Below, in pieces: positions 1 to 64,000 of a stretch of 64,000 nucleotides of DNA. Below the pieces are notes generated by a model. It saw nothing but the letters and a program-made list of their open reading frames with translations. It was not told where the DNA came from and did no database searches. Position 1 is the stretch's first letter. The number at the start of each line of letters is the position of its first letter. The translations under genes were made by a program, and so were the position numbers. Source of the DNA: Pyrenula massariospora (lineage: Eukaryota; Ascomycota; Eurotiomycetes; Pyrenulales; Pyrenulaceae); NCBI GenBank assembly GCA_021030905.1, contig JAGFMI010000002.1:1-64000 (forward strand). The letters run 5' to 3'.

Positions 1-1557
1 GGGGTGTGTTTGGGGGTGGGGGGGGTGGGGTTTGTGAAGTGGGAGAGCGTCGCTAGTTGAATCTGTGAATGGTGGCTGGTTGTTAGGGAGCTTGTAGCTG
101 GGTAGGCAAGCTGGGGTCTTGAGCCGTTGGTATGTGGTTGTGCAACGGTCAACCGTTGCTCTTCGACGTCGCTTGCTCTGCAAGCAAACTATTTTTCGAT
201 TAGAGGCGTTTCCTTGTTGCTTTGGATTGTTTGGAAGATCGTGGAAGCTCTAGAGGGAGCAAACGTTTCAGTCGGAAGGTCTTTGCGCCAGCCGATTTCA
301 AAACGGCGGGGGATCGAGAGATGACGCTCAATGACTGATGACGAATGTCTCAGTCTTCTTCTGCCTGAGCGAATTCTGACGTGAGTCCTTATCGAATCAA
401 TGGACAGAAATTTCCGCGTTTTGCCGCGCAGGATTCGGTTACGTTGAAATGCGATGGCGGGCGAGTAATATGGTTCTGACTGGTTGCTTGGGAAGGATTT
501 CGGGATGAAATGATTTCAGTGCGGCTGGTAGAGAGCGAAATGGCAATGATTCCTGCTGACGAGCAGCGTAAAGAGAGAAAGTGAGAAGCAACGAGCGTGC
601 AGGGACTCTTCCCTTGATTAAAAGAGAGACTGGAGAGCTGAAGCTGCAAGGCTGGAAATTGAGTTGATGGCGGCACACACATTGGGGAAGCCGGCGTCTG
701 GCGCTACAGGCGCGAAACACGTGGGACCCAATCGCCTGAAATGCTGGGCGAATATTCTCCGATCGCGGCCAGCCACGCCCTGCGCTCAAGCCGCTTGACC
801 GGCCAGTTACCGGCAGAGAGTTTGAACATCAGCCTCTAGATTTCAAATATTCCTGGCATGTGTTGTTCTATGTAGAGTTATCAGCCTTGACCTCTGCGCC
901 ATCGACTTTATGATAATATATTTCCAACCTAATAGACCGGAAACGTGTTGACGGTACCCATCACTGCTGGAGCATGCTATCCTTAGGGGAGCAATAATGA
1001 CGATCTGCAAGCCAAGGCTCAAACAGCAGCCTCCACTTTGCTGGCAGGGCTCCAGGCCGAGTATCAGAAGTCGTGGCGCATCTGATTGTCAGCACTGGCG
1101 CCCGCCCCACGCGTGTTGGAAGCGCCACGACTTCTCCCAAATATCACCACGTGGATCGTGTCAGGGGCGTTGACGCCCACCTTGCTAGTTCAGGGCAGAT
1201 CGCATTCTCAAGTAGCTGCAGCAATATGTCCACCAGAGTGTAACAGCTTTATTTTGTCTCAACGACAGGTGGACTTGCTCAGCAAATATTGGTACGACGT
1301 AATGGCTGCAGGCTCCATTTAAGATCAAGCCTTTCTTTAGCATTGATAGGCAAGTCCAAGGGAAATGTATGGCCTTTTCGCCTCCTTCAGCCTCGGCCTC
1401 GAATCAGGGTGTGGCTGTATCCGTTTTCGGGCAGCCCTGAGCTTTCAAAATCGTCCATCTCCTCCAGTGCAGCGAGTGACAATGCGATGTTGTCAACCTT
1501 AAGATTTTGGTCTCGAGGGTGTATGATAATGGCCTCGCTGGAAAACAGCCTTGAAGG
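1..1557. other. Gene-poor left edge
   Basis: No coding region could be supported here on either strand. The first 33 bases are a G-rich tract with four G runs separated by single bases or short loops, a possible G-quadruplex. A perfect 14-bp inverted repeat lies at 1066-1135 (listed separately). The last part is the 3' flank of the ATM1-type gene. Small open frames exist but none shows a recognisable family, and none has convincing splice partners. Confidence 0.5.
1066..1135. repeat. Perfect 14-bp inverted repeat with 42-nt loop
   Basis: The arm AGAAGTCGTGGCGC at 1066-1079 is exactly reverse-complemented at 1122-1135. The loop contains a short GC-rich stretch. It lies about 420 bp past the ATM1 stop. 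It could form a cruciform or RNA hairpin, or be the end of a small relic element; nothing in the sequence decides between these. Confidence 0.6.
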
Positions 1558-3774
1558 TCACTTGCTGTCATCTTTCTCCTTAGGTGATTCATCTTCAAGG
1601 CTCCTTTCGAGATCAATATCTTGCGTGAGTGATGTTTCCTGGGCTGCAATAACACTGTTAGCCAAGTCAAGTTCACCATCTTAGGATTGAAGTCACGACG
1701 AACCGTTCCACAGGTTGCTATACACGCCGCCCTGCTCAAGGAGCTTACTGTGCGTACCACTCTCAGCCACTTGACCACCTCTCAGTACTAGAATCTCATC
1801 GCTATCGAAAATCGTCCGCAATCGGTGAGCGACGAAGATACTGGTGCGTGACCTATCTTTCAGAATACTATTGATGTTCTGCAGCAATGCCTGCTCAGTA
1901 TAGGTATCCAATGCAGAAGTTGCCTCGTCGAAGAAGAGGATCGGCGGATCTTTTAGGATCAACCGAGATATCGCAAGCCTCTGCTTCTCCCCTCCAGATA
2001 TCATCATGCCGCGCTCCCCAACTTTTGTATCATAGCGCTCCGGAAACTTATCTATAAGGTCGTGAATCTTAGCTCGCTGAGCTGCGTTTACAACTTCATC
2101 CCTGGTAGCAGCAATATTTCCATATCGAATATTGTGTTCAATGGTATTGTTGAAAAGAGGCGTGTCCTGCGGCACGACTCCGATCGATTGTCTGAGGCTG
2201 TTTAGACTCACATCCCGTATATCTTGGCCATCAATGAGAATCCGTCCGCTTTGAACATCGTAGAACCTAAATAATAAGCGTAGTATTGTTGATTTTCCGC
2301 ATCCACTTGGTCCAACCACTGCGACTTTTTTGCCAGCAGGAATGGTCAAATTGAGGTTCTTTAAGATAGGCCGCTCGGGATGATATCCAAAGGTCACATT
2401 CTCAAATTTGACTTCGCCACCACGGCTCAAAAGTAAGGGCTTGGGATTTTCCGGCTCTCTAACATTCACATTGACTTTCTGTAGATTGAAAAGAGTTTCC
2501 ATATCCAAGAGCGACTGCCTCAATTCGCGATATACCGAACCGAGAAAATTCAAGGGAACTGACAACTGAAAGACAAGTTGATTGACCATGACTAAATCAC
2601 CAACCGTAAGGTTACCAGTAGCAACTCCATTTGCGGCGAGATACATCATCCCAGCCAGAGCGCTAGAAAAGATGACATTCTGCCCAGTGTTAAGAAAGGC
2701 AAGAGAGGTAGTGACCTTGATAGAGGCATCTTCGTAGGCTTTCAAGGCTTTGTCGTATCTTCCAGTCTCAAACTTTTCATTGTTGAAGTATTTGACAGCT
2801 TCGTAGTTGATCAATGTATCAACTGCCACAGTTGCGCCTTGGTTATCGGCAGCATTCGCCTGCTTGCGGAATTTCGTCCGCCATGATGTCGTTGCGATTG
2901 TGAAGGCTGTGTAGGCAGCCATTGTCGCTCCGGTGATGGCAGCGAACTGCGGTCCGTACTGATAGCTTAGGATACCGCATACCATAGCGATCTCCAGGGC
3001 CGTGGGGAAGATATGAAAGATCATGGATGTGAGAAGGAAACTAATGCCTTTAGTTCCGCGATCAATGGCCCTGGTAAGACCACCCGTCTGCCGAGTAAGA
3101 TGGAAATTGAGATCAAGACGAAGTAAGTGCTCAAAAACGCTGCAAGCGACTCTTCGGATGGCTTTCTGGGCCACACTTGCAAAGACAGCGTTGCGAATTT
3201 CAGTGAAAAGAGTCGCCCCTATTCTGGTGACACCGTACGCCACTATCATAGAGCCAGCTACGGTCCAGGCAGTGCCGCCCACGGCCAAAAAATCAATGTT
3301 CATTGAATCGATAATGCTTTTGAAATAAAAAGGGACCTGGACATTCAGGACTTTCGCACCCACTAGCAGGCCAAGTGCGGAACCAACTCGGACTTTCGTC
3401 CCCCAGTCGCCCTTAGGCCAAAGGTATGCTGACATCTCCTTCATTATAGCCCAGTCAGCTTTGCGCTGCTCTTTGTTGGAGACTGTGGCCTCGGACAGAA
3501 GGTCATCTTTTTTGGATACGGCGCTACTATTTGGAGACTCTGGTTTTTGAACAGATTCAGGTTTAATGCTATCAGCAACTTTCGACTTTGCGGGAGGCCT
3601 AGGATTCACATTTGCCTTTTGATTCCTGATCGCGGAACAATGTAGTAGGACATGCTGTCCAGGATACCAGGTTGAGGCAACAGGATTTCTGTAATGGCCC
3701 AGAACATATATAGGTGAGCTAGGGCGGGTTAGGCCATGTACATGAACCCGCTTTATTAACTGGGTCAGCATCAT
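1558..3774 (-). CDS. ATM1: Mitochondrial ABC transporter ATM1 (Fe-S cluster precursor export)
   Basis: Half-size ABC transporter of the mitochondrial inner membrane; the family exports a sulfur/glutathione compound needed for cytosolic Fe-S protein assembly. The first ~110 residues are basic and Ser/Pro-rich, as expected for a targeting sequence. A six-helix membrane domain follows, then the ATPase domain: Walker [10 protein letters not shown] near residue 488, signature ISGGEKQR near 590, Walker B ILFFDEAT near 611. Exon 1 is 1704-3774. A 60-nt intron (1644-1703, branch GCTAAC) lies four codons before a spurious stop; exon 2 is 1558-1643. Splicing changes the end from LWNGSS to LWNAQETSL..., the form usual in this family, and gives 718 aa. 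Divergent neighbour of AIM24. Identity is sure; the short last exon is inferred but phase-consistent. Confidence 0.95.
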
Positions 3775-4183
3775 GCAAAAGCGTGCTCAAATATGCAAAG
3801 CCTCTCTCCAACTGACACATTGGGCGCTAGGAATCGACGCTTCAAATCTCAGGTTGGATGAAAGAGCGCAGAAGTCAAGTATTCCACCATAAAGGAGGTC
3901 AAAGACTAACTTTTCCGACAACGAGAGGAGAGAATGCTAGGTTAGGAAAATAGTAGTAGTCTTGGCTTTGACGCCCGGCCTCTTGCGAAGCTGAGATGCA
4001 GTATTACGCGATGCGTGAGCTCCTTCGACGTTACGCTGCATGTTGGAGCTTGTTTGCATGGTTTGCATTCCGACGCGGCCGTGAGCCCGCCGACTCTCGC
4101 GAGCGACGAAGAATTGGAACGGATCTCAAGCTCAAGCTCGCCGGAGCTCTGGGCGGGACGGGGCACGGCATCCCAATACTACC
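3775..4183. promoter_or_regulatory. Shared bidirectional promoter of ATM1 and AIM24
   Basis: The 409 bp between the two divergent start codons must hold both promoters. I see no clear TATA box. Both products act in the mitochondrial inner membrane, so common regulation is possible, but this is inference only. Confidence 0.5.
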
Positions 4184-5638
4184 ATGCCCTTCCTCTCGAG
4201 GCATGCATTATGGCGTCTAACTGATCATGCAAGGCATGGACGCTTACCGGTCGAAATTTCTACCAGCTTGCTCGGACCTCGAAATTTCCACATCCAGGCG
4301 ACACCTGCAATTGAAGTTGCGGCCGTACCTTCACCGGGGAGCTCCCCAGCTACCTCTTTACCAGGTTGACTTACTCGTATATTTCACTCCCAGGAAAATG
4401 CTAACAGGCTTGTAGATGCCTCTTTTGAAGTTCTAGGCGCTCCGTACTCCCTCCTTTCTGCGTCCCTCTCGCCATCGCAGCAGCTGTTCACGCGCCGTGG
4501 AACACTTGTCGGATTACACGGTCATGCAGACGGAGTAGGTTTCTGGATCCGATGAAATATCAAGCTTATTGTTGGAAGACAGTCTCGTCTTTGAAAATAC
4601 TTGAGCCGTTTAGAAGAGCTTTATTGGGCATACCTTTCCTGTACCAAAGAGTAGGGTTCTCAAGTCGTGCCTTCAAGATCACAGCTTATACAGTCAGACA
4701 ATCTCCACTGCACCAATAAATGCCTTGATATCGACTAATTCTCCACTTACCTCGTTTGCCGTTCTCCACCTAAATGGCATCACGGACTGGAAGGTGGCTC
4801 AAAGGAGTGCGCTCCTCGCCTGGACAGGGAGATCCCTCTCGGTCAGACCTACGGTCAACCTAAGTCTGGTGCGTATGGCCAAGTAGCTCGTCGTGGAAGA
4901 CTATGTTGATCTAGACAGAGTCTTGCCAATTGGGGTGGTTCGGAGATCACGGGAAGAGGTCTAATAGCCCTCTCCGGCAAAGGCCAGATATTCTCCATCG
5001 AGCTACAGGCAGGAGAACAGTATGTGGCTCATCCTAGGTATGTAAGCCAGAAGCAAGCCCCGGTATGTACTGAGTGTCTCTGCTAGTAATGTGGTCGCGT
5101 ATAGCATCTCCAACAAGCTACCTCGTCCATACCGGTTCAAGTCCTCTGCGCCGCGCTTCCAAATCCCTCAAGTAGAGATCAGTCAGTATCTGCCGGATAT
5201 TAGGTTTTTCCGTGTTGTGCGGGAGTCGTCTACCTGGCGCTTTCTCGCGGCGGCCTGGTTCAGGTTGCGAACCTGGACAAGGCGGACCATCTGGGGAGAT
5301 AGGGTGAGTCACAGTCCTAGCTTATTATGCACTCGAGCGCTTATCTCGGCTAGTTGTTCCTTCAATTTGAAGGACCTACGATTCTGCTCATACAGTCACG
5401 CGCTGCCCGTATAGCGGACGTACTCTCTGCAGGTGATGTAAACGAGATCGCAGACACTGAAGCTGGCGTGACACAAGCAGCTGTAAAGAAACATGTCGGA
5501 ACACCTGAGCAGAGGTCACGATCAGACCATCCGAAGCCACGGGTGACGAAAGCACCGGTGTTGAATGTGGCTAATGTCCAGAGGGACGGAAAGGTGAAGA
5601 TCTCGCCTGCCAAGAACTTTGATGAGTTATCGACCTGA
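4184..5638 (+). CDS. AIM24: AIM24 family mitochondrial protein, seven exons
   Basis: Aim24 is an inner-membrane protein linked to MICOS and cristae organisation in yeast. No long open frame exists, so the gene was assembled from splice sites: exons 4184-4364, 4416-4534, 4579-4650, 4698-4868, 4919-5037, 5087-5303 and 5354-5638. Phases agree throughout and give 387 aa. Recognisable blocks in order: [96 protein letters not shown] and DVNEIADT near the end. The N-terminus is rich in Arg, His, Leu and Ser, as in a mitochondrial presequence. Intron 2 (4535-4578, 44 nt) uses an AAG acceptor and is the least certain junction. Another upstream start cannot be excluded. Confidence 0.92.
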
Positions 5639-6589
5639 AACCTTTAGAGAATACTCAGGAAAATTGTTCTCCTGTACATTATGTGTCAGAGCGCGGATAT
5701 TGCGTTAAAAAGCGTACCTTGCTTCCCTGTATATAGAGTTTAGAGCAACAGCCGGCGGCTTAATTCAGTCCTTCATACGCTTCAGGCTACAGCATTTCAA
5801 ATCTCACACGTAGACTTAACCATCTCACCTCCATTCCCGAAACCGTAGTCTTATATCCGACATCAATTCAGCAACCTACATTATGCTTCTCGAATTCTTG
5901 GCTCGTCTGTCTCGACTTCTACGGCCAGCCAAAGTAGTCCCGATGAGATGAGCCGGAAGTGATCAAGTCACATTTACAATTTCTACTACTATCTAAGGAG
6001 TGCTGTTTCACAAGCTGATCATGGTCCGCAAATCTACTATGAGCAGATCGCCGGATCTATATTCCCGCTTACGTAGCAGGTTGATAAGACCCTTTACTTT
6101 TGCTGTCTCATTGCAGTTCGCCTACTGTGGAAGAATTGCTTGGAGCCCGGCTAGTTCATTTGAGGTTGCGGAGAGACTGTGAGATGTTCAAAGATGGCGG
6201 TCTATGAATCTCTTTTTACAAGGTGTGGATGTACTTAGCGCCTTGTTTATTGATCACGTACCAGGTCAAGGTCGACTCATTAACTACGAATTTAGACCAT
6301 ACCCGTATCAGAAGCTCAATTGGCCTATAGGAATTTTGGTCCTTCGCGTAGAATATGGCTTTCTAGTTGACGAGAGCTTGGGTTCGTGGCTCAGATCATT
6401 TCAATTTCTCAAATAGAGGTCTTCATCCATTGGTGGGAAGATTGTCTTGTCGCTCATAGGATATAGGTTGTTCGTACACGGTACCTAAAGACCGTCCCTA
6501 GAGTACCTCTCAGAGTTTAGTCGATGAGCGCTTGGAGGCTGGCGCTACCCGAGGTCGTAGGTCTAACGTGATGAGAATCCAGCCCTCGA
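5639..6589. other. Intergenic, no gene recognised
   Basis: Between AIM24 (+) and the PAQR gene (-), both of which end here. A TATATAG box at about 5731 is followed by a pyrimidine-rich stretch and an ATG at 5883 opening a 22-codon frame. A strong acceptor-like sequence (CTCATTGCAG) ends at 6118 and is followed by an open frame of about 28 codons. These could be remnants of a small spliced gene, but I found no recognisable protein. Confidence 0.4.
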
Positions 6590-7755
6590 TCAAACACAGC
6601 GTCCTGGAGGACTTCTCGTGAAGTTCATCGCACGTGTCAAGCCAGCTAAATGTGCGAGTGCGGCGAGAACAACCATGACGTGGAATATCTGGTGGCTAGC
6701 CCCGAATATATCGAACGTTTTGGGAAAGTGGCGTTCTGGAATCTGCATTTGTATACGGAGAGGTCAGCCTCAACCTGAGCCGTTTCCTGCTCGGATAATT
6801 GCAGAACAGCTATCGCAGCGTAGCCCTGCAGTTGTGCTCATCATCCCTGCCCATGTGTTGGGTGCTTACCCGGGTCGCGTACGCTCCTGCGCCGATGAGA
6901 CTGAGCAATGCCATGACCGTCATCCAATCCAGAGCCATTCGTTGTATCTGCATGGTCCAACCGTGCAATAACAAACCGTGTACGGCAAAAATTATGCCGC
7001 TCATTCCAAGACTGGTATAAGTTGCGGTTCGCCACTTTCGAAAGGTTGGAGGCCAGAAGCGAGGGCTGCAAGTAAATAGAGCGCAAGCGACAGCTAGTGT
7101 CGAAACCTATACACTGTTAAAAGAATACAGGAAGAATTTTAATCCCATTCACCAGCGCCCAGTAAGCCTTCTGCAGCCAAGGATCGCAGTAAAGCCCGTA
7201 ATATATGCTTGGAACGGAAGCTCCCCACATAAGCGCAATGATCCCGACGTAGTCAAGTCGATTTCCCCAGGAAGCCCATAGTAGGCTGCGATTCCAAATA
7301 ATATGACAGCTGAAAAAGGGTTAGCTGGTGGCTTCAAGCTCAAATATACGAGTTAATCTAAGAATCGAAAACCCTACATGACAGAAAAGGCAAAACAGAC
7401 TGTCACGCCGGTGAGGTAGGTCGAAATGACGATAAGATCTTCTGGTTCCATCGAGTTTGAAAAATGCCATGGTCGTTTGTAGAGGATCCACTGGAGGGAA
7501 ACAAATACTATCGCCCCAGCTATGTGCACGAGGATACTAACTTAGATACCAGAATTAGCGACATTCCAGGACTACCGCAAACAGAAAATACCTGTTTCGT
7601 TGTGCAGGGCTAGGATACTGATAATAGAGTCTTGCAAAGAACTGGATGTTGGGCTGAGAACCAGAGCGTCATTAGTATACATTGAAGGTCGTCAGAGGGT
7701 CTCTTCCGAACCGATATCCGGTGAGAAGGAATTCATTGTCACTTGAAAAGGACAT
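6590..7755 (-). CDS. PAQR / hemolysin-III family receptor (Izh type), six exons
   Basis: Seven-helix membrane protein of the adiponectin-receptor-like (PAQR) family; fungal members (Izh proteins) affect zinc and sterol homeostasis. Exons on the minus strand: 7712-7755, 7592-7653, 7378-7540, 7153-7309, 6870-7106 and 6590-6742; phases agree and give 271 aa. Family blocks: DNEFLLTGYRP, LHNETV, CHIIWNR (first metal-binding His), NRLDYVGI (conserved Asp), PSIYYGLYCDP, FRKWRTATYTSLG, and GASHQIFHVMVVLAALAH, with the HxxxH pair of the zinc site. The first intron has a TACTAAT branch site. The start chosen is the first in-frame ATG after an in-frame stop; many family members have a longer N-terminus, so an upstream exon is possible. 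The acceptor of exon 3 is AAG. Confidence 0.92.
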
Positions 7756-8433
7756 TAGAACATTCAGTTCCTATGACTTTCTATCACGAATTCACAAACC
7801 GTTGCCAGTGCGCTAGACCTTGTTAGGTTCAGATACTTATTTTAAATTGTACCAATATTCAAGGGTAAAGCTGAACGATATACTAACGGATTTGATAGTA
7901 AGTCAGAAGTTTCTTGTAGACCTTGCTCGGAACCATTTTGCAAGAGCCTCTGATAGTATTGGGAAGGCGAGGATTATAAAAGGAGTAGGTTCTTCCATAT
8001 AAATTAATGTCCGAGGTCTAGATAAATTGATGCCAAAACCAAGCAGGCGGTGGATTCAGGCTCTCATCGATGTTGCGATTGCTCTGGTAACATTGAAATC
8101 AGGGATCTTTTCATTTGAACGGTTGCTTGCGTAGTGAAGCGAGTCTTTGATACCTTGATAGGCTGATATGCTGGCGAATCCGGGAAATTCTGTTTTCATT
8201 TGGAACATTTTGTTCATCCTGCGCATATGGAGACAGTCTGTACAACCTGCAACGAAAATCGCTGTGAAACTCTTGTTGACCAACGACTCAACTCCGTCAG
8301 AGCGCGCTTAGTCCTTCTCTTCGAGCAAGAGTCTTGTCATGGTCTGCTCAAATGCCTTTAACGCTACCAAGGAGACCGTCAGAACCAAACACAAGAGTCG
8401 CTTGTCAGTGAGAAATCTGTCAACACAATCGAA
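7756..8433. other. Intergenic between divergent genes
   Basis: Holds the upstream regions of the PAQR gene (-) and the membrane-protein gene (+). AT content rises around 7830-8000. The only open frames are under 80 codons with no recognisable domain. Confidence 0.5.
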
Positions 8434-10188
8434 ATGGGTTATCTTGCGTGCTTAAATACAAATTCAGAAACCGTTGGATGGATTTCAGACCCTGGCGTTC
8501 GAGGAACTCTGTCACTCCTGTTGAGCTGCTTGACCAAACTCATACTCTGCACATACTCGGCCATGCATCTGAACCTTCCCATGGAGCGAGAATCCACTAC
8601 AGAACACGTTTGGAGGCATTTAAAATGGACCATTACCAGTATCTTTGGCCCAGAACTAGTCATTTAGGCCGCCTGGCGGCAGAATGTGTCGGCTCGAACC
8701 CTTCAAGAAGACATATGCAAAATTCAAGCGAACCTCAATACAGTATGTAGTCTCAGAAGTGATTCACCATTGTATTGATGGATCTAGGATCCAAACTTCC
8801 GCAGCGGACAACACCTCAAGAGACGACAACCGTGGACCCTTGAGCACTGCTTTTACGCCGGGATGGGAGGATTTGTCATTGATCCCGAGGACTACCGAGA
8901 CGAGGATGAGAAAAATTTTCTGTCAGAAGCAGTGCGTCTAACTCTGACACCACGCGGTATTCGGTTGCTTGCCGAGTGTGACTTGTTGCCGGAGATCAAA
9001 GTCAACGAAATCCTTGATAAGAGTAAGATCGACGTCTTGGGCAAATGCCTGGCAATTTTGCAGGCCTTTTGGCTATTATTGCAAATAATCACAAGGTTGA
9101 TCACCAAGTTACCTGTAACCCTGTTAGAAGTCAACACTTTAGGGCACGTGCTTTGCGCGTTGGTGGTGTATGCGCTGTGGTGGAACAAACCTCGAGACGT
9201 GCAGGATCCTACGCGTCTGCGTGGACCATGGGCAAGGCCGCTGACTGCATTCATGGTAATAAGCAGCCACATTAGCGACACTGATCAGACCGCACGGACT
9301 CTGCTCAGGGACTTCAGGAGAGAGCCAGAGGTTTCGCGTGTGTATTTTCGGTACTTGAATACAACGCAACCGGGAGTTTCGATCGCTGACGAAACAGCCA
9401 TATCCAAACGGCTGCTCGCGAATGGCGAATTCGTACCAAGACGACCATGCTCCAATTGCCAAACGCCCAATACTCTTCCAGACACAGAAAGACGTGCATC
9501 TGAAGGCAGCTCAAATGCTGTGCAATCCACAAGATGGCACCTAGCCGCAACCGCCGTTTGCTTATATCCTGCGATCCAGTCCAAAATGATACCACATGCA
9601 AGTCCAGAAGTAGAAAAGAATCGGAGAGCTCTGCGTCTGTATCCAGAGATCCCGAAACGTATTCAACGCCGAAAGTCTGGAGCTCCGCTAGCCACGGATA
9701 AACCATGCGAGACCGACTGGCTTGTCTGGGAAGGCGAAGAACTAGTTACAACGTACATCAGTAATTGGCCCGCAGATGAACTGCTAAGAGGGACTCCAGG
9801 GATCATTATGGGTGCGACACTCTGGCTCGCTAGTATCGGATACGGTGCTGTACACTTGGCTGCTTGGAATGCAAGGTTCACCTCCGCGCCGGAAGAATGG
9901 CTATGGCGGTCCTCAGCACTAGATGTCGCTTTTTCAGGTGTTCTCTGGGTCGCGATAAATATCATCTCCGCATGTTCAAGCACTATGTGGTGGTACTGGT
10001 ATAATCCATTGACTGGTGGGTTAGGCAAGCTCGATTACATATTCCTCGGATGTCTGTGCATAGTCGGTGGATCTCTGTACATGGTATCGAGAATTTTCTT
10101 GGTTACCGAGGCGTTTGTGAGCCTAAGATCATTGCCCGTGGAAGCGTATGTATCGCCGAGTTGGGTACTGACAGTTCCCCATTTGTGA
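8434..10188 (+). CDS. Fungal multi-pass membrane protein, frame broken by one TAG codon
   Basis: Member of a filamentous-fungal family of unknown function with an N-terminal helix (GTLSLLLSCLTKLILC), a soluble middle part, and several C-terminal helices ending in VPHL. Exon 1 is 8434-8742, a 45-nt intron spans 8743-8787, and exon 2 is 8788-10188; the frame is continuous and would give 569 residues. Codon 78 (8665-8667) is TAG. Family-like sequence resumes at once after it (AAWRQNVSARTLQ), as far as I recall where relatives have Trp, so a single TGG to TAG change explains it. As written the reading stops after 77 residues. Options are a young pseudogene, a sequencing error, or recoding by readthrough or A-to-I editing. 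The family is recognised from memory of similar proteins; no function is known to me. Confidence 0.75.
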
Positions 10189-11184
10189 GGCGTCATCTCA
10201 CCAGGACCTCGGGGTTGAAGTAGTTGAATGAAACTGATGATATGCCTCCCCGGAGCAGAGGTTTCGGATGAGAAAAGATACTGCAACCCGGTAATTTGAA
10301 TAAAGAAGACCATGAGTGCAAGAATTTGATACCACAATTTTGTGGGCCAAAGTTATCTCGAGTATTTGCGCACGTAGCCAGAAGGCTACCTTGGATGAGT
10401 CTCGTGGGCAGTTCTCTAGCAAAAGACCACCACAGGATTATTGCAAGAGGTCAAAACGACGAAAAGAATGTCAGCATTAGGCTTTGTTATCATTTTGGTA
10501 CCCGGCGAGCTATTTTTGAAAAGCTGTACAGAGCCTGCGATTTGACAAAGAACGAGCAGAAGAGATCAGACACATAAACTCGAAGATATCAACACCACGG
10601 GCACCTCGTCGATAAAACATTGGCAGGGAAAGCTGCAAGGCTTGACCTGGTCCACTTGCCTTATTCAGGTGCAAGACCTCAAATTCTCGCCAGAAAAGGC
10701 TGTGATAGGGGTTGTTCAGCTGAAACATCGTATCAGCCTTACTGCCCTATTTACGAAAGCAAGACTCTTCGTCTTCAGCTCGCTGTGTCGGTCGCGTCTA
10801 CTCGGGGTCGGACATACCTAGTACCGCGCCCTCGGAAATAGGCGGATTACCTAAAAAGGCCGACTAGGGGCGGATTGTGCGAAGACGCTCGGCAGGAGCC
10901 AGGATGCGAGAGGCCGAGGGTGCATTGGTTGTTTGCACCGACAATGGCATGCCTTCGGTTCTTATACACCTGTTTTCCCGTTGGCTGTGACATCAAATCT
11001 GAATTCATTGAGAGCTTCCACAGCCTTTGCTCCACATTCCTCATGATCTTGGTTCTTATGTATTCTTAGCCGCGCATCGGCCGTTTGTTTGATCTTCAGC
11101 TTTCAGCCTCGCCTTTATACACATTTGCCATAATCTTGTTGAAAGTTCAGATCACATTCTTCATCCAGTCTTCTCGATTCAAAA
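10189..11184. other. Intergenic, 1 kb
   Basis: Between the membrane-protein gene and the MFS gene, both on the plus strand. Open frames on both strands stay under about 100 codons and carry no motif I recognise. The region just before 11185 is pyrimidine-rich, as expected of a fungal promoter and leader. Confidence 0.5.
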
Positions 11185-12751
11185 ATGGCACCCGGTGAAG
11201 CTGCTTTTGAAAAACATCTTGATTCAGCATCTTCGAATCTCCAAGCAAGTCGAAGCACCTCACAATCTTTACACGGCGACAAGGAAAAGGAATCATCCAC
11301 ACCGCCGTTGTCTCCAACGCTATCTAGGGTTGACCGAATAGATTCTCAAGATGCTACTCCTGATCGAGAAAATGATCTGGGGAAAGCTGAGAAAGGACAG
11401 GCCCCATCAAGGCCCTCTCCCGGCATGATGGATCCGCAAAGCTTTCCCGACGGTGGCGTTAAAGCCTGGACGACTGTCCTGGGCGGATTTTGCGCCCTAT
11501 TTGTCTCTTTCGGTAGGCTTTATGACCTCGCAGTCCAAATATCTGCTAATTCTTCTAGGCTGGATTAATTGCATCGGCGTTTTCCAGAATTACTACCAGA
11601 CGCATTCGCTTTCGCGCTATAGTTCGAGTGAGATCGCCTGGATTCCTTCGGTCGAGACATTCGTGATGCTTGCAGAAGGCCCTGTCGTAGGTAGAATCTA
11701 CGACAGTTACGGGCCCCGGCACCTGTTGCTCGTTGGAACCTTTTTCCACGTCTTTGGCCTGATGATGACCTCTCTATCCTCGAGCTATTACCAGTTATTC
11801 TTATCGCAGTCAGTGTGCAGCCCCATCGGTGCGGGAATGATTTTCTATCCGGCCGTCTCAGCGGTATCTACCTGGTTCTTCAAGAAGCGGGCATTCGCCT
11901 TGGGTATCACAGTTTCTGGTTCGAGTCTTGGTGGTGTGATTTTCCCTATCATGGTTGAGCGGCTTGTCCCAGAAATCGGCTTCGGTTGGGCAATGAGAAT
12001 CTCTGCCTTCCTCATTCTCTTTCTCTGTGTTATCGCCAACCTCACCATTAGGTCTCGGATCCCGCCAATGACAAAGCCATTCCGACTGATGGATTTCGTT
12101 GATCCCTTATTCGAGCTGCCGTTCCTTCTAACCAGCATTGCGAGCTTCCTCTTCTACTTCGGAATGTTCATTCCCTTCACATACATCATTCTATCCGGCA
12201 CAGCAAGTGGGATGTCGGCTCGACTTGCTGGGTACCTGGTACCAATTCTCAACGCGGCGAGGTAAGCTCTATGAGACCAATCCGCAGAAATCGTTCCTAA
12301 TAAAAATTATAGCGTCTTGGGTCGGACGATCCCCCCATTCCTCGCGGATAAATTTGGTCGTTTCAATATAATGATAGCTACGGCCTATTTTACGGGCATA
12401 ATAGTGCTTGCTCTTTGGCTACCAGCTCGCGCCAATGCTCCAACGATTGTGTTTTGCGCGCTTTACGGATTCGGCTCGGGAGCTGCCGTCAGTCTCGGGC
12501 CCGCTATGGTTGCTCAGATATCGAAAATTCAGCAAATCGGAACGCGGGTTGGCACTCTCTTCCTACTCAACTCTATTGCAGCTTTGGTGGGCAGCCCTGT
12601 CGCAGGGGCACTTGTGACTAGTAACTCCAGGGGCCATCTTAGCTTCACGAAGCTGCAGATCTTTTGTGGTGTTATTATGCTTGGTGGATCATGTGTCTAT
12701 GTGGTGGTACGAATTGTAATCGGAGGCTTCAATTTTAGGAAGAAGGTATGA
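11185..12751 (+). CDS. MFS transporter, monocarboxylate-transporter-like
   Basis: Twelve-helix major facilitator permease resembling fungal MCT-type transporters; the substrate cannot be told from sequence. Exons 11185-11512, 11559-12261 and 12313-12751 give 489 aa. The first ~85 residues are a hydrophilic Ser/Asp/Glu-rich cytoplasmic tail, followed by PDGGVKAW, the typical entry to helix 1 in this subgroup. The loop between helices 2 and 3 is GRIYDSYGPRHLL, and SVLGRTIPPFLADKFGRFN is the matching loop of the second half. Introns are 46 and 51 nt. Nothing nearby suggests a metabolic cluster. Confidence 0.9.
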
Positions 12752-13260
12752 GGCATTTCTGTACGATCATTTCGGGAGCAACAATGAGGCTTTCATCTGT
12801 ACTATACTGCACAACAATGGGGGCTGCAAATTGGGCTTGCATACATTGAGATACCACTTAGACGCGGCTCAGGAATGAAAAGTTTTCCTTCATCTCACAT
12901 GAACAATCTCAACTAGAAATTAGGAAAATCTCATAATGAACAGTGACATCGCAGAGAGTCGACCTTGCACACTTTGAAATCAGTAGCAATCCAACTTAAA
13001 AATCTTCTACATCGTGAAACCTATTTGTCTGTTATCCATCAAATGTGTCGGAACATAGTACATTAGGATAGAGTTCTTCTGCACTAGAAAAGATCAATAA
13101 TGGTTGTGGGGAGAGGCCAAGTAATTAGGAGTGTCTCGGTTGCTGTAGCAACAAAAGCCAGATCCCAGGCCCTAACACAAGATGCTAAGACCGACATTCC
13201 AAATGAATGCATTTCCTGTGATCCACCACTTTGCAATATCTTTATCTCGAGGCCAGTAAG
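12752..13260. other. Intergenic between MFS gene and kinesin
   Basis: About 510 bp of 3' flank and promoter with no supported gene. A minus-strand open frame of about 90 codons (13084-13356) overlaps the kinesin start and has no recognisable content. Confidence 0.5.
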
Positions 13261-15502
13261 ATGAGTGTCAGAGTCGTCTCTCGAATACGACCGTTGTTGA
13301 AAAGTGAGAATGCAATTGACACCATCATCAATACCGACTCGAACGAAGCTTCTCATCTCAATGTCGTAAAAATTCCGAACCCCAAAAATGGCTCAGAAGA
13401 ATTCTCTTTCCAGTTCAACAGTGTCTACGAGCAAGACTCAACCCAACAAGCGATATTTGACGCCGAGATTGCCCCTACAATTAAACACCTGTTTAATGGC
13501 TTTGATGTTACCATTTTTGCGTACGGAAGTACTGGCACTGGCAAGACCCACACGATGCGTGGAGGCAAGGCGCTTACGGACCGTGGCATGATTCCAAGAA
13601 TGCTCAGTGGAATTTTCCGGCGTTCACGAAAGCTTGAGAAAGATGGTGCTGGCGATACACAAGTGGAGGTGTCCATGAGCTATTATGAAATATACAATGA
13701 TCGTGTTTTCGATCTCTTTGAATCTCCAGAGAAAAGGTCGCCCACAGGTCTGCCGGTTAGGGAGATTGCAGGTGGGAAAGCTGTTGTTGCAGGCCTCTCT
13801 GAAAAAGATATCAAGACACTCAAGGATTTCGAGGCTTTATATGACGAGGCCAATCAGAATAGAAGTACTGGATCTACAAAGGTGGGCAACTCATTTGGGA
13901 TGACGGATTGCATATTGACATAGTGCCACTTAGTTGAATGCCCATTCCTCTCGGTCCCATGCGATCCTCTGTGTGAAAATTTCCATTACAGACAGCGTAG
14001 GTACGCGGACAAGCACTGCGTCTGCTATCGATTTGGCCGGCTCTGAAGATAACAGACGGACCGGAAATGGCAAGGAGCGAATGGTCGAATCTGCCAGCAT
14101 CAATAAAAGTCTGTTTGTGTTGGCTCAATGCGTGGAGGCCATCAGCAAGAAACAGGCACGTATACCATATCGAGAGTCTAAGATGACTCGCATACTTTCA
14201 CTTGGCCAAAACAACGGCTTCACCATCATGATCCTTAATTTGGCGCCAACTAGAGCATATCACCTCGATACCCTTAGCTCTCTCAATTTCGCCAACCGGA
14301 CGAAGAAGATTGAAGTCAAAGAGGTGGAGAATGAGCCTCAATTCAAAGGTCCTCCACGCGCAGCTGTTGGAGTGACTTCCATTAGTGGGGAGAACATACA
14401 GAGACAGCCTCTGAGGCCATTGAATGCTCGTGTTAACCTAAACCTCCTCGCTTCATCGAACGCAAAATTCGGTGAAAAGCCGCAGAAAGCATTCTCAGTA
14501 TACTCGGACAAATCCAGACCCCGAACATCGGGACCTTCAGGGCATTCCAGCAGGTCCGATGGCCCCAGAAGGCTATCTCCGCAGAAGCGTAGCTCCGACT
14601 CATTGTCTTTGGCAACACGACCCGCTAAAATGGTGAGATCGACGCCTTCTAGTGCTAGACCTCTTGTATCGACAGGTATGACGAAGGCGAGCATTGAGGA
14701 CATGGTATCGAAAAAGGTCGAACAGATTCTGGCGACCCGAGCAAGTGATGCAAAGGTTGAAGCACCCAGCAAGACCATTAATGACGAGGTTCAAAGACGT
14801 CTTGACTCAATCGAGCAGAAGCTTGAAGGACAGGATGGCGCAAAAGCCGAGGGCTTGTCATATCTACTGATGGCAAAGCAGCATCAGGCCCGGGAAGAAC
14901 ATGGTTCCGCTCTCAAAATGTTTCAACTAGCGCTGCCTTACTTTCCGGATAATCCCAAGTTGCTTCGCAAGATTGAAGGGTTGAACTTGAAAATTCAAGC
15001 CAAAAAGCAAAAAGATCAGTCTGCCCTGGAGAAGTCACATTCCATTGAGCACCGTTTCCAGATGGGTACACGCTTAGTGAATGCTTCGCTCTCAAAAGCA
15101 AAGCCCATCAGATCTGAAGAAGATAGTTACGTTGAAGAACAAGAAGACGTGGAAGATGAAGGCTACGATTCGGATTCTAGTTTCCGCTTCAAAGCAAGGA
15201 AGACGACAAAGGCAGCACAACGCAACGCAGAGCAGTTACCACTCCTTGACAGCAGCGCTAATGCAACCCCTCGAACATCACATCTGTTACAGATCATTAA
15301 TACAAGAGATGTAGGTCAGATCAAACTACTGAAGGGGGTTGGGGCGAAGAAGGCTGAGAATATCGTCAACTGTTTGTGTGAGATGGACGATGATCTATCA
15401 GGAGAAGGAAATGCTGCTGTACATAGTCTGATGCAATTGGGAAAGTTGAAAGGTGTTGGGTTGAGAACTGTGCACAACATGCGAACAGGAATTGAATTGT
15501 GA
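13261..15502 (+). CDS. Kinesin-10-like (Kid/KIF22 type) chromokinesin
   Basis: Microtubule motor. Exon 1 is 13261-13881, exon 2 is 13934-15502 (52-nt intron), 729 aa. The N-terminal motor domain (about residues 1-345) has P-loop GSTGTGKT at residue 89, switch I LNAHSSRSH rebuilt exactly across the intron, and switch II DLAGSE. A basic Ser/Pro-rich linker and a short predicted coiled coil follow. The last ~70 residues hold two helix-hairpin-helix-like turns (LLKGVGAKKAENI and LKGVGLRTVHNM), the DNA-binding module of human Kid. The motor-plus-HhH layout is what defines kinesin-10, which pushes chromosome arms. The P-loop has Ser where most kinesins have Gln or Pro. The start is the first ATG in frame. 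Placing it in kinesin-10 rests on the C-terminal domain. Confidence 0.9.
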
Positions 15503-16304
15503 TTTTTGTTTTTAGGTATGGACTGTCTTGCATGCCGGGCGTCAGATGCCTGTGGGGAGTTTAGATGAGCATAGCAACGGCGTTGCATGATGGAATCTTC
15601 GAGTCGAACTGGCATGGGAAATGATTGCAAGCTAAGATGATGGTAATCAAGCATCGCATGTCAATAGTGTTCAACGAGACTTAGATCCTGCGTGAACAGT
15701 GTATTTCATGGCCATTGACGTCGTCTCGTCCCATAAGTCCTAATCCAGATTAGCCTTGAGGCTATCCATTCGAGGGATTCATCCTCAAAACAGCCACCTG
15801 AGTTTCCTGTTACACTCTTAGGCACCCATTGTCCACAGATAGGGTACATTCTCTCAGAATAACACGCTGCAAGTACGTGAAAATGATCAGAGCCCGCCAG
15901 ATTGCTTTTACATTCAGTGCCACGAAGGCTGACTCACCCTTCCTCCCCTTTGCATCACATCGTACTTCGTATCTCTTAGCCGCCTCTATGGTTGTTGACC
16001 CCCGAAGCTCGGCCCTTGAAACTGAGTGCGGTAAACCTCTGCCACAGCCTTGAGAGATCCTCCAAGTTCATCCACTCAAGAGGTTGCCACGTACCATTGA
16101 TGACGATTCCGGCCGTGACAAACCCATACCTTGGAAACGAGCCTTTCTGAATCAGCCCTTCAGCGTCGCTCACACTTAACATATATACTGAAACTGACAT
16201 CCCATCCTTCAAGTATTTCCTTCGTTTGAAATTTCAATTCACACTTCCATATTCATTTTCAATCCTGCTTTACCTACTGCTTTCCCTAACATCTTCCTCA
16301 CACC
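15503..16304. other. Intergenic, 0.8 kb
   Basis: 3' flank of the kinesin and promoter of the next gene. The last ~100 bases before 16305 are rich in C and T, a common feature of fungal leaders. No gene supported. Confidence 0.5.
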
Positions 16305-17168
16305 ATGCAACCGCGGGAGGTCCTCGATGTGGTCGAGCTCGTTGTCTATGTTCCAGCCTTGATACTAGCTGCCATACTCTGCGTTAAGCATGGGATTGGT
16401 CGTCAACTCGGATGGATCTATCTTCTTTTCCTCGCCGTTCTACGCATCATTGGCTCGTCGACAGGAATCGCAAATTACAATCATCCAAGCAGGGGACTTA
16501 GCGAGGCTTCCAATATCACCTCCAATATTGGGCTTTCTCCACTGGTCCTTATGCTGTTAGGGATGTTGAAAAGAATGTTCGTTCTATCTCTTTACCTTGA
16601 ATTCAACTAAAGTCTAATAATTATCAGAAATGATGGCATGGACCGCCATAGATTACCACCTCTATTACTAAATCAGCTAAATCTCCCCCCTATTGCTGGT
16701 ATCATTTTAGCTGCCATTGGCGGAAGTGATGTCTTCAGTTCCAAATCTTCAGATGTTGACGAAGGATGGACTCTCACCAAAGCCGCCGTCCTCATTTTCC
16801 TCTTTACTTTTATCGTTCTGACACTTCTCACCGCCTACGAGCTCATCTTTTTGAATTCAGTGAAAAAGGGCGAGAGAAGGCTGGTTTTCGCAGCGATAGC
16901 CTCTATCCCATTCTTTGTGGTGAGATTGGTATATGCGCTTTGCGTCGCATTTGATCATGGTTCGAAGTATTTCAATCCTATGTCAACGGCGGACACGGCG
17001 GTCGTTCTTCAGGCTTTTTTAAGCCTAGCAATGGAGTTTACAATTGTTGCAATTTTCATTGTCGTGAGTTTTGTGGTATCGGCTATTCCGAGAGACCAAG
17101 TAAGACCGCAACGTCCGCGCGGTCTGATTGGGACTATACCTAACAGGAGGGCAAGAGGCGAAAAGTAG
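16305..17168 (+). CDS. DUF7702-like seven-helix membrane protein
   Basis: Fungal integral membrane protein of unknown function. Exons 16305-16576 and 16628-17168 (51-nt intron) give 270 aa. About seven hydrophobic segments are visible, starting with VVELVVYVPALILAAILC, then a conserved loop HGIGRQLGWIYL, and LKRINDGMDRHRLP restored across the intron. The last helix is followed by a basic cytosolic tail (RPQRPRGLIGT). The fold resembles small fungal receptor-like membrane proteins, but no ligand or partner is known to me. Assignment to DUF7702 is from memory of similar sequences. Confidence 0.85.
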
Positions 17169-17810
17169 CTAACGAGCCTATTCCAAATCAGCCAAAAACA
17201 TGGCTGGGGACCACGTCAGAAGATATCTTGCTGAACCACTGCAGAGATTGAGTTACTTTGAACGGAGGATTTGCCATGACAGCAGCCAACATGAACAGCG
17301 TGAGTGTTTGGTATCTACTTCATGGCATTGACCGCAGGTGGTAATATTTCTACGATATGGAGACTTGTTCGTTTAGTTTGCCGTGTATCGTTTAGAGAAC
17401 TTGATCCCTTTGACTAAACTCCGGAGAGTTAAGCTCGGACCATCCGAGCGTCTTGGCAATCACTCACTTGAACACCTGCAAAGCTCCCGCGGCTCTTTGA
17501 ATCGTGAAATGTGCGGACAACACTTGCCTCAGCCGGCGTGCATTTTCCTTCCACAGGCCCCTTCTAAGCAGGTCAAGTCAACCTGTCCGATCGATCTGAC
17601 CCTGAATATCCCGACTTAACTCTCAAATCGTCTCTCCGCTTTCTTGACAGCGTGGTGAAAGTGCATTAGCACAAGGCCGCATTTTTTCAGCCACACAAGA
17701 CAGATCGCAATCCGTCCGCATGGCGTAGTTTGCCTATCTTTATCGTTTAGATATAAATTCACCTAAGAATCGATTGACCTTCTCACCTCCTTCTCACAGC
17801 TACCACCAGA
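17169..17810. other. Intergenic, SEC24 promoter side
   Basis: 640 bp with no supported gene. A TATAAA-like sequence (GATATAAATT) sits about 55 bp before the SEC24 start and is followed by a CT-rich leader. Confidence 0.5.
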
Positions 17811-20785
17811 ATGGCTGCGCCTCACGGAAACTATCCACAGCAAAATTATCAGGATGGATATGACCAGCAACAGCAACCTTACGATCAGGCTGGCTATGAT
17901 GGCCAAGCAGGGACCCCGGGCGTGGCGCCACCTCCACCAGCAACTGGCCCAAGTGGCCGGAAAAAGCGAGCATATGCTGGTCAGGCTTACGAGTTCGGCG
18001 CAGGGGCAAATTCTGGATTGTCGCAACAACAGCAACAACCTGGGGCTGGCTATGGGGGAGGTTTTGACCAGCGAACACATGCGGCTGGAGCACCCCCGAA
18101 TGCATATCCTGAAGCTCAGACGGCGCCGCCTGGTGCTGGCTACGGGCAGCCGGAGGTTGCTGGCGTTGGCGGCTACCAACCTCCAGCTCCATCCTACCCA
18201 AGTCAAGGCGGGGTCGCTGGCATGACGCAGCAGTTTGGTCAGATGGGAATGGGCGACAAGCAACAGCAACAGCAACCACCGGCAGCAATGCCGCGGGGCT
18301 CTCAACTAAACACGCTTTATCCCACCGACTTGTTAAATCAGCCATTCAATGTCGCCGAACTTGACTATCCACCTCCCCCAATCATACTACCTCCGAATGT
18401 AAGTGCGCTGCTTTGCTTAGAGCGATGTTTTGGGCCTGACTTGGATAGACTAGCGTGACTCCCTCTCCTGACGCCAACTGCCCTCCCAAATACGTTCGGT
18501 CTACCTTGAATGCCGTTCCCACTACTCATTCACTTTTGAAGAAATCTAAATTACCTTTCGGCCTCATTATACAGCCCTATACCTCACTACATGACAGCGA
18601 AGACCCTATTCCCGTTGTTCCAGATCAGGTCATCTCGAGATGCCGAAGGTGCCGGTCGTACATAAATCCTTTTGTAACCTTCTTAGACCATGGTCATCGA
18701 TGGCGCTGCAACATGTGCAACCTGACGAATGATGTTCCCCAGGCATTCGATTGGGATGCCGCGACTCAGAAAAGCCTAGACAGATGGCAACGGCCGGATC
18801 TCAATCACTCAGTCGTCGAGTTCATTGCTCCTCAAGAGTATATGGTGCGGCCGCCACAGCCATTGGTCTACCTTTTCCTTTTAGACGTGAGCTATGCAGC
18901 TGTGACGAACGGCCTGTTAGCCACAAGCGCGCGTTGCATCAAAGAAAGTCTGGACCGGATTCCAAATGCTGATCGGAGAACGAGGCTGGGGTTCATAGCG
19001 GTAGATTCGAGTCTACATTACTTCTCAATTCCCAGAGATGGTACTGAGAATGCAGACACAAACATGCTCGTCATTAGCGACCTCGAGGAGCCGTTCTTGC
19101 CAACTCCTGGTGACCTGCTGGTGACTTTAACAGAGTGCAGGGAAAATATTGAAAACTTTCTAGACAAACTCCAAGGCATGTTTCAAAATAACCTAAATGG
19201 AGGCTCTTGCATGGGATCCGCTCTCCGAGCAGGTCATAAGTTGATCGGGCCAGTTGGCGGAAAGATCACTGTCGTGACGGCTTCATTGCCAAACCTCGGG
19301 GCTGGAAAGCTTGATATGCGAGAAGACAAGAAGTTACTTGGCACTAGCAAGGAAAGCAGTTTGCTTGGAACGGGCAACAGTTTCTACAAGAGCTTTGCAG
19401 TCGAGTGCTCCAAACAGCAGATATCCATTGACATGTTCTTGTTCTCGTCTCAATATCAGGATGTCGCGTCCCTCAGTTGCCTGCCGCGGTATACTGGTGG
19501 TCAGACATATTTCTATCCGGGATGGAATGCTGCAAGAGAAGAAGATGCGATGAAATTTGCGCACGAGTTCTCGGACTACCTCTCATCCGAGATTGGTCTC
19601 GAAGCCGTCTTAAGAGTCAGAGCGACAACCGGTCTCCGAATGAACACCTTTTACGGCAACTTCTTCAACCGCAGCTCTGACCTCTGCGCTTTTCCTGCCT
19701 TCCCTCGAGATCAAAGCTATGCCGTGGAGGTGGCGATAGACGAGACTATTACCAAGCCTGTCGTTTGCCTGCAAGCTGCTGTGCTCCATACGACGTGCAA
19801 TGGGGAGCGGAGGATCAGAGTCATGACTCTTGCTCTTCCGACAACATCGCAGTTGGCAGATGTCTATGCATCAGCTGATCAACAAGCTATTACGGCGTAC
19901 TACAGTCATAAGGCAGTCGAGCGGACATTGAGCAGTGGGCTGGACGCTGCTCGCAGCGCCCTTGAAGGAAAACTGGTTGAATGCTTGCAGACATACCGTA
20001 AGGACTTGGCCGGTGGCAGCATAGGTGGAGGCGGCCTGCAGTTCCCTGCAAATCTTCGCGGTCTACCCCTTCTATTCCTTGGCCTTACCAAAAATGTGAG
20101 AAACTAGTATTCTTAATTTGTGAAGGACTTCTAGCTAACGAGTTGCAGCTCGGCCTGAGGAGATCGTCGCAAATTCCAAGCGACATGCGATCTGCTGCTC
20201 TCTGCTTGCTATCTACGTTACCTCTTCCTCTGATGATTCAATACATCTATCCTAAAATGTATTCTCTTCACGATATGCCGGACGATGCTGGTCTGCCAGA
20301 CTCCCAGACTGGCGATATAGTGCTGCCTCCTCCGATGAATCTATCTTCCGAGCGTATAGTCTCTTTCGGACTCTACTTGATTGACGATGGACAGACGCAA
20401 TTCCTTTGGATCGGAAGAGACGCTGTACCCCAGCTGATCACCGATGTTTTTGGGTTACCCGATAAATCACAAGTCAAGGTTGGGAAGCAGAGACTCCCGG
20501 AATCTGACAACGACTTCAATGAGAGGGTGCGAGCTGTCGTCGCGAAAAGTCGGGATCACCGAGCCAAGGGCGCGGGCAGTATCATCGTGCCGCATCTCTA
20601 CGTTGTCAAAGAGGACGGAGAACCAGGTTTACGGTTGTGGGCGCAAACGCTCCTCGTGGAAGATCGAGCAGACCAGGGCGTTGGCTACCAGCAATGGATG
20701 GGCCAAATGCGGGAGAAGGTACCGTCCGAGCTTGACTCATACTATACATATCAGGCGCTAACATTTCATCAAGGTCATGCAATAA
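17811..20785 (+). CDS. SEC24: COPII coat subunit SEC24
   Basis: Cargo-binding subunit of the COPII coat at ER exit sites; works as a dimer with Sec23. Exons 17811-18398, 18449-20095, 20149-20718 and a 12-nt last exon 20774-20785 give 938 aa. The first ~170 residues are Gln/Pro/Gly-rich and disordered. The zinc finger is [11 protein letters not shown]...CNMCNL, followed by trunk, beta-sandwich, helical and gelsolin-like domains ([17 protein letters not shown]). The third intron (20719-20773, branch GCTAAC, AAG acceptor) is my inference: it ends the protein in REKVMQ. Without it the frame stays open to 20880 and adds about 50 residues that do not look like Sec24. The rest of the model is solid. 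The other secretory gene here, ERV25, is a known type of COPII cargo. Confidence 0.93.
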
Positions 20786-22800
20786 ATGGCACGGGCACAT
20801 GTGATTTAAGGTCGTTAGACCGACCAGGGGTTATTGCGTTAGTCCTGGAAGAGTTGTCGGCCAATTTAATGGCGCGATAGATACCGTCCATCAGGCTTTT
20901 GTCATCTTTGTATGTCGAAGCTGCACTGGGAAGTGAACCTGGTATACGGCCGCTCTCACGCAGGGAAGAGTAGAAATGTTGGCGCCCTGTAATGCATAAA
21001 CGAGCATACCATGGAGCGCCTACGTCCTCTATCGCATGCAATTGCAAGCGCTGTCGAGTATAAAGATCGTGTAATAACAAACGCATTCTTCCGTTGGCGC
21101 ACGTAGTCCCCACGTGTTTGCCCAGAGGTATTCCTTCTAGGGTCTAGATTATCACAATGCAAGCACCCAATCGAAGATCAGACGGCCCGTTCCTCTACGA
21201 GTGCGAGCGTTTCAGCTTTGGAGTGAGCGGTTATGCGTGCAACCAGACAGGCGTAGAAAAAGGCTCACATTGCGAAGGCATCACGTTTTACGAGCCGAGC
21301 TATTGGCTCACTGTCGACCAAGTGCTGAGCTCGGGAAACGTAGGCACATATTGCACCTGTCGAAGTGCCAGCCTTGCCTACCGAAGCTCTCGGAAATAGA
21401 TCCAACGAGATCGACCTTTCTCTAAGGGGGCGAGTGAGCCTGAAACCGTCCAGTCACAGAGCGCAGCGCTTACGGCAGTGTTTGATCACCGTTGGACGCA
21501 GGACGTGGCCCTGACAGCGGCCGGCTTGGATCGCATCCATCGAGCCTCAAAGGTCGCCGTCCGAGACCCCTGGGAAGCACGCATCGCGCAAGCCGCGGGT
21601 GTCCAACAGTCCAGAGGCTTGGGAGGGGCCAACTGGCGTGTTGTGAGCTTGCCACCCAAGCACGAGTACCCAAGGATCAGTAGGATAGACGTTAAGCTCG
21701 CCACGTTCCTGGACTAACTAACGTAGGGGACTCGCATTGTCGGCAAGGCGTGTCGTCGTTGGCAAAAGGGCTCATTCCCACGCAAACAGCTGCTCCTCCG
21801 GAACGCGGGCGACGAACTCGACTGGCAACCCTGGCACTGGGACCCCACCTTGTTCCAGCACAACGCCGCGCTGCCCATCCTTTCAAATTCCACTGTCCCT
21901 GACATGCAGCCATAACTGGGAGACCTTGCTGCTCTCTCTCTTGTCTGCCGTTTGATCGTCCCAGAGCCTCATCCTATCCATCGTCGGAGTGCTATTTGCC
22001 TTGTCGAGAGCTCGTCGTCGTTCCACGCCTTCTACTGCCCCTCATCCGCAAAACCCACTCACCAGAAACTGGTCGTGGTCTGAGCTTGGTCTATGCAGTA
22101 AAACACAAAGCTCTGTAAGTCGCAGATGTGCTTGCTAGTGGTGCCGCTTGAATTAGAGCTGACAATGGTTCCAGCAGCCTTCTTCACTGTGCAACTCTCA
22201 TCTGTGCCTCACTTCCAATCTCACCTCTCCACGCTCACCGGTTATCGAGGACCACCTTAACCGCCCTACAAGAGACCCAGAGCCTTTGATCGATTGCCAA
22301 ATATTTGATCTTTGGTTGTATAATCCGCATCCTAGATTCGGGCGCGATAGGCAAATTGGGCAAGAACATACCGTGACAAAGGGTGAACCAGCGAACTAGT
22401 TGCTTAGACAGCAGAACAAAGAATCTATCCGTGCTCTTCGACGCAACAGGCCACCGGCCACTCTAGAGGTACGTCAATACTATCCACAGCGCGTCGAGAC
22501 TTGTAAAGGCTTTGCGAAGGTTTCTCTTCAGTGTGACTGCGAGAGCTGCCAAGCGGTGTTCACAAGGCTTTCACCCCCCCCAACCCCCCAATCTTCCTCA
22601 GGGAACAACCGAGACACGGAACCTGGCTTGTACGCTGACTGCATTCACACTAATTTCAATATCATCCGAGAATGGTGTGAAGCAGAGGGCCTTCTGAATC
22701 TCGGGTGTATCGAGGACTGATGCGCATCAACATCATCTGCTTTGTCTACTCCGTCTTGAGAGAAATCGTATTAACGTTGCTTCCATTTCTTAGTCTCAAG
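20786..22800. other. 2-kb leader and intergenic region before the MAP kinase
   Basis: No supported gene. A C-rich tract at 22565-22590 ending in CTTCCTCAG and a second CTTCCATTTCTTAG ending at 22793 look like splice acceptors, so the kinase mRNA may have a long spliced 5' leader. An ATG at 22720 is in frame with the kinase start and would add 27 mostly hydrophobic residues; family comparison favours 22801. Confidence 0.45.
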
Positions 22801-24084
<1,284 letters not shown>

Positions 24085-26646
24085 AAGAGCCAATCTCCCC
24101 TACCTTTGCCTTTGTGAAGCGCCTCCGCCTGAAATCAGCATCCAGTCTCATTTGAAATGGAGATGTAATTGGAGCCCTAATATGCATATTCGTGAAGACG
24201 TGTGTTCCTACCAAGAGCTTCATCTCCAAATTTGCTTCAACAAGATTCAAGGCCTTGCGAGCGTGGGCAGAGATCATGAAGGATGCTAGCTCGGCGGTTC
24301 ATCACCTTTTGAGGTGCGCTAGTACGGTCACTACCTATGAAGTGGTCTGTCTGCGGGCAGTGAGTGCCCATGTCGACCTATTGGCGATATTTGCTTGCCT
24401 GTATCACCGTCCGCAGCTTTGACAGATGCAGATCGTTGGGTGTCAAATGGCTCTGGAAAGGGAGGTGGCTCCTTGTTCTACTTGATTTCTTTTTACTTTA
24501 ATTTCCTTTGTAAATGTACGGCACAGCACAGCATATGGGAAGAAGGATCAATTGAGACGCAGTTGATCCGTCTCAATTAAGGGTCATGGTCAGATGAAAG
24601 GGCGTTCCGTTTTGTTGTGGGTATTCTCAAATTAGAAAAGTGATGCGAGAGACAGACGGACAGTGGGAGCGTCTTGCTAGCATGATCAATAAATGATATA
24701 GGAAACTCCTTTATGAGCCAGCTTCGAGCAAGTGTAGTAGAACAATCTCGCACTAGATTCGATTCAGCCCGCTCAGATGAAATCGCTTACAAAAAACATC
24801 CCTTACGGCTGTCCACCGATCAGATAGTCAAGACTGACATAGCTTTTTCACCAATCACATATTTCTATCAATTCATTTGTGCGGCGATCGTTTGATGTAG
24901 ATCACAAAGACACGGGACGTTTCCAATCCTCCCAATTGAGATTTCTTGCGGGGGCAGGCGTTGACCTTCCGAGAACGGCAGGCTTCCACGAGCTGTCTCA
25001 AGATCCTTCGTCTGGCTAGGGCGAACAGAGCGGACACTCTCCATCAAGCTAAGTAGTCCAAAGAGTGCTAAAGCATTATCTTAGCATTGGGATGCCACGC
25101 GATTATGCAGCCTGTCGATCACGGTTGCAGCTTCAAGTAAAGAGCGATGAGTTGGGCCATGCGTGTTGGCGATTAAACGATCGACAACGCGGCACGTAGC
25201 TCGGGGCCGACGCGAACGAGATTCATGAATACGTGTACAGATCCAGGGAGCGAATTCTATCGCACGTACAGTTCGTATATGCTACGAGAACTGGGTGCGT
25301 CTACGTAGGGCAAGACATGCAGGGGCAAACCGGAAGTTGGCGAAAATTGGGTATTAAAAGCATGTTATGTGAGGTTGCTGGTACCGTTCTCGGAAAATGC
25401 GCAGGTGTGTCGAGGCTGGTACCCGATACCACGAAGAGCTGGCCGCACCATATGCACGTGCGTAACAATGAGGCCAGACGACGGAAAGCTTGGTGAAGGG
25501 TGTGGCTGGCAAAGAGAAGTACGACTCGCGCAGGAGCGTCATCGCAGCCCAGACGAAGATGCGGACCATGTGATTGGGCACACATGCGATGTCATGTGTC
25601 ACGTCGACACGGGCCGGTCAAGCTACTGAGCGATAGCCGGTGGTGGAGTCTCGGTCGTCAGTGTCAATGTCAATGCTGCAATTCATTTTTTGAGCTTCCG
25701 TCGGTTTACTGTAGAACAAGCAGCAGGGAAGCTGCGGACGAGCACCGATTCATTCTCAATTCAAAACACCTTAAATCTGGGACTTCCATGCCCATAGTGA
25801 CCATGATATTGCCCGGCGTCGATAAGGCCCCCCAAGAGAGCGTAGACGATCTCCAAGCGTACCCAAGCCATGGGAGCACCATCCATTTCCCCCGATTGGC
25901 CCGATTGGTGGCCGTTTTGGCAGGGAAGGCCCCACCCACCCGCGCCTTCCCCTTTTGGCACAGCTGCACGGAGAGCCGGCGGCCGGTGATTGGAGCGCTG
26001 GCCCCCAAAATCAGCCAATGCCTGGCCGCCTCCCCCTTCACCAGCGAATCCCCCCGGTCCCCTGCCGACTCCACCCGTTTTCCTTTTCCTCCACCCAATC
26101 CATTCGCCTGCGCTGCCAACCCATTCGTTCCGCTCCCTCTCTGCCCTCTGGCTCACGGCCATATACCTTCCTACCTGACCTATACCTCACTGCACTACAC
26201 CTCACCACACCACACCACACCACTTCTTCTTCCGCCCACCTTCCAATCCTCGGAATCCTAATAATCCTCACCTTCGCTTCCTCTACCGCCCTGCCGCGCC
26301 TAGGCTCGCTGTTCACGATCAAGGTCCGGTTGCGCTGCTCCGCTTACCAAATACCTGCGCGTCTACCGTGAGACCAGTGTCATAAACCCTTGCTCATCTC
26401 TGACGCCTTCGGCCGTGCTCCTACAACCTCCATTGTACTAGCACTTCAAAATCTAATGACGCTTCCGCTGCTATGCAACGCATTCACGGTTTAGAGAAGC
26501 TTGCGCCTTGCGTGCGTCCGACCTCGCGAATTCATTTCAATAATAGCCGGGTCGACCCAGCGCATACAAATCATTCAAGATCTCGCTTTAGTCCTGTGAG
26601 CAGCGTGTGGTGACTGGAAGATACTACGCCTTTCTGATCGACAGCC
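24085..26646. other. 2.6-kb intergenic region, LTE1 promoter and leader
   Basis: No supported gene. From about 25900 to 26300 the plus strand is very C/T-rich (with ACACC repeats near 26205-26222). This removes stop codons and creates long meaningless frames on both strands, including one of 253 codons at 25500-26261. This stretch most likely holds the transcription start region of the RasGEF gene. Confidence 0.45.
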
Positions 26647-29600
26647 ATGTCTAACTTACCCGACTCGAAAAGCGATCTCTCGTTAATCTCGATAGACCCT
26701 ACGATAGCGAAAGAGATCACAATTACTGACACCGCATCTAAGGACGCTCCCTACATCCGGCAGCGAGAACTTATCGTCCCAGGCAGCCACGCCAATGGGG
26801 TATCCAAGCAGCTGCCGCGGCCGACAGGACGGACTACGCTACAGAGAAAGACCTCGACCCGTGAGAATGGAAGGGCGAGAACGAGGACAAACTCTCTCCG
26901 ACACGTCAAAAACAGTACGGAAGTGTTGAGACAGCGGTCTATCAATAGACAGCGGACTGAAAGCGTCTCGGATGCATCTTCGAATAACACCAAGGCCCAA
27001 CATTTCACGGTCGGAAATGTTGGGCATAATGGACGGATTTATCTGAGGTATGTGGTGGATTTGTTTTAATGGCGCCTGTGAGCTGACAGAAAGTTCAAGA
27101 CCTGTAGTGAATCCTCCAACTCAGCGGACACAGCCTTCTCCTTTTGTATACCCACCTCTTACGCCTCCAAGTAGCGCTCCGCTCGATGCCGCCATTACGA
27201 GTTCCGCAGAAGAAGGAGCTCGAGAAAGCATTTTGTCAACGTCGCAGATTTCAGACTCGCTACCGCGGCCTCCGAAAGGCAGGCTGGCCTACAATCCTAC
27301 CAGGCAATCCGTGGCACCTTCAAGTACACCCAGTCATCACCGAACCGGATCCCTGGATGAACAGCAAAAATCGGGCAACAAGACTCGGGAAGGTGTTTTT
27401 AAGATCGTAATCGATCGGTCTAACTCTCGGAAATCGGAAACGCCAAAGGTGAATTCTTTGCCTTCGCTCGAGGTGCCCATTCCGAGTTACAGATTAGGGA
27501 CGCCGCGGTTCAGTACCTACGGTACGGCTACGATGAGAAGTTCTTCATATACGAGGGCCTCAGTCTCGGATTATCGTGCCTCGATTCTTGCACACCCAGA
27601 CTTCGATCGACTATTTCCGTCGCCGCCGGGACAATTGCACCCGCTTCATGGTCGCGATACTCTTCTACGGCCAAGGTATGTCACACGGCAGACTCCTAGT
27701 GGAGTGACGCGGAGTTCGGCTGCTCTACCTTCGCCAAGGACGTACAGCGTGAACGAGGTTATTGAGCCGAACATGTTTGATCGACTTGCTGAGTTGATGA
27801 ATGACCCATCCGTCGTGCGGTATTCCCCCAAAACTGGAGAAATCACGGCAGCCACACCGGCTCGGATCATTGCACAAATATCGTCTGACTCATTTATGGA
27901 CTACGAGCTCGTGTCGGACTTCTTCCTAACTTACCGAGCATATCTCAAACCAGAGACATTGTTAAGCCTTTTACTTGCAAGACTTGGCTGGGCAATCAAT
28001 CGCATGACTGAGGACGGCAGGATCATCAGAATTCGGACATTCGCAGCCCTGCGACACTGGATTCTCAACTACTTTGCCGATGATTTTCTGGTAGACCGTC
28101 CGCTTAGGGTGTTCTTCTGCACTCGCATCAATAACATGTTCCACATTGTCAAACACAGAAGCGGCGGGGGTAAAAGCGATCTGAAGATTCTTCTAGACTT
28201 GAAGCGGTGTTGGAATGGCCGTTGTGCGCTGTACTGGGATTCTCCTGAATTTGTAGTGGACGGACCCCCTGAGTCGAACATCATCCCTGGAGGCATCATC
28301 GGCAACCGCGATTCTCAGCTTACCCAAATACCGCCACCATTATCGCCTTCCAGGCTCTCTCATCCTCGAAATGGCATGCACGAACGGCGCTTACAAGAGA
28401 CCAAGTCTGGTGTGTCAGGTCCGTCTGCTCAACCAGAGACGCATAGTCATGTTCGAGAGATCTCTGCTGGGACGATTGAGTCCAACCTGCCTGCGTCTCC
28501 TACCAGCATCCTAAGCATCCAGCCTCTTTCATGCTCACTACCCAAGAGGGGCAAGAACGGTGAGGCTGTTGCAGACCAAGTCAAAGAGCCGCATCCTGTC
28601 CCATCTACCGCGTTTGCAATGCGGCCAGCTCATGCTCACAAGCGCAGCGCTAGCAGCTCAGACTCCGCAAGGGGCCAAATGCACATCGACTTAGTCGAGC
28701 AGTCAACTCAGCTGGACGCCAGCTTACTTCAGGGTGGCGGCAGCATGATAAGAGGCAATGTCTTTGCTCCTAGTTCGCCTTTTGTTGACGTCATCGCCTC
28801 CAATTCTCCAGTTGTGCCGACGACGGCGTCAGGCCAGACTTACGATTTAACTGAGGCATCTTTGCGGCCTGGTACTGCGGTAAATCCCGGAATGAAAAGT
28901 ATATTAGGATCAATTAGAAAGGCTTTGAGCAGCAAGCACAGTGTAAGCACCGCACCGTCTCGATCAGCGGACACGGCACCCTCTGTACCATCTCTAAGGG
29001 GTCAGACCTCCGCACTGCCGCTCAATATTGCGCTTGATGACGGGACTTTGAAGGAGAAGAAGATTGCCAATGTTCGTCATCAATTACGAATTGATCTGCT
29101 GTGCGCCGAGGCTCTGCAAAGTTACCAGGACATTATATCCCAACGGATAGAAAGTGCTCCAAACGTTAGACAAGACATTGGCATTGCTCTTGGGAACCCT
29201 TCGCAGGAGGAGGAAGCGGTCACCATGATGCCAACAAGCAGTCAACAAAAAGATCTGGAGGATCGAGAGAACGCTAGAGTGTTGAGTGAACTTACCACTG
29301 GGAGTCAGTCGATCGTTATAATCAACGACATCAACGACGCAAATGACACTGTTCCTGCAATGTCCGGAGCACTCCCTCAAACGACATATCTAGCACCCTC
29401 ACGCCATGTGCCTGAGGCGGAAAATGGGAAAGCCTTCACGAAGCGATCGAACTTTCTCCGGCGTCCTTCAGATTCAAGCGCGGCGAATAGGAGCTCGGGG
29501 ATTTTCGGCAACCGTCGATCGCGCTCTGCAGGACCAGATCCGAGCCGTATGGTTGCGCAGGCCAAAGAATGGTATCGTGAAAAGGCCTCGTTTAGATCTT

Positions 29601-31777
29601 CCTCTGTGGGCCGCAATAGGCTTGAACATTCCACCGGATCCGCATCTTCAACGCTAGACGTTCAGAATTCACTTCAAAGCTCGACCGTGCAACATGAACC
29701 AAATGCTACCAGCACGGATCCCACGGAATGTCAAACCTCCACTGCTGGTTCCGCCACAGACGAGACTGAAAAGGCACCAAGCCGATTACTACGCAGAAGG
29801 CCCGGAGGTGATCTCCGAAAGCACCAGAACGTCCACGATCTGGAACCGATTGTTAATCGTGATTCGATGCGCTCGATTGCAACGGCTACAGATTCGCTAG
29901 GAGGATCAGTGCTTGTAATGGCTAATAAGATTGCTCCACCGGCTCCGCAACCAGTTTCGTTAATCAAGACTCACTCCTCAACGCGCATGAGACCGTCTTT
30001 CGAAGCTGCGGTCGCTGGCTTCGCAAGCATTCCTGATGATCCTGACAACGGCATTGAGTCGACACTCTTGAAGCTAGAGGGAAGATATGATCCGCGTCAC
30101 CCTGATACGGCTGAGGTAGACTCCCTTCGACCTGTTACTTACAAGCATTTGGATCAGGCTCCTGAGGTGGATGTACTTGAGGTCACCAGCAGAAGTCGGA
30201 ACCCAAGCTTTGAAACTGAAATGTCGCGGAGAACCGGAGATCAATCTACTCTTGACCAAACTTTCAATGTCGCATCTAACACTGTTCATCATTCTTTTAT
30301 TCGTTCCCGTAAGCGCTCTGAAATCTTCGGCCTCCCAACCGACTTGGATCCGGGTTCCGAGTATTCCTATGGTTCTACACCACTGCTCGAACGGGGAATA
30401 AGCGATGCGTTCACAAATGGTGCCAGATCAGCACCGCGGTCTGTCTCTGTGCCTCGACCTTTATTCAGCCGCAACAACACGACAGAGACCGAGAAACCTG
30501 TTGCCGAATCGTCACACCCATCAATAGAAGTCGTTGACGAGACAGAAAGCATGAAGAAGATTCCGAAAGGATCGACTTTACCACAAAAGTCTCCCACAAA
30601 TGAATCATTCTTGCTAGACGAGAATGAGGAGCTTTCGGATCTATCGTCAGAGCTCTCGATGGACGATTTTGAGGACTCTGACAATGTCTCTCGCTCCGTC
30701 TCGCCGGTCATGGCTCCTGGGATTCCAAAACATCCACTTGCACACCCACCCTCTCCTCCTCATACTCTGCCGACAGTGATGCAGGATTCCGCATCGAAAG
30801 CATCTACGTACCCCAGAGATCCGCCCACGCCTGATCCTTCTCCAACAATGGGACCAGTTCCCTTCACGGATCAGTCAAAGTCCGATCTTGGTCCAACGAT
30901 CAATGGCTCACGCAAGAACATAGCAAGAAAAGAGACACCTAGCTCTGGGCACATCCCGTTCATCCTAGCCTGCGACTCAGAAATGCTAGCCCAGCAATTC
31001 ACGCTCGTCGAAAAAGCTGCTTTGACAGAAATTGATTGGAACGACCTCATAGAGATGCGCTGGGATAACTCGTCGCACAATGTGCACAATTGGGTCAACC
31101 TCGTCTCCACACCAGACGTCAAAGGCATCGACCTCGTCATCGGCCGCTTCAACTTGATGGTTAAATGGACGGTTTCCCAGGTCGTCTTGACGCAAAGCAT
31201 ATACGAACGTGCTCGCACCATAACAAAATATATCCGTGTAGCTGCCCACGCCAGACGCCTGCACAATTACGCGACGATGCTGCAGATTACGATCGCTTTG
31301 ACGAGCATTGATATAGCCAGACTTTCAAAAACGTGGGAATTGGTCAAATACTACGAGAAGCAGTTACTGCGGGAGATGGAGGTTCTGACACAGCCGGTGA
31401 AGAATTTTCACGAATTGAGAGAGGAAATGGAGTGCAGGGATCTTGGGGATGGCTGTATTCCCTTTGTTGGTATGTATTTTCCGCCACGATTCTATCCCAG
31501 TAATTCTCGCCGGCTAATGGGTCTAGGGCTGTACGTCCACGACCTGACATACAACGCGCAGAAACCATCCGAGATCGCGGGGACGCGGGATGGAGAGCCC
31601 CTAGTGAATTTCGAACGATACCGAACGGCGGCGACGATTGTGAAGAATCTGCTGAGGCTGATTGATGCCAGTTCCAAGTACGAGTTCAAGCCGGTGGAGG
31701 GGGTTATCGAGCGGTGTTTGTGGATGGCTGCCTTGCCGGATGAGAGGATCCAGGCCTTGAGTAAGGCGCTGGAGTGA
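26647..31777 (+). CDS. LTE1: LTE1-type Ras guanine nucleotide exchange factor
   Basis: Large exchange-factor-like protein; yeast Lte1 acts in mitotic exit and bud-cortex polarity through Ras. Exons 26647-27047, 27100-31469 and 31527-31777 give 1673 aa. Order: disordered N-terminus, RasGEF-N domain (about residues 380-500, from RIIAQISSDSFMDYELV to NNMFHIVK), a very long Ser/Pro-rich linker, and the catalytic RasGEF domain (about 1410-1673, from SEMLAQQFTLVEKAALTEID). The second intron (57 nt) is a multiple of three and has no stop; it was removed because GCIPFVG must join GLYVHDLTYN, the family's unbroken motif. The first acceptor was placed to restore IYLRPVV. Naming as LTE1 follows the general filamentous-fungal orthologue. 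Confidence 0.93.
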
Positions 31778-32597
31778 ATGCCATCTTTCTCACTTTTTCT
31801 TGCCGCATTTTCTTGGGCTTTTGGAGTCAAACATTGTTAGATTTGCATGTCCGCGAGGACAGGAGCATCGGCATATTTGGAGCGAGGAGAGAGGCAACAC
31901 TGTCGTTACCGACACGCATAGTACTGTTTTATTTTGGTTTAGCGAGGCGCTTTTCGGGTCTTCCGTTTTCTGGCGTTTTGAACTGCCTGTTGGAAAGTTG
32001 GGTCTACGAAGTCATGATCGGCTGATTACATCGTTACGGGTGGATGTAGCATAGCTCTGGGGCGGTAGGAGGGGGAAAGAGGTGGGATCACTTATATTGA
32101 TTGATAGTATATAATATCTATTGGGCAGTAGACTGCCATGTCCGACGCCTTACGTGTTCTTAATTTCCAGAATACTGCGGGACAAGTGAATGGCTTGGTA
32201 GTTAGCACGACCATTTCCCCCTTTCGGTCTCGGCGCCGTTCTCCCAATGATCTTCGCCCGCCCTCTCCCGCAGCCATAAAGCTCGACCTTTTCTCCCTCC
32301 AGCTTGTACAAACGCGAGTGTGCGCGTGGTTTGGTCGATCGGTCCTGCGCACGCACGGCTCGCGTCCATCTCGCACGGCCGTACTTAGGTGTAGAATATC
32401 GTATGACTTGACCGGCTTGGGAAACTGTCGAGGCGTCGGCGGCGGCTCGGAACACTAAGTAATCGAGAGACTATCTTCGAACGTAGGAGTGTTTATACAT
32501 AACAGCCTTGTAATCTAAAATGTCTAGACATCTATTACCGGCACCAATGACGTTCTGTTCGTCCATGAATTCGCTGCCTTTTCGTAAATTGTAACAC
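31778..32597. other. Intergenic between convergent genes
   Basis: 820 bp between the ends of LTE1 (+) and the monooxygenase (-). A GC-rich segment around 32210-32370 carries opposed open frames of about 100 codons with no family resemblance. Confidence 0.5.
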
Positions 32598-33773
32598 TCA
32601 AACCGTAGGGCTAGACTGCTCATCGATCTTGACGCCAAACTGACCGACGGCCGTCGTATAACTCTGATGGACCGCCTCGCTGCCGTAAACTCTCATCTCC
32701 CGCTCGTAGGCCGCCGTGACGCCCGGCGCGTAGCCACCCGCTTCGCGCAACAACCTCCCCAGCAAGGCGGAATCTCGAACGGCGGTGTTGGCCCCGATGC
32801 CTCCGGCGGGGGTCATGGAGTGGACGGCGTCGCCGATGACGGTCACGCGGGGCTCGTTGGGCCATTCCAGCACGCCGGACGGCGTCGAGCAGGTGATCTT
32901 CCAAAAGGCCGCCTCGGACTCGTTCATCTCGTCGAACAGCGGCTTGAAGCGCGGGTGCCAGTCCCTGGTGAGCGACTTGGCGATATCGGCGGCCTGCTTG
33001 CCGACAAGTGTGTAGTCGTCGTTGGGGGCGGCGACCACGCCCGGCTGCCCCCCCAACGTCCACCCAAACTGCACGCCGGGGTCGTCCATGTCCCCCGGGC
33101 GCACGTTGGTGATGATGAAGACGGCGCCGTTGGGCCGCGTGTCGTCGCGCAGCCGGAACACGCCCTCGCCCAGCCCCTTGAACGCCGTGCTCGGCGCCTG
33201 CCCGTGGATCCCCCGCGCGCCCGTGTCGTAGACTTTGAGCTTCCCGCCGGAAAGCTGCTTCGCGACTTTAGAATAGATACCCTCGCCGCCGACGAGCAGC
33301 GAGCCCTCGACCGACTTCGTCCCGTCGGCAAACGTGGCCCGCACCCCGTCCGCGGTCAGCTCGTACCCGGTAACCTGCTTCCCCCACTCAATCTGCTCCT
33401 CGCACCCCTCCGCAAACACCTTCCGCATATCCCCCCTCGCGATGCCCACAATCTTCCCGCCCCTTGACGACAGCCCCTCGGGCACCACGTGCTCGGTCTG
33501 CTCCCCCGTCACCGCGTCAAACGCGCTGAAGCCGCTGCCGCCCGTCTTGCCGCACCGGTCCCAGAAGCGCTGGAAGGTGGGCGTGTCGAGGGCGGACTCG
33601 ATGGCGTCGAGACCCTCGGTCGAGAGGCGCAGGCGGTAGCCCTGGGCGCGGAAGATGAAGGAGGCGTCGCGCTCGAAGATCCGGTAGGGGATCTTGGAGA
33701 GGCGGAGGGACTGGGCGAGGAGGAGGGAGGCGAGGCCGCCGCCGGAGATTAGGACGGGTTTGGTGGTGGGCAT
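32598..33773 (-). CDS. FAD-dependent monooxygenase (class A)
   Basis: Flavoprotein hydroxylase/epoxidase that would use FAD and NAD(P)H on an unknown substrate. Intronless, 391 aa from the ATG at 33773 (MPTTKPVL); an upstream in-frame ATG at 33854 would add 27 residues. The start chosen places the Rossmann motif SGGGLASLLLAQSL right at the N-terminus, as usual, followed by IFERD. The second FAD motif is GDAVHSMTPAGGIGANTA near residue 315. The segment GGEGIYSKV takes the place of the DG motif, with Glu for Asp. No membrane anchor or leader is visible. GC content is clearly higher than in the flanking genes, and both neighbours' genes have introns. No cluster partner is nearby, so a metabolite cannot be proposed. 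Confidence 0.9.
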   Translation of the reverse strand: MPTTKPVLISGGGLASLLLAQSLRLSKIPYRIFERDASFIFRAQGYRLRLSTEGLDAIESALDTPTFQRFWDRCGKTGGSGFSAFDAVTGEQTEHVVPEGLSSRGGKIVGIARGDMRKVFAEGCEEQIEWGKQVTGYELTADGVRATFADGTKSVEGSLLVGGEGIYSKVAKQLSGGKLKVYDTGARGIHGQAPSTAFKGLGEGVFRLRDDTRPNGAVFIITNVRPGDMDDPGVQFGWTLGGQPGVVAAPNDDYTLVGKQAADIAKSLTRDWHPRFKPLFDEMNESEAAFWKITCSTPSGVLEWPNEPRVTVIGDAVHSMTPAGGIGANTAVRDSALLGRLLREAGGYAPGVTAAYEREMRVYGSEAVHQSYTTAVGQFGVKIDEQSSPTV

Positions 33774-35741
33774 TTTCTGTTTTCCGTTCCGGGTTGGAGA
33801 GTGGATGTGTTGAGATGCTGGATGGTTAGACGCTTCTCTGTTTAATAGGGTCAATTCTTATATAAATGGCGATTAAGATGCATCTATGTCGGCCTCGGAC
33901 CCCGCCAAGATGCGCCGCAATTATTAATCCGCCGTGGCTGATTCCGCTGGCTGACAAATGGCGTCACATTTGGCTGCCTTGCCTTACGTGGAGGGAACTT
34001 GGGCATTTATCAGTTTCAAGTAATCTTTTCATAATCCAGCGTTCTGCAGCGGAGTGAATTGTCCTCCGGAGTCCCGACGGGCTGGGGCGGAGTGGATCGA
34101 ATTTGTAAACCCGACACGGCCTGCCAAGTCCCGCCCGACTACGGGGGTGGAACCGCACATGACGCTATCTCCACCATCGAACTTCAAGGATACTATTCGG
34201 AGCAAAGCTTGGTGATGATGTGGATATATCTGGAGATGTTTTAGATAGATGTCCTCAAGATATCATCTCTGCAAAACGCCTCGCTTTAAATTTTCAAAAC
34301 AGTTCCCCAATCCTCACCGCTTTACATATCTCTACGCACACGATCCATTGTACATATTCCTAGCGATCAAGACCTACAAATTCAACCAACCTTTCATTTC
34401 TCACTCCCCGACACCAAAACCCCTAAAATCTCTCCCAGAAACTAACTCTACCTCCTCCCTACCCTTCTTCCCCGTCCTGAGGGCAGCAGCTAGCCTATAC
34501 CTCCTCCTCCCATTCAACCTCACCCCAAGCGCCACACGTCTCGTCAGCCTGCCTCTTCGCTCCGCAAAAAGCTCGTCCACGCTGCGTGCATCTTCTCCCA
34601 GGCTCGGAGCCTCAAATGCCTCAGCCACAATGGTCGCGACGCTCAGGCGTGTCCTGGCAAGACCTTTCGTCTCGTTCTTTTTTTATTTTGGTTCTTCGTC
34701 TTATTTTTTTTTATCTTTTGGTTCTTTAGTGTTTCGTTCTCTTCACATTTTGATTCTTTATTATTTTGTTCACTTGATATTTTAATATGGTATTATTTAT
34801 TTTTATGGTATTTTTAAAGATAATTGACATGTTCAAAACAGGCTTAAGATAGTGAAGGGCAACACTCTGAGCATTAGGGAGATTCTCGCTCTTCCGCAAG
34901 AAGGCACGAGAATGTGTAAGATCTCACACTCCCACGCTGTCGACCATCCATTTATCGATAATTCTACTAGCATTGTTGACGAGGCAGAGTTTCCAGGAGG
35001 CAATCGACGCCTCGAAGAAACATGACCGAGTCTTCTCACTTTAGCGCTTGTGCCCTCTTCCTATAAAGTAGTGACAACCTAATTTGGGCGGTATCTGGAC
35101 TACCTAGCTAGTCTATTTAGAACAAAAGAGCCTCGTTGATAGTTTGCTATCCTAGACAACTATAGATTTAGACTTGGTAGTAAAGCACCGATAAGAATCT
35201 AGCTTGCCTACTTTCAGTCAAGTCTCGGCACAAGCTACAGTTTTTTCAAATATGAGATACGGCAGCTGGGTGACGCAACTAGTCTTTGACATCGAAACGT
35301 AGAATATATATTATCGACATTCACACCCCAGTGGGTCGGCCTTGTCGGCTGGACAGGGAGATTGCTTCGAAAAGGAATCCAGTTTATTGTGAGATGGTTG
35401 CAATTAAACTTATATCAGTTGCACCTATCCGGGGTTGACTGTATGATATCCACTGCGCGGCCAGTCAAGGGTATGGGTCCGATAGGGGAACTCTTGCTAT
35501 TAAAAATATACTTCTCTGCAACTAGGAAACTTGACCGCTGCCCGAGAGCACGGTAGGATTGCACACATGGTGTTGAAGGGACTATTGCTCAAGACCTACC
35601 TACTTAGTCGAGTGCTTGATCCACCCTATCTTTCGTCTACACTGTTTCCGTAGGAGATCCTAAGCTACTTGCCTTACATACGATTGACCAGTCACATTTC
35701 CTGCATCACACTGAAGCGGTATACGCCCGCCCCTTTCAACG
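33774..35741. other. AT-rich intergenic block, possible decayed repeat
   Basis: No supported gene in almost 2 kb. 34660-34830 is a strongly T-rich tract on the plus strand. 35080-35300 is rich in TA and CTAG, suggesting an old repeat hit by C-to-T mutation. A 247-bp segment bounded by TGT and ACA lies at 34830-35076 (listed separately). An open frame of 178 codons at 34249-34785 runs into the T tract and looks random. Confidence 0.45.
34830..35076 (-). repeat. Candidate solo LTR or relic element, weak
   Basis: On the minus strand the segment starts TGTCACTACTTTATAGG and ends CTGTTTTGAACA, the TG..CA form of an LTR, with a TATA-like motif near the start. I see no 5-bp target duplication at the ends and no internal element, so this is only a guess based on the ends and on the odd base composition around it. 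Confidence 0.2.
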
Positions 35742-37843
35742 CTATTCCTCCGAGACACTCGCAAATTTCTCGCCCATATCCTGCAAAATTTTCTCGTACT
35801 AATATGAACGTGTCAGGTCTCGTGAATTGCCCGGGGCATAGAGAAGAGCAGATTACCTTCTTACTGATTTCCTCTTCCTCTTCCGGTACCTCGAATTTCA
35901 TGCTCCTTAGCGCATGCTGAATCTCACCCGTACTTTCCCTGACCTTCGCCCAACTCTGTCCCGCTTGAACTGCCTTCTGTGCCTCATCGTGGAACCCTAT
36001 AAAGGCTCTCATCATATACTGCGTTTTCCATAGAGGGCAGAACTGATCATAGTCACTGTACCCATTCTGCTGCAAGAAGTCGTCTTTGAGCATAGCAGCC
36101 ACATCCAGAATGATCTTGTCAGAGTCGCCCAGTGCAGATTTGCCGACTAATTGAACGACTTGATCAAGGTCTTCAGAGTTCGTGAGTAATTCTTTAATGC
36201 GGTCCCGAAGGCGTGGAAATTCAGGGTAGTGTGATTCATAGAATTTGTCAAGGATGGTGTTGTATTTGCTGTAGGAGATGGAGTTATTGATTGACGGGAA
36301 GTGTTTTCGCTGAGCGAGCTTCTTATCTAGTCCCCAGAAGACTTGGACAATACCAAGCGTTGAAGAGGTCACAGGATCTGAGAAGTCACCTCCGGGAGGG
36401 CTGACAGCGCCGACGATGCTGACGCTGCCTTTGCGTTCGGGGCTACCAAGCGTGAGGACCTGGCCAGCTCGTTCATAAAATGAGGCCAGTTTGGCACCGA
36501 GATAGGCAGGGAACCCTTGGTCTGCGGGCATTTCTCCGAGACGGCCAGAGATTTCTCGTAGGGCTTCGGCCCATCGGGAAGAGGAGTCAGCCATCATGGC
36601 GACGGCTTTGCCTTGGTCTCGGAAGTATTCGGCAACGGTTATACCGGTATAAATGGAGGCCTCCCGGGCGGCGACGGGCATATTAGATGTGTTGGCGATA
36701 AGGCATGTGCGCTTCATAATGGGTTCTTTGCGGCCTTCTATCGTAATTGAGAGCTCGGGAAAGTCCATCAAAACTTCAGCCATCTCATTGCCTCGCTCTC
36801 CCTGGATGAATCGTAAGTAAACGCTCTAGGTTAAATTTGGGTGAAAAAGGGACATACACAACTGTATGATCGTAAGCAAACGCTCTGAGTAAATTTTAGA
36901 TTATAGGGTGAACCTACCCAACGTAAACGATGATGTCGCTGTTGGAGAACTTGGAAACAGATTGTGAGATAACAGTCTTCCCACAACCAAAGGCGCCAGG
37001 AATACAGACAGTGCCTCCTTGTACACTAGGGAACAAGGCGTCAAGCACGCGCTGGCCAACGATGAAGGGGGAGTCGGAGGGGAGCTTTTCATTCGATGGT
37101 CGTGGAACACGGACAGGCCAACTGTGCATCATGGGATACTCTGTTTTCTTCCCATTGAACTCAACCTCCAGTATGTTTTCGGCTACTGTATATTCTCCTT
37201 TATCAGCAATCTTGGTAATGGTTCCTCGAACTCTTGGTGGACATAAGACTTTGTGCTCTCTGATTAAGCTATTTTCTTCCACCAACCCCCAAACGTCGCC
37301 TCCAGTAATGTGATCCCCTTTTTTCATTTTCGGCTCGAACTTCCATTTTTTCTTACGGTCTAGAGCTGGGATGGCAATTCCACGAGGAATATAAATACTC
37401 TCGGAGCTGGAGGAGATGGCTTTCAATGGTCGTTGAATGCCATCGTAAATGGTCTCCAAAAGACCAGGGCCGAGCTCGACAGATAAAGGCTTTCCAGTTC
37501 GAACAACAGGATCACCGACGGTAACACCAGCTTGCGGGATGTGAGCATATTTTCCATGACCTTGAAGAGGGCCGAGAAGGTGTACCTGTTTCTTCATAGA
37601 CCTGAATTGTGGCTTTGTCCGCCTCTATCCGGATGACCTCACCAACGAGCTTGTCGTAGCCGACTTTGCACTGCAGATTCGTCAGAAGACATCCTGTAAT
37701 GAGCTGCGTCTACGTACTAGTTCGTACATAGCACAGCCGACCATATTTTCAGCAACGATGACAGGCCCTGATATGGAAAAGATGGAACCTCCTCCGGTCT
37801 CACCATCCTCCAATCCACCTTTCACTTTTGTTGCCGGAGCCAT
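35742..37843 (-). CDS. VMA1: V-ATPase catalytic subunit A (VMA1), with a 4-nt microexon
   Basis: ATP-hydrolysing subunit of the V1 sector that acidifies the vacuole. Exons on the minus strand: 37718-37843, 37586-37670, 36918-37530, 36858-36861, 35857-36801 and 35742-35780; phases agree and give 603 aa, the family length. Landmarks: [27 protein letters not shown], Walker A GAFGCGKT, then [61 protein letters not shown]. The invariant GCGERGNE can only be read if the bases TTGT at 36858-36861 are used as an exon of their own between two 56-nt introns. No VMA intein is present. The end [14 protein letters not shown] is restored by a 76-nt last intron. An ATG 86 codons upstream (38101) is in frame, with no stop between; I chose the start that matches the family. 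Confidence 0.96.
36802..36917 (-). other. VMA1: Twin 56-nt introns flanking a 4-nt microexon in VMA1
   Basis: Reading the minus strand, intron A is 36862-36917 and intron B is 36802-36857, both exactly 56 nt. Their 3' halves are near-identical: AGAGCGTTTGCTTACGATC in A against AGAGCGTTTACTTACGATT in B, both preceded by an AAATTTA block and followed by CATACAG or CATCCAG. The 4 nt between them (TTGT) complete Gly and supply the Cys codon of the invariant VGCGERGNE motif. The two introns are therefore copies of each other. Confidence 0.88.
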
Positions 37844-39135
37844 ATTTACGGCTCTCCCCGAACGAACAGTAGTCTCTGGTGCAAGAGGAGCTTCGACGGA
37901 GATGGAGAGTGGTGGGGGAGAAGATGGTGGGATCGATTTGGTCGGGCTGAGGGGTAGTGGAGGAAGGTCGTCAACGTCGTCCACCAAGTCTGGGAAGGAA
38001 CGCTTGGATCTGAGGAGGGAAAGGTCTTCAATGTCCTTCTTGGTGATGAGTTCGAAGAGGGAAGGGCGAGCTTTGAGACGAGGCCGGCCAATACCAAGCA
38101 TGGGAAATCGAGAATGACAGCTATGAGTCTAGGCCGCGGGTAGCTCCAACGCCAGCAGAGCTTCGAGGGTACAAATGACGTGAATTGGCCCCCCCTCCAC
38201 TATTTCCTTTCCCCAACCCAACCATCCTTCGACTTTCAAGCGGGCCTGCACCGCAGTGATCTTCAAGTAGCATGCACTCCGAGTCTACGTATTGCTAGAC
38301 ATTCAAGGTTGTTTTTGATCGCTCCCAAATCCCTTGAACGATACGACCCCCAAGATCCTCAAGGGGATCGTTCCACAGCTCGAGCGACGGAGAGCCGCCG
38401 TTTGGTCGGGATCACATGGGATGCTTTATCAGATCTCAACCATTCATACGAGCGTCCGGCTTATCGCGTAGGCAGTTCCCGTACTCTTCGCATCAGTGAC
38501 TTCAGACTTGTCCGCGTGTCCACCACTCCAAACGAACTCTACTGATTGGTGAGATCAACATCCGTTTGCAGACCTGCCAAGTTTTGGCGCTGGCCGTGTG
38601 GACGGACTGAGCGATGGGGAAATACGAAGTCATGGCATTTGCTCTACACTCCATGTTCTATCAGACGTGCCATTCAGGTTACTTGCAACAGAGCTCAGGG
38701 ATTGCCCGGTGTGGACAGTTTTAGATGCTATTGCTTAGCAATCACATCCTCGGCCCTTTTCTGCGTGGGCTATGATGCTCTTTGTCTAAGATCTTTGCCC
38801 TCCCCGCTACGGAAGTTTGCACCTTTGGATCAGTGGAATCGGTGCTCTCTTTTCCCGAGGCAATCAACTTAGGTACGTAGATAGGTAGTTACGCACAAGG
38901 GAAGTATGCGGAAGCGTGGGACACGATGCTGGGAAGTGAATATCTTTGTGACTTGCACAGGCAACCAGGTTCTTGCGATGGAAGTTGCCTTCGCCAGAAT
39001 TCGTGGGTCTAAGCAACCACCGATCTCTGCCCTCTGTAATATCTAAGCTAGAATGCATTCATTTCTGAGTAGTACATCATCGCAACAAACATTATAGCAC
39101 AGCATTCGTGTATTCTCCCATCTGGATGGTGGCGT
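37844..39135. other. Intergenic between divergent VMA1 and GID7
   Basis: Contains both promoters. 37844-38101 is an open frame continuous with VMA1 and could be an N-terminal extension or its leader. From 38126 on, no frame shows a recognisable protein. Confidence 0.5.
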
Positions 39136-41984
39136 GTGTCAGGTACAGATGACGGGGGGGAGCCCAATCCCGAGCTCCAGTCGGCCCACTCCTCTAGGTC
39201 GTTCCTGTCCACGCCGACATCATCTTCTGACGACCGCTCTTCAACCTCGACCTCAACCGCGACCTCAACCCACCCGCGTCGTCTCCAAGCACCACTGCAC
39301 GATATCAGGCCGTTTTAGAGGCTGCAGACTGTTTACAGCAAGATCTATTGCGTCTGGTTTGACGCCTGCGGACATAAAGTCCGGACGCCCCTCCACTATC
39401 TGCAACCTCTTTGAAAGACACCACCGCCCGGGAAAGGATCTTGAGCATTTGAACGACCGACAAATAAATTTCAGAGCTCTTGGTGAAGCTCCAGGAGCAA
39501 CGCTTGCAGCCAGGTCCCGCGGCATCGCCGCAAGTTCGACCTGGCAGACGACGTCCCGTCCAATAGACCCACCCCACTCACCACCGACGACCCAGCCATT
39601 TCGACCTCCACATCTTCTAATATCACTGAATTCTCTACCCACGAACCCGATTCTATCGTTCAATCTCGTGTATTAACAGAAAATTTCCCGAACCAAGAAC
39701 CTTCCCCGGCCGGAAATCCAACTCCCCTCCCACCAGTGCCTTCTGTCAGCCAAGCTCGACAGTCCAACTCCATCCCTCGAGGGCGTAGACGGCCCAGAGA
39801 GTCTCCAGATCCTGCAGATACTGTTGCGCCAGACCATCACTTGGCGGAGGGTCAAACAGCGAAAGAGGAGTTTAGGTCCACTGCCGAAGGGCGCCATATT
39901 GCTAAACGCAGACGGATCGCCGGAGACAATATGAGAGATGACAAGAACGCCAGTACTTCAAGTAACGGTTTTGCAACTTTTTCCAATGGCTCCTCTCCCA
40001 ATCCTGGCCGAAGATCTACAAAAGCAAGTGTTATAAATGGCCACTCAAGTTCTGTATCCCACACAAATGGTACTAATGGTACGAAAAAGCTTCCGTCGCC
40101 CGTCCGCGCCCCCACATATCGGGGCCACAACAGAGAGGAGGTCACGAGAATTTTGATCCAGGGCCTTGCAGACCTTGGGTATGAAAGTGCGGCAACAGCC
40201 TTGAGCCAGGAGAGTGGATTTGAACTAGAAAGTCCCGCTGTTGCGGCATTCCGAACGGCAATATTGGAAGGCCAGTGGGCCGAAGCTGAAGAGATACTTC
40301 TTGGGTCAAATTTAGAGGGCATCCCGTCTGACCGACTAGATCTTGTAGACGGTCACCATGACGGGTTAGTATTGGCGGAAGGTGCCGACCAAAATCAGAT
40401 GCTATTTTGGCTACGCCAGCAAAAGTTTCTAGAACTACTCGAGCAGAGGGAGCTTGGTCTCGCTTTAATGGTATTACGGCAAGAACTAACGCCACTCAAC
40501 CACGACGTCAATCAACTTCACGCCTTGTCAAGGTAATTTGCCCTGTTTTACCAGATATTTCATTGCTAACAATGATAAGTTTACTCATGTGCCCAGCGGA
40601 GGACCTGCGGAGTCAAGCACAATGGGAAGGGACAGCAATGCATTCGAGAGAAGCTCTGCTGAACGAACTGACCAAGTCAATATCACCTTCGGTGATGATT
40701 CCAGGCCATAGGCTAGCTACTCTACTTGACCAAGTAAAGCAAGGCCAGATCAACCGATGCCTATATCACAACACCGCCGCCATCCCTTCCTTGTATTCGG
40801 ATCACCTTTGCGATAGGGATAATTTTCCACTTAGGACAACACTCGAATTAGACCATCATACCGATGAAGTCTGGATTGTGCGCTTTTCTCATGACGGCTT
40901 GAAGCTTGCGACCGCTAGTAGAGACCAAAGTGTTATCATTTATGATGCATCTAGTTTCATGATCCTGCAAAAATTGACCAGTCATGGGGGACCCGTCGCA
41001 AATGTATCCTGGAGTCCTGATGATACGAAGTTAATTAGTTGCTCACAAGATCATAAGGCTCGTTTATGGGATGTTGAGGTTTGTTGCTCCCTCAATCTTT
41101 AAAGCGTATCCTAATCATTGCAGGATGGCCGATGCCTCTTGACTCTGGACCATCGAGAACAACCTGTTACGTCAGCGACGTGGGCGCCTGACGGATTATC
41201 TTTTGTGACTGGGAGCCTCGATCTTGATTTTAACATGGCTCATTGGAGTGTCTCTGGTGCAAATCTGTACACTTGGAAAGCCGGCATTCGGATCCAAGAC
41301 TGTGCCATTACCCCGGACGGCCAACGACTTGTTGCGATCTCCGCCGATAAAAAACTCTGCGTCTTCAACGTCCGAACTCACGCTGAGGAATATCGCATAA
41401 CTTTCCCTGTCGAGCTTACAAGCGTGACAATCACCTCCGACAGCAGATTCATGCTGATCAGCACCAGCGGAAACGAGATTCAGCTTCTGGACATCCAGAC
41501 TACCGATGTAATCCGTAGGTACGAAGGTCAGCAGCAAGGCACATTTGTAATCCGCAGCAACCTTGGAGGCGCCGCTGAAAATTTCGTGGTCAGTGGCAGT
41601 GAAGGTCTGTACCCTTTTGCCTGTTGATTGTTGAATTATCACTAAATAGGCGGCTAGATTCCCACATTTATGTCTGGCACAAGGAAAATGGACAGCTAGT
41701 CGAATCTCTGAAAGGCGATAACAAGGGCTGTGTGAATGCAGTATCGTGGAACCCGCGCGACTCTGGAATGTTTGCTTCTGCTGGCGATGACAAGAAAGTC
41801 CGGATGTAAGTACACTGCTCTAGACAGCTTCGACTATCACTAATATATGTGCAGATGGTCAAATCGAGCGAGACCGTCCGATTCTTCGTCAAGTTCCCCG
41901 AATCAATCATTTCTCGGGATGCGCACCGCACGCACGAGTGCCGTAAGATCTACCTTCTGGGATGGCGCTACCAGCAATCTCTAA
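39136..41984 (+). CDS. GID7: GID/CTLH ubiquitin-ligase WD40 subunit (Gid7/WDR26 type)
   Basis: Scaffold subunit of the GID/CTLH E3 ligase that targets gluconeogenic enzymes in yeast. Secure exons: (5' end unresolved)-40532, 40580-41078, 41124-41604, 41658-41805, 41855-41984. Order: disordered Ser/Thr-rich N-terminus, LisH (EEVTRILIQGLADLGYESAA), CTLH (from AVAAFRTAILEGQWAEAEEI), then WD repeats such as HTDEVWIVRFSHDGLKLATA, GPVANVSWSPDDTKLIS and NAVSWNPRDSGMFASAGDD. Last splices give GSEDSHIYVWH and a basic Ser-rich tail. The coding frame is certain from about 39487 on. A Ser/Thr-rich stretch at 39136-39290 is in the same frame but separated by stops and lacks an ATG, so at least one more intron and an upstream start must exist; I could not place them. 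Confidence 0.88.
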
Positions 41985-42682
41985 GTCAAGCTTGGGCGCA
42001 ATTTGGATGTGCATGAACGAGTTCTTTTTGTCAATGAGGCTGGTCTGCATTGCTTGGGTTGCATTTAGAGTGGCGTTCTCCTCTCGCGGAATGAAGACTG
42101 GTATCCTTCACATATTATTGTTGGACTAGGTGGTGGGCTGCAATTTGCAAGACATGGATCAACGAGTCTGATGGCTTTTCAGAGGTGCGATTTCATGATG
42201 GAGTTCAAGCATAGCGGGCATGAATGCACCCAGATCCGGCATTAGACAAGGCCATCCGCCTTATAAGGGTACAGAAGAGTCAGCAAATGACTGAATCGTC
42301 GTTCTATACAGTGACAAGATTATTTCCGCGTTGGACTTGTTTGTGTTTGGCTCGATAGGTACGAGATAGTAAACAGCATGCAGCAATAGATGAACGCTCG
42401 GTGGTAAGATGGGTCATTTTGTAGAGAGTGTAATGTCTGAGGACTTGTTCTGATAAAGGCTGTGAGGCGTTCAAAACAAAGCATGTGATACAAAGGTGAT
42501 GCACCGGTATGCGTGGCATGCGCCGCTGCTATGATACGAGGTATCGGCAAGGCGACACCGTCGCAATCTTGATTTCTACATTGCGTCGGCCCCCTTGCAA
42601 GCTGGCGATTGTCAGCTGCACTGAATTCATCACTAACTTCTTCGCGTGGCCGTGACGTTGGCCGCTAGGACATGTGGTGGGT
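41985..42682. other. Intergenic, GID7 3' side and VPS1 promoter
   Basis: 700 bp, no supported gene on either strand. Confidence 0.5.
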
Positions 42683-45308
42683 ATGACGGAGACGCTTCCG
42701 GCTCAGCTTTCGAAATACTCTGACCTGTTTGGCCGAGACACGTCTCCCAGGACTAGCGCAGATACACATTCAACTGTCAACTGGTCGGGCGCAACTACTC
42801 CAAGGACAACTACACGCCGCCCTACTTTGCAAGAAGCTCTAGAAGAAGCTTCATCGAAAATCCATTTAGATCATCCGCCTTTATCCTTTACTGAACCTGC
42901 GCCTTTGACCTTTGCATCCGGAATGGCTGCCCAAGCGGGCTACTCGTAAGTTCATCCGCTGTCGCCTGCCTGCCGCTCCCTAACATCGTTCAGGATCAAC
43001 GTGAACGATCCGAGTCTGATTGCTCTGGTCAATAAGCTGCAAGATGTCTTTACAACCGTTGGGGTAAGTGTTAATCATTACCAGCCGCCGAACAGTCTCA
43101 CTGTCGGAGATGGACGGCTGATCGAGTGTTAACAACTTAGGTCCAAAACCCGATAGATCTCCCTCAAATTGTCGTGGTAGGGTCACAATCAAGCGGGAAA
43201 AGTTCGGTACTTGAAAATATTGTCGGTCGAGACTTGTGAGTTATATGTCTCGTTGACTCGTTAAGGCGCATTACTGACAACGCCTCAGCCTACCTCGTGG
43301 ATCTGGAATTGTGACACGGCGACCCCTAGTGCTCCAGTTGATAAACCGCCCTGCTCTCTCAAAGCCTCAAGTTAATGGAGTCTCGGAGACAGAGCTGAAG
43401 AAAACGGATGGCGAAGCAAATTTGGATGAGTGGGGAGAATTCCTCCACTTGCCCGGGCAGAAATTCTATGATTTTAACAAGATCCGAGACGAGATTGTCA
43501 AAGAGACGGATGCAAAGGCTGGTCGGAATGTGGGAATTTCGCCCAATCCCATCAATCTCAGAATCTACTCTCCTAATGTTCTTACACTGACACTCGTTGA
43601 CCTGCCTGGTTTGACGAAAGTCCCTGTTGGTGACCAACCGAAAGATATAGAGCGTCAAATACGTGAGATGGTACTGAAGCAGATAACTAAACCAAACGCG
43701 ATCATTCTTGCCGTTACGGCCGCCAACATTGACTTGGCCAATTCCGATGGCCTTAAAATGGCGCGAGAAGTTGATCCAGAAGGTCAGCGAACTATAGGAG
43801 TGCTAACAAAGGTGGACCTTATGGACGAAGGAACGGATGTCGTGGATATTCTAGCTGGTCGGATCATCCCCCTGCGCCTAGGCTATGTACCTGTCGTCAA
43901 TCGTGGACAACGTGATATCGAGAACAAGAAAAAGATCACGGCCGCCCTTCAGGCTGAGAAAGAGTTCTTCGATAGCCACAAAGCATACAGAAATAAAGCT
44001 TCTTACTGTGGCACACCGTACTTAGCCCGCAAACTCAACTTGGTTCGTGTACTCTCTTCCCCTCAACATTTACCGCTCTAATACACCCCAGATTCTCATG
44101 ATGCACATAAAACAAACCCTTCCGGATATCAAAGCCCGAATTGCTTCATCTCTTCAAAAGTACAGCGCCGAGCTAAACCAACTTGGCGCAGACGATATGT
44201 TAGGTAACAGTGGCAACATCATCCTCAATATCATCACCGAATTCAGCAGCGAATACCGTACAGTCCTTGAGGGGAACAACCAGGAACTTTCGAGCATAGA
44301 ACTGTCTGGAGGAGCTCGAATCAGCTTCGTTTTTCATGAGCTATACTCTAACGGTATCAAAGCAGTGGATCCTTTCGAACAGGTGAAAGACATTGATATC
44401 CGAACAATCCTGTACAACTCGTCTGGCTCGTCCCCAGCTCTTTTTGTTGGCACGACTGCGTTCGAGTTGATTGTTAAACAGCAGATCAAGAGATTGGAAG
44501 ACCCGAGCCTTAAATGTGTATCCTTGGTCTATGATGAGCTTGTCCGCATTCTCCAACAGCTCCTCAACAAGCCCTTGTTCCGTCGCTATCCGAGTCTCCG
44601 GGAGCGCTTCCACGACGTTGTCATCAAGTTCTATAAGAAGGAGATGGATCCCACAAACAAGCTTGTCCGAGACCTCGTTGCAATGGAAGCATGCTACATC
44701 AACACCGGCCATCCAGATTTCATTAATGGACATCGAGCAATGTCAATAGTGAATGACCGACATAATGGAAACAAGCCAACACAAGTAGATCCTAAAACTG
44801 GAAAGCCGCTCCCACCGTCCGTACCACCGCGGTCGCAGTCGCCGTCATTACCCACGGACGGTACGGACAACAGTGCCGGCTTCTTCGGAAGCTTCTTCGC
44901 CAGCAAGAACAAGAAGAAGATGGCAGCTATGGAAGCACCACCCCCGACCTTAAAGGCTAGTGGTACGCTTTCTGAGAGAGAAAATATTGAAGTTGAAGTT
45001 ATCAAGCTTTTGATCACAAGCTACTTCAATATTACGCGCAGGACGATGATCGACATGGTACCGAAGGCGATAATGCTGAACTTAGTCCAGTAAGTGCCAC
45101 TCCTGTGACTATATTCCATTCCTGACCCTGCCCCGACAGACACACCAAAGAAGAAATGCAGCGTGAGCTATTAGAACAATTGTATCGTTCATCAGAGCTC
45201 GACGACATGCTGAAAGAAAGCGACTACACAATTCGGAGGCGCAAGGAATGTCAACAGATGGTTGAGAGTCTCTCCAGAGCCAGCGAGATTGTCAGTCAAG
45301 TGCAGTAG
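42683..45308 (+). CDS. VPS1: Dynamin-like GTPase VPS1
   Basis: Large GTPase for vacuolar sorting and peroxisome fission. Exons 42683-42945, 42994-43063, 43141-43235, 43289-44042, 44092-45089 and 45140-45308 give 782 aa. G1 is GSQSSGKSS, followed by [11 protein letters not shown] (switch I), DLPGLTK (G3) and TKVDLMDEG (G4). Stalk and GED follow, with [27 protein letters not shown] restored across the last intron. There is no PH domain, which separates VPS1 from classical dynamins. Two in-frame starts exist: 42683, giving an extra ~80-residue Ser/Thr/Pro-rich tail, and 42923 ([14 protein letters not shown]), which matches the normal ~700-aa protein. The sequence does not say which is used. Confidence 0.96.
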
Positions 45309-46243
45309 GCCTGAACTAAACATCAACCTGATGGTCAACGTGCGCCAAGCTCACCATGATGCGATGCGGTTGAGGAGAGTTACGAATGCTGTGACTTCAA
45401 ATTTCTTCCTAGGATTCAAGTACAGGATGATCCTCTTCTCCAGTTTCGAGAGTTGGATCTGCCCTTCGGCTAGTGCCACGCGACTGCTTTCCAAGGCCCC
45501 GGTCTTCCGAGTCCAAACATGGTTTTTGGAATGCTACGCAGACGCAGATCCATTACTCATTGTGGAGGGAACGAGGCAAACATCCTTATCTTCCTTGACT
45601 ACCGATACCGAAGACCCTATTTACAGCTTTGCAATGCCATAGACGAGGTAGCTAGAACTTTCCCTAGGCGCCTTGTGTGAGGAGTACGCACGGCGTTTTC
45701 GGAGCATCTTCGATAGTATCTAGTAATAGGCATGATTTTACACTCTGGCTAACCTGTTTACCTTTGAAGCCAGCTTAGATTGAGCATGATTCTGCCCTTC
45801 AATGCTGGTTTGAACACTACCTCTCCTACGGCTGCCCCTTTACGGAAAGGTCACGTGAACGATTGCGTGCTACCTCAAATCGCTTGGCGATTGGTCGAAG
45901 CTTCCCGTTGCTCTGATAGCCTCCCGACCTGACAAGAAACACTCTCTGCGCGTCATTAAGATAAGCGAAGTGCTTTAATGCTGACTGCTTACCTACATGA
46001 CAATCATGTATCCGATCTTCCGATCTTGCTTCTGTGCGATGCATATCCATCAGCACATGGCCATGTCTGGGGCGCGGCCGTCCAGACCCAATGACATGGT
46101 TTCCCCCCTGTCCGCATCGTGTTACTGCTGTCAGCGAATGAATCCTCTGATACCTCCTGCCCTTTCTGTTGACGCGTCTGTGTTACTATAAAATTGCACC
46201 GACACTGAATTTGTTCGCATTGTTCTAAACTTTTCACTTAGCG
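45309..46243. other. Intergenic, 0.9 kb
   Basis: VPS1 3' flank and upstream region of the molybdoenzyme gene. No supported gene. A TATAAAA box lies at about 46187, roughly 57 bp before the next start codon. Confidence 0.5.
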
Positions 46244-47566
46244 ATGAACGGCATGGCCTACTCTCCCGTAAGACTATCTCCTTCAAGCAGTGATTTAGAT
46301 GTTATGGGGACGAGATACTCACGTCGTGGTAGGAACGAGTCGATTACTCGACTTCCAATCCCCTGAATCGCGAGCCCCCCGTGAAAGACTTGATCGCTCA
46401 GTAAGCACACCGTCCTGCTGGTCCGAGGTGCTATTCTTTCCATCCCACGTGCCCAATCTACTGTGCAACTCCACCTCATTCGATCACTTCTCTCTAACTT
46501 TTCCCCTATTTCAAGCTTCCTTACTCCTTCCACGATTCCCCCTTACGACCGCAACCATAGTGGCATCCCCCACCTCAACCCACAAACCCACACCGTCATC
46601 GTTTCCGGCCTGGGAATTACCAAACCACTAACCCTCTCAATCTCCGACCTTGCTACCCGCTTCCGCCAACATAGCGTCACCTGTGCCCTAGCCTGTGCTG
46701 GAAACCGCCGTCACACTATGCGCACGGTGCTCAAGGAAGTGCAGGGTATCGACTGGTTCGACGGGGCAATCATGAACTGCGCCTGGACCGGACCGCTATT
46801 AAGGGACGTATTGAAGCTGGCGGGTCTGAGAGACGGAACGGAGCCGTGGCATGTGTGTTTGTCGAGCCACGCGGTGCCGTGCCAAGAGGACGGGTGGTAC
46901 GGTGGCTCGATCCCGCTCAGCCGCGCGATGAGGGAGGACGCGGAGGTTGTTCTAGCGTTGCGGATGAATGGCGGACCGCTGCCTGTGCGAAACGGGGCGC
47001 CGGTTAGGGTCATTGTGCCGGGGATTATTGGGGCGAGGTGCGTCAAGTGGCTGGATCAGATTAAGGTGAGTAAGGAGGAGAGTGAGAATTTTTATCAGAG
47101 AAAGGATTATAAGGTTTTGCCGCCGCAGGCGGTAGATCGGAAGACGGCAGAGCAGTGGTGGCACCGGACGCCTGCGATGATGGAGTTGCCGCTGAATTCT
47201 GTAGTGGCGGTGCCGGAGCAGGGATCGACAGTGCGGCTGGATGAGAAAGGCGAGGTAGAGGTCAAAGGTTACGCAATGCCAAAGGGAGAGGATGGGCCAG
47301 TTGTGAAGGTTGAGGTGAGTGGGGATGAGGGGAGGACTTGGGTTGAGGCAGAGATCTCGGGGGATGGGGATGTCCAGGGGAAGAGGAGCAAATGGGCCTG
47401 GGTGCTGTGGAGGAAGAAGATAAAGGTCGAGAAGGGGGAAGGAAGGAGTGTCGTGAGCAGAGCGGCCGACAAGGCAGGAAATGTACAAAACAAAAGGAGC
47501 CAGTGGAACTTGCGAGGGGTCGGGTATAACGGGTATGGGGAAGTGGGAGGACTGAGGGTTGTTTGA
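46244..47566 (+). CDS. Sulfite-oxidase-type molybdenum enzyme
   Basis: Oxidises sulfite to sulfate using molybdenum cofactor. Exons 46244-46267, 46333-46400 and 46516-47566 give 380 aa. The splices restore the family start VDYSTSNPLNREPPVKDLIAHFLTP, joined to YDRNHSGIPHL. The molybdenum ligand is the Cys of CALACAGNRRHTM. Other family blocks are GIDWFDGAIMNC, SSHAVPCQEDGWYGGSIPL, RNGAPVRVIVPGIIGARCVKWLDQI and DGPVVKVEVSGDEGRTW in the dimerisation domain. There is no cytochrome b5 domain, so it is of the plant type rather than the animal type. No peroxisomal SKL end is present. The two leader introns (65 and 115 nt) are inferred but in phase. Confidence 0.93.
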
Positions 47567-48370
47567 TGGTGGCTGTCTACATGAGCATTGGTGTTGGGAG
47601 TCGAATCCGAGAGCATGCATGGTCTTCGAGACGGATACCAGGTTGAGCATTGAGATGGTGGCATTGAGCAAAGGAGTTGGCTGAATGCGAAAATTACGAG
47701 CATTGAAAGCATGTACGATGTCGTAATTAAATAACTATTGACCTTGAGCATTCTTGCTTGGTCATCAATTTGACAACCAGTATATCTGGGTATATCGATT
47801 TTAATATCTGGAATTACCTCTTTCTAGAACTTTCAAAAACTCACAAATTCAACAACTCTGGACCTTCGCAAGTGTATTTATGGATCGAAAATACTAAAAC
47901 GGAGGTCAATGGTAGCTAGAAGAAGCTCCCATACAATGAACGGTCAACAGTTCGGGCCGCAAGAACAGAGATCCTCTCACACCAACCTCGTATAGCATCT
48001 AACGAAAGTCCATACTTGCCTATGTACACAGCATAATCTCACACTCTACCCCTCCAACGCCCACCAGATATCCTCTCCGCTGATCATCATTCTTCACGGC
48101 ACACACAGGACACCATCCCGAGACATTGTCTTTATCTTTTTCAACCGGGCATGGAAGGTACACCGTTGACATTACCACCTTTGCCGCGTGCCTTTCCTCA
48201 AACATCCGTCATTGAGTATAGATTTTCGTGGGCAACACGAATGGTCACTATGCACCGACCCCAGAGAGATAATACTCATTGCGTTTCTCTCTAGCGGCCC
48301 GCACTGTTCGCGCCACAAACCCTTCACCACCAAAGCATTACCCATCATTTCCCACCTCCCCTTCAACTCT
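47567..48370. other. Intergenic between convergent genes
   Basis: 800 bp. A minus-strand frame at 48020-48205 (61 codons) has a CPxC motif (GWCPVCAVKNDDQ) and could be a tiny protein, but has no visible support beyond that. Rest without signal. Confidence 0.4.
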
Positions 48371-49299
48371 TCATCCCCTCCCCGTCCCCCTCCCAAACCC
48401 CCTCCCCCTCGGCCTTGCCAATCCACTCCCCCTCTCCCTCCCCGCCCTCCCCCTCGCCGTCGGAATCCCTCTCCCACCACCCCTCGCGATCCCCCTCCGC
48501 GGCGCCGGCGCTGGTGTGACCGGCTCGCTGACCATGGGCGTGCTCTTCTTCGAGCTCGACGGCGGCGGCGGGTGCGAGATGAAGGATGTATCCGACGTCC
48601 TGGACATTGGAACACTTACTTAGTGCGAAGATATTGTGCGACTGAGACTGGAGAGGGGAGGGACAAGGCATGTACAGAGCTGGGAGAGGGGATAGGAGTA
48701 GCCGGGCAGGTAGGAAAAGCATAATCGGAGAGGGAGTGCGAAACAGTAGCAATCAAGGAGAAAAGGCACGGTAGGATAGAGCAAGTCTTACATAAACGTC
48801 CCCTCCGCATCAAACCCCCTCGTCTGCGCCGCCGCCGCCGTCGCTTCATCCGCCTCCCTCACCTGCGCGCTCTGCATCCGCTTAATACTCTCCTTGATCG
48901 GCGCCTACAACATCACCCATCAGCATCAGCACCCACAAGCTCCCCTAAATACATAAACAAGTAGAAAGGAAGAATGCAAACCTCCATAAAATCCACACAA
49001 AACGCATTAACATTCAACCCATACAAGAAAGCGGCGAAATTCTCTCCAAACCGCGCCAGGCTCTCGTTCAGCAGCTGCAGGTGCATGAAGTTGGCCTCGA
49101 GGTCGGCCATGGCGTCGGCCAGCTCGGCGAATTGGGGCTCGAGGGTGGTTATTGCGGAGGGGTGGTGGTGCGGGGGGAGGGTTGAGGTTGGGTCGAAGGG
49201 GTGGGTGTGGCTGGAGCGGAGGGAGGAGCGGGAGGAGGGGCGGAGGGGGGTTGTTGGGCGGGAGGGGAAGGGGAGGGGGCGGGTTGTTGAGGAGGACAT
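48371..49299 (-). CDS. DAM1: DASH/DAM1 complex subunit DAM1
   Basis: Kinetochore-microtubule coupling protein. Exons on the minus strand 48982-49299, 48792-48904 and 48371-48599 give 219 aa. A Ser/Pro/Arg-rich head is followed by the DAM1 domain (FAELADAMADLEANFMHLQ, SLARFGENFAAFLYGLNVNAFCVDF, then EAPIKESIKRMQ across the first intron). The second splice restores GTFMTSDTSFI. The tail is rich in Arg and Gly (about GRGGGRGIPTARGR) and basic, as expected for microtubule binding. The 192-nt second intron is long for this window. The opposite strand of exon 3 is a C-rich tract. Confidence 0.93.
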
Positions 49300-49733
49300 T
49301 TTTCTGTTTCTGTTCTTTGACTAAGGTGGGTTGGTTGGGGTGGGTTGGAGGAGGGTGGATTTGGATAGAGGTGGGAGGTTTACAGGGTTCGGCAAAGGAA
49401 AGGAAGGGAAGGGAAATTTGGGATGGTGGATGGGCTTGTTTTGGATTATCTGCAAGCGCGTTGAGTAGGCGCGGGAGACGCGCTGATTAGGTTTTTCGGG
49501 TGGTGTGGTGTGGTGGGAGGCACTGCCGATTGGGTGGGCGCCCGTTTGCACCGGATATCTAAGCTATCACAGCCGAGTCCTACAATCAACGTACAGTTCT
49601 ATCCCAATGCCCTTTCTATTTTCTCTATACCCGAAATGTCTATCTATTTTCTTTTGTGCCCAATATACCTTTCGTCGCAGAGCCCGCCCTGCGTATTTTG
49701 CCCAATTCCCGCCGCTTTATCCAAGAGGCGGCC
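49300..49733. other. Short intergenic region, DAM1 promoter
   Basis: 430 bp between two minus-strand genes. G-rich on the plus strand near 49330-49420. No gene. Confidence 0.5.
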
Positions 49734-50248
49734 TTATTCTAGCAACGCCCTCGCCCACCCCAAAATCTCCTCCCCAAACGCCGGATGCTTCCCCTTCTGA
49801 TCCGGATACGTCATCTCCGTCATCTGATCCAACATCCCCGGCTTCGTATCCAGAATCAACTCCCTTGTCATCATCGTCCTCCCCTTCGCATCAACCCACG
49901 CTTTCTTCTCCTTTTTAGGCATGCTGCTCGGCAACTCCGGGTTGACTGCGTACGCAATCCCCTGTAGCCATTAACACCTATCTTTCCTTAGAGTATCGTA
50001 AATGGCGCGCTACTCACCAAGGTGCGTCCCACAAAATCCCACATGAAGTATATGCGATTCTTGCTCGCGGCGGGCGTCATGAAGGTCTGCTGGAGGTTAG
50101 GCGCCATGGCCTCGTGGAAGGCGAGCTTCTCGAGGAGTGACTGGAGTTTGGTGACGAAGTGTTTCCACTCGTTTGCTGCGGAGGCGGGGACTTCTTTGGA
50201 GAGGAGGTGGCGTGTGAATTGCTCACGGGTGTTGTTGTAGGGATCCAT
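49734..50248 (-). CDS. Conserved small fungal protein, unknown function
   Basis: I recognise this only as a conserved-looking fungal protein and do not know its name. Exons 50018-50248 and 49734-49961 (56-nt intron) give 152 aa. No signal peptide and no membrane helix. The sequence is mixed alpha-helical and hydrophilic (DPYNNTREQF, AANEWKHFVTKLQSLLEK, ASKNRIYFMWDFVGRTL). After the splice it continues GIAYAVNPELP and then a lysine-rich PKKEKKAWVDAKGR. Even composition and conserved splice signals support a real gene. Upstream of it is a non-coding 0.6-kb region; downstream is DAM1 on the same strand. Confidence 0.8.
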
Positions 50249-50870
50249 TCTGGGTGGGTTGGATTAAGAGGGTAAGTGCGGGTTTGGTAAGTGTTGAGAT
50301 TGATTGAAGTTGTATGTGTAAAGGATTTGAGAAGGAGAGGTCGGTGTTCAATTATATAGGGCACTAAGGAGACGTGTTGAGATATTCCAATGCTCTACTA
50401 GTTTTGAGGTTCATCCTTGTGGCTTAGTTGGATTTCCAACAAGACCCTTGTGAGTGTGGCTTAGCAAAATGTAAACAACGCGAACTTCAATACGCGTCGA
50501 GAATGTCTGGGTTTGGCCGTAGCTCTCAATTGGCTACCTACCACGGTCTACCTAATAAATTACAGCGGGAATCGTTCATCAGCGCTTTTCGCAAGTCATC
50601 AAGTCCATGCTTCGCTCTCTCTGGCCGGCATGCGGCAATTTTCAAGTGTATTAAGATAGCATTGATTAATTCAACTGTGCCGGTAGATATAGAAAAATTG
50701 TAGTAAAACGTCAACGACCTATCTCCAAACCCAGACCCAACACAATCGGCTCTAAAAATAGCCACGAAATATGTTTCAATCGAAGTTGCTCTGTCCCCAT
50801 TTTTCCGCCCTTCAAGACCTCCCACGGGACAGAACCCCGTGGGCGTCCAACCGACATCCGACCAGACCTT
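50249..50870. other. Intergenic, 0.6 kb
   Basis: Between the small unknown gene and the 3' end of the amylase-like gene. No supported gene. Confidence 0.5.
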
Positions 50871-53194
50871 CTAAAGCTCTGGGTGTACGCGGGAAGAGCA
50901 CTCTACTACCCCTGCGTCGCACGAGCTGCATACATAGGTCTGCGATGCCTCACAAGTGATGATCTCGGGTGTACCAGATGTGGGGGAAGAGGTGATCGAA
51001 GGACTGCCGCTCGGAGAGGAAGTTATCGAAGGTTCTATGGAGGTGCTTCCACCCGCTGACGTCTCTGCACCCGACGACGTCTCTGCGCCTGATGATGTCT
51101 CTGCACCCGACGACGTCTCTGCGCCAGATGATGTCTCTGCGCCCGATGACGTCTCTGCGCCAGACGATGTTTCGGTGCCGGAAGATGTCGCGCCGGACGA
51201 TGTCTCTGCACCGGATGATGTCGCCCCAGATGATGTCTCTGCGCCGGTTGATGTTGCGCCAGTCGAAATGGCGGCGCTGCTCGAAGTGCTTGGAGCAGTG
51301 GAGTTGACTACTGGTATGGAAGAGTTGCTAGATGGAGTAGGGCTGCCTGAGGGTACAGAAGAGCTGCCTGAGGACTCGGTAGAGTTGGAGGAAGAAGTAG
51401 AGTTGCTTGTGGAATTATTGACCGGAACCGGGCAGTTGATCGCAGCGGTAAGAGTTTTGACGGCCGGATCTTGGTAGGTTCCCGTGCAAATTTTGCTGTC
51501 ATCACCCTGCTTGATCCAGATCTATTCATGATTTAGCTTCACTTCAGCCACTGGCTTCAAGAATAATTAAGCTTTCAACTTGCATAAGCAGGCTGAGGGC
51601 CAACAAGGAGTGACTTACCCTAGGTAGATTGCCACCGACAGGTGGCGGGGGGTTAGTGAAAGACCCGTCAGTGCTCGTCAATGTCACAGTCTGGCAAGTG
51701 ACCAGGTCGACAACAATTTGGCCCGAACCGGTATTGAAAACTGTATTTGTAGGGACGTCAAGATGGCCAGGGGCAGCTCCAGAGCTTCCAACGTTATTCA
51801 CAACGATGTACACAGCCCCTCGCTGTAAATGCAAGACATTTGCGTCGTTGTAGCTTGATTTGAGGCCGCCATTTTTGTAGAAGTTTGCATCAAAAGCAGA
51901 TATCATGTTGCGGATTGTGTGCAGCTTCGCAATAAATTTGTATAGCGGAGTAGTCTGAGTGTAGTTGCTCGTCCAGAGAGGTTCGCGATTGTTCGGGTCT
52001 GAGGCTCCGGTGAACCGTTGCTCCCATCCATAGTACACGATCGGAATACCGTCGTCAAAGAAGAGCAGGGTAGCCGCGTTCATTTCTTTTTCCACATTAC
52101 TGTTGGCGTAGCTTGCAGCTCGCGGCTCGTCGTGATTGTCCATGAAATTCGTAAGAACAGTCTCATCATAGGCATTGTCAGCCGCGTAGCCCATCTGATA
52201 TGCCGGATTCTGCATGGTGTTCCCATTGTCGAAAGCTTGCTGGTAGGAGTAGTATTTTGGGTAGTTGAGGTAGCTGTTCAGTATCGTGGCGCTCTGGTAC
52301 GGATTGACGTAGTCGGCACTTCCGTCTGCGATCATGCCTGTGACGAAGCAGCCAACCGTATTCTGAAAGGTAGTAAGCTGCGCCTTGTTGAGAAGTCTTG
52401 CAACGTCCATGCGGATACCATCTATCGCAAAATGGTTGACATGAGCTGCGACATCTGCAACGATAGGACTATAGTACGTTGAGACCTCGGTTTTGATATC
52501 TGGCAGTGAGCCCGCGCCAGATGTTGAGAACCAGCAAGTTTCGACACTGTTTTGATCGCTGTAGTCAATGTCACACGGCGGTTGGTGGAAAGCAGCGGCA
52601 ACATTCCAAGGAGAAGGTAGTGAAGCGTAGGTAGCATCGTTTCCATCTCCGCCAGTAGGAATTGAGAGGTCGTTGACATTGAAATCCACCATTATCAGCA
52701 TATTACGAGCGTGAAGTGCTGAGGTCAGATCTTGTAGATCTTGGTCTGTCCCCATGTAGGAATTTACTGCGGCTGGGTCTACCGTCCAGTCTGGAAAACA
52801 ATCAGCGAAGTATCACAATTGTCAATGAAGAGGCCCTACAGCCATGAAAAGCGCTTGGTATATCCCGGTTCTTGACACTGAAAACCAGTTAGTTAAAACC
52901 CGTGTGGAAAACATAGAACACAGACATTGGCGAGATCCATATCGCAGTAAAGCCCATTCCCTGAATATAATCCAGGTTGTCTTTTAACGCTTTCCACGAA
53001 CCTCCGCACCGTTGTGAATAGTCGCCCTGTAAACATGTTGTGCTAATATCGGAGCAATCTTCGACGGCGTAGCGATCAGTAATGACCTGGTAAATCGTCT
53101 GGCCTTGCCAGCCCGATATCCCAGAAGCCTCTATGGATTTGATAGGGCAAAGAGATAGCAAAGCTAGCAAACCCTGTAAAAGAAAGGACGCCAT
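50871..53194 (-). CDS. Secreted GH13 alpha-amylase-like protein lacking the catalytic Glu
   Basis: Secreted starch-hydrolase fold. Exons 52926-53194, 52840-52877, 51619-52790 and 50871-51521 give 709 aa. Signal peptide MASFLLQGLLALLSLCP; then IYQVITDRYA, DNLDYIQGMGFTAIWISP, and AFHGYW rebuilt over two short introns. The nucleophile Asp is present (GIRMD, residue 231), as is the third acid (DNHD, residue 323). At the acid/base position the usual GEV is GMI, so Glu is replaced by Met (residue 255). The region I motif is DFNVND rather than DVVANH. After LPR a 97-nt intron leads to a long Ser/Thr/Gly tail with SSGAET repeats, probably O-glycosylated. I see no clear GPI signal; the last ~25 residues before the stop at 50871 are Cys-containing and uncertain, so another intron may exist. 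Confidence 0.88.
51057..51246. repeat. 18-bp coding tandem repeat in the amylase-like tail
   Basis: About ten imperfect copies of an 18-bp unit that encodes SSGAET on the minus strand. The third bases vary between copies while the amino acids stay the same, which suggests selection for the peptide. The opposite strand reads as DDVSAP repeats in an open frame of 173 codons, which is a shadow. Confidence 0.85.
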
Positions 53195-54538
53195 GTTTGT
53201 AACAGGGCACGAGAAGTATGTGAAGGCTGCAACGAAAGATGGAGAACAGTGGAAGGTAAATCAATCATAGTAAAGGACCACACACGTAGTAACCGAAATA
53301 GAAAAGGGTTTTGTGATTGTTGTTGGAATGCCCTACATTCCAAGACTCCTGGATTCCTGGCGCGACAGGGCTGTTAACTCTTCCCCCCGCGAATTTCGTG
53401 CATTCCAAAGCACCCGTTAAGAGATGAAAGACATGCCGCGGTTGATCTGGTTGGATACTGAAAGAAATGAACGCGCTTGAAAACAAGTTGCTATCTAAAT
53501 CGGCAGATTCAATAACCCGTATATCATGCAAGAGCTACGAAGACGCAAAATTCTAGCAGGCGAAACCTTAGGAAATTATCTTCAGCCTCGACGCTCTTGT
53601 GCGTAGCCAGAACGGCTGATTGCTTTGCTAAGCCGTGGATCCAAGATGTTAGCGATCGTTTTTGCCATAGTGGTTGTCTATAAGTCTGAAACTTGCGTGG
53701 CAACCGCGAACAAAAAACCCGTAGAAACTACGGTGTATAAAATAATTTGGACATCAGAAAGCGTGAGAAAGGGTTACCTCCCATCTACCACTTGGTATCG
53801 ACGAGAGTTGCAAGAGTTGTAGCATCAGAGTGACAATTAGATCCCGGCCGATTGTGCAGCATTCCCCTCGCCCGGACTCGGATTATAAGGATAGTCACTC
53901 TGAATGTCGGCGTTGCCTTTTTGAATTGGTACCAAAATCCTGCTGCTGTGCGATACACCAAATTCTCACTGAAGTTTACTTTGATACGATCGGTCCTCCC
54001 TGTACACTAGACGTGAAGTTGACTATTTCTACCAAATGGCTTTTGTCAAGTTCCGCGCTGATTAGACTATCCCTTATCTACAATGGCCAGATCATCTTGT
54101 CTGTCAGGACTCTCTCGTGACTACCTACCGAGGTCGTTCAGTAGGCCCTGAAGCCGCGAGTTAGGGCCAAGGGGGTAGCTCATCCCCTTCAAGATCTACA
54201 GGAGGGGTGCTAGATAGCTAACAAGACATTAAAAGCTGCCATCAAAATTACGTAGCGAATAGCCAAATGCGAGCAAAAATTGAACGCCCAGAGCAAATTC
54301 CCTATGAGGATCAAACAAATTCGACGCACTCACTTAGCCTTGTCATGCCGATGTCATGTCGATTTTAATCTTCCCACTGACGGCGTCCTCAATTGAGGAA
54401 CTTACGGCACAAAGGAGTCGGCATAGACCCGCGGAAGCAATTCTAAGATATTACCAGCACTCCGCATTCTCGTTCATTTAGAACCAATGCTTCATCCTTC
54501 CCTAAGCTGTACCTTCCTCAACATCGTCCTTGCGATCC
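53195..54538. other. Intergenic, 1.3 kb
   Basis: Upstream of the amylase-like gene and downstream of the first BTB gene. Open frames up to 96 codons, none recognisable. Confidence 0.5.
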
Positions 54539-55459
54539 TCATGTTTTAATTTCGTCCTTGCATCCCTCCGTTTGTTTGTGCTCATGAAAAGCGCACCTCG
54601 GTCTTTTGGCTGGATCCTCTCGCTTAGGATCCTCCAAAGTCAATGCAACGACAACCTCAGCAGCGATCTTACTTCCTGTTTGGAAGAACACCATGACTTC
54701 TTGTGGCAGGCGAGATTTGTCGGAAGGATCAACCCAGCGCCTCTCTGCAAGTTCCCAAGCCATCTGGTTCACAAAATATCGTCGGAGTGGGCTTTGGGGT
54801 GGGGCGATGTCGTTAATGACGGTCATTTCCTTCGTGCTAACGCGATCATATCTGTGTGCCGCTCTTAAAGCGTCCATTAGTCGATTCTTGAGCTCTTCCA
54901 AGCAAAACTTATCTGCCAAGACCCAAGTCTGTACCAAAGTGAGTGTTTCTGTCAGGGACAGTCCTTTGTCAACTTCGCCTTCAGGTTCAGAGACAAATTG
55001 GAATCCGTAAATCCACTTCAATAGTCGATTGAAAGCGTCGGGGTCTTCTCTTGGCAAATTGATAATGTTGCTAGGAGGACCCTCCTCGCAAGGATGTTGT
55101 AGACTTTCCTTCAAGAACGATGACCGTGCCTCCAGTACCTCTCTATGTGCACGAAAGACCTGTTGTTTCGACCCAAGCCCAACTTTGATGTTGATGATGT
55201 CGGAGCTAAAGGGTCTTGAGTTGCAGGTCAGCACGAGCAGTGGCTTATCTTAAAGTCGGTATTATAGGAGACTGCGGCCTCACTTGCTCGCTGCGCTGAA
55301 ACCGGGAAACCCCTCACGATTCGGTCTAGATGCCACGAGTGTCACACCGCCATCGCGATTTTGGGGCACGATTTTAGGTGGTTTAGTAGCATTCGGAATG
55401 GAGCTACAAGTGCGGTATCTTCCTATGGGATTTAGGAAGACACTGCGCCTGCAAACCAT
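54539..55459 (-). CDS. BTB/POZ-domain protein, cluster copy 1
   Basis: BTB proteins dimerise and often act as adaptors for Cullin-3 ligases or in transcription. Exon 2 is 54539-55214, reading PFSSDIINIKVG, FRAHREVLEARSSFLK, FNRLLKWIYGF, LVQTWVLADKFCLEELKNRLMDAL, then a helical region and an end with CAFHEHKQTEGC. Exon 1 (55284-55459, 69-nt intron with a CTGAC branch) is a proposal: it opens with an in-frame ATG, has the same phase-2 junction as the paralogues, and gives 283 aa in total. The BTB core is certain, exon 1 is not. Three paralogues follow on the same strand. Confidence 0.85.
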
Positions 55460-55979
55460 TCTTCTCTATGCCTTGGTACTACCTGTGATCATAGTAGATC
55501 TGTCAGTGCATAACAAAATTATTGTAGACGAGCGCTTAGCATTATGAGCTGGATTGTGGGAAAGTTGGCGAGCTTCGTATCTCTGGCGGACAAGATAGAG
55601 TGAAGCGGGACAAATGAGAACACATGATATGATTGGCTATGAGTAAGTCTGAACAAATCCTAGTAGGTATGATATCAGAACGCATTTACGCCAACCCGTT
55701 ATCTGAAGCAACTAGAGGAACAATACTTCCTTCGGTTGCGAAACACTTTGGGTACAAAGACAACATATGCCTTTCGCTATGCAACTCTGTTTCTCCAACG
55801 GCTAATACTCAAGCTATTATTCCATCGACTCCAGGACAAGACGACCGCGTGAATATGCGCTAATCAAACTTTTCTATTAGCGGAGACTTTCATCCGGAAT
55901 TCTAAATGTACAGGAGCCTTTTCATCACGCTTCTTATTAGTCTCTAGTCTCTCTGTAGACTTTCTAATCTCGAAGTTTC
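55460..55979. other. Spacer between BTB copies 1 and 2
   Basis: 520 bp, no supported gene and no BTB fragment seen. Confidence 0.5.
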
Positions 55980-56800
55980 TTAGTCCTTGTGCCCATCTGG
56001 GCATTTCGCAGTCTCGTTATGTTCATGAAAATCGCACGCAGGTTGAAGTGACGGGTCTTTCTTCATGCCGAGCCCCATCTGACAGACAATGTCAGCAGCC
56101 AGAGTACTTCCATGCTCAAAGAATTCCCGCATGTGGTATATGAGACCATCGTCGTCGTCCTCTCGAAGTCCTCCCGCCAGGTCATACGCCGTCTGCCTCA
56201 CGAAAAACGTCCTCAGAGTACTTGGTGATGGAGCAACTTCCCCGACTAAATCTAAGACGCCACCAAAGATGGCATGGTCTCGATGCAAATCCTTGATTGA
56301 ATCCATGAAGTTGTTCTTAAGCTCTTCCATGCAGAACTTGTCCCCTATGACCCATGCTTTGACAAGGGGTTGCATCTCTGAAAAGTGCCCGCAGTCCAGC
56401 TGTGCGCAATGCCTGCCAGACTTATCAGTAGTATGTGGAAGTCTGTAGATCCATTTGAGGACTCTATTGAAAGATTCGGGATCGTCTGTAGGCAGTTTGA
56501 CAACATTATTACCACTCTCTTGACAAGGATTTCGTAAACAGCCCCTGAAAAATGGTGATCGAGCCATGATGATGTCTTTGTGTGCATAGAAGCTTTCTTC
56601 GTTTGGCCCGACTTTGATCTCGATCATCTCTGAGCTGAAGGGTCTGTGTTTTTTAGTGAGCCTTATTCTAGATAAGATATAGGCAAAAGAGGTTTCACAT
56701 ACCGGCTCATAGGGTCTGATTTGTCCGGCTTGTCGACTTCTCTGGTCTCCATCGCGGTCGTCGATAGCTTGGTCTGAAGGATATCCTCCAAGGGAGCCAT
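55980..56800 (-). CDS. BTB/POZ-domain protein, cluster copy 2
   Basis: Exons 56703-56800 and 55980-56643 (59-nt intron) give 253 aa. The ATG at 56800 follows an in-frame stop and opens a hydrophilic leader (MAPLEDILQTK) that joins RPFSSEMIEIKVG at the intron. BTB core: FYAHKDIIMARSPFF, FNRVLKWIYRL, LVKAWVIGDKFCMEELKNNFMDSI. The C-terminal part FFVRQTAYDLAGG aligns with copy 1 (YFVNQMAWELAER), and the end carries CDFHEHNETAKC. This is the cleanest member of the cluster. Role unknown. Confidence 0.88.
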
Positions 56801-57359
56801 ACCAGTACGCTTCCGTTGTCAATTATTGCCGATCTAAAGGGCTAATCTGCTAGTGTTATCGAAAAGTTGAGATTCAGGACTTTCTGAGATGGATAGACGT
56901 AAGAAGGATGGTAGAAAGATGGAGTGCACAATGAAGAGAAAGAAATTTATAACTCGCAAAGCACTCACTAGGTTTTCATCGGTCACCTTCCTCTAACCTG
57001 ATCTCATGTGGGTGCTTGGCCTTTCTTTGTTCAAGGTGAACGTTGGTGCTTGAGGAAAACAATCCCGGCAAAGCCTTCCTCTTCACTTGCCAAGGGTTGA
57101 ATATGAGAAGAAAACTTTGCGAAGATTGAAAAGGTGAGATAATGATGACTCCAAGCGATGGTGTCATGCTCAAAGTAAATACTGAGAATGATGTTGAAAG
57201 TTGACAGCCTGGGGAAACATCCTAAATACCTAAATTTCACCTTGAGTGCTTTTAGAGTCGACCTTCGAATAGTTGCACAAAATCCAACTGCTCATCGACA
57301 CATATTCTTAACCAACTTGTCCAAAACGACCGCCAGTTCGATCACGCACAAATCAACAT
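56801..57359. other. Spacer between BTB copies 2 and 3
   Basis: 560 bp, no supported gene. Confidence 0.5.
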
Positions 57360-58165
57360 TCACTTCTTTCCCAGAGAGTTGTACTTCGGCGTCTCTATAT
57401 GATTATGCCAGTCGCAATCCGAACCATCCCTAGGTCTCCGTACAGACTTCGTCCTGTGGATCTTCGCCATCTCTGCAACCAACTCCTCAACTTCATCCTC
57501 CATATGCCTCACCGTCAGGCTCTTCACAACCTCCTTCGCCCCATATCTGCATTTCCTCGCCAACACTCCGTACGTCAGTCTCCGCCTAAAGAACCTTCCG
57601 AGCGTGCTCGAGCCCATCCCTCATCGTACCAAGGTCTTGGCCGAACAAACTTCAATCTTCTTGTAATCCGTGATCACCCTGGGTGAGTCCATGGCGTCGT
57701 TCTTGCAGGCTTCCATGCACAGCTTATCGGCCAGGACCCAAGTCTTTAGGCCAACACTCGTGCGACACGCAACTCCTGCGAAGTCGATGCGTGATTCGTA
57801 GATCCATCGTAGGATGCATCCAAAACCCTTGCGCTCATCGTCCGGCAGCTCGACTTTGAGCTTGTCTGATTCGATCATACCGCTGTTCAGGCAGGCCTTG
57901 AAGAATGGTAAGCGTGCGCATAACACGTCTTTGTGAGCGCGAAACATCCGTTTCTCTTTGCCGACAATGATATCTACCATCTGTGAGCTGAGAAGCCTGT
58001 GAGAATTAGTGACAGACTAAGGCAGACAAAGGCATCGAAGCAATGGAAGGGCAGAGCTATCGCTGCAACTTACTTATCCAAGGTTGGATTTTCACAATCA
58101 TGCTGTGTCGACGCATGTGGCTGCTTCACAACTTCTTTCACAGGAAGGCCGGGCCGATCACTATA
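57360..58165 (-). pseudogene. BTB/POZ gene copy 3, broken by an in-frame TGA and lacking a start
   Basis: Exon 1 (58074-58165) reads LPVKEVVKQPHAS...NPTLDK with no ATG after the preceding stop. A 77-nt intron follows, then exon 2 from 57996: LLSSQMVDIIVGKEKR, FRAHKDVLCARLPFFKACL, CILRWIYESRI, LKTWVLADKLCMEACKNDAMDS. TGA at 57618-57620 interrupts it, but the same frame continues to 57360 with RFFRRRLTYGV and ends in CDWHNHIET, the same C-terminal motif as copies 1 and 2. An internal ATG (57980) could still make a 119-residue BTB-only protein. An upstream start exon cannot be excluded. Confidence 0.75.
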
Positions 58166-58827
58166 CTAATTAGCCAAAGGTCGAGGCAGAAGGACTTTGA
58201 GACGAACATCTCGGTACACATCAAACTGGCTTCGAATGGCACCATTTGAGAGAAATGAGACCGATTGCGCAGAGCCTCGAGTATGCCGATCAAGGGATCC
58301 ACAAGGGACGAATCTAGAATTCCCTCGATTTGGCAGGGCAAAAATTTCAATGATAGATGGTCAACCTCAAGCGACCCTATTGTGCAGATGTAGCATGGAT
58401 TCTGGTTTTTAGAGTTGCGGTGGGGCCAGTCCCTTTTGGCGGGATACGCAGTCGTGAAGCCTCACTACGTTCACTTGACGGTGATTTTAGAGGTCATAAG
58501 GAATAAGACAGGGAGCAAGATAGGTGAAAGCGCAGCCTACACCTTTTACCTCTCCCATAGTAAACGAGAGAAGGAGCTCAGGAGGTGTAGGCATTTGCTT
58601 ATTTTTCACTGCAATCAAAGAGACATGGGGAATAGCAGGCTGATGTTCATGTCCTTGATAAAGACATCTCTAGAGTAAAAGAATCGGTTAAAAGTGGGAA
58701 AGTAAGCTATGTCAAATGAGCGTCACCTCATATGAGATGGGCGCGGAAAATTGACTTATCGTCGGCGAAAAAAAGCCCTTGTGGGTTTCACGTACCGGTC
58801 ACAATCGTGCCACTATTTCGATCCCTT
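58166..58827. other. Spacer between BTB copies 3 and 4
   Basis: 660 bp; AT-rich in parts, no supported gene. Confidence 0.5.
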
Positions 58828-59793
58828 TCAGTTGTTTTGAGACTGCCCACGAACTCCGATCCTCTGAAGATATTGTCGCTTCTTCTCCTCTGTCATGCCC
58901 GAAATTGCGCATTTGATTTCGTCAGTGACTTTATGATCATGGTACGTGCAAGGATCGTCGACATCTACAGGATTGAGCGCGGGGCCAGGCAATCCTTCTT
59001 GGTAATTGCTAGCCATTTCCGCCATGATCTCGCCAAGTTCCTCAACCATATCCTCCTCCACCATCCTCGTGACCAGCTTTAGAGGAAATGCCTTCGGAAT
59101 AGTGCATTCGGACTCGACTAGCAAGCCGAATGCAAGAAGACGTTTCCAGAATATCCACAAAGCCGTGTGCTAGACATTCATTTTCTTGAGTTCGATGACT
59201 ATGGTCATGTTTTTTTCAAGAGCGTCTTCCTTGCACTTCGCTATGATCGCGTTCATAACACAATTCTTACACGCTTCCATGCAGAGCTTGTCAGCAAGAA
59301 TCCAAGTCTTATTGAGGATCTGAAGAGAAAGCGTCTTGTCTTCAGGGTCTAAGTTCGATTCGTAGATCCACCTGAGGAGATAGCCCATGGCTGCAGGACT
59401 GTCATCAAGCATTTCGAGGCGCAAGCTCTGGGATTCAGTCTTGCCGCCAGTAAAACAGGCCTTGAAGTACCCCGAGCGGGCGCAAAGAACATCTTTGTGA
59501 GCTGTATAGATCCTTCGCTTGTCGCCAACAACAATTATCACAATCTGAGAGTTTAGGAGCCTGAATGAGTGAGTACTGAATGAAAATCTGGCATAGTTGT
59601 AGAGGTCTTACTTGTGGATTGGTGTCCGGTCAATGTTTTTCTCATTCGCAGACGGAGGAGTCATTTTTGATTTCATCATAATGGTCGGGCTGAGCATCAC
59701 TTGAATGATGGATCCCAATTCTGTAGGATACGGTTGCGTTAGAGATACTACCGAACGGGAAAAAGGCGATTCTGGTGCACAGTCTTGGCACAT
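58828..59793 (-). CDS. BTB/POZ gene copy 4, frame interrupted by TAG after the BTB domain
   Basis: Exon 1 (59612-59793) starts with ATG and encodes a 60-residue leader; a 51-nt intron follows, and exon 2 starts at 59560: LLNSQIVIIVVGDKRR, YTAHKDVLCARSGYFKACF, YLLRWIYESNL, NKTWILADKLCMEACKNCVMNAI. TAG at 59170-59172 ends a 190-residue product. The same frame then continues without a stop to 58828 (WIFWKRLLAFGLL, EDMVEELGEIMAEMASNYQ, CTYHDHKVT), matching the C-terminal parts of the other copies; with readthrough it would be 304 aa. Either a short BTB protein, a young pseudogene, or a recoded stop. Confidence 0.75.
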
Positions 59794-60175
59794 TTAAGCT
59801 CATATTATTGGAATTTTAGGAGGAAATCGCTCCTGCCTAACACCTCCACAGTATTCGGCTGTCGCACTTTGTTGCCTGCTTGAGGAATCATAGATCTATA
59901 GATGAAATCCTATCGATACGCGTTTATCTGTGCCTTGCCGTGTCTCAAAATATAGGTCTCCGGGTAGGTAATGCGGAGATGAGTGGAAGGACATAAATCT
60001 CTTTGGTTAGCTTGTTCTACTTGCCAAGTGAATTTTGCAAAAGAACAGCGCGCAGATAAGAGTAAAGTAATGGTGAAGATGTATTGGAATTACCAAATTC
60101 TCCGAGCCTCTACAACAACGATGAATCACCATCCGCTGCAAGACTAGGAAGCGGGACCCAGTCTCGACTGCTCCC
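59794..60175. other. Intergenic, BTB cluster to ERV25
   Basis: 380 bp with no supported gene; contains the promoter of BTB copy 4 and the 3' flank of ERV25. Confidence 0.5.
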
Positions 60176-61063
60176 CTATATTAAGTGCTTTGATCTACGC
60201 TTCGTCAGCATCTCACCACACAGCTTCTTCGGTCTTAGAGATTGATCACTTACCTAAAATACGCCCTTAGATAAATTACCTGCCAAACCCCAAGTCCCAC
60301 AAGCATACCCATTGTCCCAAAAGCAAACCACTTGACCCGTTCATTCGTGCTCTCATTTGTGTCCCTCAACTTCTGCTCCCTTGATCTTAGGTATTCCATC
60401 TCTTGGACCACCTCATTGATCGTCTCCTCGATCCTTCGCAATTCGGTCTCGACGGGTTTTAATTTCTCCGCGGATTGGACGGCAGACCAGTCCTTTGCGT
60501 CGGCACCGATGTCAATGTCGAGTTCAACGTGGCGGAAAGAGGGGGAGGGCGTATCTAGTGCAGAAGACAAAGATTAGCGGAGAGCGAACATTTGCACAAG
60601 AAGGATGTTGGGTGAGGTTATACATCTGGAGTTGATCGTATTCTCAAAGCACACATCAAACGCCGTATCCGCCAGACTCGTAAACGCCATCCTCGTTTCG
60701 CCGGCCACGTCCTTTGGCCTACCATAATCATTCCCAACCGCGTCTTTGATCTGTTTCACGAGCCCTGGGTCAGTTCATAATTCTCATTTTCTTGAGAACA
60801 GAGTGAAGGGGGGGGGGGGGGAAAGGAGGAGGTGGCCAGCGTACATGCATATTGACTACCATGCCGTCTCCCCTCTGCCCACTGATGGTCGCCGTAACCA
60901 CCACCAGCGTATCCCTACTCACAAAGTTCCGAATACATCTTTCGGGACTCGACCCTCGTTGTGCGGCGAGCTCAAACTTCAAAGACTGTGAGGAAGGAAT
61001 TGAGAGTAAGAGAATGAAGCACAATAAAACACTGCGCAGCCCCGGAGCTGGGACGGTGAACAT
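60176..61063 (-). CDS. ERV25: p24 family cargo receptor ERV25
   Basis: Type I membrane protein of ER-Golgi vesicles that helps load COPII cargo with its p24 partners. Exons 60845-61063, 60624-60750, 60254-60554 and 60176-60194 give 221 aa. Signal peptide ([17 protein letters not shown]), GOLD domain ([44 protein letters not shown]), then [15 protein letters not shown], a coiled coil ([19 protein letters not shown]), one membrane helix and the tail YFRSKHLI. The tail is only completed by a 59-nt last intron and a 19-nt last exon, and it keeps the Phe and Lys sorting residues of the family. Intron 1 contains a 14-base poly-G/C tract. Certain. Confidence 0.96.
60808..60821. repeat. 14-base G homopolymer
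   Basis: Fourteen G in a row on the plus strand, poly-C in ERV25 intron 1. Likely to vary in length between strains. Confidence 0.9.
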
Positions 61064-61575
61064 GTTTCGTGGATAAATGCTGTGCGCTGGCTATTGTGAC
61101 ATCCAGTAAACCAGGAAAGTGAGAACTCGCTGCGCAGTCGACTATCGCCTGGAGATTCTTATAATACACACCAGCATGCAAGCTGGCCCAGTCAGGAGAG
61201 GTGGAAATTTGGAGATGCGTTCTGCCACCTGCGTAATCACGTGATTGAAAGCGGTGAAAAAGTAGAGACTCTCATGCTAAATTGATCTAGCATTAGAACC
61301 CAGTTCACATTTATCTTATGCAGAAGACGTTGTAGGTATAAGAAAGCGTTCGAATCTCCACTGATTGAAATCTATCTATTCAAGAGAGCCTATGCTAATT
61401 TTCTTCACTCATCTGATCCAGCCGTGAACGTTGTCGTAACCACTGCATTCAAAGTCCATCTTCAAGAAGTTCTGCAATTTGAAACGAAGGGTATCATGAA
61501 TCACAAATCGTAGAATGTGAAGCTTCGCTGTCATAACTCTTCAACATGATCCCTGCATCTGCGAAGTGATCCTTT
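61064..61575. other. Intergenic, ERV25 promoter
   Basis: 510 bp, no supported gene. Confidence 0.5.
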
Positions 61576-64000
61576 CTATATCGCTACGCGTCTCCGTCGT
61601 GAAAAGAATTTTGTAAATGCACTCTCCTCTTTGGTAGGACTGGGAACATAAGTTTGCGTAGTAGTGGGTGGAGGAGCAGTATTCCTGAGAAAGTCTGCGA
61701 GATCTGTAGTTGCAGTACGTGGGCCGCCCTGTCGGATAGGACCGGGTACCCTTACGTTAGCTTTCGGGCCACGAATGCGGTCAACATGCGGGTCGTAGGT
61801 AGGATTAGTAGGTCTGTAGCTGTCGAAACGAGAGCCAGTCTGTGTAAGATGGGGTGAAGTCGATCTAGCGCCAACAGAGTTATATGATGGTGGGGGAGAT
61901 GGCCGCTCTTGATTACTCAAAGAACCATTGCTGGTTGAGCGCTGCCCGAAGCCACTCAAAGACGTCTTTCGGAGCAGACGATCTCGCATAGTTGGGCTGC
62001 TAGTGTTCTGCTGTACTGTCTGCGGTCCCGCCTGCTGTGCTGTCTTCGGAAGCTTGTTGAGTTGGCCTGTCAATGGTGCCGGAGATGATCCACGTGGCGG
62101 CGCGTTGTTCTTCAGAAAATCAACGAGACTTTCCTCCCCAGGTACGTCAGATTCCGCCTCGTCCTCGCTGTCGGTGTCAATGGCATAAGGATCCTTTACC
62201 CGACGTTGCTTCCTTTTAGGCTTAAAGTCTTCGGAGTCGGCCACGGACGGTAGTGCTTTCGAGGAAGACGTGCCATTGTACTTTGGAGCAGAGCGATCTG
62301 TAGAGTCAAGCAACCCAGTGCGGGAATTGTAGGATGAATGTATTGATTTGTCAACAATCGAGCTGTCCTGTGTGCTTGTGAGAGATGAGCGAGGGACCTG
62401 AAATTCCTTTTCCCTAGGCGAGCCAAGAGCTTGCATATCATCGGAGTCCATAGTTGTTCTGAAAGGAGCAACTGTGCGTGGAATGCGATGATTTCCCCCA
62501 CTCCGAGGTGGACCCTCTCGAATAAAGTCGATGAGATCACTTTGTTCACCTGTAGACACAGTAGGAGCACGCGCCTGAAGTCGAAAGGACGATTTCCTCG
62601 TTTGATTCGAAGTATTGGAGTTCTGTCGCTGGACAGTCTGGGTAGAATTCTTCCGCTGGCCTGCGGACGTAATGGGCGATCTTGGTCCTCCCTGAGTGTC
62701 GCTTGACATTCTGGACGTTGCCATGCGAGGATTGATGCTTTTCGGTAATTCATCAGGCCCCGAGGGACCAGTCGATTTGGCGAAATCAGCAAAGTCCCGC
62801 ATGTCTTGAACAGCTCGAGCGTCCGACACTTTCGCCGAGCGGGGAGCAGCACCGGCAAGTTTGCTCTTACTATTTTGGCCAGAAAACCCGCGGTCAGTCG
62901 CCAAGGCTCCTGGATTGTAATTATCATGCAAAGGCGATGGCAGCGGAACAGTAGCATCAGGTGGGTGAGATCTCAATCCATTAATACCTTTGACAGGAGC
63001 AGAAGGGCGACTTGCAGGAGGCCCGCCGCTAGGTGGAGCCGTATTTTTGAAAAGGTCGGCCCTATCAGCCGTTTCACCTCGAGGGGCTCGTCTGGGAGAA
63101 TCGGGTGACTACGCAAGCTGTTAGCTGTATTCGAACATGAGAATGATTCGACTCACCTCCATCTGTCTCATATTCTGAGGAGTTAAAGTGTAATGAAGAG
63201 TCTCGTCGCTCTGGATCAACATTTCTAAGCTTTGCTTCTTATCGTCAACTGCATGGATCGAACTACTTGAGTCTCTGGGGCCATCATCCAGGGATGGACG
63301 TGTTGCTGTAGCTGCACGACGCCTCGAAATTTGAGTGTTACTAGTTCCAGGTCGCTTCTCTTTAGAGCTACTAGTGCTGGCAGATCTGTTCGACCGGTTG
63401 GCACTCGTGTCTCGAGGATGTAGTGGTGCCTCAATACGTTGTACTGCTGCACGCTCAGAACCGGGAAGTATCTGAGTGCGATTGCTACCTGTAGAGGCTT
63501 GCTTGACGTGGTAAGAAGTCTTCGGTAAAGCAGACTCACTCTGCCTAGACTGGTGGGCTTTGAACACTTCCTGCCTTTTGATATTCTGATTCTGTGGGAT
63601 CTGACCGCTCGTTGAGCTTGAAGCATTGTGGGCCTTGGACCGGACAGGAACGGCGGTTGCTGCCTCGAAATCTTTTCCATTTGAGATAGCATTGTTCATA
63701 TCTTTCTGGGGATGTCTGGTGTCAGGTCTTTGGGCAGCGTCCTCCTCTGGTGTCTCGGGCGTCCAGTACTCGTCAGGAGAATATTGCGCTGGGGGTGGTT
63801 CTGTGACAAGCTGTGCTGGTAGGTTATTGGGAACGGATTGAGGGTTCGGATATCCTTGTCTGTTCACTAAGAGCATGCTCTCATCGAATGGCTGATCTCG
63901 AGTTTGCAGCTCTGCGTAGATCGGAGATGGCCGGCCGGGGCTAGGCCTTCCTGTCGTGTTGATATGAGCAGGCGTCCTCCGCTCTTGGTGACCCAAAGCC
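61576..64000 (-). CDS. Large disordered protein with repeated DF-x-APP motifs (5' partial)
   Basis: Only the C-terminal ~800 residues are in the window; the start lies beyond 64000. Exons 63157-64000+ and 61576-63108 (48-nt intron, with ATGGAG joined to TCACCC). Almost the whole protein is hydrophilic and rich in Ser, Pro, Arg and Thr, so disordered, with an acidic stretch DTDSEDEAESD. A short motif recurs about five times: RADLFKNTAPP (near 63045), DFADFAKSTGP (62790), DLIDFIREGPPR (62525), SLVDFLKNNAPPR (62110), DLADFLRNTAPPP (61680). The C-terminus is very basic (FFSRRRRVAI). I do not recognise the family with confidence; the repeated motif suggests docking of a partner. Confidence 0.8.

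Follow-up and report, generated by a model that had tools for sequence, protein, structure and literature searches.

Why should the gene for the catalytic subunit A of the V-ATPase (VMA1) carry an exon of four nucleotides between two introns, and why at this place in the protein? The origin of new spliceosomal introns has long been an open question, and models of break repair are difficult to test, the original break being seldom known. The new point made here is that the microexon, together with many inferred introns of other fungi, coincides with the homing site of VMA1.

A predicted four-nucleotide exon in VMA1

VMA1 lies on the minus strand of the window, by which we mean the whole stretch of 64,000 nucleotides analyzed; the assembly behind it comprises 37.8 Mb in 33 contigs. 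The gene is composed as follows (basis: the spliced gene model, unless stated otherwise).

37718..37843, minus strand: exon 1, from the ATG of MAPATK, the same start as in a relative's protein (P0001)
37671..37717, minus strand: intron 1, 47 nt
37586..37670, minus strand: exon 2
37531..37585, minus strand: intron 2, 55 nt
36918..37530, minus strand: exon 3, ending in ...GTTTACGTTGG, ...YVG(GG)
36862..36917, minus strand: intron I1, 56 nt, GTAGGT...CATACAG, phase 2 in the Gly275 codon, site position 0 (sequence, homology to I2)
36858..36861, minus strand: microexon TTGT, 4 nt, third base of the Gly275 codon plus the Cys276 codon (needed for VYVGCGERGNE and the frame)
36802..36857, minus strand: intron I2, 56 nt, GTATGT...CATCCAG, phase 0 after Cys276, site position 4 (sequence, homology to I1)
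35857..36801, minus strand: exon 5, starting with GGAGAGCGAGGC (GERGNEM)
35799..35856, minus strand: last intron, 58 nt (same phase in 16 of 17 long homologous ORFs)
35742..35798, minus strand: last exon, including the stop

The spliced product has 609 amino acids and contains the domains ATP-synt_ab, ATP-synt_ab_Xtn, ATP-synt_ab_N and ATP-synt_VA_C, which is the set of its best homologues. Among the homologues listed, a protein from a Pyrenula ochraceoflavens MAG is 95% identical over the full length, and the next best match, from Phaeomoniella, is 86% identical. These matches make the host a probable filamentous ascomycete close to Pyrenulales. No second VMA1 copy was found in the assembly, where matches outside the gene are just 25–26% identical. 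Searches of the window returned no RNA families at the gathering threshold and no tRNAs, and Tandem Repeats Finder detected no array.

At its 5′ end, the gene is preceded by an in-frame N-terminal extension of 86 codons (38101-37844, minus strand), continuous with MAPATK with no stop between. Among the 120 listed homologues, 52 have a similar start of the MLG type when a loose text match is applied. The real start of VMA1 may lie in this extension, or the gene may have two starts.

On the minus strand, the order at the motif is GTTTACGTTGG, I1, TTGT (36861-36858), I2 and GGAGAGCGAGGC, the splicing of I1 and I2 being read from sequence and frame. VYVGCGERGNE is restored only by joining GG, TTGT and GGA. 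Skipping of TTGT shifts the frame and leads to an early stop, a stop follows at once when I1 is retained, alone or together with I2, and retention of I2 gives a stop after eight intron codons. These results agree with an earlier sequence-only reading of this DNA, which had taken TTGT as a separate exon required for the motif, had placed it between two introns of exactly 56 nt and had predicted that its skipping would shift the frame and leave the subunit non-functional. At 4 nt, TTGT is a very short internal exon needed for the frame, as constitutive microexons are. A working protein needs it, and we saw no productive alternative form, so that the plain reading is a constitutive exon. Intron definition, also proposed in that reading, is the most likely way in which it would be handled, because all five VMA1 introns are short (47–58 nt). 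The description of TTGT as the smallest possible exon has to be dropped: the available part of PMC4674806 documents a constitutive 1-nt exon in Arabidopsis APC11 and quotes 6 nt as the previous constitutive record.

The coding context of TTGT (36922-36918 plus 36861-36858, minus strand) is GTTGGTTGT, in which GTTG recurs with a period of 4 nt, equal to the exon length. This repeat could be an ordinary local reason for the 4-nt offset.

I1 and I2 are sister introns

I1 and I2 both have GT-AG ends and lengths like those of the other three VMA1 introns (47, 55 and 58 nt). With their ends trimmed, they aligned with a score of 18, while 3000 pairs of dinucleotide-preserving shuffles gave a mean of -0.8 (sd 3.1) and a maximum of 13. 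The nine other intron pairs of VMA1 scored between -5.5 and 3. Judged by this alignment, I1 and I2 are homologous. Their kinship, seen earlier as a likeness of the 3′ halves, is thus upheld, but it is not limited to these halves: the alignment spans the whole introns, with a weak and gapped 5′ half. An 18-nt core, AGAGCGTTTRCTTACGAT, occurs twice in the window against 0.10 expected (at most 3 mismatches).

36810..36827, minus strand: shared core AGAGCGTTTACTTACGAT in I2, containing the likely branch-point region CTTAC, a putative assignment (core search)
36869..36886, minus strand: shared core AGAGCGTTTGCTTACGAT in I1 (core search)

In the 37.8-Mb assembly, the occurrences of the core without mismatch are those in I1 and I2 only. 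At 2 mismatches there are two further places, and a reversed control pattern also has two in all. A DNA search of the assembly had the window itself as its sole match. Introner-like elements are present as many similar copies at different gene positions; no further copy of I1 or I2 was found in the assembly, and we rejected an introner family on this ground. The pair looks like a local copy.

Measured from the GTTG that precedes each donor, the I1 and I2 copies are 60 nt each. The sequence-only reading had derived the introns from one another, most simply by a tandem duplication of about 60 nt. The homology supports the first part and the frame weakens the second: by arithmetic, if a functional gene with one intron underwent an exact duplication of 60 nt and then lost two introns of 56 nt in splicing, 4 extra coding nucleotides would remain and the frame would be broken. 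A duplication model therefore calls for a compensating change, which is not needed if an intron copy was inserted.

TTGT spans the VMA1-a intein insertion site

We observed that TTGT spans the VMA1-a intein insertion site (Gly/Cys), a coincidence absent from the sequence-only reading. Set against the gene model, the introns stand where a homing element known from the same gene inserts. We take the yeast endonuclease VDE to cut at TGC/GGA on one strand and at GG/GTGC on the other (GG^NTGY^GG), and its overhang would then, with these assumed cut positions, be the exact homologue of TTGT. In the available parts of the literature, the insertion site 'a' of VMA1 inteins is placed at the Gly/Cys boundary of this motif (PMC2814812), and VDE, like other LAGLIDADG enzymes, is described as leaving a 4-bp 3′ overhang (PMC7282813). 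A literature search that included parts of PMC7282813, PMC2098809, PMC8966425 and PMC6505156 did not find published exact VDE cut positions. VMA1 inteins are listed for Pezizomycotina in PMC5784728, and the portion of this survey at hand scores all its VMA1 inteins as endonuclease-bearing.

Searches of this genome for the intein and endonuclease domains PF05204, PF14890 and PF05203 found none, PF05203 giving no hit in any control genome either. A past element need not leave a relic in the genome. PRP8 of this genome (G000:C12, about 591600-592772, minus strand; L013, L014) is one open frame of 2364 amino acids that covers the two domains searched; no intein or intron is apparent between them, the position of the intein site being unmapped.

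According to the available parts of PMC2814812, spliceosomal introns of this protein show no clustering (p = 0.3909) and are not restricted to conserved sites. One sentence there may mean that spliceosomal introns occur at intein sites, in parts that give no positions. Our search of titles and abstracts found no report of clustered introns at the VMA1 intein site.

Frame departures in other fungi

The viral_contigs and genome_contigs collections yielded no fungal DNA with VMA1. As a proxy, we used short homologous proteins, nearly all metagenome ORFs, which we took to be single open frames on genomic DNA. The query was residues 71–275 of the window's VMA1, ending at VYVG, and the best 120 of 2824 matches were all examined. 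The point at which an ORF leaves the VMA1 sequence was read as an intron start, and the residues that follow gave the phase; for a GT donor, V indicates phase 0, a changed codon followed by K, E or M phase 1, and a stop or Y phase 2. Applied to the window as a control, the rule gives a stop after VYVG and position 0, which is correct. The last VMA1 intron served as a second control: of 17 long ORFs, 16 depart with V behind the homologous lysine, and the other one lacks the intron.

Among the best 120 of 2824 matches, 39 ORFs leave the frame at or just after VYVG, a count that is not an incidence, as a query ending at VYVG favors ORFs ending there. Counted from GG/N, their inferred departures fall at eight positions within 9 nt. 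The position classes, assigned by hand from the printed residues, are as follows.

Position -1 (n = 2): P0179, P0190
Position 0 (n = 10): P0169, P0172, P0178, P0182, P0189, P0213, P0237, P0257, P0265, P0274
Position 1 (n = 2): P0180, P0275
Position 2 (n = 9): P0174, P0194, P0195, P0199, P0203, P0234, P0244, P0254, P0276
Position 3 (n = 7): P0162, P0197, P0207, P0218, P0227, P0267, P0273
Position 4 (n = 4): P0216, P0217, P0240, P0270
Position 5 (n = 3): P0233, P0259, P0264
Position 8 (n = 2): P0236, P0245

The inferred positions 0–4, which are the span of the overhang, hold 32 of the 39 ORFs, and the remaining seven are at -1, 5 and 8. I1 and I2 of the window correspond to positions 0 and 4. 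Four of the 39 ORFs read through the intron and continue over 8 or more codons of the next exon; in all four an AG acceptor fits the position inferred from the donor, acceptors at other positions fitting formally as well but mismatching the donor. The introns measurable in this way are 59 nt (P0180), 46 nt (P0195), 61 nt (P0199) and 44 nt (P0275) long.

At the next intron, after FPE, 72 of the 120 ORFs leave, each with V, that is, in one phase and at one position; this V is part of the text match, and none of the remaining nine ORFs leaves at FPE otherwise. Because the same 120 ORFs show one position at FPE, the spread of positions at VYVG is less affected by the query bias. Around YTG (after SIYTG), four ORFs (P0173, P0201, P0219 and P0260) leave at three inferred positions within 2 nt. 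Adjacent positions thus also occur away from the VYVG site, in a region that is thinly sampled and that is, to our knowledge, not a known intein site. P0231 departs after NE on a 737-bp contig and P0232, ambiguously, after CGERG on a 963-bp contig, while P0165, P0242 and P0246 end without a departure. P0199 and P0217 are near-identical proteins with different positions, a difference that may reflect intron sliding.

Four of the 120 listed full-length homologues have another reading at or right after VYVG (P0022, P0026, P0041 and P0112). The deviant public models read VGAMYTGERG in Cladophialophora psammophila, VGNRCGERG and VGGNEM in Exophiala dermatitidis, and VGCASQL in Emergomyces; P0103 also fell outside the text match, yet it has the normal motif after IYIG. 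The four deviant models appear to be annotation errors that stem from introns at the VYVG site, where gene predictors can fail. An isolated Cys exon may also be present in Cladophialophora psammophila P0022 (VG-AMYT-GERG), for which no consistent junction was derived.

Intron presence and position on the tree

The careful tree has 135 rows, namely 117 of the 120 ORFs (P0231, P0232 and P0242 were dropped), 17 longer ORFs with no intron at this site and the window, scored as position 0. It gives 15 changes between intron presence and absence (bootstrap 14–16), of which starred branches force at least 10, and 30 changes between position states, gains and losses being indistinguishable in these counts. 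The nearest row to the window is P0162, with position 3, in a starred pair. The fast tree, to which 49 reference rows were added (nearly all named) and in which the window was unscored, gives 15 presence changes and 29 position changes. Close to the window, it has a starred clade that contains the intron-free P0127, P0136, P0151 and P0165 together with positions 0 (P0172 and P0189, with Phialophora) and 1 (P0275, with Lithohypha). From the ORF ends and the tree, we infer that the VMA1-a homing site has been a place of repeated spliceosomal intron gain, movement or loss in filamentous ascomycetes.

Possible origins of the introns at the VMA1-a site

We read this as a site of recurrent intron gain, the cause of which is perhaps breakage by homing endonucleases. 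Past endonucleases of VMA1 inteins would have cut at the VMA1-a site, and repair of the breaks would have taken up copies of introns at the two ends of the 4-nt overhang. These introns would then have made the allele uncuttable and would for that reason have been favored. In this genome, a second, sister intron would have been copied at a distance of 4 nt from the first, with an exon of the size of the overhang left stranded between them. Taken jointly, a constitutive TTGT at the VMA1-a site, intron turnover there and past intein-endonuclease breaks as its cause have, in our estimate, a little less than an even chance of being right. We are more tentative about recurrent intron gain through such breaks in which the introns would be both scars and immune alleles, and the 4-nt exon would be a fossil of the overhang; this is possible but rather doubtful.

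In favor of endonuclease breaks are the eight positions within 9 nt, with 32 of 39 ORFs inside the overhang span and a single position at FPE, and the four of four acceptors that fit the donor-inferred positions. The 15 presence and 30 position changes on the tree point the same way, as do the homology of I1 and I2, found here only, the location of site 'a' at Gly/Cys, and the endonuclease-bearing VMA1 inteins in Pezizomycotina. Against them stand the cut bonds, which we presume, the lack of intein domains in this genome and its unbroken PRP8 frame. The GTTG repeat, the variety at YTG, the possible sliding between P0199 and P0217 and the query bias also weigh against such breaks, as does the published test that found the spliceosomal introns of this protein not confined to conserved sites (PMC2814812, in the parts available).

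The strongest alternative is an ordinary microexon: one old intron, followed by a 4-nt local duplication or a reverse-splicing slip along GTTG-GTTG, with sliding and loss elsewhere and no endonuclease. The 4-nt period of GTTGGTTGT and the homology of I1 and I2 agree with this, and position 0 of I1 recurs in 10 of the 39 ORFs, including two near Phialophora. Shifted positions among close relatives and the three positions around YTG also speak for it. Such an origin is harder to reconcile with eight positions within 9 nt and with the 30 changes of position on the tree, when one phase is kept at FPE (72 ORFs) and at the last intron (16 of the 16 ORFs having it), and an exact 60-nt duplication would break the frame. 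We consider that it has nearly, though not quite, an even chance. Endonuclease breaks and a labile, sliding or copied intron are about equally likely explanations.

It is improbable that a VMA1 intein became a short intron by acquiring terminal splice sites and shrinking. An intein starts with Cys and the host resumes with Cys, so that a junction could lie anywhere in the Cys codon; the intein site coincides, and 32 of 39 inferred positions are at 0–4 around this codon. The conversion would leave unexplained the seven ORFs at positions -1, 5 and 8 and the two sister introns. Moreover, the four measurable introns have just 44–61 nt, no intein-like residues were noticed in them by eye, and the searches of this genome detected no intein domain.

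The sequence-only reading had also suggested that TTGT inclusion switches the V-ATPase on and off. Skipping does shift the frame, and a 20-nt microexon switch in Trichoderma (PMC11121469, in part) is a precedent, but every alternative product of VMA1 ends early, which means that inclusion is simply required, and we found nothing regulatory; a switch is very unlikely. An assembly error or a dying gene copy has just as slight a chance, given that I1 and I2 differ from each other, that the rest of the frame is intact and that the protein is 95% identical to that of a relative while other matches in the genome reach 25–26%.

If endonuclease breaks are indeed the cause, and introns pile up on bonds cut by a known endonuclease, intron gain would become testable in one gene across many genomes and could be re-enacted in laboratory yeast. 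It would also represent a new route to immunity of a host gene against a homing element.

Comparison with known systems

A likeness to TTGT as an exon is seen in Arabidopsis APC11, which also has a tiny constitutive exon required for the frame. That exon differs in being 1 nt long, from a plant and experimentally shown, and no sister introns are described in the available part of its report (PMC4674806). The 20-nt microexon of Trichoderma Xlr2 is fungal and was overlooked by annotation; it is alternative and glucose-regulated in the account available to us (PMC11121469), whereas TTGT looks constitutive. Copied introns in ascomycetes are represented by the sister introns, stwintrons and introner-like elements of Hypoxylaceae, whose authors discuss the recruitment of excised introns to breaks (PMC8469720, partial text). 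Those elements have copies at many genome places, while none were found for I1 and I2.

Two further cases concern intein sites. The VMA1 map of PMC2814812 places inteins and introns on the same protein, as we do; it differs in reporting no clustering (p = 0.3909), and its available parts give no positions, phases or cause. A fungal PRP8 case, known from a partial account, has an intron adjoining an intein site, slightly downstream of it and with no cause given there; the PRP8 frame of this genome has no sign of such an intron.

Another parallel is FBA1 of Kazachstania, which has a spliceosomal intron precisely at the inferred cut of the WHO endonuclease and whose authors, in the part of the paper available, cite intron gain at double-strand breaks (PMC7282813). 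It involves one intron in one clade, with the WHO element beside the gene, whereas VMA1 presents another gene and another element, two sister introns and many inferred positions in many lineages. The FBA1 intron at the WHO cut is a precedent for intron gain at endonuclease breaks as proposed here for VMA1.
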